The notes under the pieces are model-generated. The model saw nothing but the letters and a program-made list of their open reading frames with translations. It did not search any database and was not told the origin of the DNA. From Thermosediminibacter litoriperuensis (lineage in GTDB: Bacteria > Bacillota > Thermosediminibacteria > Thermosediminibacterales > Thermosediminibacteraceae): a stretch of DNA of 64,000 nt. The position numbers were made by a program, and so were the translations under genes. Positions 1-64,000 of this stretch are shown piece after piece (within the stretch, counting starts at the first letter, position 1; the number at the start of each line of letters is the position of its first letter). Location of the stretch: NCBI RefSeq assembly GCF_008124715.1, contig NZ_VNHO01000011.1:1-64000 (forward strand), written 5' to 3'.

Positions 1-239
<239 letters not shown>

Positions 240-297
240 TTAGTTTTTTGTCAACCAACATCATATCGGGTTTCATGCTATGGTTCAACTTTTTTTA

Positions 298-320
298 CTG
301 TCGCATTTAATTTTACAATT
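298..320. mobile_element. Probable terminal end of the IS30-family element
   Basis: An AT-rich 23-bp stretch (CTGTCGCATTTAATTTTACA and the next bases) lies about 80 bp upstream of the transposase start, where the terminal inverted repeat of an IS30-type element is expected. The opposite end is outside the window, so neither the repeat nor the target duplication can be confirmed. This is a positional inference. Confidence 0.4.
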
Positions 321-348
321 AACCGATGATTTTTGTACTAGCTTTTGC

Positions 349-385
349 AAAAAAAGACTGTCGACAGTTACTTTGTCGACAGTCT
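349..385 (-). terminator. Rho-independent terminator of the DksA/YteA-like gene
   Basis: A perfect 12-bp stem (AGACTGTCGACA at 355-366 with its complement at 374-385) encloses a 7-nt loop. On the minus strand it is followed by a run of seven T. It lies 20 bp after the stop of the gene ending at 406 and separates it from the IS element. Confidence 0.9.
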
Positions 386-405
386 GAAATACCCAAAACG
401 GGTAT

Positions 406-1047
406 TTATCTTCCCAACTCATTTTTATCATCCTCGCCGGGATCTTCCTCATCGATTATCTCATCTGCCCAGTCAACTATTCCCCTCTTTTCATTTCCGT
501 CAGTGTAAACCTCGGTGTAATCCACCGATCCCGGCTCGTCCTGCGGACTGTTGGCCGTGCCGTACCTGGCTACGTCCTGCCAGGCGTCTTCACCGTCGTA
601 CTCGTTCTGGTCTGTACCGTCGAGAAAACTCCTCCCAAAAGGATACATCAGCACTTCTTCCTCTACAGGTCTGAACCTCCTCTCAAAAGTTTTTTCATCC
701 TCGTTATTGCAGCGGGCGCACAGGGAGGCATACGGCACTACCTCCAGGCGGTCCTCTTCTATAGGATTACCGCAGTTCTCGCAGACACCGTAACTACCTT
801 CCTCGATTTTTTCCAGCGCCCTGTTGACTTTCATTAACATCCTTTCCGTGTTATCCCTCAACCCCAGATCCTTTTCCCTCTCAAAGGTTTCCGCCGCGAG
901 GTCCGAAGTGTGATTATCATATGAAGACAGCTCCCCCACCGATTCCTTCAACGGATCCGATCCTCTCCTGACGATTGTTGACATTTGGTCTTCCAATTCC
1001 CGCTTAAAATCCTGTAATTTACGCTTGTAGTACTCCAAGTTCTTCAA
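406..1047 (-). CDS. TraR/DksA-type zinc finger protein, YteA family
   Basis: This 213-residue protein starts with a helical, coiled-coil-like segment (about residues 1-85). A DksA/TraR C4 zinc finger follows, with cysteines at 89, 92, 110 and 113. The context GSYGVCENCG is typical of the YteA family of spore-formers. The C-terminal ~60 residues are acidic and low in complexity (EEDPGEDDKNELGR at the end). Relatives are listed as sporulation-linked general stress or transcription-associated proteins; the biochemical role is not established. It is the last gene of the divIVA/nucleosidase run and is followed by a strong terminator. Confidence 0.85.
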   Translation of the reverse strand: MKNLEYYKRKLQDFKRELEDQMSTIVRRGSDPLKESVGELSSYDNHTSDLAAETFEREKDLGLRDNTERMLMKVNRALEKIEEGSYGVCENCGNPIEEDRLEVVPYASLCARCNNEDEKTFERRFRPVEEEVLMYPFGRSFLDGTDQNEYDGEDAWQDVARYGTANSPQDEPGSVDYTEVYTDGNEKRGIVDWADEIIDEEDPGEDDKNELGR

Positions 1048-1065
1048 GGGTTATCCTCCTTAAAG

Positions 1066-1362
1066 TTATTTTACGGAAAGTTCGTCCTGCACTATTCTCA
1101 CCAATTCTGCGATAAAGTCACCTATAACGGGGAGCTTCAAGATGACAACGCGCTGCAGGATGTATAAAACAAAAGCGCCCAGAAAGGTAAACCCCACCGC
1201 CGTTCCGAACCCTCTGGCTACTCCTGCTAAAAAATTTATATAAAGCAATCTTTTGGGGTTGCGCAGCACCTCCAGGTATTCCGCCAGGTTGAGTTTTTCG
1301 ATCCTTATTGACAGCTCATCGATTTTTTGGCTCAACTCGCGGAAGAGCCTTCCCTCTTCCAT
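1066..1362 (-). CDS. DUF5665-type small membrane protein
   Basis: This 98-residue protein has a charged helical N-terminus (about 1-35) and a hydrophobic region with one or two membrane segments (about 42-85) that includes a glycine-rich GVARGFGTAVGFTFLGAF stretch. The pattern fits the DUF5665 family of Firmicutes, whose function is unknown. It lies 18 bp before the YteA-like gene and 21 bp after the nucleosidase gene, so it is probably cotranscribed with both. Confidence 0.7.
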   Translation of the reverse strand: MEEGRLFRELSQKIDELSIRIEKLNLAEYLEVLRNPKRLLYINFLAGVARGFGTAVGFTFLGAFVLYILQRVVILKLPVIGDFIAELVRIVQDELSVK

Positions 1363-1383
1363 AATAGTACCCCTTAATCTAAT

Positions 1384-2112
1384 TTAACCATCTGCAACCG
1401 TTTTATACTCCTTTATATAATTTATGATCCCCAGGACTATACCGGAAGAATTCCTGGCCGCTTCATCCGCAAACGTCTCGTATACACTCACTGCCTTACC
1501 GTCAGCCCTATCCGAGATAGACCTGATTATCAAAAAGGGAACCTTATTCAAATAGCACACCTGGCCTATAGCTCCACCTTCCATTTCAACACATGCGCCG
1601 TCAAAGAAGGACCTTAGAAATTTAACTTTCTCCTCGCTGGTGATAAACTGGTCCCCGGTCAGGATTCTCCCCGTAAGTACCCTCCTGCCTTTTACCAGCT
1701 TCCGTGCTACTTCCCGGGCGATTCCTGCCAGGGTTGCGTCGGCGGAAAAAACTTTAACCCCCAGGTTCGGAATTTCACCGAGCTCGTGTCCGAAAGCCGT
1801 CCCGTCCACATCGTGCTGAACCACGTCGCTGGAAATTACTATATCGCCTATGTCCAGGTCTTCCCGCAAAGCTCCCGCCACACCGGTGCAAATTATTGCA
1901 CTAGGGGCAAAATAGTCTATCATCACCTGGGTGCAGACCGCCGCATTGACCTTGCCTACGCCGCTTTTTACGACCACCGTGTCCTTACCTTTCAGCGTCC
2001 CCGAAAAAAAGGTTATAGACGCTTTGGTCATGGTTTTTTTATCCTGTAGCTTTTCACAGAATAGGGCTATCTCCCTATCCAAAGCCCCGATTATTCCTAT
2101 TATAACCATCAT
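1384..2112 (-). CDS. mtnN: 5'-methylthioadenosine/S-adenosylhomocysteine nucleosidase
   Basis: The enzyme hydrolyses the glycosidic bond of methylthioadenosine and S-adenosylhomocysteine, clearing inhibitory by-products of SAM-using reactions and feeding methionine and adenine salvage. The 242-residue length fits the family. Visible signatures are the N-terminal IIGALDREIALF, the purine-binding CVEMEGGAIGQV segment and IRSISDRAD with the catalytic aspartate. Two ATG codons are adjacent (2112 and 2109), with GGAAAGG just upstream; either could be used. It follows the TM1266-type gene by 28 bp. Confidence 0.93.
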   Translation of the reverse strand: MMVIIGIIGALDREIALFCEKLQDKKTMTKASITFFSGTLKGKDTVVVKSGVGKVNAAVCTQVMIDYFAPSAIICTGVAGALREDLDIGDIVISSDVVQHDVDGTAFGHELGEIPNLGVKVFSADATLAGIAREVARKLVKGRRVLTGRILTGDQFITSEEKVKFLRSFFDGACVEMEGGAIGQVCYLNKVPFLIIRSISDRADGKAVSVYETFADEAARNSSGIVLGIINYIKEYKTVADG

Positions 2113-2140
2113 CCTTTCCGGTCCGATTTAAGACATTGGC

Positions 2141-2395
2141 TTAGGCTGTTACAGCAGACTTCACCTTTACTCCCGGCACTCTCCCCAGCTGGCCCGTAAG
2201 AGCCCCGAGTTCGTCGGTAGTAGCATCCACTATAAGGGCTATAACCGAAATGCCTCTTTCCCTATAAGGGATCCCCATTCTTCCAATTATCAATTCACTG
2301 AACCTGGAAAGTATCTCATTCACCCTAACGGCTGATTTTTCTCTTTCAAACACTATTATCCCCACTACCGAAAGTCTCTTCCCCCCAGTCGTCAT
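2141..2395 (-). CDS. TM1266-type iron-only hydrogenase system regulator (small ACT-like protein)
   Basis: A small ACT-like alpha/beta protein of 84 residues from the ATG at 2395. It has the family landmarks VVGIIVFE near the N-terminus, IIGRMGIPYRERGISVIALIVD in the middle and GQLGRVPGVKVKSA at the end. TM1266 relatives are annotated as putative regulators associated with [FeFe]-hydrogenase maturation genes, but no hyd genes occur in this window. An AAGGGG 11 nt upstream supports the ATG at 2395. An in-frame GTG at 2407 would extend it four residues. The start lies inside the 3' end of the divIVA-like gene (50-bp overlap), implying translational coupling. Confidence 0.75.
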   Translation of the reverse strand: MTTGGKRLSVVGIIVFEREKSAVRVNEILSRFSELIIGRMGIPYRERGISVIALIVDATTDELGALTGQLGRVPGVKVKSAVTA

Positions 2396-2993
2396 TACCG
2401 GCTTCACCCCTTAACTCCGCGATCTTTTCAGCCTCAGGATTTTTGGGAATTCCCTCCCCTACGGTCCCCTCATCTTCAAAGTCCCGGCCTGCGGCCGCCT
2501 GCTCTATGTATTCCCCGGCCTCGTCAGCCCGTTCCTCGACACCCTCGTCGAGAACCATGGTATTGATCATATCGATCTGTGACTGGAGAAAATTAAGAAA
2601 TCTCGTCTTGAAAAGCAGAAACTGCCGCTTTATCTCTTCATATTGGTCGTTTATCGCATTGTATCTCGCTTCAGCCCTGCCGATCATCTCCACCGCTTTC
2701 GATCGGGCTCCTTTTAATATAAGTTCCTTCTCTTTTTCCGCGTTTCTCCTGAGATCTTCGGCAGCTTTTTCGGCGAGTATTATTGCTTTTTTAAGGGTGG
2801 ATTCCAGGTCCTGGTATTCCCGAAGCTTTTCTCTTAAAAATTTGATCTCTTCTTTTAAATCCTGATTTTCCCTGTACATTTTCTCATAGCTTTGGGTCAC
2901 CTTTTCCAGGAAGTCCTTAACCTCCTCTTCGCTGTACCCCCTGAAGGACTTCCGGAATTCTTTTTTCTGGATGTCAAGCGGAGTCAAGATCAT
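2346..2993 (-). CDS. divIVA: DivIVA domain-containing protein
   Basis: Peripheral membrane scaffold of Gram-positive cells that binds negatively curved membrane at septa and poles. The N-terminus (MILTPLDIQKKEFRKSFRGY, then EEVKDFL) is the canonical DivIVA membrane-binding domain. A long coiled coil follows (about residues 30-150), then an acidic, probably disordered tail. The length of 215 is normal. RBS AGGAGATGATACTGG precedes the ATG. It sits in the classic ylm order (YggS, SepF, YggT, DivIVA), which supports the assignment. The 3' end overlaps the next gene. Confidence 0.92.
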   Translation of the reverse strand: MILTPLDIQKKEFRKSFRGYSEEEVKDFLEKVTQSYEKMYRENQDLKEEIKFLREKLREYQDLESTLKKAIILAEKAAEDLRRNAEKEKELILKGARSKAVEMIGRAEARYNAINDQYEEIKRQFLLFKTRFLNFLQSQIDMINTMVLDEGVEERADEAGEYIEQAAAGRDFEDEGTVGEGIPKNPEAEKIAELRGEAGNDDWGEETFGSGDNSV

Positions 2994-3016
2994 CCAGTAT
3001 CATCTCCTATCTAATT

Positions 3017-3298
3017 TCAATAAATTATTTGAATTAAAAGACTTATAATCAGTCTCTGGGCGATATCCAGCGAGAAAAGGGCCAGCAGGGGCGAAAAATC
3101 CAGATAGTACCCTCCTGCCGGCGGTAGAAACCTAAAAACCAATCTCCTGAAAGGCTCAAGCACCGGTTCCGTTACCCGGTATATAAATCTGTAAACGGGA
3201 GAGTAATGGGTACCGGGTATCCATGACATGAAAACCCTGATGAATATCAAAAACTCTATGAATCTAAAAAATAACTCTATTGCCCTGATGAGTAACAA
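3017..3298 (-). CDS. YggT family membrane protein (YlmG)
   Basis: This 93-residue protein has two hydrophobic segments (about 5-27 and 65-90) flanking the conserved loop SWIPGTHYSPVYRFIYRVTEPVLEPFRR, the YggT/YlmG family signature. Relatives are encoded beside sepF and divIVA and are implicated in membrane or nucleoid organisation near division sites; no catalytic role is known. It lies 20 bp downstream of sepF and 23 bp upstream of divIVA. Confidence 0.92.
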   Translation of the reverse strand: MLLIRAIELFFRFIEFLIFIRVFMSWIPGTHYSPVYRFIYRVTEPVLEPFRRLVFRFLPPAGGYYLDFSPLLALFSLDIAQRLIISLLIQIIY

Positions 3299-3318
3299 AA
3301 CAGTTCCTCCTTTTTAAC

Positions 3319-3750
3319 TTACCGCACCGTAAAAAGCGGCTTTTCTCTGCCAGTTTCACCCTCGTCCATGTTGAGGCCCGAAATGTCCACGTTATTTGGG
3401 GCAAAAACAAAAGTACCGCTGCCAACCTTTTTGACAGTGCCGTCCAGAACAAAAACGCTGCCGCTTAAAAAATCCAGAATGCGCCTCGCGGCTTCCTTAT
3501 CCAGGCCCTCCAGATTGACTATAACCGCTCTGCGGCTTTTCAGCTCTTCTGAAATTTCCCGGACTTCATCAAAGCATGAAGGTTTGAAGACCACCACTCT
3601 GTTCTTTGGTGCCTGGTGAATGTTAATGATTCTGCCCCTTTCAGGTCTCACAGGTATATGGAGGGATTCCTCCGGTTGATGCACCGCAGGGTCTTCGTCC
3701 TCGATTCCAAGAAAATAGAGTATTTTGTTGAACAACCTGTTGTTGGCCAT
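3319..3750 (-). CDS. sepF: Cell division protein SepF
   Basis: SepF forms rings that bind the FtsZ C-terminus and the membrane, helping to anchor and shape the Z-ring. This 143-residue copy has the short N-terminal membrane-binding helix (MANNRLFNKILYFLG), a variable linker and the conserved core (VVFKPSCFDEVREIS, then VIVNLEGLDKEAARRILDFLSG and the VGSGTFVFAPNNV strand). Position in the ylm block, 20 bp after YggS, agrees. Its partner genes ftsA and ftsZ lie at 30.4-32.7 kb. Confidence 0.95.
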   Translation of the reverse strand: MANNRLFNKILYFLGIEDEDPAVHQPEESLHIPVRPERGRIINIHQAPKNRVVVFKPSCFDEVREISEELKSRRAVIVNLEGLDKEAARRILDFLSGSVFVLDGTVKKVGSGTFVFAPNNVDISGLNMDEGETGREKPLFTVR

Positions 3751-3770
3751 CTCTTAACCTCCCCTTTGCG

Positions 3771-4460
3771 CTAGACTCTAGGTCCAAAAATTCCAGTCCC
3801 TATTCTTATCATGTTTGACCCCTCTTCAATAGCTATATGAAAATCATGTGTCATCCCCATGGATAAAAAACTCATATCAACGTTTTCCAGCTCCTGACTT
3901 TTTATATCTGTAAACAATTCGCTCATTTTTCTGAAAAACGGTCTTACATCTTCGGGGTCTTCTTTAAAAGGTGCGATTGCCATCAAACCCCTGACCTTAA
4001 CGTGGGCAAGGGTTGATATCTTCTTTATCAATTCCGGAGTTTCTTCATATTCTGCACCGAATTTAGTCTTTTCCCTTCCGATATTCACTTGAATCATCAC
4101 ATCCATAACCTTGCCCAGCATTCCAGCTCTTTTATCTATTTCTGCAGCCAGCTCGTAACTATCCACCGATTGGATCATTGAAAACAGCTTTACTGCATAT
4201 TTCACCTTATTTTTCTGCAAATGACCTATCATGTGCCAGCTGATATCACCTTTTACCAGCCCAATCTTCTGCTGGGCCTCCTGCACCCGGTTTTCTCCTA
4301 AGATACTTATCCCGCAGTTAACGGCCACCTGTATTGTTTCAGGTGGGATCGTTTTGGTTACCGCCACTATGTGTATATCCTCCGGACTTCTGCCCGATTT
4401 TACAGCCGCGTGTTTGATTTTCAGCTTCAATTTTTCTATGTTCTGCTGAATAGTCTCCAT
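3771..4460 (-). CDS. YggS family pyridoxal-phosphate homeostasis protein (YlmE)
   Basis: A 229-residue single-domain PLP-binding TIM-barrel protein that keeps free PLP and amino-acid pools balanced; no catalytic activity is generally accepted. The PLP lysine is K36 in IVAVTKTIPPE. Other landmarks are GENRVQEAQQK, WHMIGHLQKNK and the C-terminal SMGMTHDFHIAIEEGSNMIR with RIGTGIFG. The ATG at 4460 has AGGGGG five bases upstream. The start overlaps the end of the HlyD-like gene by 25 bp. Confidence 0.95.
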   Translation of the reverse strand: METIQQNIEKLKLKIKHAAVKSGRSPEDIHIVAVTKTIPPETIQVAVNCGISILGENRVQEAQQKIGLVKGDISWHMIGHLQKNKVKYAVKLFSMIQSVDSYELAAEIDKRAGMLGKVMDVMIQVNIGREKTKFGAEYEETPELIKKISTLAHVKVRGLMAIAPFKEDPEDVRPFFRKMSELFTDIKSQELENVDMSFLSMGMTHDFHIAIEEGSNMIRIGTGIFGPRV

Positions 4461-5653
4461 TGAAACCCCCTCTTTATTAAAACCCTGTCGCCGGCCTTCA
4501 GGCCTTCTACTATAGTTTTATTATCGTCCCGGGCCACCACCCGTATGGGTTTAAAAACGAGCTCGCCTTTATTGAACAGAAATACACCTTCCTGGCCGTT
4601 CGAATTTACGACCGCTGAGTTCGGGACCCCGATACCACGGTGCACTAGCACAACGATTTCAACGTTGACCTTTCTGAGCTCAAGCAGTTCCACGGGGGCC
4701 TCTTTTATGGAAAACACACCCGTCTGTTCATCCTCACATATTTCGATCAGATCCGCCTTAACTTCTATGTTTAGCTGGGGAAATCTCAAGTCGTATTTCC
4801 TTCCGGGCTGAAAATTCCCTTCCGGTATTTGAGCTATAACGTAAAGGGAAAAATTATCCACGATCTTAAGTACAGCCTGATTGACTTTTACGTTATCGGA
4901 AAGCGCGGCACTTTCTTGTCTTGGGACGACACCCTTTATCTCCTCATAATCCAAGCACTTTAGCCTCTCAGATCTGAGGAGGTCTTCGTAACCATCTATG
5001 TTAAAACTGACTATTCCCGCCACCGGTGAGAGGACGACTGGTTCCACTTCCTCAAGCTTTTTCTTTTGACTTTCCAGGCTTTTTTCTAAGATTTGTACGG
5101 CCTCGTTGTTTTCCGCTATGATCTCTTTTTTCTCTCCCTCCAACCGCAACAATTCTTTTTCAAGCGCCGCAACCCTGTCTGCCTGACCTTTAGACCTCGC
5201 TTCCCTAATCTTTCTTTCAATATCATCAATGGATTTATCCAATATCTGAATCGTCAGCGTGCTGCCACTCTGTTCCTTCAACCTATTCAACTTTTCTTCG
5301 AGTTCGCCGATGTCTTTATCTAGGGACATTTTACGCTCCACATCGGTCACGACTTTAAAAAGCGGCGAATTTACCCTTACCCTTTCTCCAGCTTTAACAA
5401 GAACTTCAAGCCTGCCGCCGGCAGGTGAATTTATAACCTTCTCGTTCTTTACTATCACCGCTTCGGAAGTAAAAAAATCCTCTACTGTCTCTTCCCGCGC
5501 TATGTATATATCCCTGGCAGAACTTCGCAGAAAAAGAATTAAAAAGAGAAAAAGCCCCAATAGCAAAGGCAGGAATATGCGCCGTTTTTGTCGCTTTTTC
5601 TTCGGCCTGAGATTTATGACCTTTGCACCGGTCCTCTTTTTCATCCTCTTCAC
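4436..5653 (-). CDS. HlyD-like membrane-anchored adaptor protein of the ylm cluster
   Basis: This 405-residue protein has a very basic cytoplasmic N-terminus (about 1-25), one membrane anchor (about 26-44) and an outward-facing domain. The first half of a lipoyl/biotinyl-like hairpin is at about 75-105 (INSPAGGRLEVLVKAGERV). A coiled coil spans about 115-195, the second lipoyl half is near VVLSPVAGIVSFNIDGYED, and a C-terminal beta domain ends with VEGLKAGDRVLIKRG. The architecture is that of HlyD/membrane-fusion proteins, but no ABC transporter or outer-membrane partner is adjacent; sepF and divIVA are. The function is therefore unassigned, with a cell-envelope role likely. Confidence 0.8.
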   Translation of the reverse strand: MKRMKKRTGAKVINLRPKKKRQKRRIFLPLLLGLFLFLILFLRSSARDIYIAREETVEDFFTSEAVIVKNEKVINSPAGGRLEVLVKAGERVRVNSPLFKVVTDVERKMSLDKDIGELEEKLNRLKEQSGSTLTIQILDKSIDDIERKIREARSKGQADRVAALEKELLRLEGEKKEIIAENNEAVQILEKSLESQKKKLEEVEPVVLSPVAGIVSFNIDGYEDLLRSERLKCLDYEEIKGVVPRQESAALSDNVKVNQAVLKIVDNFSLYVIAQIPEGNFQPGRKYDLRFPQLNIEVKADLIEICEDEQTGVFSIKEAPVELLELRKVNVEIVVLVHRGIGVPNSAVVNSNGQEGVFLFNKGELVFKPIRVVARDDNKTIVEGLKAGDRVLIKRGFQWRLFSRT

Positions 5654-5727
5654 CTAATTTATATCTTCTCCATAAAGAAGAAGAATCCTTCCAGGTCAAT
5701 AATAAAAATAAAAGCAGTTCATAGGCC

Positions 5728-7152
5728 TCAAATTTTAATGCTCTTCCAGCTACCGCTTTTAAACCTGATCCAGTACAGCAACGACCTAACAGCCCAGTCG
5801 AGAAACATAGCAATCCAGGCGCCAATAAGGCCCATATTAAAGAAATTCAAAAAGATGTAAGTAAATCCCAGTCTGATCATCCACATTCCAAGCAGAGTGA
5901 TATAAACGGTAATCCTGGTATCGCCGGCACCTCTGAGGGCTCCCGGTATAACCATCCCTACGCACTCAGGTATCTGTGTAAAAGCAACGATGCGCAAAAG
6001 CACGGCCCCTCTAGCGATTATATCAGGATCATTCGTAAAAATTTTTAAGAACATGACAGGAAATGAAAAAAACATCAACCCCATTGTACCCATAATTGCT
6101 GTAGCAATAAGCAAGGATATACTGGTGCTTTTTTGCGCACCCCCGGCATCACCGGCCCCCAAACACTGGCCTACCATAGCAGTAGCTGCGGTTGCAAAAC
6201 CGATGCCGGGCATATACGACAGGGATTCCACATTAAGACTTATGGAATGGGCCGCATACGCCTCGGTTCCAAGACCAGCAACCTGTCTGGTATAAACTAT
6301 CTGACCGGTGGAAACGAGAATCCTCTCTACAGCCGCCGGCAACCCTATCCGGAGCATCCTTGAAAACAAAGGCCAATCAAACTTTCCAATTACTTTCTTC
6401 CAGTTTACAAAAAGGCGATTATTTGGCTTAGACAACACATAAATTAATGCCACTGCACCCCCTAAACGCGACAGCGAGGACGAGATCCCGGCTCCCACCA
6501 CTTCCAACCTCGGAAATCCCAGCTCGCCAAAAATAAACACGTAATTAGTAAAAATATGTAATATATTTATGATTGCATTGACTGCCATAGGAGTTCTGGT
6601 ATCTCCCACACCTCTCATCCCTGCCGCGGCTACGGTGAAAACAAACAAAAACAGCATACCCGGCATCATCGCTCGAAGGTAATTGCTTCCCAGCAGCCTT
6701 ACTGACGGCTCCGCACCCATGTATATCATTATTCGGTGGGAATTGACGTAACCCAGGTAACTGAGCGTGAGACCGACTAAAAATGCGACTATAATCGACT
6801 GTCCGGTAACTTTCCCCGCTTTTTCCAGGTCACCGGAGCCTACCGCCCTTGCCGACAACGCCGTCGTGCCTACCGAAATTCCCATAAAAATAGCGTTCAA
6901 AAGAAAAAAGGGTTGCATGCTGAGCCCGACCGCCGCCACCGCCTCGGCCCCGAGCCTTCCAACCATGGCCATATCGGCGACCTGACTGATCATCGCCAGG
7001 GCTTGTTCTATAACTACCGGCCATGCCAGCGTCCATGTTTTTCTCAGTACCTTTTTTACTTCATCATCCAGTTTCGGAATCAAACCTGTCAGCCGCAGCC
7101 GTGGAACCCGGCCCTCTTTTAGGTCGAACAAGCCCCCTCCCAAAACTATCAC
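5728..7152 (-). CDS. MATE family efflux transporter
   Basis: Twelve-helix exporter of the MATE/NorM class, driven by Na+ or H+, usually exporting cationic drugs or metabolites. The 474-residue length and the repeated two-half pattern fit; TWTLAWPVVIEQALAMISQV opens helix 1, MAMVGRLGAEAVAAVGLS follows, and the second half has LRIGLPAAVERILVSTGQIV. The first ~35 residues precede the core. The GTG at 7152 touches its own GGAGG, so a TTG at 7143 (9-nt spacing) may be the real start. The tRNA-Pro terminator lies just upstream. Substrate unknown. Confidence 0.9.
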   Translation of the reverse strand: MIVLGGGLFDLKEGRVPRLRLTGLIPKLDDEVKKVLRKTWTLAWPVVIEQALAMISQVADMAMVGRLGAEAVAAVGLSMQPFFLLNAIFMGISVGTTALSARAVGSGDLEKAGKVTGQSIIVAFLVGLTLSYLGYVNSHRIMIYMGAEPSVRLLGSNYLRAMMPGMLFLFVFTVAAAGMRGVGDTRTPMAVNAIINILHIFTNYVFIFGELGFPRLEVVGAGISSSLSRLGGAVALIYVLSKPNNRLFVNWKKVIGKFDWPLFSRMLRIGLPAAVERILVSTGQIVYTRQVAGLGTEAYAAHSISLNVESLSYMPGIGFATAATAMVGQCLGAGDAGGAQKSTSISLLIATAIMGTMGLMFFSFPVMFLKIFTNDPDIIARGAVLLRIVAFTQIPECVGMVIPGALRGAGDTRITVYITLLGMWMIRLGFTYIFLNFFNMGLIGAWIAMFLDWAVRSLLYWIRFKSGSWKSIKI

Positions 7153-7165
7153 ACCTCCGTCATTT

Positions 7166-7200
7166 AAAAAAAAAAATAAAGGATGCTCTGATCTGCATCC
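7166..7200 (-). terminator. Terminator downstream of tRNA-Pro(GGG)
   Basis: Stem GGATGC/GCATCC (7181-7186 with 7195-7200) around an 8-nt loop, followed on the minus strand by TTTA and a long T run. It separates the tRNA transcript from the MATE gene. Confidence 0.8.
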
Positions 7201-7215
7201 CCTACTTGCTTATAA

Positions 7216-7292
7216 TGGTCTGAGTGGGGGGACTTGAACCCCCGACCTCTAGAACCCCATTCTAGCGCGCTACCAAGCTGCGCCACACCCAG
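7216..7292 (-). tRNA. tRNA-Pro (anticodon GGG)
   Basis: Reads 5' to 3' on the minus strand as a full cloverleaf. Acceptor stem CTGGGTG pairs with CACTCAG. The anticodon stem CTAGA/TCTAG encloses the loop ATGGGGT (anticodon GGG, G37), and the T arm contains GGGGGTTCAAGTCCCCC. The 3' CCA is encoded (7216-7218). It decodes CCC and CCU. A consensus promoter lies upstream and a terminator directly downstream, so it is a single-gene unit. Confidence 0.95.
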
Positions 7293-7314
7293 ACGCTGTT
7301 CATTTCACATAAAT

Positions 7315-7343
7315 ATTATAAGACATAATGCGGATATTTGCAA
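7315..7343 (-). promoter_or_regulatory. Sigma-A promoter of tRNA-Pro(GGG)
   Basis: TTGCAA (7338-7343) and TATAAT (7315-7320) are separated by exactly 17 bp and lie 22 bp before the tRNA 5' end. Confidence 0.85.
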
Positions 7344-7372
7344 GCCCTACAGGTAAATTTTTTAATTACTAT

Positions 7373-8266
7373 TTATTCAATAAAGCTCAAACCTTCCCGG
7401 CAGAGCTCCAGCACCAGATAGCGGGCAGATATATTCTTTCGCCGGAAGGCTTCCACCATAAATCTCCCCGCTTCTTCGGCTTTATTCTCGTAAACCAGAC
7501 CTGCAATGGAAGGTCCGGCTCCGCTCAGAAAACACGCCAGCATCCCCTTCTCCGGCGCATTTTTCAAGATCTCCCGCATCCCCGGAATGAGAGAACTCCT
7601 ATAAGGCTGGTGCAACATATCCTTGCTTAATACGTCCATATGGGAAAAATCACCCTGGGCTATACCCGCCACGAGCAGGGCTACCCTGCTTATATTAAAC
7701 ACGGCATCGCGAAGTTTTACCCTTTTTGGTATGACTCTTCTCGCGTCTTCGGTTTTAAGTTCGAAATCCGGCACGGCGATTACAAATCTCAAATCCTCGG
7801 GCAGCAGCAGCTTTTTATAGATTACGCCGCGTTCACTTAGCATTGACAGCGTAAAGCCGCCGTTTATAGCGGCGACCACGTTGTCGGGGTGACCTTCCAT
7901 TTCGGTGGCCAAACGAATTATTTCCTCCCGGCTGAGGGGGTCTCCTAAAAGCCGGTTTGCCGCCATCATCCCACCCGCTATGCACGCCGCGCTGCTGCCA
8001 AGCCCCCGGGCAAGAGGTATGTGATTTTCCAGCTTTATATAAAGGTTTTTTCTGACGTTCAGCTTCTCCAGCACCGTGCGGGCGGCCCTGTATACCAGAT
8101 TCTTTTCATTGAGAGGAAGAACGTTGCTGCCCTCTCCGGTCACATGCACTTTTGGCAAAGAGAAAAATTCCACCTCAATATAGTTGTACAGGCGAACAGC
8201 GGCACCGATGCAGTCAAAACCCGGACCAAAATTTGCGATGGTGGCAGGCACCTGAACTCTTACCAT
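7373..8266 (-). CDS. thrB: Homoserine kinase
   Basis: GHMP-family kinase making O-phosphohomoserine from homoserine and ATP, the penultimate step to threonine. Length 297. The N-terminus VRVQVPATIANFGPGFD is the family start, and the ATP-binding glycine-serine motif PLARGLGSSAACIAGG is at about 84-99. The C-terminal CFLSGAGPSIAGLV motif 3 is intact. It is the last gene of the hom-thrC-thrB operon, 13 bp after thrC. Confidence 0.96.
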   Translation of the reverse strand: MVRVQVPATIANFGPGFDCIGAAVRLYNYIEVEFFSLPKVHVTGEGSNVLPLNEKNLVYRAARTVLEKLNVRKNLYIKLENHIPLARGLGSSAACIAGGMMAANRLLGDPLSREEIIRLATEMEGHPDNVVAAINGGFTLSMLSERGVIYKKLLLPEDLRFVIAVPDFELKTEDARRVIPKRVKLRDAVFNISRVALLVAGIAQGDFSHMDVLSKDMLHQPYRSSLIPGMREILKNAPEKGMLACFLSGAGPSIAGLVYENKAEEAGRFMVEAFRRKNISARYLVLELCREGLSFIE

Positions 8267-8279
8267 AAGGCACCGGCCC

Positions 8280-9338
8280 TCAACCGTAGATCTCCCTTTC
8301 CAGGGCGCCGACCTCCGCCGGTATGACCGCCGGTGGAGACCCGGATTTTATGGCGGTGTCCGGGTCTTTCAAGCCATGCCCCGTCAGCACGCAAACCACC
8401 CTGCCCCCGTGTTTGAAATAACCCTGCCGCCAGAGTTTTAAAACTCCGGCCAGCGATGCCGCAGAAGCCGGTTCTGCAAAGATACCTTCCTTTTTCGACA
8501 AAAGGGAATAAGCCTCCAGTATCTCCTCGTCGGTGACCTTATGGATCACGCCGCCGGATTCCGAAACAGCAGCCACGGCCGTGTGCCAGCTGGCCGGGTT
8601 GCCGATTCTTATAGCAGTTGCAATAGTTTGGGGGTTTTCTATGATCCTACCCTCGACAATCGGCGCCGCCCCCGCAGCCTGAAAGCCCAGCATTCTGGGC
8701 AGCCCGGATATTATTTTATTGGAATGATATTCTTTAAACCCCTTCCAGTATGCCGATATGTTGCCGGCGTTGCCCACGGGAATGGCAAGGTAATCAGGAG
8801 CCTCCAGGAGTTCGTCGCAAATTTCAAAGGCGGCAGTCTTTTGACCTTCGATGCGGTTGGGGTTGATAGAATTGACCAGCGTGATGGGGTGCCTTTTGGA
8901 AAGTTCTCTAACGATTTTCAGCGCGGCGTCAAAATTACCCTCCACCGCGATAACCCTGGCACCGTAGGCAACAGCCTGGGCCAGCTTTCCCGTGGCAACG
9001 GCGTTGTTTGGAATCAGCACCACACACCTCATCCCTGCCCTCGCAGCATAGGCCGCCGCTGCGGCGGAAGTATTCCCGGTAGATGCGCAGATCACCGCGC
9101 TGGAACCGTTCTCCCGGGCGGCGGAAACCGCCACCGTCATACCTCTGTCTTTAAAAGAACCCGTGGGGTTCATCCCTTCATATTTCAGGTATATTTCCAG
9201 CGTTATGCCCAGCTGCCTTTCGATATTATGAGCCCTTATGAGAGGCGTATTGCCTTCTTTCAGCGTAATTATATTCGCCCTGTCTTTGATGGGGAGGTGC
9301 TCAAAGTACCTATCTATTATGCCGTTATAATTTTTCAT
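8280..9338 (-). CDS. thrC: Threonine synthase
   Basis: PLP-dependent beta/gamma-replacement enzyme converting O-phosphohomoserine to threonine. The 352-residue length matches the compact class. The PLP lysine is K63 in [10 protein letters not shown]; the phosphate-binding loop is [13 protein letters not shown], and [20 protein letters not shown] is also typical. Its ATG overlaps the hom stop by 4 bp (ATGA), indicating translational coupling within the threonine operon. Confidence 0.97.
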
Positions 9339-10609
9339 ATTACCCCCTCCTCAACCCTTATGACATTCGCAATTTCTACCACCTGGTCATATTCTTTTAT
9401 CTCGTCAAGAGCCCTCTCCAGATCTTTCAAGGGCACTTCATAGGTTACCAGCACAATTTCAGCCACACGGTTTTTTACGTCCTTCTGGATAACCATAGAA
9501 AGGCTTATGTTGTTTTTCCCCAGAGCGCCGGATATTTCGGCCAAAACCCCTGGCCTGTCCTGAGCTTTAAGCCTAATGTAAAAACGGCTGACCGCAGCCC
9601 CTCTATCAAGTACATCCAGTTCGTTGTAGCATGTGCAGTACATCCTGCCGCCGCTGTCGTTTCTCACCGCATCCATGATATCGGCAATCACGGCGCTGGC
9701 GGTGGGCATTTTCCCGGCCCCTCGACCGTAAAACATCACCCTCCCCACGGCATCACCCTCCAGGAGAACGGCGTTAAATACATCCCTGACCGAGCTCAGG
9801 GGATGGTCGTATCTTAACATCACGGGCGAAACCAGAAGTTCAACGCTCCGCCCTAATCGACGGCCTGTGGCCACCAGTTTGATCGTATAGCCCAGTTCAC
9901 GGGCATATTTAATATCCGAAAGCTCAATCCCGTCAATGCCCTGAGTATATATTTTGTCCGGAGTAACCCGCGTATTGAAAGCGATTGACGATAAAATGGC
10001 GAGTTTTCTGGCGGCATCCAGGCCCTTAATGTCAGCCGAAGGATCGCTTTCGGCATAACCGTGGATCTGGGCTTCTCTTAAGGCCTCCTCGAAATCCTTA
10101 TTGGTTTCCTCCATCTGCGTCAAAATATAATTAGTGGTACCGTTTAATATGGCGGAGATCTTATATATATTGTTAGCGGCCAGGCACTGCTTCATGGGGC
10201 GAATTATCGGTATTCCACCGCCGACGCTGGCTTCAAAGAGTAGATTCACCCCGACCCGGCCGGCCATTTCCAACAGTTGCCCGCCGTATTTTGAAATTAC
10301 CTCTTTGTTGGCCGTGACCACATGCTTTTTGTTTTCCAGCGCCCGCATTATAAAGGACAGCGCCGGTTCCTCCCCGCCCATCAGTTCCACCACTATTTTT
10401 ATTTCTTCATCCTCCAGTATATCTTCGGCTCTTGCGGTTATTTTACCCCGAGCCAGCGGAGTCCTGGCTCTGGACAAATCCCTAACAAGAATCTTTTTGA
10501 CGTTGATCTGCCTGCCCAATTTTTGGGCTATTAGATCTCCATTGCTTTCGAGCAGTTCTACGACCCCGGTCCCCACCGTTCCTAGACCCAATATCCCGAT
10601 ATTCTCCAT
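9335..10609 (-). CDS. hom: Homoserine dehydrogenase
   Basis: NAD(P)-dependent reduction of aspartate semialdehyde to homoserine. Length 424, with a Rossmann motif ([16 protein letters not shown]) at about 4-19, the catalytic domain ([11 protein letters not shown], then [12 protein letters not shown] and [11 protein letters not shown]) and a C-terminal ACT domain from about 345 ([25 protein letters not shown]), probably for threonine feedback. It is the second gene of the operon, 25 bp after the ACT regulator gene. Confidence 0.97.
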
Positions 10610-10634
10610 AAACCTTTTCCCCTCTTTTTTGTTG

Positions 10635-11078
10635 TTATTCCCGTGCGACGATCTCTATCTCCCTTACTCCGGGCTTTTCTTCAAGGGCTTCCAGCAGTTC
10701 TTCAGGGTTTTTTATCATCTCCCTTGTATCGAAGGATATGGTTACATTTGCCAGCCCCTGTAAGGGAATGTTCTGATTTATAGTCAGGATATTCCCCCGG
10801 GCCCGGGCTATTTCATCGAGTATACCCGACAAAACTCCCGGCCTGTGTTCCAGGATTAGAGCGATAGTAATAATTTTACCCACGCTGGCTTCATAAAACG
10901 GGAAAATGTAGTCTTTGTATTTGTAGAAGGCGCTCCTGCTCATTCCGACCATTTCCGTTGCTTCGTTTACAGTCTTTACGTCGCCGTTTTTTAAAAGCTC
11001 CTTGGCCTTCACCGTTTTTTTTATGATTTCCGGCAGGATTTCCTCCTTGATTATGTAGAGGCCTTTGCTCTCGGTCAA
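10635..11078 (-). CDS. ACT domain-containing protein, PheB/UPF0735 type
   Basis: This 147-residue protein has an N-terminal helix-turn-helix-like segment (TVNEATEMVGMSRSAFYKYKDY) and a C-terminal ACT domain (LEHRPGVLSGILDEIARARGNILTINQNIP), the UPF0735/PheB layout. Heading the hom-thrC-thrB operon suggests an amino-acid-sensing regulator of it, which is inference. AGGAGG is seven bases before the TTG at 11078. Upstream ATGs at 11084 and 11081 are too close to that RBS, and the one at 11102 lacks one. The sigma-A promoter of the operon is 50 bp upstream. Confidence 0.88.
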   Translation of the reverse strand: MTESKGLYIIKEEILPEIIKKTVKAKELLKNGDVKTVNEATEMVGMSRSAFYKYKDYIFPFYEASVGKIITIALILEHRPGVLSGILDEIARARGNILTINQNIPLQGLANVTISFDTREMIKNPEELLEALEEKPGVREIEIVARE

Positions 11079-11131
11079 CATCATACCTCCTTTGTCTTTC
11101 ATATAAATACAATTATATTTGAATGGTAGAC

Positions 11132-11160
11132 ATTATAGCATACGCCGTTTTAAAAATCAA
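11132..11160 (-). promoter_or_regulatory. Sigma-A promoter of the ACT-hom-thrC-thrB operon
   Basis: TTGATT (11155-11160) and TATAAT (11132-11137) are separated by 17 bp. The next ~50 nt lead into the ACT gene. No T-box or other attenuator is visible in this short leader. Confidence 0.8.
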
Positions 11161-11200
11161 TAACTGTCTAAAAACATTTTAAACAGGGAAACCAAACAAA

Positions 11201-11220
11201 AAAAAAGCCGGCTATACCGG
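11201..11220 (-). terminator. Weak terminator after spoIVA
   Basis: A CCGG/CCGG stem of only 4 bp with a 5-nt loop is followed on the minus strand by a run of nine T after GCT. A second hairpin (GCCCTT/AAGGGC, 11234-11249) touches the spoIVA stop. Together they may end the spoIVA transcript, but each is weak. Confidence 0.45.
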
Positions 11221-11248
11221 TCCTTGAAATTGCGCCCTTAAAAAAGGG

Positions 11249-12727
11249 CTATAGTATTATACATATCAGGCTTCCGCTGCCTTCGTTTACTATACGCGAA
11301 AGAGTTTCCTGTAATTTGGCCTGAGCCGATTCTGGCATATGCTGAAGTTTATTTTGTATACCCTCCCGTACCAAATCGCGCAGCGATTTGCCGAATATGT
11401 TGGTCTGCCATATCTTCGCGGGATCGTTTTCAAATTCGCTCATTAGATAATTGATGAGTTCCTCGCTCTGCTTTTCAGTTCCAATAATGGGCGAGACCTC
11501 CGTCTGAATGTCCGCCCTTATCATATGAATTGAAGGGGCGATGGCTCTTATTCTCACTCCGAATCTCGAACCCTGTCTTATGACCTCGGGCTCTTCCAGG
11601 GTCAATTCGTCCAGCTGCGGCGGCACTATTCCATATCCCACCTTCTTCACATCATCGAGAGCCTGTGCCACCTTGTCGTATTCCTTTTTAGCTTTCGTCA
11701 AATCCCGCATCAGCATCATGAGGTGGTGGTCGCCTTCAATAGTGAGGCCGGAAAGTTCGCTCAGCACCTTGTAGAACAAATCCTTTTTGGCTTCCAATGT
11801 TATATCAGCAGTGCCGCTGCCGAGATTCATCTCCTTAATCTGTACCCTCTCCAAAAAATCACTGGCCCCGAAAGCTGAAACAATCCTTTCGATGTCCCTT
11901 ACCCGATGTATGTCCTTTACGGTCTCCCTGATGGTTTCTTCAAATTTCTGCCTCAGCCAGTGTTCCTTCTCCAGAACTTCAACCCATTTCGGTATGTGAA
12001 TGTTGATTTCCATGAGCGGGAATTCGTAAAGGATTTCCTCTAAAATGGCGTAAATATCCTCCTGGGTCATGTCCTGGCAGTTCAGAGGGAGTACCGGCAC
12101 ATCGTATTTCGACTCAAGTATTTCCTTAAGTTCAAGGGTCCTTTCATCCGAAGGCCTTGTGGAATTCAGGACTATAACAAAGGGTTTGCCTATGGCTTTT
12201 AACTCGTTTACTACCCTTTCTTCTGCCTGCACGTAGTTTTCTCTAGGAATTTCAGTTATGGTTCCATCGGTAGTCACCACGACGCCAATCGTGGAGTGTT
12301 CCTCTATAACCTTACGGGTCCCTATCTCGGCGGCTTCCTGGAAGGGAATCTCTTCGTCAAACCATGGAGTCGATACCATTCTCGGACCGTTTTCGTCCTC
12401 ATAGCCGATCGCTCCTCTCACCGAAAAGCCCACATTATCAACGAGGCGCACCCGGAACTTGATGTTGTCCTTAAAAGTTATTTCAACGGCCTGACTGGGA
12501 ATAAATTTGGGCTCTGCCGTGGTTATCATCTTCCCCGCTCCGCTCTGGGGAAGTTCGTCTTTGGCCCTATTTCTGGCGTTTGGGTCCTGGATATTGGGAA
12601 TAACCAGGAGCTCCATAAACTTTTTCACAAAAGTAGATTTGCCTGCTCTAACGGGGCCCACAACACCTATGTAGATGTCTCCACCGGTTCTCTCTGCAAT
12701 ATCCTTAAATAAATCAAATTTTTCCAT
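11249..12727 (-). CDS. spoIVA: Stage IV sporulation protein A, spore coat morphogenetic ATPase
   Basis: SpoIVA polymerises with ATP hydrolysis on the outer forespore membrane and forms the basement layer on which the coat is built; it is made in the mother cell under sigma-E. The 492-residue protein has its P-loop at about 21-32 (GVVGPVRAGKST), a central domain and the conserved C-terminal segment ending SGSLICIIL. The length matches the family. It is monocistronic: the gpsA terminator lies upstream and a weak one downstream. The C-terminus carries a cysteine four residues from the end. Confidence 0.97.
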   Translation of the reverse strand: MEKFDLFKDIAERTGGDIYIGVVGPVRAGKSTFVKKFMELLVIPNIQDPNARNRAKDELPQSGAGKMITTAEPKFIPSQAVEITFKDNIKFRVRLVDNVGFSVRGAIGYEDENGPRMVSTPWFDEEIPFQEAAEIGTRKVIEEHSTIGVVVTTDGTITEIPRENYVQAEERVVNELKAIGKPFVIVLNSTRPSDERTLELKEILESKYDVPVLPLNCQDMTQEDIYAILEEILYEFPLMEINIHIPKWVEVLEKEHWLRQKFEETIRETVKDIHRVRDIERIVSAFGASDFLERVQIKEMNLGSGTADITLEAKKDLFYKVLSELSGLTIEGDHHLMMLMRDLTKAKKEYDKVAQALDDVKKVGYGIVPPQLDELTLEEPEVIRQGSRFGVRIRAIAPSIHMIRADIQTEVSPIIGTEKQSEELINYLMSEFENDPAKIWQTNIFGKSLRDLVREGIQNKLQHMPESAQAKLQETLSRIVNEGSGSLICIIL

Positions 12728-12818
12728 CGTTATCCCCTCCTTGTAAACTTACCTTCCCCCCTTCCCGTTCGAAATTTATATGTCCAATGCTTCCCTTAGG
12801 AAGGGTAGTTTGTTCGCC

Positions 12819-12847
12819 TTTGTATTCAATAATATATATATGATGCC
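12819..12847 (-). promoter_or_regulatory. Candidate sigma-E promoter of spoIVA
   Basis: GGCATCAT (12840-12847) and AATACAAA (12819-12826), 13 bp apart, each match the sigma-E elements known from B. subtilis in six of eight positions and lie about 92 bp before the spoIVA ATG. The site falls between the gpsA terminator and spoIVA, where a mother-cell promoter is expected. This is a pattern match only. Confidence 0.4.
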
Positions 12848-12870
12848 GTGTCCCGAATATTACTTAAAAA

Positions 12871-12898
12871 TAAAAAAACGTGGACTTACCACGTTTTT
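12871..12898 (-). terminator. Terminator of gpsA, overlapping its last codons
   Basis: A 10-bp stem AAAAACGTGG/CCACGTTTTT (12874-12883 and 12889-12898) with a 5-nt loop, then a T run on the minus strand. The gpsA stop codon falls in the loop, so the last three codons form one arm of the terminator. Confidence 0.9.
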
Positions 12899-13932
12899 AA
12901 ATCCTGCCGTTTTTCTTCTTTCTCAACCACTTCTTCCATCTCGTGCTTGCCTTTTCTCATCATGAGAGCATCGACGGCGTCCAGGGGATTTTTCCCTTCA
13001 TACAGGACGCCAAACGCCTGTTCGGTTATGGGCATTTCAACTCCGTGCCGCCGTGCCAGGTCATAGGCGGCTTTGGTGGTATGTATGCCTTCTATGACCA
13101 TATTAGTCGATGCCATCACCTCGCCGACGGATTTCCCCCGGCCGATCTCGATACCCGCCCTTCTGTTGCGGCTGAACAGGCTGTTGCAGGTCACTATAAC
13201 ATCGCCGATGCCCGACAGGCCAGAAAATGTTGAAGGATGCGCACCCATTTTGACTCCCAGCCGGGTTATCTCTATTATACCCCGGGTAATAAGGGCTGCT
13301 CTGGTATTATCACCGAAGCCCAGCCCCTCAGCTATGCCCGCGCATATCGCTATTATGTTTTTCAGAGCCCCTCCCATTTCAACTCCTATGATATCCGGAT
13401 TTGTATAAACCCTGAAGTAGGAATTCATAAAAAGGTCCTGGACCTCTTCGGCCACTTCCTTTTTTTCCGCTGCAACAACCACAGCCGTAGGAAGGCGCCT
13501 TGCCACTTCTTCGGCATGGCTTGGTCCGGAGAGTACTGCAATATTAGTCCTGCATTCAGACGGCAGTTCCTCTTTCATCACCTGAGACATTCTGAGAAGA
13601 GTGCCTATTTCAATGCCTTTTGCAGCGTTCACAATGACGCAATGGCTTTTTATGTATTTCCCGGCCTCCCGGATAATAGAGCGCATCGACTGTGAAGGAA
13701 CCGCCATAACCACAAATTCAGCATCATAAAGGGCTTCTTCCAGGTCTGACGTGACCAAAATCTTATCGGATATTCCAACCCCCGGGAGGTATGATCTATT
13801 TTCGCGCCACCGCCTTATTTCTTCGGCCAGCTGGGGTCTTCTCGCCCATAAACTGACTCTTGCTCCGTTATCAGTGAGAAGATGAGCGATCGCGGTGCCC
13901 CAGCTGCCAGCACCGATAACAGCTGATTTCAT
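12886..13932 (-). CDS. gpsA: Glycerol-3-phosphate dehydrogenase [NAD(P)+]
   Basis: Reduces dihydroxyacetone phosphate to sn-glycerol 3-phosphate, the backbone of membrane phospholipids. From the ATG at 13932 it has 348 residues, beginning MKSAVIGAGSWGTAIAHLL (Rossmann motif). GGALKNIIAICAGIAEGLGFGDN carries the catalytic lysine, and GLSGIGDVIVTC follows. AGGAGG with 9-nt spacing selects this ATG over an in-frame TTG at 13953, which lies upstream of the RBS. It follows der by 17 bp and ends in a terminator that includes its own 3' end. Confidence 0.97.
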   Translation of the reverse strand: MKSAVIGAGSWGTAIAHLLTDNGARVSLWARRPQLAEEIRRWRENRSYLPGVGISDKILVTSDLEEALYDAEFVVMAVPSQSMRSIIREAGKYIKSHCVIVNAAKGIEIGTLLRMSQVMKEELPSECRTNIAVLSGPSHAEEVARRLPTAVVVAAEKKEVAEEVQDLFMNSYFRVYTNPDIIGVEMGGALKNIIAICAGIAEGLGFGDNTRAALITRGIIEITRLGVKMGAHPSTFSGLSGIGDVIVTCNSLFSRNRRAGIEIGRGKSVGEVMASTNMVIEGIHTTKAAYDLARRHGVEMPITEQAFGVLYEGKNPLDAVDALMMRKGKHEMEEVVEKEEKRQDLKTW

Positions 13933-13949
13933 AAGAGATGACCTCCTAA

Positions 13950-15269
13950 TCAATTGCCTTCTTTTTTGTTTCGGCCTTTGATTACCACAGGGGTGCCTTC
14001 CAGGCCAAATCGCTCTCTCATTTTATTTTCCAAATATCTTACATAAGAGAAATGCAACAGTTCGGTATCGTTTACTGTGAGAACAAAAGTCGGGGGCTTT
14101 ACGCCGGTCTGGGCTGCGGAATATATCTTCAATTTCCGCCCTTTTATGGTCGGCGGCGCCACCATAGCGGTGGCCTCTTCCACCAGTTCATTAAGTGCGC
14201 CCTTCTCTATCCTGAAGGTGTACTGGTCCATGACAAATCGAATCAGTTCCAGGATTTTGTTGACCCTCTTTTTTGTCTTCGCCGACACGAATACAATAGG
14301 CGCATACTGAATAAAAGCGAATTCCTTTCTTATGTTCTCGGTATACCTGTAAATGGTTTTATCGTCTTTTTCCACCAGGTCCCACTTATTGACGACTATG
14401 ATAACGGCTTTCCCAGCTTCATGGGCTATACCGGCTATTTTCTTGTCCTGTTCTGATATCTCCCGGGTGGCATCTAGAACCACCAGCGCTATATCCGCCC
14501 TTTCCACAGCGCCGAGCGCCCTGATATTGCTGTAAAACTCTATATTTTCCTTAACCCTGCTCTTTCGCCTCATGCCTGCGGTGTCTATCAGTACCATTTT
14601 CTGCCCCTCGTACTCAAAGGGCGTATCAATGGCATCACGGGTGGTACCGGGAATGTCGCTGACTATAACTCTCTCTTCGCCCAGGATGGCATTGACCAGG
14701 GATGATTTTCCCACATTTGGTTTACCCACCACCGCCACCTTTATTACGCCCTCATCGTAGGCAGGCTCCTCGTGTTCATCGATAAAGCCCACTATTTGGT
14801 CCAGTAAGTCACCCACATTTGAGCCGTGGATTGCCGAAATAAAAACGGGTTCGCCTAGTCCCAGTTTGTAAAATTCGTAAAGCTCGGGTTTTACAGCGTA
14901 ATCGTCAACTTTGTTTACTACCGGTATTATGGGCTTTCCGCTTTTTCGAAGGAGCGCGACCACCTCCTGATCGGTAGTCAAGAGCCCCTCTTTTGAATCC
15001 ATTAGGAAAAGGATGAGATCTGAGCTGTCAATGGCAAATTCCACCTGGCGCCTTACCTGGCTTGTCATCACATCGACGCCCTCAGGTTCAATACCGCCGG
15101 TATCCACGAGGGTGAATTTCTTTCCCCTCCATTCCACCTGGCCGTAAATTCTATCCCGGGTTACTCCGGGCTTATCATCGACAATGGAAATCCTTTTGCC
15201 TATAATCCGATTAAACAACGTGGATTTGCCTACATTCGGCCTTCCAACTATGGCAACAGTAAAACTCAT
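13950..15269 (-). CDS. der: Ribosome biogenesis GTPase Der (EngA)
   Basis: Tandem GTPase needed for 50S subunit assembly. The 439 residues contain two G domains with P-loops GRPNVGKST (about 9-17) and GKPNVGKSS (about 182-190), and DTGG and DTAG G3 motifs. NKVD and NKWD are the G4 motifs. A C-terminal KH-like domain ends in a basic tail (VVIKGRNKKEGN). Its start overlaps the DUF512 gene stop by 4 bp. The order spoIIP...DUF512-der-gpsA recurs in clostridial genomes as far as I recall. Confidence 0.97.
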   Translation of the reverse strand: MSFTVAIVGRPNVGKSTLFNRIIGKRISIVDDKPGVTRDRIYGQVEWRGKKFTLVDTGGIEPEGVDVMTSQVRRQVEFAIDSSDLILFLMDSKEGLLTTDQEVVALLRKSGKPIIPVVNKVDDYAVKPELYEFYKLGLGEPVFISAIHGSNVGDLLDQIVGFIDEHEEPAYDEGVIKVAVVGKPNVGKSSLVNAILGEERVIVSDIPGTTRDAIDTPFEYEGQKMVLIDTAGMRRKSRVKENIEFYSNIRALGAVERADIALVVLDATREISEQDKKIAGIAHEAGKAVIIVVNKWDLVEKDDKTIYRYTENIRKEFAFIQYAPIVFVSAKTKKRVNKILELIRFVMDQYTFRIEKGALNELVEEATAMVAPPTIKGRKLKIYSAAQTGVKPPTFVLTVNDTELLHFSYVRYLENKMRERFGLEGTPVVIKGRNKKEGN

Positions 15270-16591
15270 GGCTTTACCCCCAAATTCATTCCCGTTAATT
15301 TTTCAAGAAAGTCTTTTCCGTCTATCCCGACGACAACCACCCTGGTGCCGAGACTTCGCTCTACATCGCTAACGGTAAATCCGTCCAGAAACACTTTTCT
15401 CTCTTTTAGCATCACTTCCGGCACCAGCAGCACATCTTTTTGCCCCAGGTCCTTTAACTGATCTATCAAATCTCTTCCCGTTATCAGTCCAGCAACGGTG
15501 ACTGATTCTCCGAAGAAGTTATTTTTTATAGGGTATATTTCAAAATCCAGGTTCTTAATGTTGCGCAAAGGCAACAATGCCCCCTGAAGGAACCTGAAGG
15601 CCGATACTCCGGTGGCTATCACCACCCGCCTACCTTTGGGCAGTTCGGCCGGGACACTTTCAATGTACTTTGCAAGTTGTTTTCTTAATAAGGCAACCAT
15701 ACCCACGCCGTTTTCCCACTGGGGAAAATCTTCGTAGGAGTCAAAAGAGGGAAATTCCCTCTTTGCAATTTCGTAGAATTCGTCGGCCAAAAACACCAAG
15801 CGGGTGCCGAAACGTCCCAGGTTTTCGCGCTGTAAGGATTCCACGCGGTCAATAATTTCCTCCGCCTCTTCACGACTGAATCGCCTGAGAGGGTAAAGGC
15901 CGTCGCGGTACTTCGTTACACCCACAGGAACCACAGCCACCGACAGAATCGAGGGCTGAAGGGAGATCAGGTCCTTTAAAGTGCGATTCAGCTCCTCTTT
16001 ATCGTTTACCCCCGGGCAAAGTACGATCTGGCAATGAAAAAAAATACCGTTCTCTTTCAGAAAGCTCAAGTCGTCCATTATCCGGGCTGCAGCCGGATTT
16101 TTGAGCATGAATTCCCTCACGGCTCCAGATGTGGCGTGGACGGATATATATAGCGGACTTAACCTCATTGACACGATCCTGTTCAGGTCTTCGGCCGTCA
16201 GGTTTGTAAGCGTTATAAAAGTGCCTTCCAGGACGGATAAGCGGTAATCGTCATCCTTTACGTAAAGAGATGGCCTGAGGCCCTTTGGCATCTGGTCCAC
16301 GAAACAAAAGATGCACCGGTTTTTGCAGCGCTTGATACCGTCTATCAACGGATTTTCGAATTCGATTCCCAAATCCTCATCAAAATCCTTTTCAATGGTT
16401 AATAACCTTTTTCTACCTTCTTTTGACTTTACATGTAAACACAATGTTTCGTCAGTGGTAAGAAATTTATAGTCAAGTATATCCTTTATGTTTTGACCGT
16501 TTATCATCAATATTTCATCGCCTTTTTTAAGGCCGGCTCTTTCTGCCAGGCTCCCCCGTTTTACCCTTTTTATTAAAGCTCTCTTCAACAT
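15266..16591 (-). CDS. DUF512 protein: PDZ plus radical SAM-like protein
   Basis: This 441-residue protein begins with a PDZ-like domain (about 1-60, RGSLAERAGLKKGDEILMING). A radical SAM-like segment then carries CKNRCIFC, which coordinates a 4Fe-4S cluster in related proteins, followed by FVDQMPKGLR. A C-terminal DUF512 domain includes LVFLADEFYEIA and the end segment GTRVVVVGIDGKDF. The function is unknown. The ATG at 16591 is preceded by AAAGGGG at 7-nt spacing; a longer frame to 16672 has no such support. The gene overlaps der by 4 bp. Confidence 0.9.
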   Translation of the reverse strand: MLKRALIKRVKRGSLAERAGLKKGDEILMINGQNIKDILDYKFLTTDETLCLHVKSKEGRKRLLTIEKDFDEDLGIEFENPLIDGIKRCKNRCIFCFVDQMPKGLRPSLYVKDDDYRLSVLEGTFITLTNLTAEDLNRIVSMRLSPLYISVHATSGAVREFMLKNPAAARIMDDLSFLKENGIFFHCQIVLCPGVNDKEELNRTLKDLISLQPSILSVAVVPVGVTKYRDGLYPLRRFSREEAEEIIDRVESLQRENLGRFGTRLVFLADEFYEIAKREFPSFDSYEDFPQWENGVGMVALLRKQLAKYIESVPAELPKGRRVVIATGVSAFRFLQGALLPLRNIKNLDFEIYPIKNNFFGESVTVAGLITGRDLIDQLKDLGQKDVLLVPEVMLKERKVFLDGFTVSDVERSLGTRVVVVGIDGKDFLEKLTGMNLGVKP

Positions 16592-16668
16592 CGACTGCCC
16601 CTTTAAAATATAATAGCTACTTTTATTACCAGCTATCAATAATATTATTGCTGAAATGTGCGGGCAAG

Positions 16669-17139
16669 TCAAGCTTTTGTTGAAATCTCAACCCTTTTCT
16701 TTACAATTTCCACTAGTTTCACGAACTCAAAGTACCTTTCCTGAATCCCTTTTATCGTGAGAGGCCTGCCCAGAAACACGAGACCTAAGCGCCGCGAAAG
16801 AATACCCCCAACTTTTGTCTTGAAGTTTACCAGGGGTAGGGTATCTATAAAAAACAGGTTATCTGTGTTAACTCCGCTGTGCTCAAGAAAACTTACAATG
16901 GCCCTTTTAACCAGTTTTCGCTGGCTTGTCATGCCTATTATATAAACCTCAATTCCTCTTTCATCCCTGCCCATAAAAAAAGGATATCCTATTTCAAAGG
17001 AATTGGTTTTATCATAATGGGGCAGCCTCTTGAATTCTTCAGTATCCGGCAACCTGTCCGAGGGCAGCCAGCCCAGGTGTATGGCGGCGGCCACCACCGA
17101 TGAGTGCGCGCTCCCGTAACAGCAGTAAAAAATCTTCAT
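16669..17139 (-). CDS. DUF3189 family protein, copy 1
   Basis: This 156-residue protein begins IFYCCYGSAHSSVVAAAIHLGWL, the DUF3189 signature also seen in the next gene (CYWGSYLAVVAASLHLG). The middle has FEIGYPFFMGRDERGIEVYIIGM and the end VFLGRPLTIKGIQERYFEFVKLV. DUF3189 is found mainly in spore-forming Firmicutes, and its function is not known. It is directly downstream of its paralogue (12 bp) and upstream of DUF512. Confidence 0.85.
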   Translation of the reverse strand: MKIFYCCYGSAHSSVVAAAIHLGWLPSDRLPDTEEFKRLPHYDKTNSFEIGYPFFMGRDERGIEVYIIGMTSQRKLVKRAIVSFLEHSGVNTDNLFFIDTLPLVNFKTKVGGILSRRLGLVFLGRPLTIKGIQERYFEFVKLVEIVKKRVEISTKA

Positions 17140-17151
17140 CTTCCCACCTTT

Positions 17152-17604
17152 TCATACAGATTTTTCTTTCACTTCCTCAACGAAGCGCTTTATTTTTTCA
17201 AAACTTTTTTTCAGCCCCAGGATTAAAAATGCGTTGCCGGCTGTTTTTAAATTAAGCCTTCGGATTATAAAGCATCCGATGGAATAAAATGCGTTGCCGT
17301 AAGGTAAGAGGTCGGCGAAAGCCACTGAATTTTCACCCATATCATATATGCGAGCTATACCTTTCAGCGCCCTCTCGACAACCCCGCCTGCTTTTCTCGA
17401 ACCCATGATGTAAACCCTGCGGCCCATGTCATCAGTCCCCATATAGTATATCCTGCCCAGTTCGTCTTCCGGTAATTTGCCGAAATATGGCAGCTGAAGT
17501 ATGCTTCTACGATCGAATTCCTCTATGAGCCCGAGATGTAAGGAAGCAGCCACCACTGCCAGGTAGCTGCCCCAGTAACAGGAATATATTATTCTCAATA
17601 CCAT
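17152..17604 (-). CDS. DUF3189 family protein, copy 2
   Basis: A 150-residue paralogue of the neighbouring DUF3189 protein. Both share the N-terminal pattern I(Y/F)xCYxGSxxxVVAAxxHLG, a central GxxYxMGxDxxGRxVYIMG-like segment and a C-terminal helix, but elsewhere they diverge clearly, so the duplication is old. It lies between the YIEGIA capping-subunit gene (7 bp) and DUF3189 copy 1. Function unknown. Confidence 0.85.
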   Translation of the reverse strand: MVLRIIYSCYWGSYLAVVAASLHLGLIEEFDRRSILQLPYFGKLPEDELGRIYYMGTDDMGRRVYIMGSRKAGGVVERALKGIARIYDMGENSVAFADLLPYGNAFYSIGCFIIRRLNLKTAGNAFLILGLKKSFEKIKRFVEEVKEKSV

Positions 17605-17611
17605 TCCCCCA

Positions 17612-17806
17612 TCAGTGCCTTACTATAATATACGACCCGTTTTCCAGGTCGTGGACCATGCCTGAAAGGATCCTGGCAAGATGTGCGGCTATCCTGTCCC
17701 TTTCCGCTTCATCCCTGGCGTAGAACACGGGGACGCCGGAGGCCGGCTGGTTTCCGTTTAAAGTTACCACTGCAAGTATGACTTCTTTTACTCCTATATT
17801 TTCCAC
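17612..17806 (-). CDS. Capping complex subunit for YIEGIA
   Basis: This 64-residue protein (VKEVILAVVTLNGNQPASGVPVFYARDEAERDRIAAHL) resembles the small family annotated as the capping-complex subunit that accompanies YIEGIA proteins. It contains one predicted alpha/beta unit and no membrane segment. The immediate upstream neighbour is the YIEGIA gene (9 bp), which supports the call. The biochemical role of the pair is not known to me. Confidence 0.75.
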   Translation of the reverse strand: MENIGVKEVILAVVTLNGNQPASGVPVFYARDEAERDRIAAHLARILSGMVHDLENGSYIIVRH

Positions 17807-17815
17807 CCTACCACC

Positions 17816-18709
17816 TCAATCCGAAGCGCTCCTTCCGGCCTTCGATTTCAACGGCTTTCTCCTGGCGCTCTCCAGCACGGGCACCATTTTCACGGCTTCT
17901 ATCAAGCTTTCCATATCCTTTTCCATCGGCACGATAACCAGCCCCACCCTCCCGGTGTCCAGTTCAATCCTTACCAGCGGCATGAAGTCTACCTCGTTCA
18001 CATCCCTTTTTACGCCCAGGAGCGCCGCTACATCGTGGGCTATCGCCTGCCTCTGCCCTATATTTGCCAGCGTTGCCCTTGCGTCGTCGTCTTTGGGTTC
18101 TATCATTACCGCGAGGCCTTTTTCTATGAAAATTTTCCTGGAATCGGGATGACCCACGTTCATAACCTTGATGTTTTCGATGCACAAAATGGAACCCTGA
18201 AAATGGATCTTTGCCGGCCTGACCGTCGCGATATCCTGGATTCGCTTCCTCCTGGTAAAGTAGCTCAACAATAATATCAGCGCTCCACCTGTAAAAATAC
18301 CCAATACTGAGTTTTTGAAAAATTGCACCGCCGCGCTGGTTACCAGAGCCGTCAGCATAGCCAGATAGTTCCTGGACTCAAAAGCTTTGGCTATGTCTTC
18401 CACATAAGCCGCCCCCCTGGGGACCAGCTCCGTATCTTCGATATGCTTAAGGCTCTCCCGTTCCATGTCCCTTATTTCTCTGAACTGCTGGGCGGCTAGG
18501 GCCAGGAACGTGACCGCCGTATATTCCTTCGCAACCAGAGCCGGTATCGCTACAGCCCCCAGAAAGGCTGCTATAAACCCGAGGGCCAGGTGAACCATGT
18601 AGCCCTGGGGATAGCTCGGATATTGTCTGTAGTCAACGCGCAGCAGGTACAGCCTGCCCAGGGTTCCCATAGCAAGACCTACGGATACCACCACAAGATA
18701 GTCCTGCAT
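17816..18709 (-). CDS. YIEGIA family integral membrane protein
   Basis: This 297-residue protein has four to five hydrophobic segments in its first half (about 1-20, 37-60, 62-75, 115-135 and 137-150) and a soluble second half. The segment AAYVEDIAKAFESRNYLAM corresponds to the motif that names the family, here YVEDIA instead of YIEGIA. The family occurs in sporulating Firmicutes with its small partner. It starts 3 bp after the spoIIP stop, in a probable mother-cell operon. Function unassigned. Confidence 0.8.
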   Translation of the reverse strand: MQDYLVVVSVGLAMGTLGRLYLLRVDYRQYPSYPQGYMVHLALGFIAAFLGAVAIPALVAKEYTAVTFLALAAQQFREIRDMERESLKHIEDTELVPRGAAYVEDIAKAFESRNYLAMLTALVTSAAVQFFKNSVLGIFTGGALILLLSYFTRRKRIQDIATVRPAKIHFQGSILCIENIKVMNVGHPDSRKIFIEKGLAVMIEPKDDDARATLANIGQRQAIAHDVAALLGVKRDVNEVDFMPLVRIELDTGRVGLVIVPMEKDMESLIEAVKMVPVLESARRKPLKSKAGRSASD

Positions 18710-18712
18710 ACA

Positions 18713-19882
18713 TCAGCCCTCGTCCCCTGCCCGGTCGCCCCGATTGCCGCCTCTTTCCTTTGACTTTAAACTGCCCAGGAAATTTGTGAACTCGGAGCCC
18801 ATAAAACGCCCCAGCTTGCTCGAAAGTTCTTTCCAGCCGCCGGTACTTACAAGCAAGTAGGCTATGAAGCCGATTGCACCAAAGATTATTATCCAGAGGA
18901 TATTCTTAACAGCACTGCCGCCCTCTCCAGGAACTTGTGTAGTACCTCCTGTTCCCGGTGCAGCCTTTTTCTGGTAATCGGAACCGTACAGGGTAGTCGC
19001 TATGACGTCAGCAAGGATTTCCACCCCTTCCTGGGCTTTATCTCTGTGATTGGTATAAGTTCCCGCCTCGACGAGTATCGTCCTGGGGAAAAGATCCTGA
19101 TTATAACTGCCTTTGCCGTAAAAAATACCTTTCATCAGCCCCGGATATTTTTTGTCGGCAACGGCCTTTAACTGCCATGCGAAATTATTAATAGACTGTA
19201 TTTGCGGATTCTGGCGTCCTACAACAAGTCGAATTTTAGCTATGGGCTGGCCGTTTACATGACCGGAATACTCCTCCGCCGGTACTGCATCTCTGTGAAT
19301 GTCGATGAGTGCATCGGGACCCTTCTTTAGAAGCTCCATGGCTGTACGGCGTGATCTCTGGTATGCCGCCGCATCGTGAGGATCATGGGGCTGATTGGAA
19401 TGGATGACAGTTATGCCCCTTCGTTCAAGTGCTTCTTTCAAGGCTTCACCTACTTTAAAAATTCCTCCCTTGTAGGGTATGCTGGCTTTGCCGTCTGTGG
19501 GCACATAGGACTCATCGCTGTGGGTATGGTATATTGCCACTAATCGCTTCCCTTGAAGCCTCGATGTTTTTAAAGCGCTTTCATCCTCAACGTCCTGTAA
19601 CGCGCTTAACGCCTTTTCGATATCCACCTTTTCTTTAAACCGGGCGTAGCCCCTATCGCCTTCGACTTTGAAAATTTCGTAAAGGTTATTATCCTCGTCC
19701 AGGTACTCATCCCCCACGTTCACAACCCTGGCGGTGGTGAATATCTTTTTATTGGTCTTTTCCTCATAGACGGTAAAGTATCCATCCTTTTTCTCTTCTT
19801 CGGCGAAAGAGATTCTGGAAAAAACGAGGCCCAAAATCATATACAACACGAAAAACGCCATAAAGGCTTTACCTGTCCTCAT
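18713..19882 (-). CDS. spoIIP: Stage II sporulation protein P (peptidoglycan amidase/endopeptidase)
   Basis: SpoIIP works with SpoIID and SpoIIM to degrade septal peptidoglycan during engulfment. It has 389 residues from the ATG at 19882, with an N-terminal membrane/signal helix (about 8-27) and the amidase domain (VAIYHTHSDESYVP, then IDIHRDAVP and ILVEAGTYTNHRDKA carrying the zinc-ligand histidines and the catalytic glutamate). A second membrane segment lies near 330-350. AAGGTG six bases upstream favours this ATG over one at 19900. It overlaps DUF1614 by 14 bp. Confidence 0.95.
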   Translation of the reverse strand: MRTGKAFMAFFVLYMILGLVFSRISFAEEEKKDGYFTVYEEKTNKKIFTTARVVNVGDEYLDEDNNLYEIFKVEGDRGYARFKEKVDIEKALSALQDVEDESALKTSRLQGKRLVAIYHTHSDESYVPTDGKASIPYKGGIFKVGEALKEALERRGITVIHSNQPHDPHDAAAYQRSRRTAMELLKKGPDALIDIHRDAVPAEEYSGHVNGQPIAKIRLVVGRQNPQIQSINNFAWQLKAVADKKYPGLMKGIFYGKGSYNQDLFPRTILVEAGTYTNHRDKAQEGVEILADVIATTLYGSDYQKKAAPGTGGTTQVPGEGGSAVKNILWIIIFGAIGFIAYLLVSTGGWKELSSKLGRFMGSEFTNFLGSLKSKERGGNRGDRAGDEG

Positions 19883-20549
19883 TTTTTTCACCTTCTTCAT
19901 TCATTAAGGAACTCGCCATATTCCGGTTCTTTTCGGCCTTGGCTGTACCTCCCTGGAGCTTTTCTCTGGTCTCACCCACAAATTCGCAAAGGGCTACTCC
20001 TATAACTCCCGCGATAACCGCCGCATCGAAGACACCTGCACCCCCTATGGCGGTACCTACCGGCCTGCCAGCAACGCCAAAAGCATAGATTATATCGGAA
20101 ATTAATATACCCATCACTCCTGCAATAAAAGCGCCGCGCCTTGACCTGCCGAAAATATAAGCTATTACGCCTGCCAGTAGAGAAAAAACTAAAAGCGGGT
20201 CCAGATATGTAGTTTCCGGTTCTGCGGGCAGGAGCCTGCCCCCCGCGTAGACCGCAAGCCCCGTTATTGCAGCAGCAATTATGGAGCGAACTTTTTCCTC
20301 TCCGCTATCAGCGGTAACGATGAGGTAAGCGGCAAGCGCTATCGGCACCAGACCGCCGCCGATATTTATGGATAACCCCCTGCCAAGAGGTATGTTGGGC
20401 AAGAAAGTACCAACTATCATTGCTCCTATGAAAATAAGGGCGGTTTTGTCTGACATGTGCATCCTATCCACTACTCTCTGTAAAAGCCCGAAGTATATTA
20501 ATACTGCCAGTACAAGAAGTAGAGTTACCCCCACGGGCATCAAATTCAC
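19869..20549 (-). CDS. DUF1614 family multi-pass membrane protein
   Basis: This 226-residue protein has six to seven hydrophobic helices filling almost the whole length (the first at about 3-22) and the motif NIPLGRGLSINIGGGLVPIALAAYL. IGGAGVFDAAVIAGVIGV is near the C-terminus. It fits the DUF1614 family, of unknown function. It heads the block spoIIP-YIEGIA-DUF3189-DUF512, and its end overlaps spoIIP, implying a linked role in sporulation (inference). Confidence 0.85.
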   Translation of the reverse strand: MNLMPVGVTLLLVLAVLIYFGLLQRVVDRMHMSDKTALIFIGAMIVGTFLPNIPLGRGLSINIGGGLVPIALAAYLIVTADSGEEKVRSIIAAAITGLAVYAGGRLLPAEPETTYLDPLLVFSLLAGVIAYIFGRSRRGAFIAGVMGILISDIIYAFGVAGRPVGTAIGGAGVFDAAVIAGVIGVALCEFVGETREKLQGGTAKAEKNRNMASSLMNEEGEKNEDR

Positions 20550-20607
20550 CTCTTATTGCAAATTTTTCTTTTTTATCTTTACCCAAGGCCTTGCAATTTA
20601 TTCGAAA

Positions 20608-20633
20608 CAAAAATGCAGCCCCGCTGGGGCTGC
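20608..20633 (-). terminator. Terminator of the phoU transcript
   Basis: Strong stem GCAGCCCC/GGGGCTGC (20615-20622 and 20626-20633) with a 3-nt loop followed by ATTTTTG on the minus strand, 7 bp after phoU. Confidence 0.92.
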
Positions 20634-20639
20634 CTGTAA

Positions 20640-21302
20640 TCAATTGTTAAGCTCTTTCTTTTCACCGGTGACAACGTATATTATCCATTCTCCCAGATTT
20701 GTGGCGTGATCGGCGATGCGCTCGAGAAACCTGCCTACAAACAGGAGCTGGGTGGCCTGGGAGATCGTTCTGGGGTCCTCTATCATTATAACCAGAAGCT
20801 CCCTGAAAATTTGAGAGTAAAGACTGTCAATTTTATCGTCGGCATCGCATACCTTCTGGGCCGCCACCACATCCTGATTAATATAGGCGTCCAGTGCATT
20901 TCTAACCATTTCACGGGTGAGCTGAGCCATCCTGGGTATGTCGATGAGCGGCTTTATATACTGCTGGTCCAGCAATCTTATGGTTGTCTTGGCTATATCC
21001 ACGGCGTTGTCAGACATTCTCTCCAAATCGGTGGCTATCTTCACTCCGGTGAAAATCACTCTAAGGTCCTTCGCCAGGGGATGCTGCCTGGCTATGAGTT
21101 TAACACACTTGTCTTCGATCTGGTGCTGCATATTATCGACTATATCGTCATCTTCGATCACCTTTTGAGCCAGCTTTTCATCTTTCTTTACCAGCGACTC
21201 TACGGCGTTGTAAATCTGCTGTTCCACCATGCTGCCCATTTTTAGAATATCCTGCTGGAGTTCTTCCAGTTCCCTGTCAAAACCAGGTCTCATCGTCGTC
21301 AT
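20640..21302 (-). CDS. phoU: Phosphate signalling complex protein PhoU
   Basis: PhoU couples Pst transporter activity to the PhoR kinase and restrains the Pho response. It has 220 residues from the ATG at 21302 (GGGAGG, 9-nt spacing). A longer frame to 21410 would run into pstB and has no RBS. Two three-helix PhoU repeats are visible, with the metal-binding motifs DLRVIFTGVKIATDLERMSDNAVDIA and RFLERIADHATNLGEWI. It follows pstB by 16 bp and ends in a strong terminator. Confidence 0.96.
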   Translation of the reverse strand: MTTMRPGFDRELEELQQDILKMGSMVEQQIYNAVESLVKKDEKLAQKVIEDDDIVDNMQHQIEDKCVKLIARQHPLAKDLRVIFTGVKIATDLERMSDNAVDIAKTTIRLLDQQYIKPLIDIPRMAQLTREMVRNALDAYINQDVVAAQKVCDADDKIDSLYSQIFRELLVIMIEDPRTISQATQLLFVGRFLERIADHATNLGEWIIYVVTGEKKELNN

Positions 21303-21318
21303 TTTTTCTTTCCTCCCA

Positions 21319-22074
21319 TTAACCAAAACGGCCGGTAATATATTCTTCGGTTTTCTCATTTTTAGGATTGTAAAAAAGCTCTTCCGTGGAACCGAATTCC
21401 ACCAATTCACCGCTCAAAAAGAAAGCTGTGAAATCAGATATCCTTCCCGCCTGCTGCATATTGTGGGTCACTATTACTATGGTATACTTTTCTTTCAGCT
21501 GTTCGATTAATTCCTCTATCTTCATCGTCGATATGGGGTCCAACGCCGAACAGGGTTCATCCATCAGAACCACCTCGGGCTCCACCGCCAGCACCCTGGC
21601 TATACAAAGCCGCTGCTGCTGCCCTCCGGACAACCCCAGTGCCGAATCCTTAAGCCTATTCTTTACTTCGTCCCAGAGGGCCGCCCCCCGCAGGCTTTGC
21701 TCCACTATTTCATCCAACCTGTTCTTATCCCTTATACCGTGAATCCTGGGGCCGTATGCCACATTGTCGTATATGGACATAGGAAACGGATTCGGTTTCT
21801 GAAATACCATACCGACCCTCTTACGCAGTTCAACCACATCCACATCCGAATCGTATACATTCTCATCATCCAGATATACCCTGCCGGTTAGACGAGAATT
21901 TTCGATAAGGTCGTTCATCCGGTTTAAAGACCTCAAGAAAGTAGATTTGCCGCATCCCGATGGTCCTATCAGTGCGGTCACCTTTTTTTCTTTTATTTCA
22001 ATATTAATGTCTTTCAGTACCCGGAATTCGCCGTAGTAAATGTTTAAATTTTCTGTGTAAATCTTGTTTTTTAT
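21319..22074 (-). CDS. pstB: Phosphate ABC transporter ATP-binding protein PstB, apparent ATA start
   Basis: ATPase of the high-affinity phosphate importer. Walker A is GPSGCGKST, the signature LSGGQQQRL and Walker [14 protein letters not shown]. The first usual start codon (GTG at 21981) would remove 31 conserved residues, leaving only 220. The frame continues upstream as [19 protein letters not shown], the normal PstB N-terminus, to an ATA at 22074 that follows GGGGAGG by 9 nt. This gives the family length of 251. A non-ATG start, or an error for ATG, is likely. No pstS, pstC or pstA is adjacent. Confidence 0.9.
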
Positions 22075-22096
22075 GGTTGTTCGCCTCCCCGTTGCC

Positions 22097-22127
22097 TGTT
22101 AAACTTATTTTAACTTTTATTTGTTAA
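22097..22127 (-). promoter_or_regulatory. Candidate Pho-box repeats upstream of pstB
   Basis: On the minus strand the motifs TTAACA (22122-22127), TTAAAA (22108-22113) and TTAACA (22097-22102) lie 14 and 11 bp apart. The 11-bp step equals the repeat of the Gram-positive PhoP site (TTAACA-like hexamers with 5-bp gaps). The site is between phoR and pstB, where PhoP control is plausible. The evidence is motif similarity only. Confidence 0.4.
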
Positions 22128-22165
22128 AAAAACTTTGACGTGCCGTTAAATAATTGTAAAGTAAC

Positions 22166-23905
22166 TTACTGCGATCTTTTAAGTGTGAATATGAATTTAC
22201 TGCCTTGATTTACTTTGCTTTCGACCCTGATTTCTCCGCCGAAGGCCTTGACTAAGTGCTTGACAATGGCCAGACCGAGTCCGCTGCCGCCCATGTCTGG
22301 AGATCGGGCTTTGTCAACTCTGTAAAACCTCTCAAAAACTCTAGGAAGGTCCTCCTCCGGGATGCCTATACCCGTGTCGCATACTCTAAATTCCACCACA
22401 TCGCCTTTCGGTTCAGCTTCAATCCATACTTTTCCACCATCCCGGGTATATTTAATGGCATTGTCCAGGAGGTTAATAAAGACCTGCCTGAGCCAGTCCG
22501 GATCGGCTTTCACTTTAGGGAGATCTCCGGGAATATCCGCGGAAAACATTAAACCCTTTTCTTTTAACCGATTTTCAAAGATGAGTATCACTTCTTTTAT
22601 CAATTCCGCCGCAGATACATCTTCAATCCTTAGCTTCAGCTGGTTTGTCTCTATTCTGGAAAGATCCAGCAGATTGTTTATCAGTCTGTAAAGCCTTCCC
22701 GCCTCTGCATCGATTATGTTTAAAAACCTTTTTGAGAGTACGGGGTCCTGATAGGCACCCTCCAGCAGGGTTTCCACAAAGCCTTTTATCGATGTAAGGG
22801 GGGTCCTCAATTCATGAGATACATTGGCTATAAATTCGGAACGCAGCTTTTCGAGATGCTTGAGTTCCGTAACGTCTCTCATCACAATGACGCTGCCCGA
22901 AATCCTTCCCACCTTATCTTTGAGCGGAGTTATATGAACTTTCAAAATCTGCTCCCGGGGCAGCAATACTATTTCTTTAAAATAAGGAGAACCGCTTCTT
23001 AGAGTCTTTTTCACCGCTTCATCCAGTTCGTAATTGCGGATAATGCTGATCAGGTTTTTGCCGATTGCTGTTTCGGAGCCTGTGCCAACAAGTTTGCCGG
23101 CCGCGGGGTTGATGAGCATTACCCTTCTTTGAACGTCTACCACGACAACACCATCAACTATGCCCGCCAGCAGATCCTCCATCCTGGCCGTTTTTTCGTC
23201 TAATTCTTCAAGAGTAATTCTCAACTTTTTGGCCAGCAGGTTTAATTCCTTGCTGAGCTGCCCCACCTCATCGCGGGAATTAACATGGACTGTCCGGGTA
23301 AAGTTACCAGCCGCAAAATTTCTGGTTACCTCAACCATAGAACTAATTGGCTTTATTATACCGGCATAAGCCTTCCTCAACATTAAAGTGGAGCTGAAAA
23401 TACCTAAAAAAGCAGCAACGAAGAACAACAGTTTTATCCGGAGTATTTTATTAACTTCATCCGGGGGCAGCCCCACCACAACAGCCCCGAGTATGTTATT
23501 TTCAAACAAAACAGGCACCGCCGCGCAAAAACGGCGGGAAATCATGATTTTAATTACGTTTTTATCAACGTAATTTTCGCCCTTAAGGATGCCCTCCAGC
23601 GGTAAATCTCGCGCCTGAAATTCCCCCACCACCGCTATCCTGTCGCCGGAGGTGTTGAAAACAGCGATACTTTTGCGGAACTGCCTGGATAGGTCCTTCA
23701 CCATACTGACGACTTCCTGGTATTTACCGGCCGCCATGGGGGTTTTTACGGCCGAAGCGAAAAAAGCTGCATCGACTGCCAAATCGTGTTCTATGCTTTT
23801 TAAGTAAAGATTCTGCAGGGAGGCAAACAGCATTAATAGAATAATAAAAATTGTAACGGTAATTATCCAATTTTTTCTGAAGTGATCCTTCAGCAAAAAA
23901 ATCAC
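22166..23905 (-). CDS. phoR: Sensor histidine kinase PhoR (PnpS-like)
   Basis: Membrane kinase of the phosphate two-component system. The 579 residues contain TM1 (about 14-32), an extracytoplasmic domain (about 33-155), TM2 (about 157-173), a HAMP domain (about 174-230), and a PAS domain (about 243-340). A HisKA helix follows with the H-box SHELRTPLTS, then an ATPase domain with N-box NLLDNAIKYT and G boxes DTGIGIP and GGSGLGLAIV. It overlaps the response regulator gene by 4 bp and is followed by pstB-phoU, which supports the phosphate role. Confidence 0.92.
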   Translation of the reverse strand: MIFLLKDHFRKNWIITVTIFIILLMLFASLQNLYLKSIEHDLAVDAAFFASAVKTPMAAGKYQEVVSMVKDLSRQFRKSIAVFNTSGDRIAVVGEFQARDLPLEGILKGENYVDKNVIKIMISRRFCAAVPVLFENNILGAVVVGLPPDEVNKILRIKLLFFVAAFLGIFSSTLMLRKAYAGIIKPISSMVEVTRNFAAGNFTRTVHVNSRDEVGQLSKELNLLAKKLRITLEELDEKTARMEDLLAGIVDGVVVVDVQRRVMLINPAAGKLVGTGSETAIGKNLISIIRNYELDEAVKKTLRSGSPYFKEIVLLPREQILKVHITPLKDKVGRISGSVIVMRDVTELKHLEKLRSEFIANVSHELRTPLTSIKGFVETLLEGAYQDPVLSKRFLNIIDAEAGRLYRLINNLLDLSRIETNQLKLRIEDVSAAELIKEVILIFENRLKEKGLMFSADIPGDLPKVKADPDWLRQVFINLLDNAIKYTRDGGKVWIEAEPKGDVVEFRVCDTGIGIPEEDLPRVFERFYRVDKARSPDMGGSGLGLAIVKHLVKAFGGEIRVESKVNQGSKFIFTLKRSQ

Positions 23906-24600
23906 TCCGGCTCATTAAACTTGTACCCGATACCCCTTACCGTCTCGATAAATTGAGGCGCCTCAGAATTCCTTTCGATTTTCTGCCTCAGGTGCCTGAT
24001 GTGAACGTCCACCGTCCTGGTATCTCCTAGATAATCATAGCCCCATATGTTTTCCAAGAGATATTCCCGCGAAAAAACCTTGCCAGGATTGGAAGCCAGG
24101 AGCCTTAAAAGTTCAAACTCCTTTGGTGTAAAATCCTTCCTTTCTCCGTTTACAAACACCTCGTGCCTTTCTACGTCTATCGTTACTGGACCTGCTTTGA
24201 TAATTTTCTCAGATCTTTCAACCTTGTCGGTTCTTCTCAACACCGCTTTTACCCTTGCCGCCAGTTCGCGGGGGCTGAACGGTTTTGTGATGTAATCATC
24301 GGCTCCCATTTCAAGTCCCAGCACCTTATCGATTTCTTCCGTCTTGGCCGTCAACAGTATAACGGGGATATCCCTGGTAGTCCGCTGCCGTCGAAGAATA
24401 CGGCAAACCTCCATCCCGTCTATGCCCGGCAGCATTATATCCAAAATTACAAGATCGGGCTGTTCCTCTTGAACCAGATCCAGGGCCTGTTGACCGTCCG
24501 CTGCGGTTATTACTTTAAAACCGCTGTTTTCAAGGTTGAATTTCACCAGCTCCAGTATATTAGGCTCGTCGTCGACGACGAGTATTTTTTCCTTCGCCAT
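23902..24600 (-). CDS. phoP: Response regulator PhoP/PhoB (OmpR family)
   Basis: DNA-binding regulator paired with the adjacent PhoR. The 232 residues start MAKEKILVVDDEPNI. The receiver has its phosphorylation aspartate in LVILDIMLPG and the lysine in DDYITKPFSPREL. The C-terminal winged helix ends with TRTVDVHIRHLRQKIE and TVRGIGYKF. The ATG at 24600 has AAGGGG 7 nt upstream. Target genes probably include pstB, given the candidate Pho boxes. Confidence 0.93.
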   Translation of the reverse strand: MAKEKILVVDDEPNILELVKFNLENSGFKVITAADGQQALDLVQEEQPDLVILDIMLPGIDGMEVCRILRRQRTTRDIPVILLTAKTEEIDKVLGLEMGADDYITKPFSPRELAARVKAVLRRTDKVERSEKIIKAGPVTIDVERHEVFVNGERKDFTPKEFELLRLLASNPGKVFSREYLLENIWGYDYLGDTRTVDVHIRHLRQKIERNSEAPQFIETVRGIGYKFNEPE

Positions 24601-24611
24601 AAGCACACCCC

Positions 24612-25430
24612 TTATATTAATTCAATTACCGCTGCCAGGCTGCCGGTTTTTCCTCTATCCCGCCTGTATGAGTAGAAAAGATCAGGTCTGCAGTGGGTGC
24701 AAAATCCGCTCAAAGTAATATTTTCGGCTTTAACTCCCGCATCCATAAGCTGTCTCTTATTGGCCTTCACCAGGTCCAGCAACCAGCGCCCGTTACCCTT
24801 GTATTCCACGAGCTCCTCCCAATATTCGAAAGCCTCTTTGAATTTTTCGATAACCGGTTCGTCTACTTCGTAACAGCTGCCGGCTATACATGGTCCTATG
24901 CCGGCAATTAGTTTCTCCACGGGAGTACCGAATTCTTCTCTCATTTTCTCTACTGTTCTGGCTCCTATCTTTTTGACCGTACCTCTCCAACCCGCATGAG
25001 CAAGGCCCACCGCCGGAGTTGCCGGATCGAGGAAAAACAGGGGAACGCAATCCGCATAATAAGTTATTAGGGCTACATTTCTTTCCTTTGTTATCAGGGC
25101 GTCTTTCTCTTTGATATCCGATTTCCTTACAATACCCTTGCCCCTGTCCTTTTCTCCGACCACGTATACATCATTCTCATGCACCTGGTGGGAGGCCACG
25201 AGATTTTCCATCTTGATACCGGTGGCATCGCAGAAAGTCTGGTAATTTTTAAGCACCGTGTCTTTATCGTCGCCTTTGTTGAATCCCAGGTTTAAAGCCT
25301 CACAATGACCCGTGCTGTATCCTCCGGTACGCGTGGAAAAAGCGTGCCTCACCAGCCCTGTAGCCTCGAAAGACGGAATAACAAGGAACTTTACCCCGCT
25401 TTTTTGCCTCAATTCGAAACCCATTCGCAT
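24612..25430 (-). CDS. pgeF: Peptidoglycan editing factor PgeF (laccase-domain protein)
   Basis: The YfiH/PgeF family is reported to correct misincorporated amino acids in peptidoglycan precursors; older annotation is polyphenol oxidase. The copper/zinc-binding motifs are VASHQVHENDVYVV, YADCVPLFFLDP, GLAHAGWRGTVKKIG and FCTHCRPDLFYSYRRD. Length is about 272. ATG codons at 25430 and 25424 are both possible; AAGGTG sits six bases before the second and AGGA nine bases before the first. It begins only 4 bp after the end of the radical SAM gene. Confidence 0.93.
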   Translation of the reverse strand: MRMGFELRQKSGVKFLVIPSFEATGLVRHAFSTRTGGYSTGHCEALNLGFNKGDDKDTVLKNYQTFCDATGIKMENLVASHQVHENDVYVVGEKDRGKGIVRKSDIKEKDALITKERNVALITYYADCVPLFFLDPATPAVGLAHAGWRGTVKKIGARTVEKMREEFGTPVEKLIAGIGPCIAGSCYEVDEPVIEKFKEAFEYWEELVEYKGNGRWLLDLVKANKRQLMDAGVKAENITLSGFCTHCRPDLFYSYRRDRGKTGSLAAVIELI

Positions 25431-25434
25431 CACC

Positions 25435-27135
25435 TTATTTCCTGCATATTTTACACACATTGCATATTTCTTCCGTACACCTTCGCGTAACCTGGCCCTT
25501 CAGCGCTCTTTTATATTCTTCAACAAAGTACTCCCTGCCCAGCCCGATATCTATATGGTCCCAAGGCAGCATATCATCGAGGTCGAATTCCCTGTGGGCG
25601 TAATATTCCACGTTTTTCCCCTCCATCTCGACGCGCTTGAAACGGGATAAATCTCCTCCCTCGAGGTGAACTTTATAAAGCATCATGGCGGTGGTACGGT
25701 CCCCCCTGGCCAGGGCAGCCTGTATCTGGGAAACCCTGGGGCTCTCGTACAACACCTTTATACCCTTGGGCTTCAGGTTGCTCTGAAGCTTCTTTATCTT
25801 TTCCTCGAGGGATAGCACGGACTCCATTCCCAACCACTGAAAGGGAGTAAAGGGCTTGGGAATAAAGGGATTGATGCTAACCGTAAGAAGCCCGGTCTTA
25901 TTGCCGCCGGCTACCATCTTTTCTTTGACTCTCGTTAAGAAATCGATCATTTCTTCTATATCACCGGAAGTCTCCGTAGGCAGCCCTATGATATAATAGA
26001 GCTTGAAATTTTTTATGCCGAACTTCTGCGCCAGATCTATGGAATCCAGGACGTGGTCCTCGGTTATGCCTTTGTTTATAACATCTCGAAGCCGCTGAGA
26101 ACCTGCTTCGGGAGCTATGGTGAGAGTCTTGTGCCCGCTCAAAGAAAGCCCTCGCAATAGCGGCTCTCTTAAAGTATCGGCCCGCAGTGATGAAACGGAA
26201 AATTTTATATCCCTTTTCGCCAGCTCTTCCGATAATTCATCTATTTTTGGGTAATCGGATACGGCCGCCCCAACTAATCCCACCCTTTTCCCGTATTTTG
26301 CCGCAAATTCCGCCCTCTCGATTATCTTCTCAAGCGCCCTGACCCTCGGCACGCGGTAACAGTAACCGGCCATACAGAACCTGCAGTTTCTGCCGCATCC
26401 CCTGGAAACCTCAACGAGAAACATGTCTTTAAACTCCGTATTCGGGGTAAGTACGGCGGTTTCGGTATTGAAGGCGTCCAGGTTTTTTACCCATCGCCTC
26501 CTGACCTTTGGTGGGGCGGGGGGTTTGACCTCGAATTTATCAACGCCTCCCCTTTCATTATACTCTATATCGTAAAACCGGGGTACGTAAACGCCCTCGA
26601 TTTGGGCCAGCTTTTCAAGGATGGTTTCCTTTGGCGATCCCTTGTTATCACGATATGTGTCTATTATCTCGTGGATTACTTCCTCGCCTTCTCCGATCAC
26701 AAAAAAATCCACAAAGGGAAACAGTGGCTCGGGATTAAAAGTGGCTGCAGGTCCTCCCGCCATTACAAGGAGGTCTTCCCTGTCTCGGGTGAAAAGAGGT
26801 ATATTGGCATCCTGCAGAATTTTCAACAGATTAACATAATCCAGTTCGAAGGATACCGAAAACCCTACAATGTCGTAATTCCCCAGCGGCTGTATAGCTT
26901 CGATGGTGTGGGCTGGAAAGCCTCTGAACAAAAATGCCCTGTGGCAGAGGGAATCCGGCCTGGAATTGATTTGGCGGTATATCGCCTGAAATCCCAGATT
27001 GGACATCCCCAATTCATATGCGTTTGGGAAAACTAGAGCCACGTTTACCGGTACTGAACCGAAGCTCTTTACGGGGAGAAGAGTAGTTTCTTCCTCCCGC
27101 AGCCTTTCGATCTTCTGCCGCATCTTCCAGTGCAT
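25435..27135 (-). CDS. B12-binding radical SAM protein, TIGR03960 family
   Basis: This 566-residue protein has an N-terminal cobalamin-binding-like Rossmann region (about 25-200, with VALVFPNAYELGMSNLGFQA), then a radical SAM domain with the cluster motif CGRNCRFCMAG near residue 245. Further SAM motifs include TLTIAPEAGSQRLRD and KLYYIIGLPTE. The C-terminus carries CTEEICNVCKIC. TIGR03960 is often followed by a TIGR03936 protein (fused in some genomes); no such gene is here. Substrate unknown. Confidence 0.88.
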   Translation of the reverse strand: MHWKMRQKIERLREEETTLLPVKSFGSVPVNVALVFPNAYELGMSNLGFQAIYRQINSRPDSLCHRAFLFRGFPAHTIEAIQPLGNYDIVGFSVSFELDYVNLLKILQDANIPLFTRDREDLLVMAGGPAATFNPEPLFPFVDFFVIGEGEEVIHEIIDTYRDNKGSPKETILEKLAQIEGVYVPRFYDIEYNERGGVDKFEVKPPAPPKVRRRWVKNLDAFNTETAVLTPNTEFKDMFLVEVSRGCGRNCRFCMAGYCYRVPRVRALEKIIERAEFAAKYGKRVGLVGAAVSDYPKIDELSEELAKRDIKFSVSSLRADTLREPLLRGLSLSGHKTLTIAPEAGSQRLRDVINKGITEDHVLDSIDLAQKFGIKNFKLYYIIGLPTETSGDIEEMIDFLTRVKEKMVAGGNKTGLLTVSINPFIPKPFTPFQWLGMESVLSLEEKIKKLQSNLKPKGIKVLYESPRVSQIQAALARGDRTTAMMLYKVHLEGGDLSRFKRVEMEGKNVEYYAHREFDLDDMLPWDHIDIGLGREYFVEEYKRALKGQVTRRCTEEICNVCKICRK

Positions 27136-27171
27136 CTAATTTCCCCCTCTCATCATATTATAATGTTTTTC

Positions 27172-27200
27172 ACGCAAAATAAAAAGGCTTTTAGCAAGCC
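27172..27200 (-). terminator. Terminator of the ylmC gene
   Basis: Stem AGGCTT/AAGCCT (27184-27189 and 27195-27200) with a 5-nt loop and TTTTATTTT on the minus strand, 12 bp after ylmC. Confidence 0.8.
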
Positions 27201-27211
27201 TGTCTTTGACT

Positions 27212-27472
27212 TTACATTCCTTTTTTTGGTTCGGCAAAATCTGAAAGCTCTATCAGAATCACATCACTGCCTATTTTTTTTATTTTTTCCCAGGGGATTA
27301 CATAGTCTCCACCCTTGCCGAACACACTCAAAATTTTAGCCGGCGCCGGAACTATAATGGCCCGAATTCGCCCCTCTTCCACATCGATATCCAGGTCACT
27401 GATAAATCCAAGTTTTTTCCCGTCGGTTATATTTATTATCTCTCTCTGTCTTAAATCTGAGGCCTTGATCAC
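27212..27472 (-). CDS. ylmC: YlmC/YmxH family sporulation protein
   Basis: A small PRC-barrel-like protein of 86 residues, starting IKASDLRQREIINI, then DGKKLGFISDLDIDVEEGRI and DYVIPWEKIKKIGSDVILIE. Members are present in spore-formers and many lie next to sigG. Choosing the GTG at 27472 gives an 8-nt spacing to AAGGGG and the N-terminus usual for the family; an ATG six bases upstream is too close to the RBS. Role unknown beyond the sporulation link. Confidence 0.85.
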   Translation of the reverse strand: MIKASDLRQREIINITDGKKLGFISDLDIDVEEGRIRAIIVPAPAKILSVFGKGGDYVIPWEKIKKIGSDVILIELSDFAEPKKGM

Positions 27473-27577
27473 CGGCATCACCCCTTTTCCTATAAAATAT
27501 ACCGGTAACATCCGTTATAATGTTTCGGTTCGAGGATGCTTTTATTACTATAATTTATATTCGTACACCTAAAAAAA

Positions 27578-27605
27578 TATAAAAAAATAAGGCCTTCAAA
27601 AGGCC
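27578..27605 (-). terminator. Terminator downstream of sigG and the small membrane ORF
   Basis: Stem GGCCTT/AAGGCC (27591-27596 and 27600-27605), 3-nt loop, then TTATTTTTTTA on the minus strand. Confidence 0.85.
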
Positions 27606-27610
27606 GTGTA

Positions 27611-27805
27611 TCAGTTTCCCTTCATTATCATCCTTTCGATTTTCGCCTCCTCCATCACTATTTTTAGCGGCGTCTCCTGCCTTGCATAAACCAGGTTTCT
27701 TGTATTATAGGCTACTATGGCTCTCGATCCCGCGTAAAAGCTGAAAAGAGACGCTACAGTCAGCAAAACTACCAGCACTTTTTTGATCGACTCCATAAGG
27801 CTCAC
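27611..27805 (-). CDS. Small single-pass membrane protein, unknown
   Basis: This 64-residue frame lies 7 bp after sigG. It has a basic start, one hydrophobic helix (about 10-30, VLVVLLTVASLFSFYAGS) and a charged C-terminus with IVMEEAKIERMIMKGN. A signal-anchor topology is likely. I do not recognise a family. The tight spacing to sigG and the terminator right after it suggest that it is translated from the same message. Whether it is developmentally expressed is inference. Confidence 0.6.
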   Translation of the reverse strand: MSLMESIKKVLVVLLTVASLFSFYAGSRAIVAYNTRNLVYARQETPLKIVMEEAKIERMIMKGN

Positions 27806-27812
27806 CTCGAAC

Positions 27813-28586
27813 TTAGATGTATTTTTTCAGATGTTTTAACGCGGCTTTTTCCAGTCTAGAAACCTGAGCCTGCGAAATCCCGATCTCCTGAGCAACCTCC
27901 ATTTGAGTCTTCCCTTCAAAAAACCTCAGCGTCAGTATCATCTTCTCCCTTTCGTTGAGTTTTTGCATAGCTTCTTTTATTGAAATGCTCCTGAGCCAGT
28001 TCTCGTCGTTATTTTTATCGTCGCTGATCTGATCCATAACAAAAATCGGGTCTCCGCCGTCATGGTAGATAGGCTCAAATAGCGATATAGGTTCCTGAAT
28101 GGCATCTAAGGCCATTACAATTTCTTCGGCGGGAATATTCATTTCCCTGGCTATTTCGTCGATTGAAGGCTCCCTCGAATTCTTATTTACCAGCGAATCT
28201 CTGATCTGCAAAGCTTTATAGGCTATATCTCGTAAAGATCTGCTGACTCTTATGGGATTATTGTCCCTCAGATATCTTCTGATCTCGCCTATAATCATAG
28301 GCACCGCATAGGTTGAAAACTTGACGTTTTGATTTAAATCAAAATTATCTATAGCCTTCATCAGGCCGATGCATCCCACCTGAAAAAGATCGTCGACATA
28401 CTCGCCCCTGTTGTTAAACCTCTGTATTACGCTGAGAACCAGTCTCAGATTTCCGTGGATAAGTTTTTCCCTGGCTTCTTTGTCTCCCTGCTTGACTTTT
28501 AGAAACAGTTCCTTCATTTTGCTGTTGGACAGCACCGGAAGTTTTGAGGTGTTAACACCGCAGATCTCTACTTTGTTCAAATTCAT
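27813..28586 (-). CDS. sigG: RNA polymerase sporulation sigma factor SigG
   Basis: Late forespore sigma factor. The 257 residues carry the N-terminal NKVEICGVNTSKLPVL, region 2 (HGNLRLVLSVIQRFNNRGEYVDDLFQVGCIGLMKAIDNF), region 3 and the region 4 helix-turn-helix (TQMEVAQEIGISQAQVSRLEKAALKHL). The order spoIIGA-sigE-sigG is the conserved one. The RBS AGGGGG is seven bases upstream of the ATG. It can pair with a sequence 40 nt further up (see the regulatory entry), suggesting control of translation. Confidence 0.97.
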   Translation of the reverse strand: MNLNKVEICGVNTSKLPVLSNSKMKELFLKVKQGDKEAREKLIHGNLRLVLSVIQRFNNRGEYVDDLFQVGCIGLMKAIDNFDLNQNVKFSTYAVPMIIGEIRRYLRDNNPIRVSRSLRDIAYKALQIRDSLVNKNSREPSIDEIAREMNIPAEEIVMALDAIQEPISLFEPIYHDGGDPIFVMDQISDDKNNDENWLRSISIKEAMQKLNEREKMILTLRFFEGKTQMEVAQEIGISQAQVSRLEKAALKHLKKYI

Positions 28587-28591
28587 AAAAT

Positions 28592-28640
28592 TTCCCCCTG
28601 TCTTTCCAGTACCTCATTTAAATTTTTGCCACAGGGGGAA
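28592..28640 (-). promoter_or_regulatory. RBS-sequestering hairpin in read-through sigG mRNA
   Basis: On the minus strand TTCCCCCTGT (28640-28631) is perfectly complementary over 10 nt to ACAGGGGGAA (28601-28592), which contains the sigG Shine-Dalgarno sequence; the loop is 29 nt. The upstream arm lies within the spacer of the sigma-F-like promoter, so it would be present only in transcripts coming from sigE. The pairing is seen directly; the function is inference. Confidence 0.75.
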
Positions 28641-28650
28641 GTTTTTATTC
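28621..28650 (-). promoter_or_regulatory. Sigma-F-type promoter of sigG
   Basis: A -10-like GGCAAAAATT (28621-28630) agrees fully with the sigma-F pattern GGnRAnAMTW. GAATA (28646-28650), 15 bp upstream, matches four of five positions of GYWTA. It lies between sigE and sigG, as known in Bacillus. The predicted start is near 28614. Confidence 0.7.
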
Positions 28651-28662
28651 GCTTTTTTAAAA

Positions 28663-29382
28663 TTACATCATTCTTACTATTTCCTTTCTCAGCCTCTTTA
28701 TAATTCTCTTTTCAAGCCTGGAAATGTAAGACTGAGAAATCCCCAGAAGTTCGGCTACTTCCTTCTGAGTCTTTTCTTTTCCATCGTTCAGGCCGAATCT
28801 GAGCTCCATAATGCACCTTTCTCTTTTTGACAGGCGTTTCATCGCCGCATCCAGAAGTTCTTTCTCCACCTCTTCTTCTATGCATTTATAAATCATATCA
28901 CTATCGGTGCCCAGAATATCCGAGAGCAGAAGTTCGTTCCCATCCCAGTCTATATTCAAGGGCTCGTCGAAAGATACTTCCACGCGATTCCTGTTGTTCC
29001 TCCTGAGATACATCAGTATCTCGTTTTCGATACATCTTGAAGCATAGGTGGCAAGTTTGATCTTTTTATGGGGATCAAAGGTATTAATCGCTTTTATAAG
29101 TCCGATAGTACCAATAGATATAAGGTCTTCAATACCGGCTCCAGTGTTTTCAAATTTGCGCGCGATGTAGACTACCAACCGCAAATTCCGCTCTATAAGA
29201 ACATTTTTTACCCCACTGTCTCCCATTTCCAGTTTGCCCAACAACATGGCTTCTTCTTCACTGGAAAGCGGGGGCGGTAAAGTCTCGCTACCGCCTATAT
29301 AGTATATAACTGTTTTTTTCCACCTTCCCAGTCTTTGCCGGATGTACAAAATTAAAATTTTTAAATTTAATTTTTTAAACAT
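28663..29382 (-). CDS. sigE: RNA polymerase sporulation sigma factor SigE (pro-form)
   Basis: Early mother-cell sigma factor. The 239 residues include an N-terminal hydrophobic pro-sequence (about 1-28, [17 protein letters not shown]) that SpoIIGA removes, and region 2 ([39 protein letters not shown]). Region 4 contains [27 protein letters not shown]. It is preceded by spoIIGA (24 bp) and followed by sigG. Confidence 0.97.
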
Positions 29383-29406
29383 TTAAATCCCCCCCAGTTA
29401 AAATTT

Positions 29407-30306
29407 TTATCCGATTAAAAGTTCCGGATTCAATAAAGCCCTGTAAGTGCCCTGCGGCGACAGGACCTTGTGGTAAATCCCCAGCACCGCGTTTTTTATC
29501 TCATAAACTTTGTTGTCAAAATTGATTATAACTCTATCAGGTTTAAAACCCACCATCAAACCCTTGTTCTTTCCGATCGAGCTAAACGGAATAATTCTAA
29601 TCCTTGCTGCCCAGTAGGAGTTGGAGACCGCTCTTGTTATATCCTCAAGATTTTCTCCCGGTTCTTTCATCATCAACGTCCTTATTTCTTGAGGAAAAAA
29701 ATCCTCTAATACTGAAAATTCTACTATTATGACGGGATAATTGGAAATTGGGTCCCGCAGGTCGTTGCCTGTATCAATCAGAGCCTTTATTTTGAACTGG
29801 CGTTCGCCGAATAAAATCGTCATCGGGACGATAAATGAATCCCGTGACAGTATCCTGTAAATCAGCGGCCACATAAATTTGAAAAAAACAAACAAAAACG
29901 CAGAAGAAACGAGTAATATCCACCATGGTACTGAAATATTATTTACTAGTAGGCTCCCGGTAAACGCTCTTTCGGCGTTAATTAAGTAAAATAAAGCAAA
30001 AGCGCCGCCCCCGACCATAAAAGAAACAAAATAAAAGAAGCCTAGGGCTTTGATAAACTCAGAAAAACTTAGAGGATAAAAGGCTATGAGCACCATCAAA
30101 ATCGATACGATTATCTTGCCTGGAATCGTTTGTAACAACGCGCCGGTGGGAAAAAACACCTCCAGGAGAAACAGATTGCCTAAGAGGGCACCTGCTACGA
30201 ACCTTAGATTCCCAGCATTCAGTTTCAGTATTAATTTTACCAGCCAGAGTATTGTAAAATTCATGAGAAAATTTATTATAAACACCACGTCAAAGTAAAT
30301 TACCAT
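29407..30306 (-). CDS. spoIIGA: Sigma-E processing peptidase SpoIIGA
   Basis: Membrane aspartic protease that cleaves the pro-sequence of SigE. The 299 residues start MVIYFDVVFIINFLMNFT. Five hydrophobic helices fill about 1-150, and the soluble protease domain has the active-site motif ALIDTGNDLRDP with aspartate at about 178. GGAGG six bases before the ATG at 30306 selects this start over an upstream one at 30327. Confidence 0.95.
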   Translation of the reverse strand: MVIYFDVVFIINFLMNFTILWLVKLILKLNAGNLRFVAGALLGNLFLLEVFFPTGALLQTIPGKIIVSILMVLIAFYPLSFSEFIKALGFFYFVSFMVGGGAFALFYLINAERAFTGSLLVNNISVPWWILLVSSAFLFVFFKFMWPLIYRILSRDSFIVPMTILFGERQFKIKALIDTGNDLRDPISNYPVIIVEFSVLEDFFPQEIRTLMMKEPGENLEDITRAVSNSYWAARIRIIPFSSIGKNKGLMVGFKPDRVIINFDNKVYEIKNAVLGIYHKVLSPQGTYRALLNPELLIG

Positions 30307-30372
30307 AACCTGCCTCCGGACTAACACCCAGTCTAAAAAATTTATATTCGTCTGCTTTGTCCGTTATGATAT

Positions 30373-30405
30373 ATTTTAACACCGGTAATTACAAAAAAAT
30401 GTCAA
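30373..30405 (-). promoter_or_regulatory. spoIIG-type promoter with over-long spacer
   Basis: A perfect -35 TTGACA (30400-30405) and a -10-like TAAAAT (30373-30378) are 21 bp apart. The B. subtilis spoIIG promoter is known for a similar over-long spacer that needs Spo0A. TGTCAAT on the plus strand (30400-30406) matches five of seven positions of the 0A box TGTCGAA and overlaps the -35. The leader to spoIIGA is about 65 nt. Confidence 0.6.
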
Positions 30406-30423
30406 TTCGTGATGCGCGGCAAT

Positions 30424-30450
30424 AAAAAAAGAGCGCCATTTTGCGCTCTT
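30424..30450 (-). terminator. Terminator of the dcw cluster after ftsZ
   Basis: Stem GAGCGC/GCGCTC (30431-30436 and 30443-30448) with flanking A/T pairs, loop CATTTT and a T run on the minus strand. It begins at the ftsZ stop codon. Confidence 0.88.
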
Positions 30451-31499
30451 TATCTCCTTTTACTTTTTCGAAGGAATGCCGGTATGTCAATATCTCCGTC
30501 GTCGAAGGGCTCGATCTCGAAATCCTCTTCCTTTACCGGCTTTTCTTTTTGTTCGAAACCTGTAGCAATCACGGTTATTCTTATCTCATCCTGTAACTTT
30601 TCGTCGATAACGGCGCCAAATATTATGTTAGCATCAGGATCGGCAGCAGCGGATATGAACTCCGCGGCCTCGTTTACCTCCAGGAGGCCCAGATTCGAGC
30701 TGCCGGTGATATTCAAGAGCACACCTTTTGCGCCCTCGATCGATGTTTCAAGCAGAGGGCTGGAGACGGCCTGTTTGGCAGCTTCTATAGCCCGGTTTTC
30801 TCCGCTGCCGCGGCCTATTCCCATATGGGCCAAGCCCGTTTCCATCATTATGGTCCTGACATCGGCGAAATCAAGGTTGATCAACCCGGGGACCGCAATC
30901 AAGTCTGAAATGCCCTGAACGCCCTGCCTTAAAATATCATCGGCGATACGGAAGGCATCCAGAATAGAGGTCTTTTTTTCCGCGATAGAAAGCAACCTGT
31001 CGTTAGGAATCGTTATCAGAGTATCTACACAGTTTTTAAGATTGGATATGCCCATTTCTGCGTGGGTCATGCGCTTTTTGCCTTCAAAGCTGAAAGGCTT
31101 TGTCACGACACCCACAGTGAGTATGCCGAGATTTTTTGATATTTCGGCTACCACCGGCGCAGCTCCCGTACCTGTTCCGCCTCCCATGCCGGCGGTTATG
31201 AATATCATGTCTGCTCCTTTCAATGCTTCTTCAATTTCAGTTCTACTTTCTTCCGCAGCCTTCTTACCGATTTCAGGGTTGGCACCGGCCCCCAGACCTT
31301 TTGTCAGTTTCTCACCTATCTGTATTTTTTTATCGGCTTTCGATAAAAAGAGGGCCTGAGCATCTGTATTAACGGCTATGAATTCTACACCTCTCAATCC
31401 TGCGTCTATCATACGATTTACGGCGTTATTACCGCCTCCACCTATGCCGATAACTTTTATATTGGCGAATTGTTCCATGGCAACGTCAATGTCTAGCAC
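30450..31499 (-). CDS. ftsZ: Cell division protein FtsZ
   Basis: Tubulin-like GTPase that forms the Z-ring. Length 349, with N-terminal [17 protein letters not shown] and the signature [24 protein letters not shown] is near the middle, and the C-terminal conserved peptide is [14 protein letters not shown], which binds FtsA and SepF. It is the last gene of the dcw run, 22 bp after ftsA, and is followed by a terminator. Confidence 0.98.
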
Positions 31500-31521
31500 C
31501 TTACTACCCCCTTACACTAAC

Positions 31522-32739
31522 CTAAAAATACTCCCTCAGGATACGCTTTGCTTTTTCAAGAAAGCTGAAGGTGTTTTTCTCCCTGGCTCCGTCTCTTTCC
31601 GTAAAAGACCTCTGTTTGTAACCGTAATAAAGCAGGCCCAGGGCGACGGTGAACGTATGGTCATAACCGTACATGTCGGTTCTTGCGGCTCTTACGGGAA
31701 TTCCCAGCATTTTTTGCGCCATTTCCAGGGCCCCTCGCATATGTAAAAGGCCACCGCCGGACAAAACGGCTCCGGCGGCCAGTACGGCCCTGTAATTCAT
31801 GTTCTTCAGTTCCTTGTAGATCAGAGATATAATTTCTTGCACCCTCGGCTCTATAATGGCTGCCAGTTCTTTCTGGGAGATTTTCCTGGTGGTGGATTCT
31901 CCGATGCTCTGTATCTCAATATCGGGCTTATCCGATGCCAGGCTGACCATTGCGCAGGCATATCTTCTCTTTATCGCTTCCGCCTGCGAATAGGGCAAGC
32001 GAAGGCCGATCGCTATATCGTTGGTTATATAGTCTCCGCCAAGAGGGATAAGGCTGTATAAAGCGATATTGTCTCCGCGAAATACTGTGATCTCCGTGGT
32101 TCCAGCTCCTACGTCGACCAGGGCGACGCCCATATCCAGCTCATCATCGCTCAAAAGTATCTCCCTTGCAGCCAGCGATTTCAAAACGACTCCTTCTACT
32201 TCCAGGCCAGCCTTCTGTACACATCTTACAACGTTTTGAATTGCTGTAAGCTGACCGGTTATAATGCTCGCCTCAACCTCCAGCCTGGTTCCTACCATTC
32301 CTACAGGGTCTCTTATGCCGTCACATCCGTCAACTATAAACTGCTTGGGTAGTACTTCGATGATTTCCCGGTCCGGCGGTATCGCGACTATTCTTGCGAC
32401 CTGGAGCACCCTTTCCACATCCTGAAGGGTAATTTCTCTGTCGCTCCGCGGTATAGCCACGACTCCACGGTTATTGATAATGGTCACGTTGTTTCCCGAA
32501 ATCCCAACCAGAACGCCGCTCACTTTAGCATTGGACATCTGTTCCGCCTGTTCCACGGCTTCGACGATACTGCGGACCATGGCCTCGATATTTACTATGT
32601 TTCCCTTTTTAATACCGGTAGTCGGAGCCATACCGTAACCGATTATATCTATCTCACCGCTTCGGGAAATTTCACCGATCATACAGCATACTTTGGAACT
32701 GCCCAAATCCAGGCTGGCCATAATGCTGCTTCTCCCCAA
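31522..32739 (-). CDS. ftsA: Cell division protein FtsA
   Basis: Actin-like ATPase that tethers FtsZ to the membrane. The 405 residues have the phosphate-1 motif LDLGSSKVCCMIGEI, the phosphate-2 motif ALVDVGAGTTEITVF and the adenosine motif LSGGGLLHMRGALEMA. The C-terminus (SFLEKAKRILREYF) is the expected amphipathic membrane helix. It precedes ftsZ. Confidence 0.97.
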   Translation of the reverse strand: MGRSSIMASLDLGSSKVCCMIGEISRSGEIDIIGYGMAPTTGIKKGNIVNIEAMVRSIVEAVEQAEQMSNAKVSGVLVGISGNNVTIINNRGVVAIPRSDREITLQDVERVLQVARIVAIPPDREIIEVLPKQFIVDGCDGIRDPVGMVGTRLEVEASIITGQLTAIQNVVRCVQKAGLEVEGVVLKSLAAREILLSDDELDMGVALVDVGAGTTEITVFRGDNIALYSLIPLGGDYITNDIAIGLRLPYSQAEAIKRRYACAMVSLASDKPDIEIQSIGESTTRKISQKELAAIIEPRVQEIISLIYKELKNMNYRAVLAAGAVLSGGGLLHMRGALEMAQKMLGIPVRAARTDMYGYDHTFTVALGLLYYGYKQRSFTERDGAREKNTFSFLEKAKRILREYF

Positions 32740-32829
32740 GACTCCACCTCCCCTCTGATGGGCAGGTCCTGATTTATAAATTCCACATCTAAAATAATAT
32801 TCCTTCCTTTTTTTTCAATAAATTTTTGA

Positions 32830-33183
32830 CTAGTTCCTCTTAAATAATCGATCCAGCATATGCCTGCGAATTATTGCAAGATTCTGGAATATCCTTACTC
32901 CGAAGGCAAATATCGCAGCCATATATATGGGTATGCCCAATTTATCTCCCAGGAACGCCAGAAAACCGGCCAGGAGGGCGTTGGAGAAAAAGCCCGTTAT
33001 AAAAATATTTACGTTAAAGTGCCCTTCCCCCATTGCCCTGAGACCGCCAAAGACCGAATCCAGGGCTGCGAGGACGGCTATAGAGGCATACGGCGCATAG
33101 CTCAAAGGTATATTTATGGGGAACACAAGCCCCGCCAGAATACCTAATATTAGCCCTATTAATGGAAACAGCATGCTACTCAC
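32830..33183 (-). CDS. sbp: Small basic protein Sbp (DUF1290)
   Basis: This 117-residue membrane protein has three to four hydrophobic segments and the conserved SVFGGLRAMGEGHFNVNIFITGFFSNALLAGFLAFLGDKLGI. Sbp lies in the dcw region of many Firmicutes; function unknown. Its start overlaps the DUF881 gene by 8 bp. A gap of 90 bp follows before ftsA. Confidence 0.9.
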   Translation of the reverse strand: MSSMLFPLIGLILGILAGLVFPINIPLSYAPYASIAVLAALDSVFGGLRAMGEGHFNVNIFITGFFSNALLAGFLAFLGDKLGIPIYMAAIFAFGVRIFQNLAIIRRHMLDRLFKRN

Positions 33184-33904
33184 CTGCCTTCACAGGCTCG
33201 AAATATTGGAATCTAACCGGACCTTCATAAGCTGGCATAATTATTTTGTCATGTTTTTTTATGGTTACCTGGATACCGAATACCTCCAGAGACTCGATTA
33301 TGCCACCTCTCATTTTCATGGAACTTTCCAGATTTTCAGGGTTTCCTATGGCCTGAATCACGAAAGGCGGCGCCATCCTCACGGAATTTACCATGATCGT
33401 GGGACCGACGCATCTTATCTCTGTAGTTGCTATGATTCTCTGGCCGTTCACCGATACGGCCTCAGCTCCCGCCGCGAAAAGTTCATTTACAACTTTCAAA
33501 ATATCCTCATCATGGATTAAAAACAGGTTGGGGTCTTCTCCAGGCTGTTTTGGTACATTGCTGTCGTCCAGGGTGATGATTATACCCGGTCCCGTGCCCT
33601 CCACAAGGCCCGCCACCATACGGGCTTTTTCCAGTTCTTTTTTCATAGCTTCCGTAACCTGGCTGATATTCGCAGCCGAATTTTCATACTCGTTCAACCT
33701 TTTTCTCAGATCAGATACCTCGGTTCTCAACCTTTCTCGCTCATCTATAACGGTTTTTAATTGTGTCGTTAGCTCTTGAATCCTCTGTAAAGACGTCATG
33801 GCGCTGCCGCTTTTTTGAGTGCTCCTGAACTGTGCGACCAGCATGAGCCCCAGTACAAAACAAACGATCGCTATCAGAATCTGACCCTTAAATTTATTGT
33901 TCAA
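33176..33904 (-). CDS. DUF881 family protein
   Basis: This 242-residue protein has an N-terminal membrane anchor (about 7-26), a coiled coil (about 38-85) and a conserved DUF881 domain (GTGPGIIITLDDS, then LFAAGAEAVSVNGQRI and APPFVIQAIGNPENLESS). The family (YlxX/YlxW) sits between ftsQ and sbp in Firmicutes dcw clusters. Its role in division is likely from context but not established. Confidence 0.9.
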   Translation of the reverse strand: MNNKFKGQILIAIVCFVLGLMLVAQFRSTQKSGSAMTSLQRIQELTTQLKTVIDERERLRTEVSDLRKRLNEYENSAANISQVTEAMKKELEKARMVAGLVEGTGPGIIITLDDSNVPKQPGEDPNLFLIHDEDILKVVNELFAAGAEAVSVNGQRIIATTEIRCVGPTIMVNSVRMAPPFVIQAIGNPENLESSMKMRGGIIESLEVFGIQVTIKKHDKIIMPAYEGPVRFQYFEPVKAGE

Positions 33905-33929
33905 TGACTAATTCCCCCCTTCCCCCGAT

Positions 33930-34718
33930 TTAATATGGCCTGAATACCGGCATATCCTGGCTTAAATCTATTAAACCTTTACCTCTCCCATTTTTCCTCA
34001 GGTCTTCCAGCACCTCTCTTAACATGGCGAATTTTCTTTCTTCGATACCGGTTTCTTCAAAGTACACCTGATATCCATCCAAGGTATAAATAAAAAAAGA
34101 TACTCCTTCCCGGTTCTTTTCTATATGGATCTCGGACAGCTCCGCATTCATTGGTGAAAGAAATTTCATAACTTCCTTCAGCTTTTCTAATAAGCTCTGA
34201 TCTCCACTAATAACAAGGGGTTTTGCCTTTTCAGCGCGGGATATTTCAAGACCCGTTATTACCGGAACCATTAGCCCTTTTAACTCCGGCCCAATCCTCA
34301 CCACAACGCCGTTCGAATCAATCAAAACAAAACCCCCCAGATAAGACAATGCAGCTGCTATTTTCCTTTCTTCTACACTAATTACCATTGTTCCGGGAAG
34401 TTTTAATTTTACCTTGACTTCTTTGACGGGGACAGATTGTTTAATCTCTTCATTTATCAATGCCGGTTTGATCATAAATATATTTTCACCCAGATGATGG
34501 TTTACCGAATTCAAAATTTCAGAATCTGGTATGCTGACGTTGCCTTCAATCTCTATTTTTTCCAGCTTGAATAAAGAACTGGTGACAGTCAGCATTATTG
34601 TAATTATACATAAAAGGACCAGTAATCTCAATAGTATTTTAATATCAATTCTCCTTTTGTTTCTATTGCGACGATACATTTTTATTTTAATAAGGCGGCA
34701 TGTCCTCCCTTCCCTCAT
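33930..34718 (-). CDS. ftsQ: Cell division protein FtsQ/DivIB
   Basis: Bitopic divisome protein linking early and late components. It has a basic cytoplasmic N-terminus, one membrane helix (about 25-45), a POTRA domain (FKLEKIEIEGNVSIPDSEILNS) and the FtsQ beta domain. The length is 262 from the ATG at 34718, which lacks an RBS. An ATG at 34679 would give 249 residues and lies 7 nt after a tiny frame (34687-34701) with a strong RBS. The real start is unsettled. Confidence 0.92.
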   Translation of the reverse strand: MREGRTCRLIKIKMYRRNRNKRRIDIKILLRLLVLLCIITIMLTVTSSLFKLEKIEIEGNVSIPDSEILNSVNHHLGENIFMIKPALINEEIKQSVPVKEVKVKLKLPGTMVISVEERKIAAALSYLGGFVLIDSNGVVVRIGPELKGLMVPVITGLEISRAEKAKPLVISGDQSLLEKLKEVMKFLSPMNAELSEIHIEKNREGVSFFIYTLDGYQVYFEETGIEERKFAMLREVLEDLRKNGRGKGLIDLSQDMPVFRPY

Positions 34719-34730
34719 AAAAAAGGAGCG

Positions 34731-36002
34731 TCAATTTGTTTTTTCAATTTTTGCTCCAAGGGCCTGCAGATTCCTGTCAAACCACTCGTATCCTCTCTCA
34801 ATATAAGAAGTACCCTCCACTATGGTCTTTCCATCAGCCGCAAGGCCGGCTATGACCAGGGCTGCACCTGCCCTAAGATCTTTTGCTTCAACAACGGCTC
34901 CCGTTAATCTTTTAATACCTTTTATTATGGCGGTATTGCCGTTTATCTTAATATTGGCGCCCATCCGTCTCAGTTCTTCTGCATGTTTAAATCGGTTTTC
35001 AAAAACAGTCTCAGTAATAATTGAAGTGCCCTCCACCGTGGCCAGCAGCGCCATCATAGGGGCCTGCATATCCGTAGGAAATCCCGGATAAGGAAGGGTT
35101 CTGAGACTGTCCAGGGCTCTTAAGGGCGTTTCCACCCACAATTCAACCCTGTCGTCTTCGGTTTTTATCCTGCAGCCCATCTCCCGCAATTTTGCCAGTA
35201 TGGGCTCAATATGTTCCAGGATAACGTTTTCCAGCACGATGTTTCCTCTGGTGGCGGCAGCCGCGACCAGATAGGTTCCCGCCGCAATCCTATCCGGGAT
35301 AACCGTGTAATCTTCCACGGGTTTTAAATCTGCAATAGAACAACCCTCTATTTTAATGGTGTCTGTACCCGCACCCTTCACCCGGCATCCCATTTTGTTT
35401 AAAAAGTTTTGAAGGTCAACTATCTCGGGTTCTTTCGCCGCATTCCTGATAATGGTCCTGCCTTCCGCCAGAACCGCAGCCAGCATTAGATTTTCGGTAG
35501 CACCCACACTGGGAAAATCCAGGTGTATATTTGCACCCTTCAACTTTCCCGCCTCGGCATAGATAAAGCCGTGGCTCTCGCTCATCTTTACGCCCAGCGC
35601 TGCAAAGCCCTTTAAATGCAGGTCAATGGGCCGCGGACCTATCTCGCAACCTCCCGGGTACGATACTTTAACTCTTCCGAACCTCCCGAGTAAAGGCCCC
35701 ATTAAAACTATGGAAGACCTCATCTTTCTCATCAGCTGTTCGGGCACTTCCCAGGTATTCACCGCGCTCGTATCTATTGTCAATTCATTGCCGTTTTGGG
35801 TAATGTCAGCCCCCAACATGGTCAATATACTTATCATTACTTGGACGTCTTTTATCTCCGGCACATTTTTTACGCGGCTCTTCTGACAATTAAGAATTGT
35901 GGCTGCAAGAATCGGAAGACTGGCATTTTTAGAGCCCTGCACCCTGATCTTGCCTGAAAGTTTGGAGCCCCCCGTAATTACATAAGCCCCCACATAATTC
36001 AC
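34731..36002 (-). CDS. murA: UDP-N-acetylglucosamine 1-carboxyvinyltransferase MurA
   Basis: Adds enolpyruvate from PEP to UDP-GlcNAc, the committed peptidoglycan step. Length 423, with the N-terminal GKIRVQGSKNASLPILAA and the active-site cysteine in YPGGCEIGPRPIDLHLKG. FPTDMQAPMMALLA precedes the C-terminal TIVEGTSYIERGYEWFDRNLQALGA. It lies 17 bp after murC and 12 bp before ftsQ. The cysteine keeps the usual fosfomycin target. Confidence 0.97.
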   Translation of the reverse strand: MNYVGAYVITGGSKLSGKIRVQGSKNASLPILAATILNCQKSRVKNVPEIKDVQVMISILTMLGADITQNGNELTIDTSAVNTWEVPEQLMRKMRSSIVLMGPLLGRFGRVKVSYPGGCEIGPRPIDLHLKGFAALGVKMSESHGFIYAEAGKLKGANIHLDFPSVGATENLMLAAVLAEGRTIIRNAAKEPEIVDLQNFLNKMGCRVKGAGTDTIKIEGCSIADLKPVEDYTVIPDRIAAGTYLVAAAATRGNIVLENVILEHIEPILAKLREMGCRIKTEDDRVELWVETPLRALDSLRTLPYPGFPTDMQAPMMALLATVEGTSIITETVFENRFKHAEELRRMGANIKINGNTAIIKGIKRLTGAVVEAKDLRAGAALVIAGLAADGKTIVEGTSYIERGYEWFDRNLQALGAKIEKTN

Positions 36003-36019
36003 CTCCGGTATTTACCGGG

Positions 36020-37396
36020 TCAGCCGTACAGCACCTCCAGCTTTCTGACCGTATCAAAAGCTACTGCATATATATCTCCCGCACCGATGGTAAACACGCA
36101 GTCACCAGATATAACCCTTTTTGCTATATAATCGGGTATTTCTTCCTTATCGTCGATATAGGTGACATTCTTGCCCTTGCGTTTCAGAGCTTCGACGATC
36201 AGCATTGATGAAACTCCATCTATTGGTTTTTCACCGGCGCTGTAAAGACGCGTGATTATTACTTCGTCGGCATCTTTAAAAGCATCGCCGAATTCTTCCG
36301 CCAGCATTTTGGTCCTGGTATACCTGTGAGGCTGAAAAATCACGTACAGCTTTCTTGGATTAAGTAATTTTGCAGCCTTGAGGGTAGCTTTAATTTCTGT
36401 GGGATGGTGAGCGTAATCATCTATGACCCTGACGCCGCCCACCTCGCCGATAAGCTGGAACCGGCGCTGCACTCCTCTAAAGGCCTTAAGGGCACCGGCT
36501 ATATCCTCCATCCTTAATCCGAGCCTGTGCCCTACGGCGACGGCGGCCGTTGCATTATATATATTATGCATTCCGGGCACGTGGAGTTCCAACTCTCCCA
36601 AGCGCTCATCCCTGTAATATACTTCGAATCTTGAATTCACTCCCTCTATTCGCACGTTTTTCGGCATGTAATCCGCTGGATAATTAATTCCGTAGGTAAT
36701 GCAGGGGACATCTACGCGCTTCATCACATCTCTTACGTTTTCATTATCGGTACCGAGCAAGGCAAAGCCCTCTTCTTTAATGCTCGTTATAAATTTCCTG
36801 TAGGCTTCTTTCATCCTATCCATGTCTTTATAATGATCCAGGTGATCGTTTTCGATATTGGTTACAACGGCTATATAAGGAGTAAGTTTTAAAAAAGACC
36901 CGTCGCTCTCGTCGGCTTCAGCTACCATATACTCCCCTTTCCCGAGAGTTGCGTTTCCGCCTATGTCGTTGAGTTCTCCTCCGATAACTACCGTGGGATC
37001 CATTCCGCTTTTCTCAAGGACCAGAGAAATCATCGACGTCGTAGTGGTCTTTCCGTGGGCACCCGTAACGGCTATTCCCTTCCTGGGAGCCATCAGCATG
37101 CTCAACATGTCTGCCCGGTGGATAACCGGTATATTGTTCTTTATTGCTTCCACGTATTCGGGATTTGTCGGTGGAATAGCAGAAGATATTACCACCAGGT
37201 CGGCTCCTCTTATATTTGCAGCATCATGTCCTATAAAAACTCTGGCGCCTTCTTCTTTTAACCGGTTCAACGCCTCGGAAAACTTGAGGTCGGAGCCGGA
37301 AACTTCATATCCCAGTTCCATGACGATTTTTGCTATTCCGCTCATTCCGGTGCCGCCGATACCTATAAAATGAATGCGTTTAAAATTGCCCAGCAA
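36020..37396 (-). CDS. murC: UDP-N-acetylmuramate--L-alanine ligase MurC
   Basis: Ligates L-Ala to UDP-MurNAc. Length 458 with IHFIGIGGTGMSGIAKI at the N-terminus, the ATP motif VTGAHGKTTTTSMI at about 108-121 and the C-terminal VIDDYAHHPTEIKATL. QPHRYTRTK is also typical. It is the first gene of the lower half of the cluster, 168 bp after murG, and probably has its own promoter in that gap, although none is clear. Confidence 0.97.
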   Translation of the reverse strand: MLGNFKRIHFIGIGGTGMSGIAKIVMELGYEVSGSDLKFSEALNRLKEEGARVFIGHDAANIRGADLVVISSAIPPTNPEYVEAIKNNIPVIHRADMLSMLMAPRKGIAVTGAHGKTTTTSMISLVLEKSGMDPTVVIGGELNDIGGNATLGKGEYMVAEADESDGSFLKLTPYIAVVTNIENDHLDHYKDMDRMKEAYRKFITSIKEEGFALLGTDNENVRDVMKRVDVPCITYGINYPADYMPKNVRIEGVNSRFEVYYRDERLGELELHVPGMHNIYNATAAVAVGHRLGLRMEDIAGALKAFRGVQRRFQLIGEVGGVRVIDDYAHHPTEIKATLKAAKLLNPRKLYVIFQPHRYTRTKMLAEEFGDAFKDADEVIITRLYSAGEKPIDGVSSMLIVEALKRKGKNVTYIDDKEEIPDYIAKRVISGDCVFTIGAGDIYAVAFDTVRKLEVLYG

Positions 37397-37474
37397 ATTA
37401 GTTCTCTCCTTCCACCAGATCCAGTCCTCAGGTTTAAAATATGAATACTATATACTATGCTGAGGGTTTACCAT

Positions 37475-37536
37475 GTGTTACACTCCGGCTTTGTACAAAA
37501 ATGTGGTAATTTAATATTACCACAGGTATGTAACAC
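37475..37536. repeat. Nested inverted repeats in the murG-murC gap
   Basis: An outer pair GTGTTACA (37475-37482) and TGTAACAC (37529-37536) encloses an inner perfect palindrome TGTGGTAAT/ATTACCACA (37502-37510 and 37516-37524). It is the only sizeable non-coding stretch within the mur part of the cluster and may combine an operator with a terminator. Confidence 0.7.
37497..37524 (-). terminator. AT-rich terminator after murG
   Basis: The inner 9-bp palindrome (37502-37524, 5-nt loop) is followed by TTTTTG on the minus strand, 40 bp after murG. With mostly A/T pairs it may be leaky. Confidence 0.6.
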
Positions 37537-37563
37537 TATAAATAGGCTTATATCCGGAAAATT

Positions 37564-38676
37564 TTAGTTCATTAGTAGGACAATTTCATCCAAAATTCTA
37601 TCCAGTGCATCAGGTTTACCTAAATTTTTGCTGGCTGTCGACATCTTTTGAAGGCGTTTCCTGTCGAATACCAGATCCCGGATTATGCCGTAAAGCTTTG
37701 CGCCGCTGAGATCCCAATCCTTCACAACAACGGCAGCGCCGTTTTTCTCCATGAGGTTGGCGTTATAATCCTGATGCCGGTCGGCCGCCGTGGGCAACGG
37801 CACGAGTATGGCGGGTTTTCCGGCTGCAGTTATTTCAGCGATGGTTATGGCTCCTGCCCTTGAAATTACCAGATCTGCCGCCGCTATGGTGTTATGCATC
37901 TCGTAAACATAGGGCCTTAATTTAATATGCCCAAGAGTTTGGAGATTTATTCCTTTATTTTCCAGCTTATGGATGAACTCTTCGTAATTTTTTCGACCGG
38001 TAATGTGGAAAAGTTGAAAAGTGTTTTCGTCTTTTATTCTGTCTATAAGGTCCATTACGGCCTCATTAAGTCTTCGCGCTCCCTGGCTTCCCCCAAAGGA
38101 AAGTACGACGGGTTTACCTGCATCCAAATCAAGCTCTTTTAGCGCTTTCATCCGGTCGGCAGAAATAATTTCGGGCCTTATCGGATTGCCGGTTACCACC
38201 ACTTTTTTTCGGGGGAAGAATTTTATGGAATCTGAAAAACTTACGGCGATCCTGTCTACAAATCTAGAAAGAATCCTGTTCGTGACTCCCGGCTTTACGT
38301 TCTGTTCATGGATAAACGTTGGAATATTAAGCAGGGCGGCAAAAAAAACTACGGGGCCTGCCACGTAACCTCCGGTGCCGATAACCAGGTCCGGTTTTTC
38401 CTTTTTCAAAAGCATAAGGGATTCCATTCCGCCCAGAATCATTTCTTTTATTGTTATAAGGTTATCCAGGGATAATTTTCTTTTAAACCCCTTCGCCCTG
38501 ATTTTTTTCAGCGTAAAACCGGCCTTGGGCACAAGATCGCTTTCCAGACCCCTCTCGGTGCCAACAAAAAGTATTTCCGCATCGGGGAACCTGTTTTTCA
38601 ACCCCCGGCCTATCGCTATCGCCGGGTATATATGCCCCCCCGTTCCTCCTCCTGCAATTATTACCTTTTTCGGCAT
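37564..38676 (-). CDS. murG: Undecaprenyldiphospho-muramoylpentapeptide beta-N-acetylglucosaminyltransferase MurG
   Basis: Transfers GlcNAc to lipid I to make lipid II on the cytoplasmic face. Length 370 with the glycine-rich loop VIIAGGGTGGHIYPAIAIG and VIGTGGYVAGPV in the N-domain. LSFGGSQGARRLNEAV and ISRAGAITIAEITAAGKPAILVPLP form the donor-binding C-domain. It starts immediately after ftsW (1-bp gap). Confidence 0.97.
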   Translation of the reverse strand: MPKKVIIAGGGTGGHIYPAIAIGRGLKNRFPDAEILFVGTERGLESDLVPKAGFTLKKIRAKGFKRKLSLDNLITIKEMILGGMESLMLLKKEKPDLVIGTGGYVAGPVVFFAALLNIPTFIHEQNVKPGVTNRILSRFVDRIAVSFSDSIKFFPRKKVVVTGNPIRPEIISADRMKALKELDLDAGKPVVLSFGGSQGARRLNEAVMDLIDRIKDENTFQLFHITGRKNYEEFIHKLENKGINLQTLGHIKLRPYVYEMHNTIAAADLVISRAGAITIAEITAAGKPAILVPLPTAADRHQDYNANLMEKNGAAVVVKDWDLSGAKLYGIIRDLVFDRKRLQKMSTASKNLGKPDALDRILDEIVLLMN

Positions 38677-38677
38677 A

Positions 38678-39787
38678 TTATTTTGCCTCCGAGTACCTAG
38701 TTATATTTAACAAGATGCCCACCTCAGCCAGTGTTATTGTCAGTGAAGAACCTCCGTAACTTATAAAGGGCAGAGGCATACCGGTGACGGGTATAGATGC
38801 GGTTACAACTGCCACATGTATTAAAAACTGAAGAGCGATGAGGCTTGTTATACCCGTAGCCATAAACTTTCCGAAGAGATCGGGAGCAAGCAAAGCTGTC
38901 TTATATCCCCGCCAGATGAAAATCGTGAACATCAATATTACAAAAACCGCACCTAAAAACCCCAGTTCCTCTCCTATTATAGCAAAAATAAAATCCGTTT
39001 GGGGCTCGGGCAGATAAAAAAATTTCTGCCTGCTCTGTCCCAGCCCCACTCCAATCAATCCTCCAGCTCCCAGAGCGTACAGCGACTGAACAATATTATA
39101 ACCCTTTCCCCGGATGTCTTCCCAGGGGTTGAGGAAAGACAGAAACCTCACCATCCTGTATGGCTCGGTAAAAATCAGCACCAGCACGCCGATAAAGCCT
39201 ATTGCTCCCAGTGAGAGCAAGTGCGACATGCTGGCTCCTGCCACGAATATCATAACCATGGAAATCATACCGATGAGCACAGTCGCACTAAGGTGAGGTT
39301 CTACGACCACCAACCCGCAGGTAATTCCGGTAACGACCAAAACGGGTAATACACCCCTAAAAAAACTTTTCAGATCTTCCTGCTTGCGCTCAAGTGCACA
39401 GGAAAGGTACACCACCATGCCCAGTTTGGCTATTTCTGAAGGCTGGATACTGAAGGAACCAACTCCTATCCAGCGCCTCGCTTCATTGATCTTCATGCCG
39501 ATTCCGGGGATCAGAACCAGTACGAGAAGCAGGTACATGACGACGAGCATCGTTCTCTCATATTTTTTTATCTTCCAGTAATCGTAGTTCATGAAATATA
39601 CCATAGCAATGAGACCCAGCAAGGCAGCTACTAACTGCCTCTTTAAAAAATACAGGCTGTCTTTATGGATATAATAAGCCCATACGCTGCTGGAACTGAA
39701 GACCATTACTATTCCGAAACATAAAAGCACAAGAACGGCGAACAGTATAGCAAAATCAGGAGGTTTGCGGTATCTCACGGTTCTCAC
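38678..39787 (-). CDS. ftsW: Peptidoglycan glycosyltransferase FtsW (SEDS family)
   Basis: SEDS polymerase of septal peptidoglycan, working with a class B PBP. The 369 residues form about ten membrane helices. Conserved positions appear in WIGVGSFSIQPSEIAKLGMVVYLS, GKGYNIVQSLYALGAGGLIGVGLGQS, PEPQTDFIFAIIGEELGFLGA and the last segment PLPFISYGGSSL. The PBP partner here is probably SpoVD. Location between murD and murG is canonical. Confidence 0.95.
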   Translation of the reverse strand: MRTVRYRKPPDFAILFAVLVLLCFGIVMVFSSSSVWAYYIHKDSLYFLKRQLVAALLGLIAMVYFMNYDYWKIKKYERTMLVVMYLLLVLVLIPGIGMKINEARRWIGVGSFSIQPSEIAKLGMVVYLSCALERKQEDLKSFFRGVLPVLVVTGITCGLVVVEPHLSATVLIGMISMVMIFVAGASMSHLLSLGAIGFIGVLVLIFTEPYRMVRFLSFLNPWEDIRGKGYNIVQSLYALGAGGLIGVGLGQSRQKFFYLPEPQTDFIFAIIGEELGFLGAVFVILMFTIFIWRGYKTALLAPDLFGKFMATGITSLIALQFLIHVAVVTASIPVTGMPLPFISYGGSSLTITLAEVGILLNITRYSEAK

Positions 39788-39793
39788 CTCTTG

Positions 39794-41152
39794 TCACGCC
39801 TTTAGCGAACGTACCGCCTCTTTAAAAACCCGCCCGCGCTCTTCAAAGTTAGCAAACATATCCCAGCTGGCACACGCCGGCGAAAGAAGCACTGTATCAC
39901 CAGGTTCGGCGGACCTTTTTGCAATTTCCACCGCTTCACGCATGGATGCCGCCTTCTCTACCTCGAAAAAGCCCTCCTCTCTGGCAGTTCTTTCGATCTG
40001 ATCGGCTGTGGCCCCTAAAAGGATAACTTTCTTCACCCTGCCGAAAAACGACCTGACAAAGGGCCTGAAATCCACCTTTTTGTCGTAACCTCCGGCTATA
40101 AGGATTATAGGACCATCCACGGCTTCCAGGGCTTTTTGGGCCGCATCCGGATTTGTTCCTTTTGAGTCGTTAATGAACTTTACGCCGTCGATAGTATCCA
40201 CATATTCCATGCGGTGTTCCACCCCGCGAAAATCCTTAAGGGTCTCAGCGAGGTTGTTCAAATTCGTCTTTGTTATCCATGCAACCGCTACGGCGGCCAG
40301 GGCGTTTTCCAAGTTATGCGAACCCTTAATCCCCAGTTCCTTTGCCTTTAAAATGGGGTATATATCACCGTTTTCTCTTATGACAATTACGCCGTTTTTC
40401 ACAGAAATGCCTCTTGGAAGTTCCTGTTTCCGGCTGAAAAACACAACCCGACTCCTTGCCCTTTCCGCCAGGGATGCTACAATCGGATCATCGTAATTTA
40501 AAACCGCGAAATCTTCTTCATCCTGATTTTCCAAAATTCTGGCTTTGGCTTCTATGTAGTTTTCGAAAGTCTTGTGCCGGTTCAGGTGGTCTTCAGTTAT
40601 GTTTAAAATTACGCTTATCTTTGGCTTGAAGTGTACTATGTTTTCAAGCTGGAAGCTGCTTACTTCCACAACAATGTAATCCTTACTCCCGTTTTTATCC
40701 GCTTCCTGTATCAGCGGCGTCCCAATATTTCCCGCCACCGAAATGTTTTTGCCGTCGTTTTTCAGTATCTCGCCTATGAGAGTGGTCGTCGTCGTTTTCC
40801 CGTTGGTTCCCGTAACCGCAATTACCGGTGCCTTTGTAAACCAGTATCCCACTTCCAGCTCGCTTACGACAGGTATGTCCCTTTTTTTAGCTTCGTTCAA
40901 GAGCGGAATATCGCTGGGTACCCCCGGGCTGACCACGATAAGATCGGTATCATCCAGCAACGTCAAAGGGTGACCCCCAAGGACAAGTTTTATACCCTTT
41001 GAACTTAGCTTCTCCACGGTTTCCTCCATCTCTTTTTCCGGCCTTATATCGTTGGCTGTAACTCTTGCTCCCATTCCCGACAGTTCCACTGCCGCAGCCA
41101 CACCGCTTCTTGCAAGTCCTACTATTAAAACGTTCGTACCCCTTAATTCCAT
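39794..41152 (-). CDS. murD: UDP-N-acetylmuramoylalanine--D-glutamate ligase MurD
   Basis: Adds D-Glu to UDP-MurNAc-L-Ala. Length 452. N-terminal VLIVGLARSGVAAAVELSGMGA, the ATP motif GTNGKTTTTTLIGEIL at about 113-128, and the C-terminal NDSKGTNPDAAQKALEA with LLSPACASWDMFANFEERG. It lies 17 bp after mraY and 6 bp before ftsW. Confidence 0.97.
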   Translation of the reverse strand: MELRGTNVLIVGLARSGVAAAVELSGMGARVTANDIRPEKEMEETVEKLSSKGIKLVLGGHPLTLLDDTDLIVVSPGVPSDIPLLNEAKKRDIPVVSELEVGYWFTKAPVIAVTGTNGKTTTTTLIGEILKNDGKNISVAGNIGTPLIQEADKNGSKDYIVVEVSSFQLENIVHFKPKISVILNITEDHLNRHKTFENYIEAKARILENQDEEDFAVLNYDDPIVASLAERARSRVVFFSRKQELPRGISVKNGVIVIRENGDIYPILKAKELGIKGSHNLENALAAVAVAWITKTNLNNLAETLKDFRGVEHRMEYVDTIDGVKFINDSKGTNPDAAQKALEAVDGPIILIAGGYDKKVDFRPFVRSFFGRVKKVILLGATADQIERTAREEGFFEVEKAASMREAVEIAKRSAEPGDTVLLSPACASWDMFANFEERGRVFKEAVRSLKA

Positions 41153-41169
41153 CGTTTACCCTCCCTAAT

Positions 41170-42138
41170 CTAGTAGACCCCGGTTAAGTAAAAGAGTGCA
41201 ATACCTAATAAGGCTGAGACTCCTGTAAAAATCCAGAACACAGTGACCACCTTTACCTCGCTCCAGCCTCCGAGTTCAAAATGGTGGTGAAGAGGGCTCA
41301 TTCTGAAAATTCTTTTTCCCGTAGTCCTGAAAAAAAACACCTGCAGTATTACGGAAAGCGTTTCGAGTATAAATATCAGGCCTATAAACGCCAGGTAAAA
41401 ATGAGTTCCGCTTAACACTGTGAGAGCAGATATCGCTCCTCCCAACCCTAGAGAACCGGTATCGCCCATAAATACCCTGGCGGGATAGCGGTTGTAAAGC
41501 AGGAATCCAAGGCAGGCGCCGCTGACGGCGGCACTGAACAAAGCCAAATCATCTTTACCAAGAAAAAAAGAAATCAGCGTGAATGCAAAGCCCACTACCA
41601 CAACAATGCCCGACACGAGACCGTCTAAACCATCAGTCAAATTAACGCTGTTTACCGTTCCCAGCACCACAAATATGGTGAACGGTATGTAGAGCAGACC
41701 CAGATCAATTCCCCCTTTTATAAAGGGGAAGAAGACTTTTGTAGTGCCGGGGTAAATGGTAAAAGCAAAAAAGGCGAGTATGATTGAAAGTATCACCTGA
41801 AAAAGCAACTTTTGACTGGCTCTTAACCCCAAAGACCTTTTCTTTACCACCTTAATGTAATCGTCGGCAAATCCTATCAGGGCAAAACCCGCGGTTGCTA
41901 AAAGGGCCATCAATGTGTAATAAGCCCCTTTATAAAAAAACAGGGTAGAGAGTATAATAGCCGGTATTATCATTATACCCCCCATGGTGGGAGTACCGGT
42001 TTTTTTAAGATGCCTTTTGGGCCCGTCGCTCCTTACCGTTTGACCGAATTTGAGCACAGCTAGCATTGGAATTACGAATATACCAAGTAATGCCACCAAT
42101 GTAAACGCGGCCGCTGCTGCAAGGAATGCGGTCTTCAT
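41170..42138 (-). CDS. mraY: Phospho-N-acetylmuramoyl-pentapeptide-transferase MraY
   Basis: Integral membrane enzyme producing lipid I from UDP-MurNAc-pentapeptide and undecaprenyl phosphate. The 322 residues have about ten helices, the substrate loop TPTMGGIMIIPAI, the catalytic region GFADDYIKVVKKRSLGL, NLTDGLDGLV and the C-terminal MSPLHHHFELGGWSE. It follows murF by 2 bp. Confidence 0.97.
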   Translation of the reverse strand: MKTAFLAAAAAFTLVALLGIFVIPMLAVLKFGQTVRSDGPKRHLKKTGTPTMGGIMIIPAIILSTLFFYKGAYYTLMALLATAGFALIGFADDYIKVVKKRSLGLRASQKLLFQVILSIILAFFAFTIYPGTTKVFFPFIKGGIDLGLLYIPFTIFVVLGTVNSVNLTDGLDGLVSGIVVVVGFAFTLISFFLGKDDLALFSAAVSGACLGFLLYNRYPARVFMGDTGSLGLGGAISALTVLSGTHFYLAFIGLIFILETLSVILQVFFFRTTGKRIFRMSPLHHHFELGGWSEVKVVTVFWIFTGVSALLGIALFYLTGVY

Positions 42139-42140
42139 TG

Positions 42141-43526
42141 TTATGACCCCCTAATTAAAAAATCTACTATTTCCTCCATCTTCATAGCTCTAGATGCCTT
42201 TACTAAAATTATATCACAGTCTTCAACGAGTTCTCCGAGCCAATCCATTGCTTCTTTATTGGTGTTGAAAGTGTTGATAAAACGGGGGCTTAAGCCCGCT
42301 TCAGCAGCACCCCTTGCCAGGTCCTCTGCGTGGTTTCCTATGCATATCAGCATATCGGTCCTGCTTGCAGCATACCTTCCTATATCCTCGTGGGCAGTTA
42401 CGGCGTAATCGCCCAATTCAAGCATATCGCCCAGTATTGCGGCTTTTCTTTTGCCTTCTCCCAGTTCCCGCAAAACATCCAGAGCCGCTTTCATGGAATC
42501 GGGACTAGCGTTATAGGAATCGTCGATCACGATCGCTCCGGAATGCGATTTTTTAAACTCCAGCCTCATTTTGTTGGGTTTTAAATCCATAAGCCCACGC
42601 CGTATTTCGTCAACGCTCAGGCCGAATTCCAACCCCACCGCGATGGCGGCTAGCGCGTTATACACGTTATGAGTCCCCGCCAGTGGTATTTCAACCGAAA
42701 ACTCCGGTATATCGCCTGTTACTTTGAAGCTTACCCCTCCCCGCCCCATCGATACAATATCCGTCGCCCTGAGATCGCCCTTTTCTATGCCGAAGTACAC
42801 AGTCCTCGGCGTCAGCGTCCCCCTTTTCGCGTAAAGTTCCGGGCTGTCGGCGTTGAGCACCACCAGGTCATCTTTTGATAGGGGCTCAGTGATCTCGAGT
42901 TTCGCCCTGGCTATATTCTCCCTGCTTCCCAGCTTTTCTATGTGAGAGACTCCGATGTTGGTAATAACACCAACACGCGGCTTTACAATGGCAGAAAGAC
43001 GGCTTATCTCACCGAAACCGCTCATGCCCATTTCTACGACTCCGACCTGGTGGTCCTCCAAACGAAAAAGGGTAAGCGGAAGACCGATTTCGTTATTTAA
43101 ATTTCCTTCGTTTTTCAATACCCGGTAGCGTATCTTTAAAACCGCCGCTATCATCTCTTTCGTGGTCGTCTTTCCAACGCTGCCCGTAATTGCAACAAAC
43201 GGGACAGAAAAGAGAGATCGGTAAAATCCAGCCAGCCTGAGTAGAGCTTTTTGAGTATCGTCTACGAAAATCACCGGTTTTTCAAGGCCTATGTTCAGAA
43301 CCCTGTCCCTTTTATCTTCAGCGCATAAGGTAGCCGAAGCTCCGGCCTCAAAGGCGTTTTTTATAAAATCATGGCCGTCGAATTTTGTACCTACCAGCGG
43401 AACAAAAAGATCTCCCTGCTTTACGGACCTGGAATCGGTTGAAACGCCCAAGATTTCCCCTGAAAACGACTTCCCCATCCGGCCGCCGGTAGCCTTAGCC
43501 ACTGCTTCGTATGTTAGAGGTTTCAC
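42141..43526 (-). CDS. murF: UDP-N-acetylmuramoyl-tripeptide--D-alanyl-D-alanine ligase MurF
   Basis: Completes the pentapeptide by adding D-Ala-D-Ala. Length 461, with the ATP loop ITGSVGKTTTKEMIAAVL at about 112-129, NLNNEIGLPLTLF and IDDSYNASPDSMKAALDVL. The N-terminal domain carries VSTDSRSVKQGDLFVPL. Its start overlaps the murE stop by 4 bp. Confidence 0.97.
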   Translation of the reverse strand: MKPLTYEAVAKATGGRMGKSFSGEILGVSTDSRSVKQGDLFVPLVGTKFDGHDFIKNAFEAGASATLCAEDKRDRVLNIGLEKPVIFVDDTQKALLRLAGFYRSLFSVPFVAITGSVGKTTTKEMIAAVLKIRYRVLKNEGNLNNEIGLPLTLFRLEDHQVGVVEMGMSGFGEISRLSAIVKPRVGVITNIGVSHIEKLGSRENIARAKLEITEPLSKDDLVVLNADSPELYAKRGTLTPRTVYFGIEKGDLRATDIVSMGRGGVSFKVTGDIPEFSVEIPLAGTHNVYNALAAIAVGLEFGLSVDEIRRGLMDLKPNKMRLEFKKSHSGAIVIDDSYNASPDSMKAALDVLRELGEGKRKAAILGDMLELGDYAVTAHEDIGRYAASRTDMLICIGNHAEDLARGAAEAGLSPRFINTFNTNKEAMDWLGELVEDCDIILVKASRAMKMEEIVDFLIRGS

Positions 43527-44980
43527 CGCTTTCTCCCCTTTTGCCTTAAAAATTCCCTGACTACCTCTCTGTCGTCGAAGGGCAATATTTTATCCCCAAT
43601 TATCTGATAATCTTCATGGCCCTTCCCCGCAATCAGGATAACATCACCGCCGGAAGCCATCTCAATAGCTCTTTTAATGGCTTCCCTTCTATCGGTTACC
43701 TTTTCGTATTTGCTCTTTTCCATTATCCCCTTCTCTATATCATCTATAATCGCTTGCGGGTCTTCGGTCCTGGGGTTATCTGAGGTTATTATAAAGTAAT
43801 CCGAGTGTTCGGAAACCACTCTTCCCATAAGGGGTCTTTTTCCCCGATCCCGGTCTCCACCCGCTCCAAAAACCGTAATTATTCTACCTCTGGCAAAAGT
43901 TTTAATCGCGTTCAGCACATTTTCCAGACCGTCGGGAGTATGGGCATAATCGACGATAACTGTAAAATTCTGACCTTCATCTACGGGTTCAAACCTCCCG
44001 GGAACACCTCTTACCTTTTCCAGAGCTTTTGTCATGGTATCCAGGTCGATGCCCAGAAATAGACAGGCGGAAATGGCGGCCAGGGAATTATAGACGCTGA
44101 ACCGGCCCGGCACCCTGTATACTATTTTCCTTCTTTTACCGCCGGCACATACGTCGTAAGAAACTCCGTCCGAACTAATTGCGACGTTTTCCGCCCTCAC
44201 ATCAGCGTTTTTCTCGACGGCATAGGTCAGCACGGGGATATTCAATTCTCGACAAAGGCGCTCGCCGCTCTCGTCGTCCACGTTGATCACGGCTTTTCGC
44301 GAGAGATCGAACAGCTTCTTTTTGGAAGCGTAGTAATCTTCAAAACTTGCATGGAAGTCCAGGTGATCCTGAGTCAGGTTTGTGAAAACCCCCACCTCGA
44401 ACTTTATGTGATCCACCCTGTGCAGCTTGAGGGAGTGAGATGAGACTTCCATAGCCACGTATTCCACTCCCTCTTTTAACATTTCCGAAAAAATCTGGTT
44501 CAATTCCAGCGATTCGGGCGTGGTGCGTTCGGCCGGCAACAGCCTATCCTTGATCCTTATGCCTATGGTGCCTACAACCCCAGTGGAATATCCCGCCTCG
44601 TCGAGGATGGCCTTAATCAGGTATGTTGTAGTGGTCTTACCGTTGGTGCCGGTAACACCGATCACATTCAACCTCTCAGCCGGTTTTCCGAAAAACAGCG
44701 ACGATACCTCCGACAGGGCCTTTCGGCTGTTTTTCACTTTTATGTAAAGTACGTCTTCAGATAGATCAACTTCTTTTTCCCCTATAACCGCAACCGCTCC
44801 ATTGCTGACCGCCTCACGTATATAATCGTGCCCGTCAAGTTTAAACCCTTGAATCGCTATGAAAAGACTGCCTTTTTCGACCTTTCGCGAATCATAAGCA
44901 ATGCTGCTGATTTCGATATCCGTCGAACCCCTCACGTCTACAATTTCGCTGAGGGTTTTTAAAAACTGACCAACCTTCAT
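43523..44980 (-). CDS. murE: UDP-N-acetylmuramoyl-L-alanyl-D-glutamate--2,6-diaminopimelate ligase MurE
   Basis: Adds the third stem residue. Length 485. ATP loop VTGTNGKTTTTYLIKAIL at about 109-126, VDYAHTPDGLENVL and the substrate motif SDNPRTEDPQAII. The DNPR sequence is the meso-diaminopimelate-type motif, so the wall should be of the DAP type. It lies 120 bp after spoVD, with a hairpin in the gap, and overlaps murF by 4 bp. Confidence 0.97.
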   Translation of the reverse strand: MKVGQFLKTLSEIVDVRGSTDIEISSIAYDSRKVEKGSLFIAIQGFKLDGHDYIREAVSNGAVAVIGEKEVDLSEDVLYIKVKNSRKALSEVSSLFFGKPAERLNVIGVTGTNGKTTTTYLIKAILDEAGYSTGVVGTIGIRIKDRLLPAERTTPESLELNQIFSEMLKEGVEYVAMEVSSHSLKLHRVDHIKFEVGVFTNLTQDHLDFHASFEDYYASKKKLFDLSRKAVINVDDESGERLCRELNIPVLTYAVEKNADVRAENVAISSDGVSYDVCAGGKRRKIVYRVPGRFSVYNSLAAISACLFLGIDLDTMTKALEKVRGVPGRFEPVDEGQNFTVIVDYAHTPDGLENVLNAIKTFARGRIITVFGAGGDRDRGKRPLMGRVVSEHSDYFIITSDNPRTEDPQAIIDDIEKGIMEKSKYEKVTDRREAIKRAIEMASGGDVILIAGKGHEDYQIIGDKILPFDDREVVREFLRQKGRKR

Positions 44981-45028
44981 CGATAATATTCCCTTCCTAA
45001 TTTTAATTTCACCGAAAATCCTGTTTAT

Positions 45029-45067
45029 GGCGGGCAGAGCCTTTCTGTGCTTCTACCCGCCTTTTTT
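45029..45067 (+). other. Stable hairpin between spoVD and murE with a T run on the plus strand
   Basis: GGCGGG (45029-45034) pairs with CCCGCC (45056-45061), and TTTTTT follows on the plus strand. It looks like a terminator for plus-strand transcription, but no plus-strand gene lies nearby. On the coding (minus) strand the hairpin has no T run, so it would only be a leader or intergenic structure. Confidence 0.6.
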
Positions 45068-45100
45068 CTGAATAATTATTGTACTCTTCCGGAGTAATAC

Positions 45101-47185
45101 TTATTCTTCCGTTTTAGTGGGTGGTTCAAAAAACACCTTGACGACCGTGCCGAGATCCACTTCAGCACCGGGCGGAGGATTCTGGCGTACCGCGAAGCCG
45201 CTGCCGTTTATATCTATTTTAAGGCCGACGGCGTTTAATATTTCGCTGGCTTCTCTTATAGTCCTCCCCGTTAAATCGGGCACGGTGGCAGGGTTCTTGT
45301 CAGTTTTGGAGTCGGAAACCTTCAGAATGACGGTAGATCCGGGCCTTATCTCAGAACCGGGGGCTGGCACCTGGTCGTATACCACAAATCCGTCTCCTTC
45401 AATCCTCACCGCGAGTTTATGCTGGGTGAGAATCCTCCGGGCATCCTCAACGTAAAGGTTTCTGACATCCGGGACTTTCACCGTCTCCTTTTGTTCGCCC
45501 TGCAACGCCGGCTTTATTCCCTTATATTTCAATACGTCGGCCATAACCTTCTGGAACACCGGGGCGGCTATTTGTCCACCGTAGTAAACGCCGGTGGACG
45601 GTTCGTCTATGACGACCAGAACTGCAAACTTGGGATCATCCGCCGGTGCGAAACCTACGAAGGACGCCACGTACTTCCCGTCGGCGTATTTTTCCGCCGT
45701 GCCGGTTTTTCCAGCCACTCTGTAACCTTCGATTTTTGCCCTCCCGCCCGTTCCGTTTTCAACGACGCTTTCCAGGAGCTTTTTCACTTCCGCGGCAGTC
45801 TCTTCCGATATAACCTGCCTCACAACCCTGGGCTTGAACTCGTAGACCACCCTACCATCCTTACCCACAAGAGCTTTTGCGATATGAGGTTCCGGCATCT
45901 TTCCGTCGTTGGCCACGGTGGCTACGGCCGTTATCAACTGGATAGGGGTCACTGAGATTCCCTGACCGAAGGAAACGGTAGCCAGTTCGACGGGACCGAT
46001 TTTTGCCGGGTTAAATATACCCTTTGCCTCTCCCGGAAGATCTATACCCGTGGCTTCCCCAAAACCGAATCCTTTGATGTACTTTATAAATCTATCCTTC
46101 CCCAACCTTGAGGCCACTTCCACGAAACCCGGGTTGCACGAATTTTGCACCACCTGGGCAAAAGTCTGGCTTCCGTGCCCTCCCGCCCTCCAGCATTTTA
46201 TCCTGACACCGGCAACCACTACGTATCCCGGATCGTAAAATCTGTCGTCGGGCCGTACCACTCCTTCTTCCAGGCCCGCCGCCGCAGTTACGATCTTAAA
46301 AGTCGAACCGGGCTCGTAAACATCGGACACTGCACTATTTCTCCACAGGGATGAAGGGTAGTTTTTATAATCGTTAGGGTCGTAATCGGGCTTATTGGCC
46401 ATGGCAAGAATCTCCCCGGTTTTCGGGTCCATTATTATGATAGTGCCTTTTTTTGCGTTATGTTCGGCGAGGGCTTTTTCAAGTTCTCTTTCGGCGATAT
46501 GCTGGATTACTTTGTCAATTGTCAGCACCAGATTCAGGCCTTCCTCCGGGGGTATATATTTCTCTAGTCCGAAGGGCAGTTCCCGGCTCAGCGCATCCCT
46601 CTCGGAAATGATCCTGCCCGGGACACCCCTGAGGTATTTGTCGTATACCAGTTCAATTCCATCCAGTCCCTGGCTGTCTATCCCGGTAAAGCCTAGCACG
46701 TGTGAAGCTAGATTTTTTTCGGGGTAAAATCTTTTGCTCTCCTCGGTAAAATAAATGCCCTTTAAGTTCAGCTTCCTCACAGCCTCGGCTTCTTCATCCG
46801 TGATTTTTCTTTTGATAAATATAGAACCCTTTTTTTTGGCTTTGGCATCTTTAAGGGTTTTTACCAGCACCTCTTTGTCTATATTCAAGACCGGCGATAG
46901 GAGAGAGGCGGTTTTTTCTACATCCTTAATGTCCGGGGGACTTGCCATAACGGAATTCACGCTGGCGCTTATGGCGAGGGGGTTCATGTTTCTGTCGTAT
47001 ATGGTACCTCTTTTCGGTTCTACCGGCGAATCTCTTGTCCACTGTTCTCTGGCTCTCTGCCTCAGCTCATCACCGCGGACAAACTGAATCCAGAAGACCC
47101 TTCCTATGAGTGCGGTGCTTAATATCAGACAAATCAGCAGTAGAAATACGAGCCTTCTCTTAATTATTGACCCGCTGTAGGTCAT
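45101..47185 (-). CDS. spoVD: Stage V sporulation protein D / class B penicillin-binding protein
   Basis: Bitopic DD-transpeptidase for cortex and/or septal peptidoglycan. The 694 residues have a membrane helix (about 11-32) and an N-terminal dimerisation domain. The transpeptidase domain has active-site motifs STFK (in YEPGSTFKIV), SCN and KTGT (in VAGKTGTAEK). Two C-terminal PASTA domains follow (VPDVRNLYVEDARRIL and VPDLTGRTIREASEIL). This is the only class B PBP in the cluster, so it may also serve as FtsI. Confidence 0.93.
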   Translation of the reverse strand: MTYSGSIIKRRLVFLLLICLILSTALIGRVFWIQFVRGDELRQRAREQWTRDSPVEPKRGTIYDRNMNPLAISASVNSVMASPPDIKDVEKTASLLSPVLNIDKEVLVKTLKDAKAKKKGSIFIKRKITDEEAEAVRKLNLKGIYFTEESKRFYPEKNLASHVLGFTGIDSQGLDGIELVYDKYLRGVPGRIISERDALSRELPFGLEKYIPPEEGLNLVLTIDKVIQHIAERELEKALAEHNAKKGTIIIMDPKTGEILAMANKPDYDPNDYKNYPSSLWRNSAVSDVYEPGSTFKIVTAAAGLEEGVVRPDDRFYDPGYVVVAGVRIKCWRAGGHGSQTFAQVVQNSCNPGFVEVASRLGKDRFIKYIKGFGFGEATGIDLPGEAKGIFNPAKIGPVELATVSFGQGISVTPIQLITAVATVANDGKMPEPHIAKALVGKDGRVVYEFKPRVVRQVISEETAAEVKKLLESVVENGTGGRAKIEGYRVAGKTGTAEKYADGKYVASFVGFAPADDPKFAVLVVIDEPSTGVYYGGQIAAPVFQKVMADVLKYKGIKPALQGEQKETVKVPDVRNLYVEDARRILTQHKLAVRIEGDGFVVYDQVPAPGSEIRPGSTVILKVSDSKTDKNPATVPDLTGRTIREASEILNAVGLKIDINGSGFAVRQNPPPGAEVDLGTVVKVFFEPPTKTEE

Positions 47186-47211
47186 GCAAAATCCCCCTGA
47201 AAAAATTCTGC

Positions 47212-47580
47212 TTATCTATCCAGATAGATTACTTGATCATCGCCGGGTTCCTGCATTTTTAAATTAGCTTTGGCTATCCTTTCTATCCTTGCCGTTGATT
47301 TGAGGTTGGCCACCTCAACCTTCAATCTCTCGTTTTCGCTGGCGATTTTTGAAACCTCCGCCTTCATTTTTTCAACCCTGTATTGACTCTCTATTATAAA
47401 GGCAAACCTGGTAAGGAGCACAATGACCGCAAATGTCACTAGAACCACGCTCAAAATGTAACGGCCCTTTTTCCTGGGTAGCGCCTTCGTCCCCGTTCTG
47501 GTGCTTCCGATATGTCGCGGTAGGTACTGTTCGTTCACTCTTTGATAGACGGTTTTTGGAGCTACTACCACTTTATTCAC
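47212..47580 (-). CDS. ftsL: Cell division protein FtsL
   Basis: This 122-residue bitopic protein has a basic N-terminus (about 20-42), one membrane helix (about 43-65, YILSVVLVTFAVIVLLTRFAFI) and a coiled coil (about 70-105). Sequence is poorly conserved in this family; the call rests on topology and the fixed position between rsmH (8 bp) and the PBP gene (26 bp). Confidence 0.85.
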   Translation of the reverse strand: MNKVVVAPKTVYQRVNEQYLPRHIGSTRTGTKALPRKKGRYILSVVLVTFAVIVLLTRFAFIIESQYRVEKMKAEVSKIASENERLKVEVANLKSTARIERIAKANLKMQEPGDDQVIYLDR

Positions 47581-47588
47581 TCTCCTTC

Positions 47589-48530
47589 TTATTTAGAACT
47601 CAGCTTCTCACCGGCTCTCAATTTAGCGCTTCGGGCTCGGGGGTTGGCATGGATTTCACCCTGCGTAGGACATACGGGTTTAGGTGTAAGTATCTTCAGA
47701 GCCCTTTCGCTTTTGCACGTGCACAGGGGACTATCTTTAGGGCATGTACAGCCCTTTGCCAGTTCCCTGAAAGTATGTTTTACGATCCTGTCTTCCAGCG
47801 AATGGAAGGTAATAACGCATATCCTGCCGCCGGGATTCAAAATGTCTACAGCATCCTTCAGGCTGGCTGAAAGTATCTCAAGTTCGTCATTCACGTAAAT
47901 CCTCAATGCCTGAAATGTCCTCTTGGCAGGATGAGGACCTTCTCTGCGGGCTCTCGCGGGAATAGCCGCCTTTATTATTTCTACCAGCTCGCCGGTGGTT
48001 TCAATGGATTTGATCTTTCTTTTTTCGCATATGAATTCAGCTATTCTATCAGCCCATCTTTCTTCGCCGTATTCCTTGATTATTCTTGCGAGCTCTGATT
48101 TAGCCATTTTATTGACCACATCTTTTGCAGTAAGGTCCTGGTTCCTGTCCATTCTCATATCAAGAGGAGCGTCCTTCATATAAGAAAATCCCCGGGATTC
48201 CTCATCGAGCTGATAAGAGGACACGCCCAGGTCGAATATTACGCCGTCAATGTTCTGTAAACCGAGACTGTAGATAATATGCTTTATATTTTTGAAATTA
48301 TCGTGGACGATGACCGCACCAGGAGATTGAGAGAATTTTCCTCTCGCGTTTTGCACCGCGTCTTCATCTCTGTCTATTCCTATGACCTTACCGTTATCGC
48401 CTACCCTTTTCAGGATTTCAGAAAAATGACCCCCGCCTCCCAGGGTAGCATCGACGTAAACACCGCCTGGTTTTGGGTCGAGTAGTTTTATAGTTTCTTC
48501 GAGCAACACCGGTTTATGATAAAATCCCAT
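47589..48530 (-). CDS. rsmH: 16S rRNA (cytosine(1402)-N(4))-methyltransferase RsmH
   Basis: Methylates C1402 in the ribosomal P site using SAM. Length 313. SAM motif VDATLGGGGHFSEILKRVG near the N-terminus, FDLGVSSYQLDEESRGFSY, the helical insert with PARARREGPHPAKRTFQALRI, and the end NPRARSAKLR. It lies 10 bp after mraZ, the canonical first-two-gene order of dcw clusters. Confidence 0.97.
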   Translation of the reverse strand: MGFYHKPVLLEETIKLLDPKPGGVYVDATLGGGGHFSEILKRVGDNGKVIGIDRDEDAVQNARGKFSQSPGAVIVHDNFKNIKHIIYSLGLQNIDGVIFDLGVSSYQLDEESRGFSYMKDAPLDMRMDRNQDLTAKDVVNKMAKSELARIIKEYGEERWADRIAEFICEKRKIKSIETTGELVEIIKAAIPARARREGPHPAKRTFQALRIYVNDELEILSASLKDAVDILNPGGRICVITFHSLEDRIVKHTFRELAKGCTCPKDSPLCTCKSERALKILTPKPVCPTQGEIHANPRARSAKLRAGEKLSSK

Positions 48531-48540
48531 CCTGCATCAC

Positions 48541-48972
48541 CTATATCCCTAAATCCACCATATTTTCGGCTATTTCCTCGTAAGAACTTTCGGCTTCTTT
48601 GCTGTAAACTTCCCATTCTTTCCGGCTCCAAATTTCAGCCCTGTTTGAAACTCCTATTATTACCACATCTTTTTCTATGCGGGCGTATTCCCTAAGCATA
48701 GGTGGGATCAAAATTCTTCCCTGTTTGTCAATCTCGACTTCTACAGCCCCCGAAAAGAAAAACCTGATGAAAGCCCTGGCATCCTTTTTGGTAAGCGGCA
48801 GTGTTTTTAGTTTCTGCTCCAGCAGGCTCCACTCATCTTTAGGATAAACAAACAGACAGCGGTCTAAACCCTTGGTGAGAATAAAACTGTCCCCAAGGAG
48901 TTCCCTGAACTTTGATGGAATGATTAGTCTTCCCTTCGGGTCCAGCGAATGCTGGAACTGACCCATGAACAT
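48541..48972 (-). CDS. mraZ: Transcriptional regulator MraZ
   Basis: AbrB-like double-swapped-hairpin protein that binds repeats upstream of its own gene and controls the dcw operon. From the ATG at 48972 it has 143 residues beginning [21 protein letters not shown]; the second repeat shows [21 protein letters not shown] with 9-nt spacing selects this ATG; a longer frame to 49017 would translate through the operator. It heads the dcw cluster. Confidence 0.96.
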
Positions 48973-49003
48973 TTTTATGCGCTCCCTTTCGGAGGCTTTT
49001 CCT

Positions 49004-49027
49004 CCACTTCCCCCCACTTTATACCAC
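49004..49027 (-). promoter_or_regulatory. MraZ-binding boxes
   Basis: Three direct GTGG repeats (minus strand, with starts at 49027, 49017 and 49007) are spaced exactly 10 bp: GTGGTATAAA, GTGGGGGGAA, GTGGAGGAAA. This matches the known 10-bp-periodic MraZ operator. The boxes end 31 bp before the mraZ ATG. No convincing -35/-10 pair was found beside them. Confidence 0.8.
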
Positions 49028-49082
49028 TTTTACTATTCTACGGAGGACTTTTAAAATCCTTCCTGGCGACAAAAAAATTAAC

Positions 49083-49115
49083 AAAAAAGAGGTAGGGCTT
49101 TTGCCCTACCTTTTT
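49083..49115. terminator. Bidirectional terminator between yfmH and mraZ
   Basis: Perfect 8-bp stem GGTAGGGC/GCCCTACC (49091-49098 and 49103-49110), loop TTTT, with T runs on both strands. It ends the M16 peptidase transcript (minus strand) and shields the dcw promoter region. Confidence 0.93.
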
Positions 49116-49137
49116 CGTCAAAAAGTGCTATATTTAT

Positions 49138-50409
49138 TCATTCTTTTGGATAAACTGTCGACGAGGCCATCCTGTTAAAATCAAAGAAGTCATATAACCT
49201 CCTGCTAACTTCTTCAAAGGTAATCTGTTTTAAAAATCTGGGATAATCGAATATGTTTATATTCTTGTGGTAATAGGATATAAAAGAATTGGCTATAAAA
49301 TCTAGGGAATTAAGCCCCTGAATAAAATCTCCCAGGTACTTCTTTTTTACCCTCTCAAAATCCTCCCGGCTGAGGCCTTTTTCCTTCACCTCGCTGATGC
49401 TTTTTATTAGTTCTTCGCGCAGCTTTACCGGGTCCCTGGTCTCTCCCCCGATTGTGCAGAAACCATAATCTTTTTGACCCTCATAGCTGAAACCGAAGCG
49501 GTCGTCAATCAGGCCCTCTTCATAAAGCCTCTCATAGACAACCGAGCTCCTTCCAAAAATAACCTCGAGCAAAAGGCTTACGGTAATTTCTTTTTTCAGA
49601 AGCTCCACCCCGTCGTAACCCACGTCCGCATCTTTAAAACCCATGAGGAAGATGGGCTGGCTTACCGAAAGCTTTACATCGATTTTAGGCTTACATATCG
49701 TGTCGGGCTCTTCCGGATAAATCCTCATGATTTCATCCTGAGGAGCCAGGTCTTTATTCTTTTCATGTTCCATTATGAGATCAAAAACCTTTTCGGGCTC
49801 TACCGCCCCGGCCACGAAAATTACCATGTTGCTGGGGTGATAAAAGGTATTGTAGCACTTATACAGGGTGTCAACGTCGATTTTTTGAATCGATTCCACA
49901 GTGCCGCCTATATCATCCCTCACGGGATGGCGGTGGTAAAGGGCTTTTAGCAGGTTGAGCAGAACCTGCCATTCGGGGTCATCTTCGTACATCCTGAGTT
50001 CCTGGGTGATGATGCCCTTTTCTTTTTCCACGCTTTCCTCGGTAAAATATGGGGTTTCGACAAACTCCAGCAAAAGCCGCATGCTCTCTTCGAAGGCTGT
50101 TGTGGTAGAGAAAAGATAGGTCGTATTTGTATAGTTGGTATACGCATTCGACGAAGTTCCAAGCTCCGCAAATTTATCGAACACGTTACCGTAAGACATT
50201 TCAAACATTTTGTGTTCGAGAAAATGAGCTATACCCTCCGGGACTTTCAAGCGCTCCCCGGTACCGGGCACCACGAACTCGCTGTCGATGGACCCATACC
50301 GGGTGGAATAAACTGCGTAAACTTTGTTGTAATTTTTTTTGGGCAGCACGTATGCCTTGAGACCGTTGTCAAACTTCCGGTAGAATAGATTTTCTCCGAT
50401 TAAATCCAT
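49138..50409 (-). CDS. yfmH: M16 peptidase, EF-P 5-aminopentanol modification protein YfmH
   Basis: This 423-residue insulinase-family protein has the zinc-binding inverted motif H62xxE65H66 in EGIAHFLEHKMFE and a downstream glutamate region (ESVEKEKGIITQELRMYEDDP). In B. subtilis, YfmH and YfmF are linked to the 5-aminopentanol modification of elongation factor P. It follows the YfmF gene by 17 bp, and the two presumably form a heteromer with this subunit catalytic. Confidence 0.88.
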   Translation of the reverse strand: MDLIGENLFYRKFDNGLKAYVLPKKNYNKVYAVYSTRYGSIDSEFVVPGTGERLKVPEGIAHFLEHKMFEMSYGNVFDKFAELGTSSNAYTNYTNTTYLFSTTTAFEESMRLLLEFVETPYFTEESVEKEKGIITQELRMYEDDPEWQVLLNLLKALYHRHPVRDDIGGTVESIQKIDVDTLYKCYNTFYHPSNMVIFVAGAVEPEKVFDLIMEHEKNKDLAPQDEIMRIYPEEPDTICKPKIDVKLSVSQPIFLMGFKDADVGYDGVELLKKEITVSLLLEVIFGRSSVVYERLYEEGLIDDRFGFSYEGQKDYGFCTIGGETRDPVKLREELIKSISEVKEKGLSREDFERVKKKYLGDFIQGLNSLDFIANSFISYYHKNINIFDYPRFLKQITFEEVSRRLYDFFDFNRMASSTVYPKE

Positions 50410-50426
50410 GTACGTTCACCTTCCGA

Positions 50427-51728
50427 TTATTTTTTGTTGAGAAAATACACAGTGTCCAGGGTTACCTTCCCGGCTACCCGGACCACGTCTTCTTTCGTAA
50501 CGCGCTGAATTTTTGCAATAATTTCTTCTATGGACTCTTCGACGCCGTTTATAATGCCGTCGAGGTAAAGGCTGATAATCATGGGCGGGCTGTCGGCGGC
50601 TTCACGGTAAGAATTGATCAGGGATTTCCTGGAGCTTTCGAATTCGTAATCGGAAATCCGTCCTTCCTTTATATCCTTTATCTGCTTTTTTATTATATCT
50701 ATCGTTTTTCCCAGTTTATTAAAATCAATACCGCAGCTTACTAACATTAAGCCCTTATTTTTTTCCAAGCGGGAAAAGGCGTAATACGCGAGACTTTCCT
50801 TTTCCCTGACATTCTGAAACAGTTTGGAATGAGGACCTCCCCCAAGGATGCTGTTAAACACCATTAGAGCGTAAAAATCCTCGTCGCCGTAACGGGTGCC
50901 CGTCCTGAACCCCATAGAAAGCTTCCCCTGGTTTACGTCCTGCTTTTCTTCCACAAATCTTTCCCGCTCAACATCCTTTATTACAATACTTGTGGAAATC
51001 TTCTTTTCCTGGCGCTCGAAAGAAAAGAGGCGGTTGAACTTTTCACAAATTTGCTCTTCATCCACTTCGCCCAGGACGAAAATATCCATCGGGCTGCTGC
51101 TCATTACCGTTTTATAATATCCGTACAGGTTTTCGCCGTCTATCTCCGGCAGGTCGGAGACGCTGCCGTACTTATATATACTGAAGGGCTCGTCCTTGCA
51201 CATCTCCTGAAAACAGCGCTCGATGGCGTAATTAAATTTATCGTTGAAGAGGGACTCGATATTTCTCCTCAGCACATCCTTTTCCTGTTCAACGTAAACT
51301 TCTCTGAAACCGGAACCTTCCGTTACCGGATTCAGGACGACGTCTTTGAAAAGTTTCAAGCCTTCATCCAGGATTTTATCTTCCGCACCCGCGTGCCTGG
51401 GATTTACCATCTCGATAAAAAACTGAATTATCTGCCTTTCGCCTTTTTTTATGATATCGCCTCCAAAATCGGCGCCGTAGAGCTCTTCCAGGTGACGGTT
51501 GATGAGCCTTGAACTTGGAAAACCGCAGCTGCCTCGCTTCAGGACAAAGGGCAAAAGGGCTGTCTTCGTGGCGGTGTCTTTTTCTAGATTCTGATGAATG
51601 AAGGCGCAGATTGTAATCGTTTTAAACTTGTCGGTGGAACAGGTGTAAAGATTGATCCCGTTGTCTAAGGTCTTACGGGTGAAAAGATTATTCAAACTGC
51701 CTACCTCCTCTATATAGATTCGCATCAT
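50427..51728 (-). CDS. yfmF: M16-like protein, EF-P 5-aminopentanol modification protein YfmF
   Basis: This 433-residue M16-fold partner lacks the HxxEH zinc motif at the expected place (ALLPFVLKRGSCGFPSSRLINRHL is there instead). It keeps the R/Y motif region of the C-domain (GGGPHSKLFQNVREKESLAYYAFSRLE). The pairing of an inactive-looking subunit with an active one is usual in this family. ATG codons at 51728 and 51725 are adjacent. Confidence 0.87.
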   Translation of the reverse strand: MMRIYIEEVGSLNNLFTRKTLDNGINLYTCSTDKFKTITICAFIHQNLEKDTATKTALLPFVLKRGSCGFPSSRLINRHLEELYGADFGGDIIKKGERQIIQFFIEMVNPRHAGAEDKILDEGLKLFKDVVLNPVTEGSGFREVYVEQEKDVLRRNIESLFNDKFNYAIERCFQEMCKDEPFSIYKYGSVSDLPEIDGENLYGYYKTVMSSSPMDIFVLGEVDEEQICEKFNRLFSFERQEKKISTSIVIKDVERERFVEEKQDVNQGKLSMGFRTGTRYGDEDFYALMVFNSILGGGPHSKLFQNVREKESLAYYAFSRLEKNKGLMLVSCGIDFNKLGKTIDIIKKQIKDIKEGRISDYEFESSRKSLINSYREAADSPPMIISLYLDGIINGVEESIEEIIAKIQRVTKEDVVRVAGKVTLDTVYFLNKK

Positions 51729-51831
51729 TTTATTTCTCCTTTTGTTGAAAAATTCCTCCTAAACGTTAAAATCCGTGCGCTACTTTTAGTTTATGCCGTA
51801 ATTTTGCAAGTTAGTGATCGTGAAAAAAGGT

Positions 51832-51860
51832 TTGAAAAAAATTATGGTTTGTAGTATAAT
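51832..51860 (+). promoter_or_regulatory. Sigma-A promoter of tRNA-Pro(CGG)
   Basis: TTGAAA (51832-51837), a 17-bp spacer and TATAAT (51855-51860), ending 9 bp before the tRNA 5' end. Confidence 0.88.
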
Positions 51861-51869
51861 ATTTTCTGT

Positions 51870-51946
51870 CGGGACGTAGCGCAGTTTGGTAGCGCGTTCG
51901 GTTCGGGTCCGAAAGGTCGTGGGTTCAAGTCCCGCCGTCCCGACCA
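51870..51946 (+). tRNA. tRNA-Pro (anticodon CGG)
   Basis: Acceptor stem CGGGACG/CGTCCCG; anticodon stem TTCGG/CCGAA around the loop TTCGGGT (anticodon CGG, G37); T arm GTGGGTTCAAGTCCCGC; encoded CCA at 51944-51946. It decodes CCG. It is a single-gene unit and the first of only two plus-strand genes in the window. Confidence 0.96.
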
Positions 51947-51997
51947 TTTTTATTTTTTAGAAAAAAGGGGATTTTGACTAAATATACATAATGACCG

Positions 51998-52039
51998 GAG
52001 GATACTATGTTCAATATAAGAGCATATATCCTCTTTTTT
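51998..52039 (+). terminator. Possible terminator downstream of tRNA-Pro(CGG)
   Basis: GAGGATA (51998-52004) pairs with TATCCTC (52027-52033) and TATG (52006-52009) with CATA (52023-52026), with one bulged base and a 13-nt loop; TTTTTT follows. It is 52 bp after the tRNA. Nothing recognisable lies between here and the next terminator at 52173. Confidence 0.5.
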
Positions 52040-52172
52040 CATGCTTATTAGATTCGGGCAAGTCTAAAATAAGAACCTTAACTTATTGCTTATATAGGTG
52101 AAGGACTTTACGAATTTTTTTCAGGAGCGCTAACAATAATTACAAACTTTCATGTTGAATAGCCGCACTTTA

Positions 52173-52224
52173 AAAAAAACAAAAGGTAAGCAAACATATT
52201 AAATTAAGACAATATGTGCTTACC
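52173..52224 (-). terminator. Terminator of the aminotransferase gene
   Basis: A long hairpin: GGTAAGCA and CATATT (within 52185-52200, 2-nt bulge) pair with AATATGTGCTTACC (52211-52224). On the minus strand it is followed by TTTTGTTTTTTTT. The T-rich flank on the plus side makes it possibly bidirectional. Confidence 0.85.
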
Positions 52225-52243
52225 TTATATTTTTTATTTTATT

Positions 52244-53626
52244 TTACCTTGACAGTATTGAACTAGCGGCGGTTTTTACGGCATTCAAAGTCATTCCCAT
52301 AAATCCCCTGTACCTGCTGAATATGTCCTCGAGGGCGTTTAACACCTCATCGATATCCTCTTTTGAAACAACCAGAGGCGGCTCCAACCTTATAACGTTC
52401 GGATTGTTGAGGGTATAAGCGGTGATTACCCGGTGTTTGTTCAACAACTCACCGGCCACAAGGGCCCCGGTGAATTCTTCGTAAAATTTATTGATAATTC
52501 CACCGGTTATTTTACTGATAAACCCTTTTACCGGCGGCTCGAACTCGATGCCTATCATCAGTCCCCTTCCCCGGACCTCTTTAATAATTCCAAACTTCTC
52601 CTGTAAATTTTTCAGCCTGGAAAGGAAATAATCGCCCAGTTCACCGGCCCTCTCGGCCAGTTTTTTCTCTACAATGGCATTGATAGATGCTATGCCTGCG
52701 GCGCAGGCTAAAGTGTTTCCACCGAAAGTCGAGGTATGCAGCAGGCATTTATCCATCCCCGAATAGGCCCTGTCCCATACTTCGTCGGTGGTGATGAAGG
52801 CGCCGATGGGCACCACACCGCCTCCCAGGGATTTGGCCACGCACATTATATCAGGCCTTACACCTTCTTCTTCGCAGGCAAACATCCTGCCGGTCCGGCC
52901 GAATCCCGTCTGAATTTCGTCCACTATCAATAGTGCTCCGTACCTATCGCAGAGTTCCCGGGCGCCTTTCAGAAAACCTTTCGGCGGTACTATTATTCCA
53001 CCCTCTCCCTGGATCGGCTCCACTATGAACGCAGCCACATTGCCCTCTTTTAATTTTACCTCAAGAGCCTCCAGGTCTCCGTATGGGATGCTCTCAAACC
53101 CCGGAACCAGGGGTAAGAAGGGACCCTTGTATTTGTCTCTGCCGGTAGCCGATAGAGCTCCAAAAGTCTTTCCGTGAAAAGACCCTTCACAGGATATTAT
53201 TTTTTGTTTTCCTGTGGCGGCCCTGGCTGTTTTCAATGCTCCTTCCACCGCTTCGGCACCGCTGTTACAGAAAAAGCTGTGTTTTAGGCCCTCCGGTGCT
53301 ATCCTCGAAAGATTGTGAGCCAGAACCGCCGCATACGGGTTTATAGTAGCCTGCAGCAAATTGGGTTTCCGGCTTACTGTTTTCAAAGCTTCCAAGACTT
53401 CAGGGGGATTGTGCCCCAGGTTAAGGGCGCCGTACGCTCCTAAAAAATCCAAATATTTTTGCCCTTCCGCATCCCATACATAGCATCCCTCGGCTTTTAT
53501 GTAAGTCCTGTCAAAATTTAAAAGACCCAGTATAGAAGCGAGTCCCGGATTTACGTATTCAGAATAAAGTTTTTTTATATCAGCGCGGCTTAAAGTCTCC
53601 ACATCCTCGATTTTAAAAAGTTTCAT
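52244..53626 (-). CDS. Class III PLP-dependent aminotransferase (putrescine/ornithine type)
   Basis: This 460-residue fold-type I aminotransferase has [19 protein letters not shown], the cofactor-contact motif [34 protein letters not shown] and the PLP lysine in [16 protein letters not shown]. The N-terminal extension (about 30 residues) resembles putrescine aminotransferases; acetylornithine or 4-aminobutyrate relatives are alternatives. The ATG at 53626 follows GGGG by 8 nt; a longer frame to 53659 is not supported. It stands alone, with no pathway partner adjacent. Confidence 0.88.
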
Positions 53627-53684
53627 AATAACACCCCGCAAATATTTCTTTAAAAACAATTATATTAGACCGTAGAAAAGATGT

Positions 53685-53714
53685 CAAAATAAAAATGCTG
53701 CACAATAATGCAGC
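53685..53714 (-). terminator. Terminator of the Spo0E-like gene
   Basis: Stem GCTGCA/TGCAGC (53697-53702 and 53709-53714) with a 6-nt loop and ATTTTTATTTT on the minus strand, 23 bp after the stop. Confidence 0.85.
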
Positions 53715-53737
53715 ACCCCCAGTAAATCCGGCGTTTG

Positions 53738-53905
53738 CTATTCTGCCTTGAGAGCAGACCTCTGGTAATCCAAAATCAGCTTATCGAGCTTTAAGCTCAG
53801 GGCATATACCTCCTGGGCAAGCAGATTCTTCTTCTCCAGCTTCTCGTTTAGCTCCTTCTTCAAATTCCCTATTTCCCGGCTGAGATTAAGCAATGATGTC
53901 GCCAT
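53738..53905 (-). CDS. Spo0E-like aspartyl-phosphate phosphatase family protein
   Basis: A 55-residue frame starts at the ATG at 53905, with AGGGG seven bases upstream, its own promoter and its own terminator. The protein is two helices with a central segment EVYALSLKLDKLILDYQR, matching the Spo0E family pattern (S-x-x-L-D-x-L-I-x-x-Y). Spo0E-type proteins dephosphorylate Spo0A and delay sporulation. The usual SQELD core reads SLKLD here, so phosphatase activity is uncertain. The product is very lysine- and leucine-rich. Confidence 0.7.
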   Translation of the reverse strand: MATSLLNLSREIGNLKKELNEKLEKKNLLAQEVYALSLKLDKLILDYQRSALKAE

Positions 53906-53942
53906 GGAAATTCCCCTTCAACCAACATTTTTTACAGGGCAG

Positions 53943-53971
53943 ATTCTACCATAAATCTCACCCGGATTCAA
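53943..53971 (-). promoter_or_regulatory. Sigma-A promoter of the Spo0E-like gene
   Basis: TTGAAT (53966-53971) and TAGAAT (53943-53948) are 17 bp apart and lie 38 bp before the ATG. The remaining ~140 bp up to the SCIFF maturase gene show nothing recognisable. Confidence 0.7.
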
Positions 53972-54112
53972 CGACCGTATGTGCCATTTATTCCCATTGT
54001 TCATGTATTATTTTAGCATTATTACCATCTTTCGGCTATTTTTACATCTATCACCATATTGCGTTTTTGTTTTTATATAAATTGTATGAAAATTGTCGCT
54101 TATTGGTCGATT

Positions 54113-55504
54113 TTAGCACAGGACCCTTTTAGTCCCTTTTTCCTCCCCAGCTTTCACGCTGAGATAAATCGCATATTCGATTCTCTTTTTCTGGAGCCTG
54201 CAGGCTATATCGTAAGGCTCGTTCAGGTCCCCGTTCACCTGATAATTATTTGCGGTGCAACCACCGCTGCAAAAAAACCTGGCCCAACACGACGCGCACT
54301 CGGATTTTGCAAGTACATGGGTGTTGTTTAATTTATCGATTACTCCAGCGTTCAATTTTTTTTCAAATACGCTTCCCATAAGGAATTCCCCGTAGCCTAT
54401 GAACTGGTGGCACGGATATATGTCACCGCCGGGGGTGACAGCGAGGTATTCTCTACCGGCCCCGCAGGCGGAAAGCCTTTTATAGATGCAGGGACCATGG
54501 TAAATGTCGATATTAAAGTGGTAGAATCTAAAGGGGTTTTTGCCGGATCTTTTTCTGTTTAGGTATTCTCTCGCTATTCTGTCGTATTGCTGGTATATAA
54601 CCTCCAGATCGTCATATCCAATGAGATAATCCTCTTCCGATCCAACGACGGGTTCTATAGATATTTCTTTAAACCCAAGATCAGCCATGTGAAAGACGTC
54701 TTCGGCAAAGTCCAAATTGTATCTGGTGAACGTCCCCCGGACGTAATAATCTTTGCCGTCCCTTTTCCTGAGCTCGACTATCCTCTTTATATTTGGTATC
54801 ACCTGGTCGTAACTCCCCGATCCATCGGCCTTTACGCGGATCTCATCGTTTACTCGCTTTCTTCCGTCGAGACTCATAACGATGTTGTCCATATTTTCGT
54901 GAAGGAAATCGATTACCTCATCGTTGAGTATCGTGCAGTTGGTCGTGACGGTAAAATGAAATCTTTTGCCGCACTTGTCCTCAAGGCTCCTAGCATATGA
55001 AATCACGTATTTGATCGTATCAAAGGCCATCAGAGGCTCACCGCCGAAAAAATCCACTTCCAAGTTTTTCAGATCCCCTGAGTGTTCTATTAAAAAATCT
55101 ACGGCATTCCGGGCTACCTCTTTGTCCATCAGTTGCCTTTTCCCGTTATAGTGGCCTTTGGACGCAAAACAGTATCTGCATCTTAGATTACAGTCGTGGG
55201 CTACGTTAAGACAGAGGGCTTTTACGTTTTTCTTCTGTCTCAAAGCATCAAGGGCTGGGGTAAGATCCGCCTCTGCAAAAAGGAGACCCTTTACCTTCAA
55301 GTCGTCCAGCTCTTTTATCGCTTCTATTATATCTGATTCTTCGTATTTCCCCTTTAACCTGTAAACTATCTCCTGCAGCGGTTTTTCTCCGTAAAATTCC
55401 AGCACGTCGTAGACCAGGTCGTCAACCTCGAAAACGGAACCACTGTTTACGTCAAAAACCATTTTCGTATCCCATACTTTGAATCTATGTATCTGAGCCT
55501 TCAA
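54113..55504 (-). CDS. scfB: SCIFF-type radical SAM/SPASM peptide maturase
   Basis: A 463-residue radical SAM enzyme of the SCIFF (six-cysteine peptide) thioether-forming type. The N-terminal RiPP-recognition-like part is at about 1-90, the SAM cluster cysteines are C105, C109 and C112 (CNLRCRYC), then FFGGEPLMAF, and a C-terminal SPASM region has CGAGREYLAV and CASCWARFFCSGGC. The TTG start at 55504 has GAGAGG six bases upstream. The Cys-rich precursor gene expected just upstream is not present (fmdB is there). Confidence 0.87.
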   Translation of the reverse strand: MKAQIHRFKVWDTKMVFDVNSGSVFEVDDLVYDVLEFYGEKPLQEIVYRLKGKYEESDIIEAIKELDDLKVKGLLFAEADLTPALDALRQKKNVKALCLNVAHDCNLRCRYCFASKGHYNGKRQLMDKEVARNAVDFLIEHSGDLKNLEVDFFGGEPLMAFDTIKYVISYARSLEDKCGKRFHFTVTTNCTILNDEVIDFLHENMDNIVMSLDGRKRVNDEIRVKADGSGSYDQVIPNIKRIVELRKRDGKDYYVRGTFTRYNLDFAEDVFHMADLGFKEISIEPVVGSEEDYLIGYDDLEVIYQQYDRIAREYLNRKRSGKNPFRFYHFNIDIYHGPCIYKRLSACGAGREYLAVTPGGDIYPCHQFIGYGEFLMGSVFEKKLNAGVIDKLNNTHVLAKSECASCWARFFCSGGCTANNYQVNGDLNEPYDIACRLQKKRIEYAIYLSVKAGEEKGTKRVLC

Positions 55505-55562
55505 CCAGATCCTCTCCCTTCAGCATTAATTTTATCGCAAAACCCTTTTGCAATAAGCAGGC

Positions 55563-55593
55563 TTGACAAACTGGAAAAACCGTTGTATATAAT
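55563..55593 (+). promoter_or_regulatory. Sigma-A promoter of fmdB
   Basis: A perfect -35 TTGACA (55563-55568) with TATATA (55586-55591, 17-bp spacer) or TATAAT (55588-55593, 19-bp spacer). Confidence 0.75.
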
Positions 55594-55613
55594 CTTTTGT
55601 AAACGACTGTAAA
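55586..55613 (-). promoter_or_regulatory. Possible divergent promoter of the SCIFF maturase gene
   Basis: On the minus strand TTTACA (55608-55613) and TATATA (55586-55591) are 16 bp apart. The site overlaps the fmdB -10, so the two promoters would compete. The leader to the maturase TTG is about 75 nt. Confidence 0.45.
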
Positions 55614-55617
55614 CGAC
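55598..55617. repeat. Tandem 10-bp repeat in the divergent promoter region
   Basis: Two perfect copies of TGTAAACGAC (55598-55607 and 55608-55617) lie head to tail between the fmdB -10 and the fmdB start, overlapping the -35 of the divergent promoter. One copy per helical turn suggests a protein-binding site. Confidence 0.65.
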
Positions 55618-55638
55618 GCTGACGAGGGGGTGCAAATG

Positions 55639-55884
55639 ATGCCGCTATACGAGTACAGGTGTACAAATTGTGGGGATTTTGAAAAAGAACAGGCAATAAC
55701 TGAATCTCCTTTGGAAAGCTGCCCCACATGCGGAAGTCCGGTAAAACGCCTGATAAGCCGCAATGTCGGTTTGGTTTTTAAAGGTTCTGGATTTCACATA
55801 ACCGATTACGTCCATAAGAGTTCTTCTGCTAGTGCATCGGAAAATAAATCGTCTGATGAAGCTTCCGAAAAAAAGGCAGTGTAA
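55639..55884 (+). CDS. FmdB family zinc ribbon protein
   Basis: This 81-residue protein has an N-terminal zinc ribbon (MPLYEYRCTNCGDFEKEQ with a second pair CPTCG) and a disordered serine/lysine-rich tail. The family is widespread, formerly called putative regulatory protein FmdB, without a proven function. The ATG at 55639 starts the canonical MPLYEYRC; AGGGGG is eight bases upstream. It is the only plus-strand protein gene in the window and is divergent from the SCIFF maturase gene. Confidence 0.9.
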   Translation: MPLYEYRCTNCGDFEKEQAITESPLESCPTCGSPVKRLISRNVGLVFKGSGFHITDYVHKSSSASASENKSSDEASEKKAV

Positions 55885-55887
55885 ATC

Positions 55888-55936
55888 GAAGGGAGGTTCG
55901 AATCCCGCAGGGATTCGGACCCTTCTTTTATTTTGT
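55888..55936 (+). terminator. Long terminator of fmdB containing a tRNA T-arm-like sequence
   Basis: GAAGGG-a-GGTTCGAATCCC (55888-55906) pairs with GGGATTCGGACC-CTTC (55910-55925), loop GCA, then TTTTATTTTG. The arm GGTTCGAATCCC is identical to the common TpsiC arm of tRNAs. One G.T pair and one bulge interrupt an otherwise 18-bp stem. Confidence 0.85.
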
Positions 55937-55950
55937 TTATTGTTATAAAC

Positions 55951-55980
55951 TTAAAAACTCAAGGCTAAAAGCCTTGAGTT
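55951..55980 (-). terminator. Terminator downstream of rnpB
   Basis: A 10-bp stem AACTCAAGGC/GCCTTGAGTT (55956-55965 and 55971-55980), loop of 5 nt, TTTTTAAG on the minus strand. Confidence 0.85.
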
Positions 55981-55994
55981 TCATGCAGTATGAA

Positions 55995-56342
55995 TGAGTA
56001 GGTCTGTAAGCCGAGTTCTGTCGTGGATGGTCATCTATCTCGGATGCCAGTTGCCTGACACCTCTAGCGACCACACCCGGGAGCGCGGCGGGCCACCGCA
56101 TGTGCTCCCCTATTTGGTCTTGCTCCAGGTGGGGTTTACAGAGCCGGCCAGTCGCCTGACCGCTGGTGAGCTCTTACCTCACCTTTCCACCCTTACCCGG
56201 TGAGAAGCGGTAGCTTCCCAACAGGCGGTATATTTCTGTTGCACTTTCCTTGAGGTCGCCCTCACTGGGTATTACCCAGCACCCTGCCCTGTGGAGCTCG
56301 GACTTTCCTCGGGCACAAGCCCGCGACCATCCGACCTACTCA
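55995..56342 (-). ncRNA. rnpB: RNase P RNA (type A-like)
   Basis: Catalytic RNA that trims the 5' leader of pre-tRNAs. On the minus strand the 5' part contains GAGTAGGTCGG, then GAGGAAAGTCCGAGCTCC with CACAGGGCAGGGTGCTGGG (the P4/J3-4 conserved region) and GGAAAGTGCAACAGAAA. The 3' part has the L15 GGTGGCCC and ends CGGCTTACAGACCTACTC. The P1 helix pairs 55996-56004 with 56333-56341. About 348 nt. Ends are set from the P1 helix and may be off by a few bases. Confidence 0.95.
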
Positions 56343-56381
56343 CCATCATTTCGCCGGATTATAAGTATAGCACCATTCTAT

Positions 56382-56810
56382 TTAAATGTCAATAATCTCT
56401 TCTTCACTGACGGCAAGATCTATACCTTCGTTGGCGAGCTCATCAGCCCTCTTATTTTGCTCCCGCCTTATGTGATTTATGCTGAACTTCTTAAATTCTT
56501 TTAATAATCCCATGACCTGGGTATGCAGGCGCTTTATTCCCTCGTTTTTAATCTGGTATTCACCGTTTATCTGTTTGACCATGAGCTCGCTGTCGGAAAA
56601 AATGTCTATCTCTTCGCAGCCCATTTCGAGCGCCTCTTTTAAAGCAGTGACCAGAGCTGTATATTCGGCAATGTTATTTGTGGTTTGTCCGATGTAATCG
56701 CTTACTTCCTTTAGAGTGTTGCCGTTTTCATCGAGCATAACTATGCCGATTCCTGCATCTCCCGGGTTTCCCCGAGAAGCGCCATCCGTGTATACCGTAA
56801 GCCTTTTCAT
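56382..56810 (-). CDS. rnhA: Ribonuclease HI family protein
   Basis: Cleaves RNA in RNA/DNA hybrids, or acts as an RNase-H-fold protein of the YpdQ/YpeP kind. The 142 residues carry the acidic set D9 (VYTDGASRGNPG), E49 (NNIAEYTAL), D73 (FSDSELMVKQ) and D123 (KRADELANEG). All four are in place, so catalysis is likely. The basic handle of E. coli RNase HI is absent, as is common for this group. It is followed by rnpB after 39 bp. Confidence 0.9.
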   Translation of the reverse strand: MKRLTVYTDGASRGNPGDAGIGIVMLDENGNTLKEVSDYIGQTTNNIAEYTALVTALKEALEMGCEEIDIFSDSELMVKQINGEYQIKNEGIKRLHTQVMGLLKEFKKFSINHIRREQNKRADELANEGIDLAVSEEEIIDI

Positions 56811-56826
56811 AATACCTCCTGTAAAT

Positions 56827-57534
56827 TTAGATGAGAATTCTCCCGCAATTTTCGCAATACACTATGCTCCTGTGGGCGCTCACCTCCTGAATCGTAGCCA
56901 AGGACACCGCCATGCGGCAACCACCGCATTTGCCATTGTAAAGTTTTGCTACAGGATTCTTATAGCCTTTTTTAAGTCTTGAATATTTCTCCAGGAGCTC
57001 CTTAGAGATAATCCTGGAAATCTTTTGCTTTTTAGCCTTTACTTCTGCCAATTCACTTTTTATTTTATCAATTTCTGTTATATTTTTCAATCTCAATTGA
57101 TTGTAATCTTTTTTCATTTTTCTGATTTGATCATATATTTCCCCTGCGTTTTTACCCAGGCGTTCCATTTGTTCCATTAAACTGAAAGCCCTGTTGTCAA
57201 TGTCCCCGGATTTTCTTCTAAGGCTCTCCTGTTTTTCTTGAAGGCCCTGGAGCTCTTTAAACGACTTCACTGCCCCGCTGTAAATTCTATTCTCCAGTTG
57301 TTTAATCTGTGAGTCTATCTCTTCGGATTCCGCCTCCACCATGTCAAGATCTCTCTTCATCCCATCGATGGCTTTTGCGCAGTTCTCATAATCAGCCGAG
57401 GCTCTTCCCAGCGCCTCCTTTAATGAGATCAATTCCGGCAGGCTGAGGCAGTGCTTCAGCTGTTGTTTCAGGTACTCCTCCCGGTTCTCCAGTTCTTGAA
57501 ATTGGTAAATAAGGTCCAGTTCCGCAGCGTTCAC
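56827..57534 (-). CDS. Coiled-coil protein with C-terminal C4 zinc ribbon (CdsZ-like)
   Basis: This protein is mostly coiled coil (about 1-190) and ends with a zinc ribbon: CGGCRMAVSLATIQEV, then YCENCGRILI. The domain is the C4-type zf-RING_7/DUF164 family; precise function unknown. RBS GGGAG is eight bases before a GTG at 57534, which gives 235 residues starting NAAELDLIYQFQELENR. A longer frame to a TTG at 57567 lies upstream of the RBS and overlaps the Nif3 gene. Confidence 0.85.
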   Translation of the reverse strand: MNAAELDLIYQFQELENREEYLKQQLKHCLSLPELISLKEALGRASADYENCAKAIDGMKRDLDMVEAESEEIDSQIKQLENRIYSGAVKSFKELQGLQEKQESLRRKSGDIDNRAFSLMEQMERLGKNAGEIYDQIRKMKKDYNQLRLKNITEIDKIKSELAEVKAKKQKISRIISKELLEKYSRLKKGYKNPVAKLYNGKCGGCRMAVSLATIQEVSAHRSIVYCENCGRILI

Positions 57535-57563
57535 GGGCAAAACTCCCTTCCTCGTCACTTTTC

Positions 57564-58682
57564 TCAAACGATCGCAAAGGGTTCGCCTTCGTCGTACACC
57601 TCTACACAGACATCTTCGCCCAGCGCGGAAAGCTCCTTTTTTAAATGATCGGCTATAAAGTTTAAAATCAACTTTTCTGTCGAGTAATGGCCGGCGTCTA
57701 TTAAAGCCATACCGGTGATCCTCGCTTCTTCGGCCTCATGGTACTTAACGTCTCCGGTGATGTAGACATCGGCCCCCAGAAAAGCCGCCTTTGAGACGAG
57801 ATTTCCCCCGGCGCCCCCGCAGACCGCGACTTTTGAAACCTTTTTAGTAAGATCTCCAACCACCCTGAGGGAATTAACTCCAAGTTTTTGCTTTATGTTC
57901 TCGCATAAATCCTTGAGAGTCAGAGGAGATTTAAGATATCCGATGCGGCCCAAACCGAAGACGCCTCCTTTGTTTTCTACCGGGTACAGATCATAAGCCA
58001 CCTCCTCATAAGGATGAGCTTTTAGCATAGCGCTTACTATCTTTTTTACTAAAGACTCAGGAGCGATTGTCTCGATCCTCACCTCTTCCACCCGCTCCAG
58101 CCGCCCTGCCTCTCCTATGAACGGTCTGGCTTTCTCGAGAGGCCTGAAAGTGCCAATACCGGCCACATTAAAGGTGCAGTGGCTGTAATTACCTATATGG
58201 CCGGCGCCCGCATCCCCCATCGCATCTCTTACGGCATCTTCATATCCCCTAGGCACGAATACCACGATTTTTTTCAGCGGCTCTTCCCTGGTCGGCTCCA
58301 AAACCTCAACACCCTCCAGATCCAGGCATCCGGCTAATAAGTCGTTGACCCCGCCGGAAGCTACATCCAGGTTGGTATGAGCCGAGTAAATCACTATATC
58401 GTGTTTTACGGCATCATAAATCATCCTCCCCGAGGGCAAGTCCCGCTTTATTGATTTTAGGGGTTTGAATAAAAAAGGATGGTGCGATATTATCATATCC
58501 ATTTTGTGTTCTATAGCGTAATTCATAACGCCGGGGGTAACCGTTAAAGCGACAAGAATTCTGTCGACCTTTGCCGAATAATCCCCGACCATCAGCCCTA
58601 CGTTATCCCATTCCAGGGCTAGTTTCCTTGGCGCCAGCCTCTCTATGATATTTATCACCGTCTGGCAGGCCGGCATTTTCAT
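57564..58682 (-). CDS. Nif3-like dinuclear metal center hexameric protein
   Basis: This 372-residue member of the Nif3/YqfO type has N-terminal LALEWDNVGLMVGDYSAKV, the metal-ligand motifs ISHHPFLFKP and SAHTNLDVASGGVND, an inserted PII-like domain (about 130-235) and C-terminal TGDVKYHEAEEARITGMALIDAGHYSTE. Members bind two metal ions; substrate unknown (GTP cyclohydrolase activity has been proposed). Its N-terminus overlaps the TrmK gene by 80 bp in another frame, and the beginning matches the family, so the overlap is real. Confidence 0.93.
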   Translation of the reverse strand: MKMPACQTVINIIERLAPRKLALEWDNVGLMVGDYSAKVDRILVALTVTPGVMNYAIEHKMDMIISHHPFLFKPLKSIKRDLPSGRMIYDAVKHDIVIYSAHTNLDVASGGVNDLLAGCLDLEGVEVLEPTREEPLKKIVVFVPRGYEDAVRDAMGDAGAGHIGNYSHCTFNVAGIGTFRPLEKARPFIGEAGRLERVEEVRIETIAPESLVKKIVSAMLKAHPYEEVAYDLYPVENKGGVFGLGRIGYLKSPLTLKDLCENIKQKLGVNSLRVVGDLTKKVSKVAVCGGAGGNLVSKAAFLGADVYITGDVKYHEAEEARITGMALIDAGHYSTEKLILNFIADHLKKELSALGEDVCVEVYDEGEPFAIV

Positions 58683-59367
58683 ACACCTCCCTCAGTAATT
58701 CGATCTCTCTCATAAGAGATTCTCTGGCGTTAGCGGCCGATATCGTATTCCGGCCTTCTAATTCCTTTAACCGGTAAAAGAGCCTGTCCAGGCGCGCCTT
58801 AATGTAGCCCAGGACCTCCGGCGTCTTCTTTTTTTTCAACACAGGTCCCACCAGCACATCGATTTCGTCGTAGGAAACCGGATCCCCCTTCCTGACCACG
58901 ATTATCTCGTAGAACCGGTCTTCGCTCTTCACCACGCGCTCTTCAATGAAATTAAAGCCGTGGTCCATGAGAGCTTTTCTGAGCTTAGGCTGGTATCTCA
59001 TGGGTTGAACTATGACGGCGGACAGAGAGTTTACAATATCGGGGGATTTTTCTATTATGCTCCATATGGTCTCCCCTCCCATCCCGGCGATTACCGCCAC
59101 CTCCGCCTCGCCGGGCCTTAAGGGAGTCAGGCCGTAGCCCAGGCGAACTTCGATAAATTCCTCCAGGCCGGCTTTTTTGACGTTTGCCCTAGCCCTCTCA
59201 AAGGGCCCTTCCCTGACTTCGGTGGCGATAACCTTACGGGAAATCCCGTTTCTCACAAGGTATATAGGGAGATATGCGTGATCGGTGCCCACGTCGGCGA
59301 CAGCGGTTCCCGGAGGGATTAAATGAGCTATTGCCGTCAACCTCTCGCTTAACTTCATTTCTGACAC
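58603..59367 (-). CDS. trmK: tRNA (adenine(22)-N(1))-methyltransferase TrmK
   Basis: SAM-dependent enzyme methylating A22 of tRNA. The 254 residues open with LSERLTAIAHLIPPGTAVADVGTDHAYLPIYLV (SAM motif). VIAGMGGETIWSIIE and VIVQPMRYQPKLRKAL form the core, and a helical C-terminus follows. The last ~26 residues (LPDGDKYHREAGAK) are encoded within the overlap with the Nif3-like gene. It lies just after the sigA terminator. Confidence 0.93.
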   Translation of the reverse strand: MSEMKLSERLTAIAHLIPPGTAVADVGTDHAYLPIYLVRNGISRKVIATEVREGPFERARANVKKAGLEEFIEVRLGYGLTPLRPGEAEVAVIAGMGGETIWSIIEKSPDIVNSLSAVIVQPMRYQPKLRKALMDHGFNFIEERVVKSEDRFYEIIVVRKGDPVSYDEIDVLVGPVLKKKKTPEVLGYIKARLDRLFYRLKELEGRNTISAANARESLMREIELLREVYENAGLPDGDKYHREAGAKETSPGMG

Positions 59368-59383
59368 CTTGTAACAAAAGTAG

Positions 59384-59410
59384 CAAAAAAGCGGGATATC
59401 CCCGCTTTTT
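59384..59410 (-). terminator. Terminator after sigA
   Basis: Stem GCGGG/CCCGC (59391-59395 and 59401-59405) with flanking A/T pairs, 5-nt loop and TTTTTTG on the minus strand. Confidence 0.85.
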
Positions 59411-60608
59411 ATTCAAGAAAATCCTTCAGTTTTTTGCTCCTGCTCGGATGGCGCAGTTTTCTCAAGGCCTTGGCCTCTATCTGTCGAATCCTCTCCCGGG
59501 TAACGCCGAAAACCTGTCCAACCTCTTCTAGGGTCCTGGGTTTGCCGTCATCGAGCCCGAAACGAAGCCTCAACACCTTTTCCTCCCGTGGAGTTAGGGT
59601 TTCCAGTACGTCTTCCAGTTGTTCCCTCAAAAGCCTGTAAGCAGCGGCATCAGCGGGAGCCTGCGCTTCTTCGTCGGGGATAAAATCCCCCAGATGGCTG
59701 TCTTCTTCTTCTCCTATCGGCGTCTCCAGAGAAACCGGCTCCTGGGCGATCTTCATGATCTCCCTTACCTTTTCCACCGGCATCTCCATTTCTTCCGCAA
59801 TCTCTTCCGGCGTAGGGTCCCTGCCCAGCTCCTGCAGCAACTGGCGCGACACTCTTATTAGTTTATTTATAGTTTCAACCATGTGGACAGGAATTCTGAT
59901 CGTCCTGGCCTGGTCGGCGATAGCGCGGGTTATGGCTTGTCTTATCCACCAGGTGGCATAGGTACTGAATTTGTACCCCTTGCGGTAATCGAATTTCTCC
60001 ACAGCTTTTATGAGACCCAGATTGCCCTCCTGGATGAGGTCCAGGAATAACATTCCCCTCCCCACATACCTTTTAGCGATGCTCACTACGAGCCTCAGGT
60101 TAGCCTCAGCCAGACGCCTTTTTGCTTCTTTGTCTCCCTTCTCTATGCGCTTTGCCAATTCTATTTCTTCTTCCGGAGTCAGGAGCGGTATTTTGCCGAT
60201 CTCCTTGAGGTACATTCTCACGGGATCGTCGATGGCCACTCCCTCAGGGATAGAAAGGTCCAGCTCTTCTTCTGGAATCTCTTCCAAAAGGGAATCGGGT
60301 ATATCGTCGGTGTCATTTATAATTTCGATGCCCATCTCCTCGAAGGATTCATATATCTTATCAATCTGTTCGGCATCCAAGTCCTCAATATCTCCCAACG
60401 TTTCCATTATTTCCTTGTAAGTAAGAACTCCAGTCTTCTTGCCTTTTTCTATAAGTTCCTTTACTGCTTTCATCTTATCGATCTTTTTCTCCCGGTTTTT
60501 TTCTGATCTCGATTTTTTTTCGGGTTCTCTTTCTTCTTTTGTGGCTTTTTCAGCTTCCTTTTCCACCTCTACCGTCACCTTTTCAACTTCCTTTTCTCCC
60601 TTTGTCAT
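59409..60608 (-). CDS. sigA: RNA polymerase primary sigma factor SigA (RpoD)
   Basis: Housekeeping sigma factor. The 399 residues have a lysine/glutamate-rich N-terminal extension (about 1-50) and region 1.1-like segment [19 protein letters not shown]. Region 1.2 is [21 protein letters not shown], region 2 contains [19 protein letters not shown], and region 4 is [37 protein letters not shown] lies six bases before the ATG. It overlaps dnaG by 4 bp (the usual macromolecular synthesis arrangement, without rpsU here). Confidence 0.97.
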
Positions 60609-62443
60609 CGGGTTCCCCCCTTCCTAGAAGAGTCTCTCTTTAGTTGCTCTATTTCAAGCTTAAGCCTGTGATAGGTGCTTAGAAGGCTGAAAGCTTTCTT
60701 AACCTCGCCGATTTTCTCCGCCTGATGGATCTCGTTTCTTATTTTTTTAATGGCGAACTTCAAATAATTTTCTTTTACCCTGTTTATCAGGGCGTCTACC
60801 ATGCCATTATCGATGTTGCCGGGTTCCATGAGTATGTTTGCGAGCTCCGCGGCGGCGGCCTGATCGTCTTTTAATTTAAGAGAAATTCCGCGGGGCGTAA
60901 CGGCTTCGTTTCTTTTAACCATTTCGAATATCATCTCTGCGATTTTTCTGCGCTTTGCATTCACGAAATTGTGGGCAGTTAGGTTCTTCATGATTTTATC
61001 CCGTGCCGAATCGTCCTCTATCATCATCCTCAGGATATCCCTTTCCGCCTTATGAAATCCCGACAGCGCTTTTAATCTTGTCAATTCTTTATTATTATCC
61101 CTTAATTGGCTATTTTTATACTTTAAGCCAATGTTTGGCAATGTGGTTTTATTTATGGTCTTATTTATTTCTTCATGCAGGGCCTGTCTGGGAATGCTTA
61201 GTTCTTCTGAAAGCTTCTGAACATAAAGTTCTCTCTCCACCCGGCTTTCTATGCCCGCAATAACGGAAACAGCTTTTTTTATAAACTTTATTTTTCCGTC
61301 TCGAGTCCGCAAGTCAAGGCCCCTTCCAGCCAAGTCCAGCTTATAGTCCACAAAATCGAGCGCTGATGATAGTTGCTCGGCGAAGGCATCCTTGCCCCTG
61401 GTGCGGATAAATTCATCGGGGTCCTTACCTTCAGGTAAACTCAGAACTCTGACTTTCAACCCTTCTTTCACCAGAATCTCGATCCCCCGAAGGGTTGCGG
61501 ATTGTCCCGCCGTATCGGCGTCATATGCTATGATAACCTCTTCGGAGTATCTTTTAAGGATTTTGGCCTGCTGTTCGGTCAGCGAAGTTCCAAGGGAGGC
61601 CACGGTTTGCGTAAAGCCGTTCTGGTGCAGGGAAATACAGTCCATATATCCTTCTACTAGAATGATACTTGCGCCCCCTTTTTTTATCACCACCGGCAGG
61701 CCGTAAAGCTGCTCCCTTTTGGTAAACACGGCGGTCTCCGGAGAATTCAGGTACTTGGGCTCGCCCTTATCCAAAATCCTCCCGCCAAAACCTACTGTAC
61801 CGCCGGTTATATCTTTTATAGGGAAAATGACCCTATCTCTAAATCTATCGTAGTAACCCTTCCCGTCCCTGCGAGGGATGATCAGACCGGCCTTTAAAAG
61901 GGCATCATCTCCTACGCCTTTCGAACGCATAAATCTTATCAAGCCGTCCCAGCAGGGGAGTGCGTATCCCAGAAAAAACTTCTCCACGGTTTCCGAAATA
62001 ATACCCCGGTTCGCCAGATACTCCCGGGCTCTTTTCCCTTCTGCCGTATTTATAAGGTTATGGTGAAAAAATTCAGCCGCCAGCTTATTAATTTCAAGAA
62101 TTTCTCGTTTTAGCTTGAAAGCCTCTGATACCTTGCCCCAGGTTCCTTCTTCCGGCAGCCGGACACCTACCCTTTCCGCCAGCCACCTCAAAGCCTCTGG
62201 GAAAGTCCAGTTTTCTTTTTTCATAAGAAAGGAGAATATATTACCACCTGCACCACAACCAAAACAGTAGAAAAGTTGTTTTTTCGGGTTTATGGTAAAA
62301 GAGGGAGTTTTCTCCGAGTGAAAAGGGCACAACCCCACGTAATTTTCGCCGCTTCTTTTCAAGGAAACGTAATCAGACACGATTTCTACAATATCTGCTC
62401 TGTTCTGAACTTCCCTTATGAGTTCTTCGGAGTAGAGGCCCAT
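60605..62443 (-). CDS. dnaG: DNA primase DnaG
   Basis: Makes RNA primers for replication. The 612 residues have an N-terminal CHC2 zinc finger ([12 protein letters not shown], then [15 protein letters not shown]), the TOPRIM core ([15 protein letters not shown] and [11 protein letters not shown]) and a C-terminal helicase-binding domain (about 450-612). The ATG at 62443 has GGTGG five bases upstream; a GTG at 62452 would be within the RBS. Overlaps sigA by 4 bp. Confidence 0.97.
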
Positions 62444-62615
62444 TGTGCCCACCTGCCCAATCCAAAAAAAATCTCCCCTTGTCGTTTGGCAACTAGAATT
62501 AGGGGTAAGACCTTTGCCTCTTATTCAAAATAATACAAACTTGACTATCGCATAATGATTATTCTACATTAACCATAAATATTCCTTCTTTTTCTCTAAA
62601 AATTAATTTCCGCAC

Positions 62616-63623
62616 TCATTTCACGCTTATCGGCCATGGCGAAGGCACGAAGATTTCCCTGAACTTATGCTCCGCAAAGCTGTCGGTCATACCCGCGATG
62701 TAATCGCACACACCTCTTTCCACACCCTCTCTTTCGACGATCTTGATAAACTCAGCCGGCAGGGAATCCAGATTTTTTACAAAGTATTCGAACAGCAGCT
62801 CCACCATTCTCTGGGCTTTAATTTCCTGGGATTTGGCACTGGAACCGATGTAAACCCGTTCGAACATGAACTCCCTTAATTCCACCGTCGCCGCATAAAC
62901 CTCCTGGCTCATTCTGACGAAAGGGTTTTGGAAACTTTCAGTAATTATATCTTTTATCATCGCATCTATACGCCTGGCGTGTTTATCGCCGAGGATTTTT
63001 ATGGGGGTTGCCGGCAGGTCGGTTTCCTTAAGTATACCCGCCCTTATTGCGTCGTCTATATCGTGATTTATATACGCTATCCAATCTGCCATTTTGACGA
63101 CCTGCCCTTCCAACGTACTGGGGTTACCGCGGCTGGTATGATTCAGGATGCCGTCTCTCACTTCCCACGTAAGGTTCAAACCATTCCCCTGTTCGAGGAC
63201 TTCCACAACCCTGAGGCTCTGTTCCTCATGCCTGAAGCCGTTCTTCATGAGCCTGTTCAGAACGTCTTCACCCGTGTGGCCGAAGGGCGTATGACCGAGA
63301 TCATGCCCCAGTGCAATGGCTTCGGTGAGGTCCTCATTGAGTCTCAGCGCTCTTGAAATCGTCCTCGCTATCTGCGCCACCTCCAGGGTGTGGGTTAACC
63401 TTGTCCTGTAATGATCACCTTCGGGCGAGATGAAAACCTGGGTCTTGTGTTTCAGGCGCCTGAAAGCCTTTGAGTGGAGAATTCTGTCTCTATCCCGTTG
63501 GAATTCGGTCCTGACGGTACACTTTTCCTCCGCCACTTTCCTGCCTTTTGTTTCGCTGCTCAGCATCGCATAAGGAGACAGCGTCCGCCTTTCCAGTTCT
63601 TCAGTCATTTCCCTGAAATTCAT
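62616..63623 (-). CDS. dgt: Deoxyguanosinetriphosphate triphosphohydrolase-like protein (dGTPase)
   Basis: HD-superfamily enzyme that hydrolyses dNTPs to nucleoside and triphosphate. The 335 residues contain SKAFRRLKHKTQVFISPEGDHYRTRLTHTLEVAQIARTI (first metal histidine), AIALGHDLGHTPFGHTGE (HD pair) and WIAYINHDIDDAI. Length fits the shorter dGTPase-like class found in Firmicutes. It is upstream of dnaG with a 172-bp AT-rich gap, in which I see no clear promoter or small gene. Confidence 0.93.
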   Translation of the reverse strand: MNFREMTEELERRTLSPYAMLSSETKGRKVAEEKCTVRTEFQRDRDRILHSKAFRRLKHKTQVFISPEGDHYRTRLTHTLEVAQIARTISRALRLNEDLTEAIALGHDLGHTPFGHTGEDVLNRLMKNGFRHEEQSLRVVEVLEQGNGLNLTWEVRDGILNHTSRGNPSTLEGQVVKMADWIAYINHDIDDAIRAGILKETDLPATPIKILGDKHARRIDAMIKDIITESFQNPFVRMSQEVYAATVELREFMFERVYIGSSAKSQEIKAQRMVELLFEYFVKNLDSLPAEFIKIVEREGVERGVCDYIAGMTDSFAEHKFREIFVPSPWPISVK

Positions 63624-63692
63624 AAAAGGCCCTCCATTGCGCAGAAATATTTTACAGTTGGAATCATATTTTTTATTATACTAAAAAATTCC

Positions 63693-63726
63693 GAAAAAAA
63701 AGAGAGGCTGATCAATAGCCTCTCTC
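63693..63726 (-). terminator. Terminator after ppdK
   Basis: Stem GAGAGGCT/AGCCTCTC (63702-63709 and 63717-63724), loop of 7 nt, run of T on the minus strand. It overlaps the last codon region of ppdK. Confidence 0.9.
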
Positions 63727-64000
63727 AAGAGTTCTGTTCGCTTTTCAGGGCGGCCTGAGCTGCGGCAAGCCTCGCTATCGGAACCCGGTAGGGTGAACAG
63801 CTCACATAGTCGAGGCCTATTTCATGGCAGAACTCCACGGAACTCGGTTCTCCTCCGTGTTCGCCGCATATACCTATGGTAAGGTTTTCTTTGACCCCTC
63901 TCCCCAGGTTGACGGCGGTTTTCATAAGATGTCCTACACCCCTCCGGTCCAGAACTATAAAGGGATCTTCCGTCAGGATCTTGCGGTTTATATAATACGG
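63725..64000 (-). CDS. ppdK: Pyruvate, phosphate dikinase, C-terminal part (runs off the window edge)
   Basis: The 91 C-terminal residues read [20 protein letters not shown], then [37 protein letters not shown], which is the PEP/pyruvate-binding C-terminal domain of PPDK with the catalytic cysteine in the SCSP motif. The enzyme interconverts PEP and pyruvate with ATP/AMP and Pi, and is used in glycolysis or gluconeogenesis of anaerobes. The N-terminal ATP-grasp and swivelling domains are outside the window. Confidence 0.95.

Follow-up and report, generated by a model that had tools for sequence, protein, structure and literature searches.

A Predicted Mask for the Ribosome Binding Site of sigG, Located in the Spacer of the sigG Promoter

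Gene Order and Features of the sigG Region

The window, meaning the whole stretch of 64,000 nucleotides that was analyzed, carries ftsA, ftsZ, spoIIGA, sigE and sigG in that order on the minus strand. The first two names are putative and come from the translations; the identities of SpoIIGA, SigE and SigG come from NCBIfam equivalog models, all above cut-off. On that strand sigG comes immediately after spoIIGA-sigE, and a terminator scan found no terminator in the 76-nt gap between sigE and sigG. Nor is there an Rfam match above the gathering score at the sigG leader, the window giving only RNase P and two tRNAs. Directly after sigG comes a small minus-strand open reading frame (27611-27796, ATG at 27796) of 61 amino acids with a hydrophobic N-terminal stretch. 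The features of the region are as follows.

29407..30306, minus strand: spoIIGA, encoding the sigma-E processing peptidase and opening an operon with possible read-through into sigG (TIGR02854, 239 bits, cut-off 209.6; start codon from sequence)
28663..29382, minus strand: sigE (TIGR02835 / NF006158, above cut-off)
28665-28663, minus strand: TAA stop codon of sigE (from sequence)
28646..28650, minus strand: GAATA, -35-like element of a sigma-F/G-type sigG promoter (from sequence)
28631..28645, minus strand: 15-bp promoter spacer AAAACTTCCCCCTGT (from sequence; covariation in the order)
28640-28631, minus strand: candidate masking arm (arm 1) TTCCCCCTGT, within the spacer (exact complement of 28601-28592)
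28621..28630, minus strand: -10-like element GGCAAAAATT (from sequence; conserved in the order)
28610..28618, minus strand: region where the sigma-F/G transcript is predicted to start (from the -10 position)
28592..28601, minus strand: candidate masked arm (arm 2) ACAGGGGGAA, which holds the sigG Shine-Dalgarno (from sequence and predicted fold)
28586, minus strand: ATG start codon of sigG (from sequence)
27813..28586, minus strand: sigG (TIGR02850, 510 bits, cut-off 457)

The sequence-only reading of this DNA had pointed to a perfect 10-bp complementarity between TTCCCCCTGT (28640-28631) and ACAGGGGGAA (28601-28592), the latter including the sigG Shine-Dalgarno, and had noted that the first arm takes up the greater part of the 15-bp spacer in a sigma-F-type promoter (GAATA, 15 bp, GGCAAAAATT). 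Both observations, with all their coordinates, are verified in the sequence. Past a single C.A mismatch (28641/28591), four A-U pairs (28645-28642 with 28590-28587) extend the helix, which thus has 10 uninterrupted pairs, or 14 in total with one mismatch. The GNATA-N15-GGNAANANT layout of the promoter is found upstream of nearly all the sigG genes surveyed.

Arm 1 begins 22 nt past the stop codon of sigE, a distance at which a ribosome terminating on sigE would probably no longer keep the arm open. It ends immediately before the -10 element, and therefore the mask would be confined to RNA starting upstream of the sigG promoter. A transcript from the sigma-F site, with its start placed downstream of the -10 element, would lack the first arm wherever its precise 5' end falls, as had been claimed.

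Chance Complementarity and Predicted Folding

When the upstream part of the sigE-sigG gap is shuffled, a 10-bp Watson-Crick helix with the ribosome binding site (RBS) region arises in 3 of 20,000 trials. The complementarity of the arms is beyond chance. Of the 50 gene-like starts compared in the window, that of sigG is second for such pairing (-20.0 kcal/mol, against a median of -9.6). First comes the start of a homoserine-kinase-like reading frame, where GC-rich sequence within the preceding gene (about 8344-8266, minus strand) pairs with the start region at -21 kcal/mol, probably incidentally.

The read-through RNA folds with a z-score of -2.1, equaled by 2 of 200 shuffles, and the Shine-Dalgarno sits in the arm helix in the predicted fold. 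The RNA starting at about 28614, which is the leader made from the sigG promoter (PsigG), has no C-run in its sequence and folds no better than its shuffles (z of -0.56). The predicted cost of opening the RBS at 37 C is 15.1 kcal/mol in the read-through RNA and 4.2 in the PsigG RNA, and the long and short RNAs are predicted to fold differently, in agreement with the earlier claim. The cost hardly moves for transcript starts anywhere from 28618 to 28610, and inclusion of longer upstream sequence lowers the prediction for the read-through RNA to 10.4 kcal/mol. At 68 C, the costs are predicted to be 9.9 and 0.7 kcal/mol; since the gap remains at that temperature, the difference would persist at the growth temperature of a thermophile, which the names of the relatives suggest this organism to be.

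Conservation and Covariation in the Thermosediminibacterales

In the collection, the best named neighbor of the window is a Thermosediminibacterales MAG (L031), and the order of the window is taken to be this one. We found 19 sigG loci in the order, from two families and about 10 genera. In all 19, the spacer is complementary to the RBS of its own gene, with energies from -15.5 to -25.9 kcal/mol. The arms in the window's family are CUUCCCCCUGU against ACAGGGGGAA. A large part of the second family carries CCUCCCCC or CCUCUCCC facing GGGGGAGG; in one genus, the arms are CUCCUCCU and AGGAGGAG. Among the 21 other genomes in the order, G015, G019 and G021 gave no SigG match at the strict threshold; one of the three is 99% complete, so sporulation genes may have been lost there.

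Compensatory changes in relatives had been named as a check on the pairing, and the two arms do change together through the order. In a pair table anchored on the helix rather than on a plain alignment, two-sided changes occur at five helix positions: U-A/C-G/G-U at spacer position 6, U-A/C-G at 7, C-G/U-A at 9 and 12, and G-C/C-G at 14. A plain MAFFT alignment shows weak covariation, with a score that 25 of 500 shuffles reach, because the 3' arm of some rows is shifted by one base. Spacers pair better with their own RBS than with re-dealt ones (-20.1 versus -18.4 kcal/mol, p about 1e-4 by a permutation that ignores relatedness). Within the window's own family, the C-run hardly varies.

Wider Survey of sigG Upstream Regions

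We collected 284 sigG upstream regions, forming 169 clusters at 84% identity, and scored 15-base windows at fixed offsets from the -10 element for pairing with their own RBS relative to their own shuffles. In the order and in Bacillus, the complementarity signal is located at the spacer. Across the 147 clusters outside those two groups, complementarity to the own RBS also peaks in the promoter spacer (Wilcoxon p about 2e-7), the mean z being -0.80 and -0.91 for windows starting at -15 and -8 versus -0.09 further upstream. At these two positions, the own RBS exceeds other RBSs with p of 0.027 and 0.0046. Spacers paired with an RBS not their own also score below shuffles, and part of the pairing is generic, as any pyrimidine run facing a purine-rich Shine-Dalgarno will contribute.

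Three clear single cases have unrelated sequences: Thermoanaerobacter L040 (AUCCUGCC/GGCAGGAU), Carboxydocella L064 (GGCUCCAUUCC/GGGGUGGAGCC, an 11-bp spacer/RBS helix) and L277. At L064 1072-1201, the Carboxydocella sigG follows an MFS-type transporter gene rather than sigE, and a mask there, if real, would guard against a different neighbor. A different arrangement is seen in Paenibacillus and similar genomes (L092, L098, L100-L102, L175, L177), where the -10 element GGAGATAAT is complementary to a UCUCC in the leader that can itself pair with the GGGAG of the RBS. In read-through RNA of this type, the pairing could be switched the other way.

Masks and Terminators in the sigE-sigG Gap

Many of the sigE-sigG gaps that have no mask carry an intrinsic terminator, including those of L019, L021 and L025, three nearest outgroups within the class of the window. 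By cluster, 18 masks occur without a terminator and 4 with one, while the unmasked clusters divide 40 without and 50 with (p 0.0018); by the criteria of the survey, those 40 have neither device. We set this simple 2x2 test aside. About 10 of the mask clusters belong to the window's own order and 3 to Bacillus, and with each of these groups counted once, the tally of about 7:4 versus 40:50 is not convincing. More weight is given, with caution, to tests that use no threshold or that correct for the tree.

Spacer/RBS pairing is weaker in the presence of a terminator, with a slope of 2.8 +/- 0.9 kcal/mol (t 3.1, lambda 0.74) after correction for a tree based on only 330 nt of sigG. This calculation used only sequence from the -35 on; a version that took in 120 nt upstream was dropped, since the terminator is then itself a competitor for the pairing. 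Among sigE-adjacent clusters outside the order and Bacillus, pairing is likewise weaker with a terminator (p about 0.03). Gap length is a confounder of any such comparison between mask and terminator. Taken as suggestive, these patterns point to masks and terminators that tend to exclude each other and may be interchangeable guards.

Proposed Mechanism and Alternatives

The spoIIG operon upstream of sigG is switched on before the cell divides. We propose that RNA running on from spoIIGA-sigE would contain the promoter spacer, which would pair with the Shine-Dalgarno and block initiation. RNA made by sigma-F, and later by sigma-G, would begin downstream of arm 1, and for that reason its ribosome site would be open. 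With the read-through RNA masked and the PsigG RNA open, SigG would be made only once sigma-F is active, despite the absence of a terminator between sigE and sigG. Read-through in clostridia is made plausible by the report that, in C. difficile, the spoIIGA promoter drives transcription of sigG in addition to the forespore promoter of sigG itself (PMC7438776). We regard a read-through-specific mask of the sigG RBS as the best explanation and a probable one, in which the read-through RNA and its lowered translation are the inferred parts.

The hairpin might instead be a transcription attenuator, with an A-tract, a GC stem and a U-tract stopping polymerase arriving from sigE, such that the protection would act at RNA synthesis. 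An AAAA-stem-TTTT layout is indeed present in family f1, and many other genomes have terminators at the same place. However, the loop is 29 nt, the T-run is only 3-4 with the start codon directly after it, and this run shrinks to TTT or less in family f2. The terminator scan gave no match at the hairpin, which with its 29-nt loop and T4 differs from the compact GC stem, short loop and T-run of an intrinsic terminator. We therefore think an attenuator unlikely.

If anything a little less likely is that the C-run serves the promoter, through sigma-F/G binding or spacer flexibility, and matches the Shine-Dalgarno incidentally. The C-run does fall entirely inside the spacer, and part of the complementarity is generic. 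Yet none of the 34 other matches to the promoter pattern in the genome, most of them not proven promoters, has such a C-run spacer. The two arms change together, and in Thermoanaerobacter, Carboxydocella and Bacillus, spacers of unrelated sequence are complementary to the RBS of their own gene.

At the DNA level, a binding site for a regulator of the sigG promoter would give the same picture of correlated changes in an inverted repeat, but the second arm always includes the Shine-Dalgarno, the distance between arms varies by 1-2 nt between genomes, and the arm sequence is completely different between clades, making a regulator site very improbable. Least credible of all is complementarity by chance and without function, for which a helix of similar energy once elsewhere among the 50 window genes could be cited, against the shuffle test, the conservation in 19/19 loci of the order and the covariation.

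With a mask of the RBS in the promoter spacer, translation of a message would be governed by the promoter from which it was transcribed. Through the comparative data, what was predicted for one species becomes a pattern that can be tested in many spore-formers, and the data suggest that the terminator and the mask are two different ways of dealing with the problem of read-through. We offer only tentatively, as a possibility short of an expectation, that endospore formers have repeatedly evolved an anti-RBS arm in the spacer of the sigG promoter as a general safety catch, which can be exchanged for a sigE-sigG terminator, the mask tending to occur in genomes that have no such terminator.

Relation to the Hairpins of Bacillus subtilis

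Our survey includes a B. subtilis-group locus, L202; over 260 residues, its SigG shows no difference from a query that we take to be B. subtilis SigG. Its promoter reads GCATA-TTTTTCCCACCCAA-GGAGATACT with an RBS region of GGGAGGGAAAAAAGTG, and the spacer TTTTTCCCACCCAA pairs with GGGAGGGAAAAA at the RBS at -16.0 kcal/mol. We infer that this is the hairpin proposed in 1988 by Masuda et al. The suggestion that a promoter spacer serving as the blocking arm may be a variant therefore falls away, as the B. subtilis-group sigG has the same layout.

PMC5942855 (Fig. 1D and Discussion) restates the 1988 proposal, which is a hairpin of 20+ bp masking the B. subtilis sigG RBS in read-through transcripts and unable to form in PsigG transcripts; its status there is proposed or predicted. 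The same paper describes SigG as harmful if made at the wrong time and the read-through transcript as not required for sigG expression. Dispensable read-through RNA fits a mask, without proving one. It also describes a separate small 5-bp RBS hairpin in the B. subtilis PsigG leader, which damps translation 2-4-fold and is less common in Clostridia. The sequence-only reading had mentioned a leader hairpin limiting sigG translation in B. subtilis. A read-through-specific hairpin has indeed been in the literature since 1988, but the one mentioned was probably the small one. Although the small hairpin also masks the sigG RBS, it forms in the PsigG transcript itself, whereas the PsigG leader of the window has no such fold: we found no anti-RBS arm between +1 and the RBS there (z -0.56, no C-run).

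The large hairpin and the window share the gene order, the RBS as 3' arm, and a 5' arm that lies upstream of the sigG start site, would be absent from PsigG RNA and, judging by L202, falls in the promoter spacer. They differ in arm sequence and in dimensions: in B. subtilis the helix has 20+ pairs, the spacer 14 bp and the gap 139 nt, with a GTG start, and in the window there are 10 uninterrupted pairs plus 4, a 15-bp spacer, an ATG start and a 76-nt gap. The window thus falls short of 20+ pairs, a length that we treat as describing the B. subtilis case and not as defining the kind. A read-through hairpin of Bacillus likewise places its upstream arm in the spacer of the promoter. The predicted mask in the window is therefore a clostridial case of a type already known as a proposal, and the idea itself is not new. 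What the sequence comparisons add to the B. subtilis proposal is evolutionary support, along with a weaker form of the same pairing in many other spore-formers.
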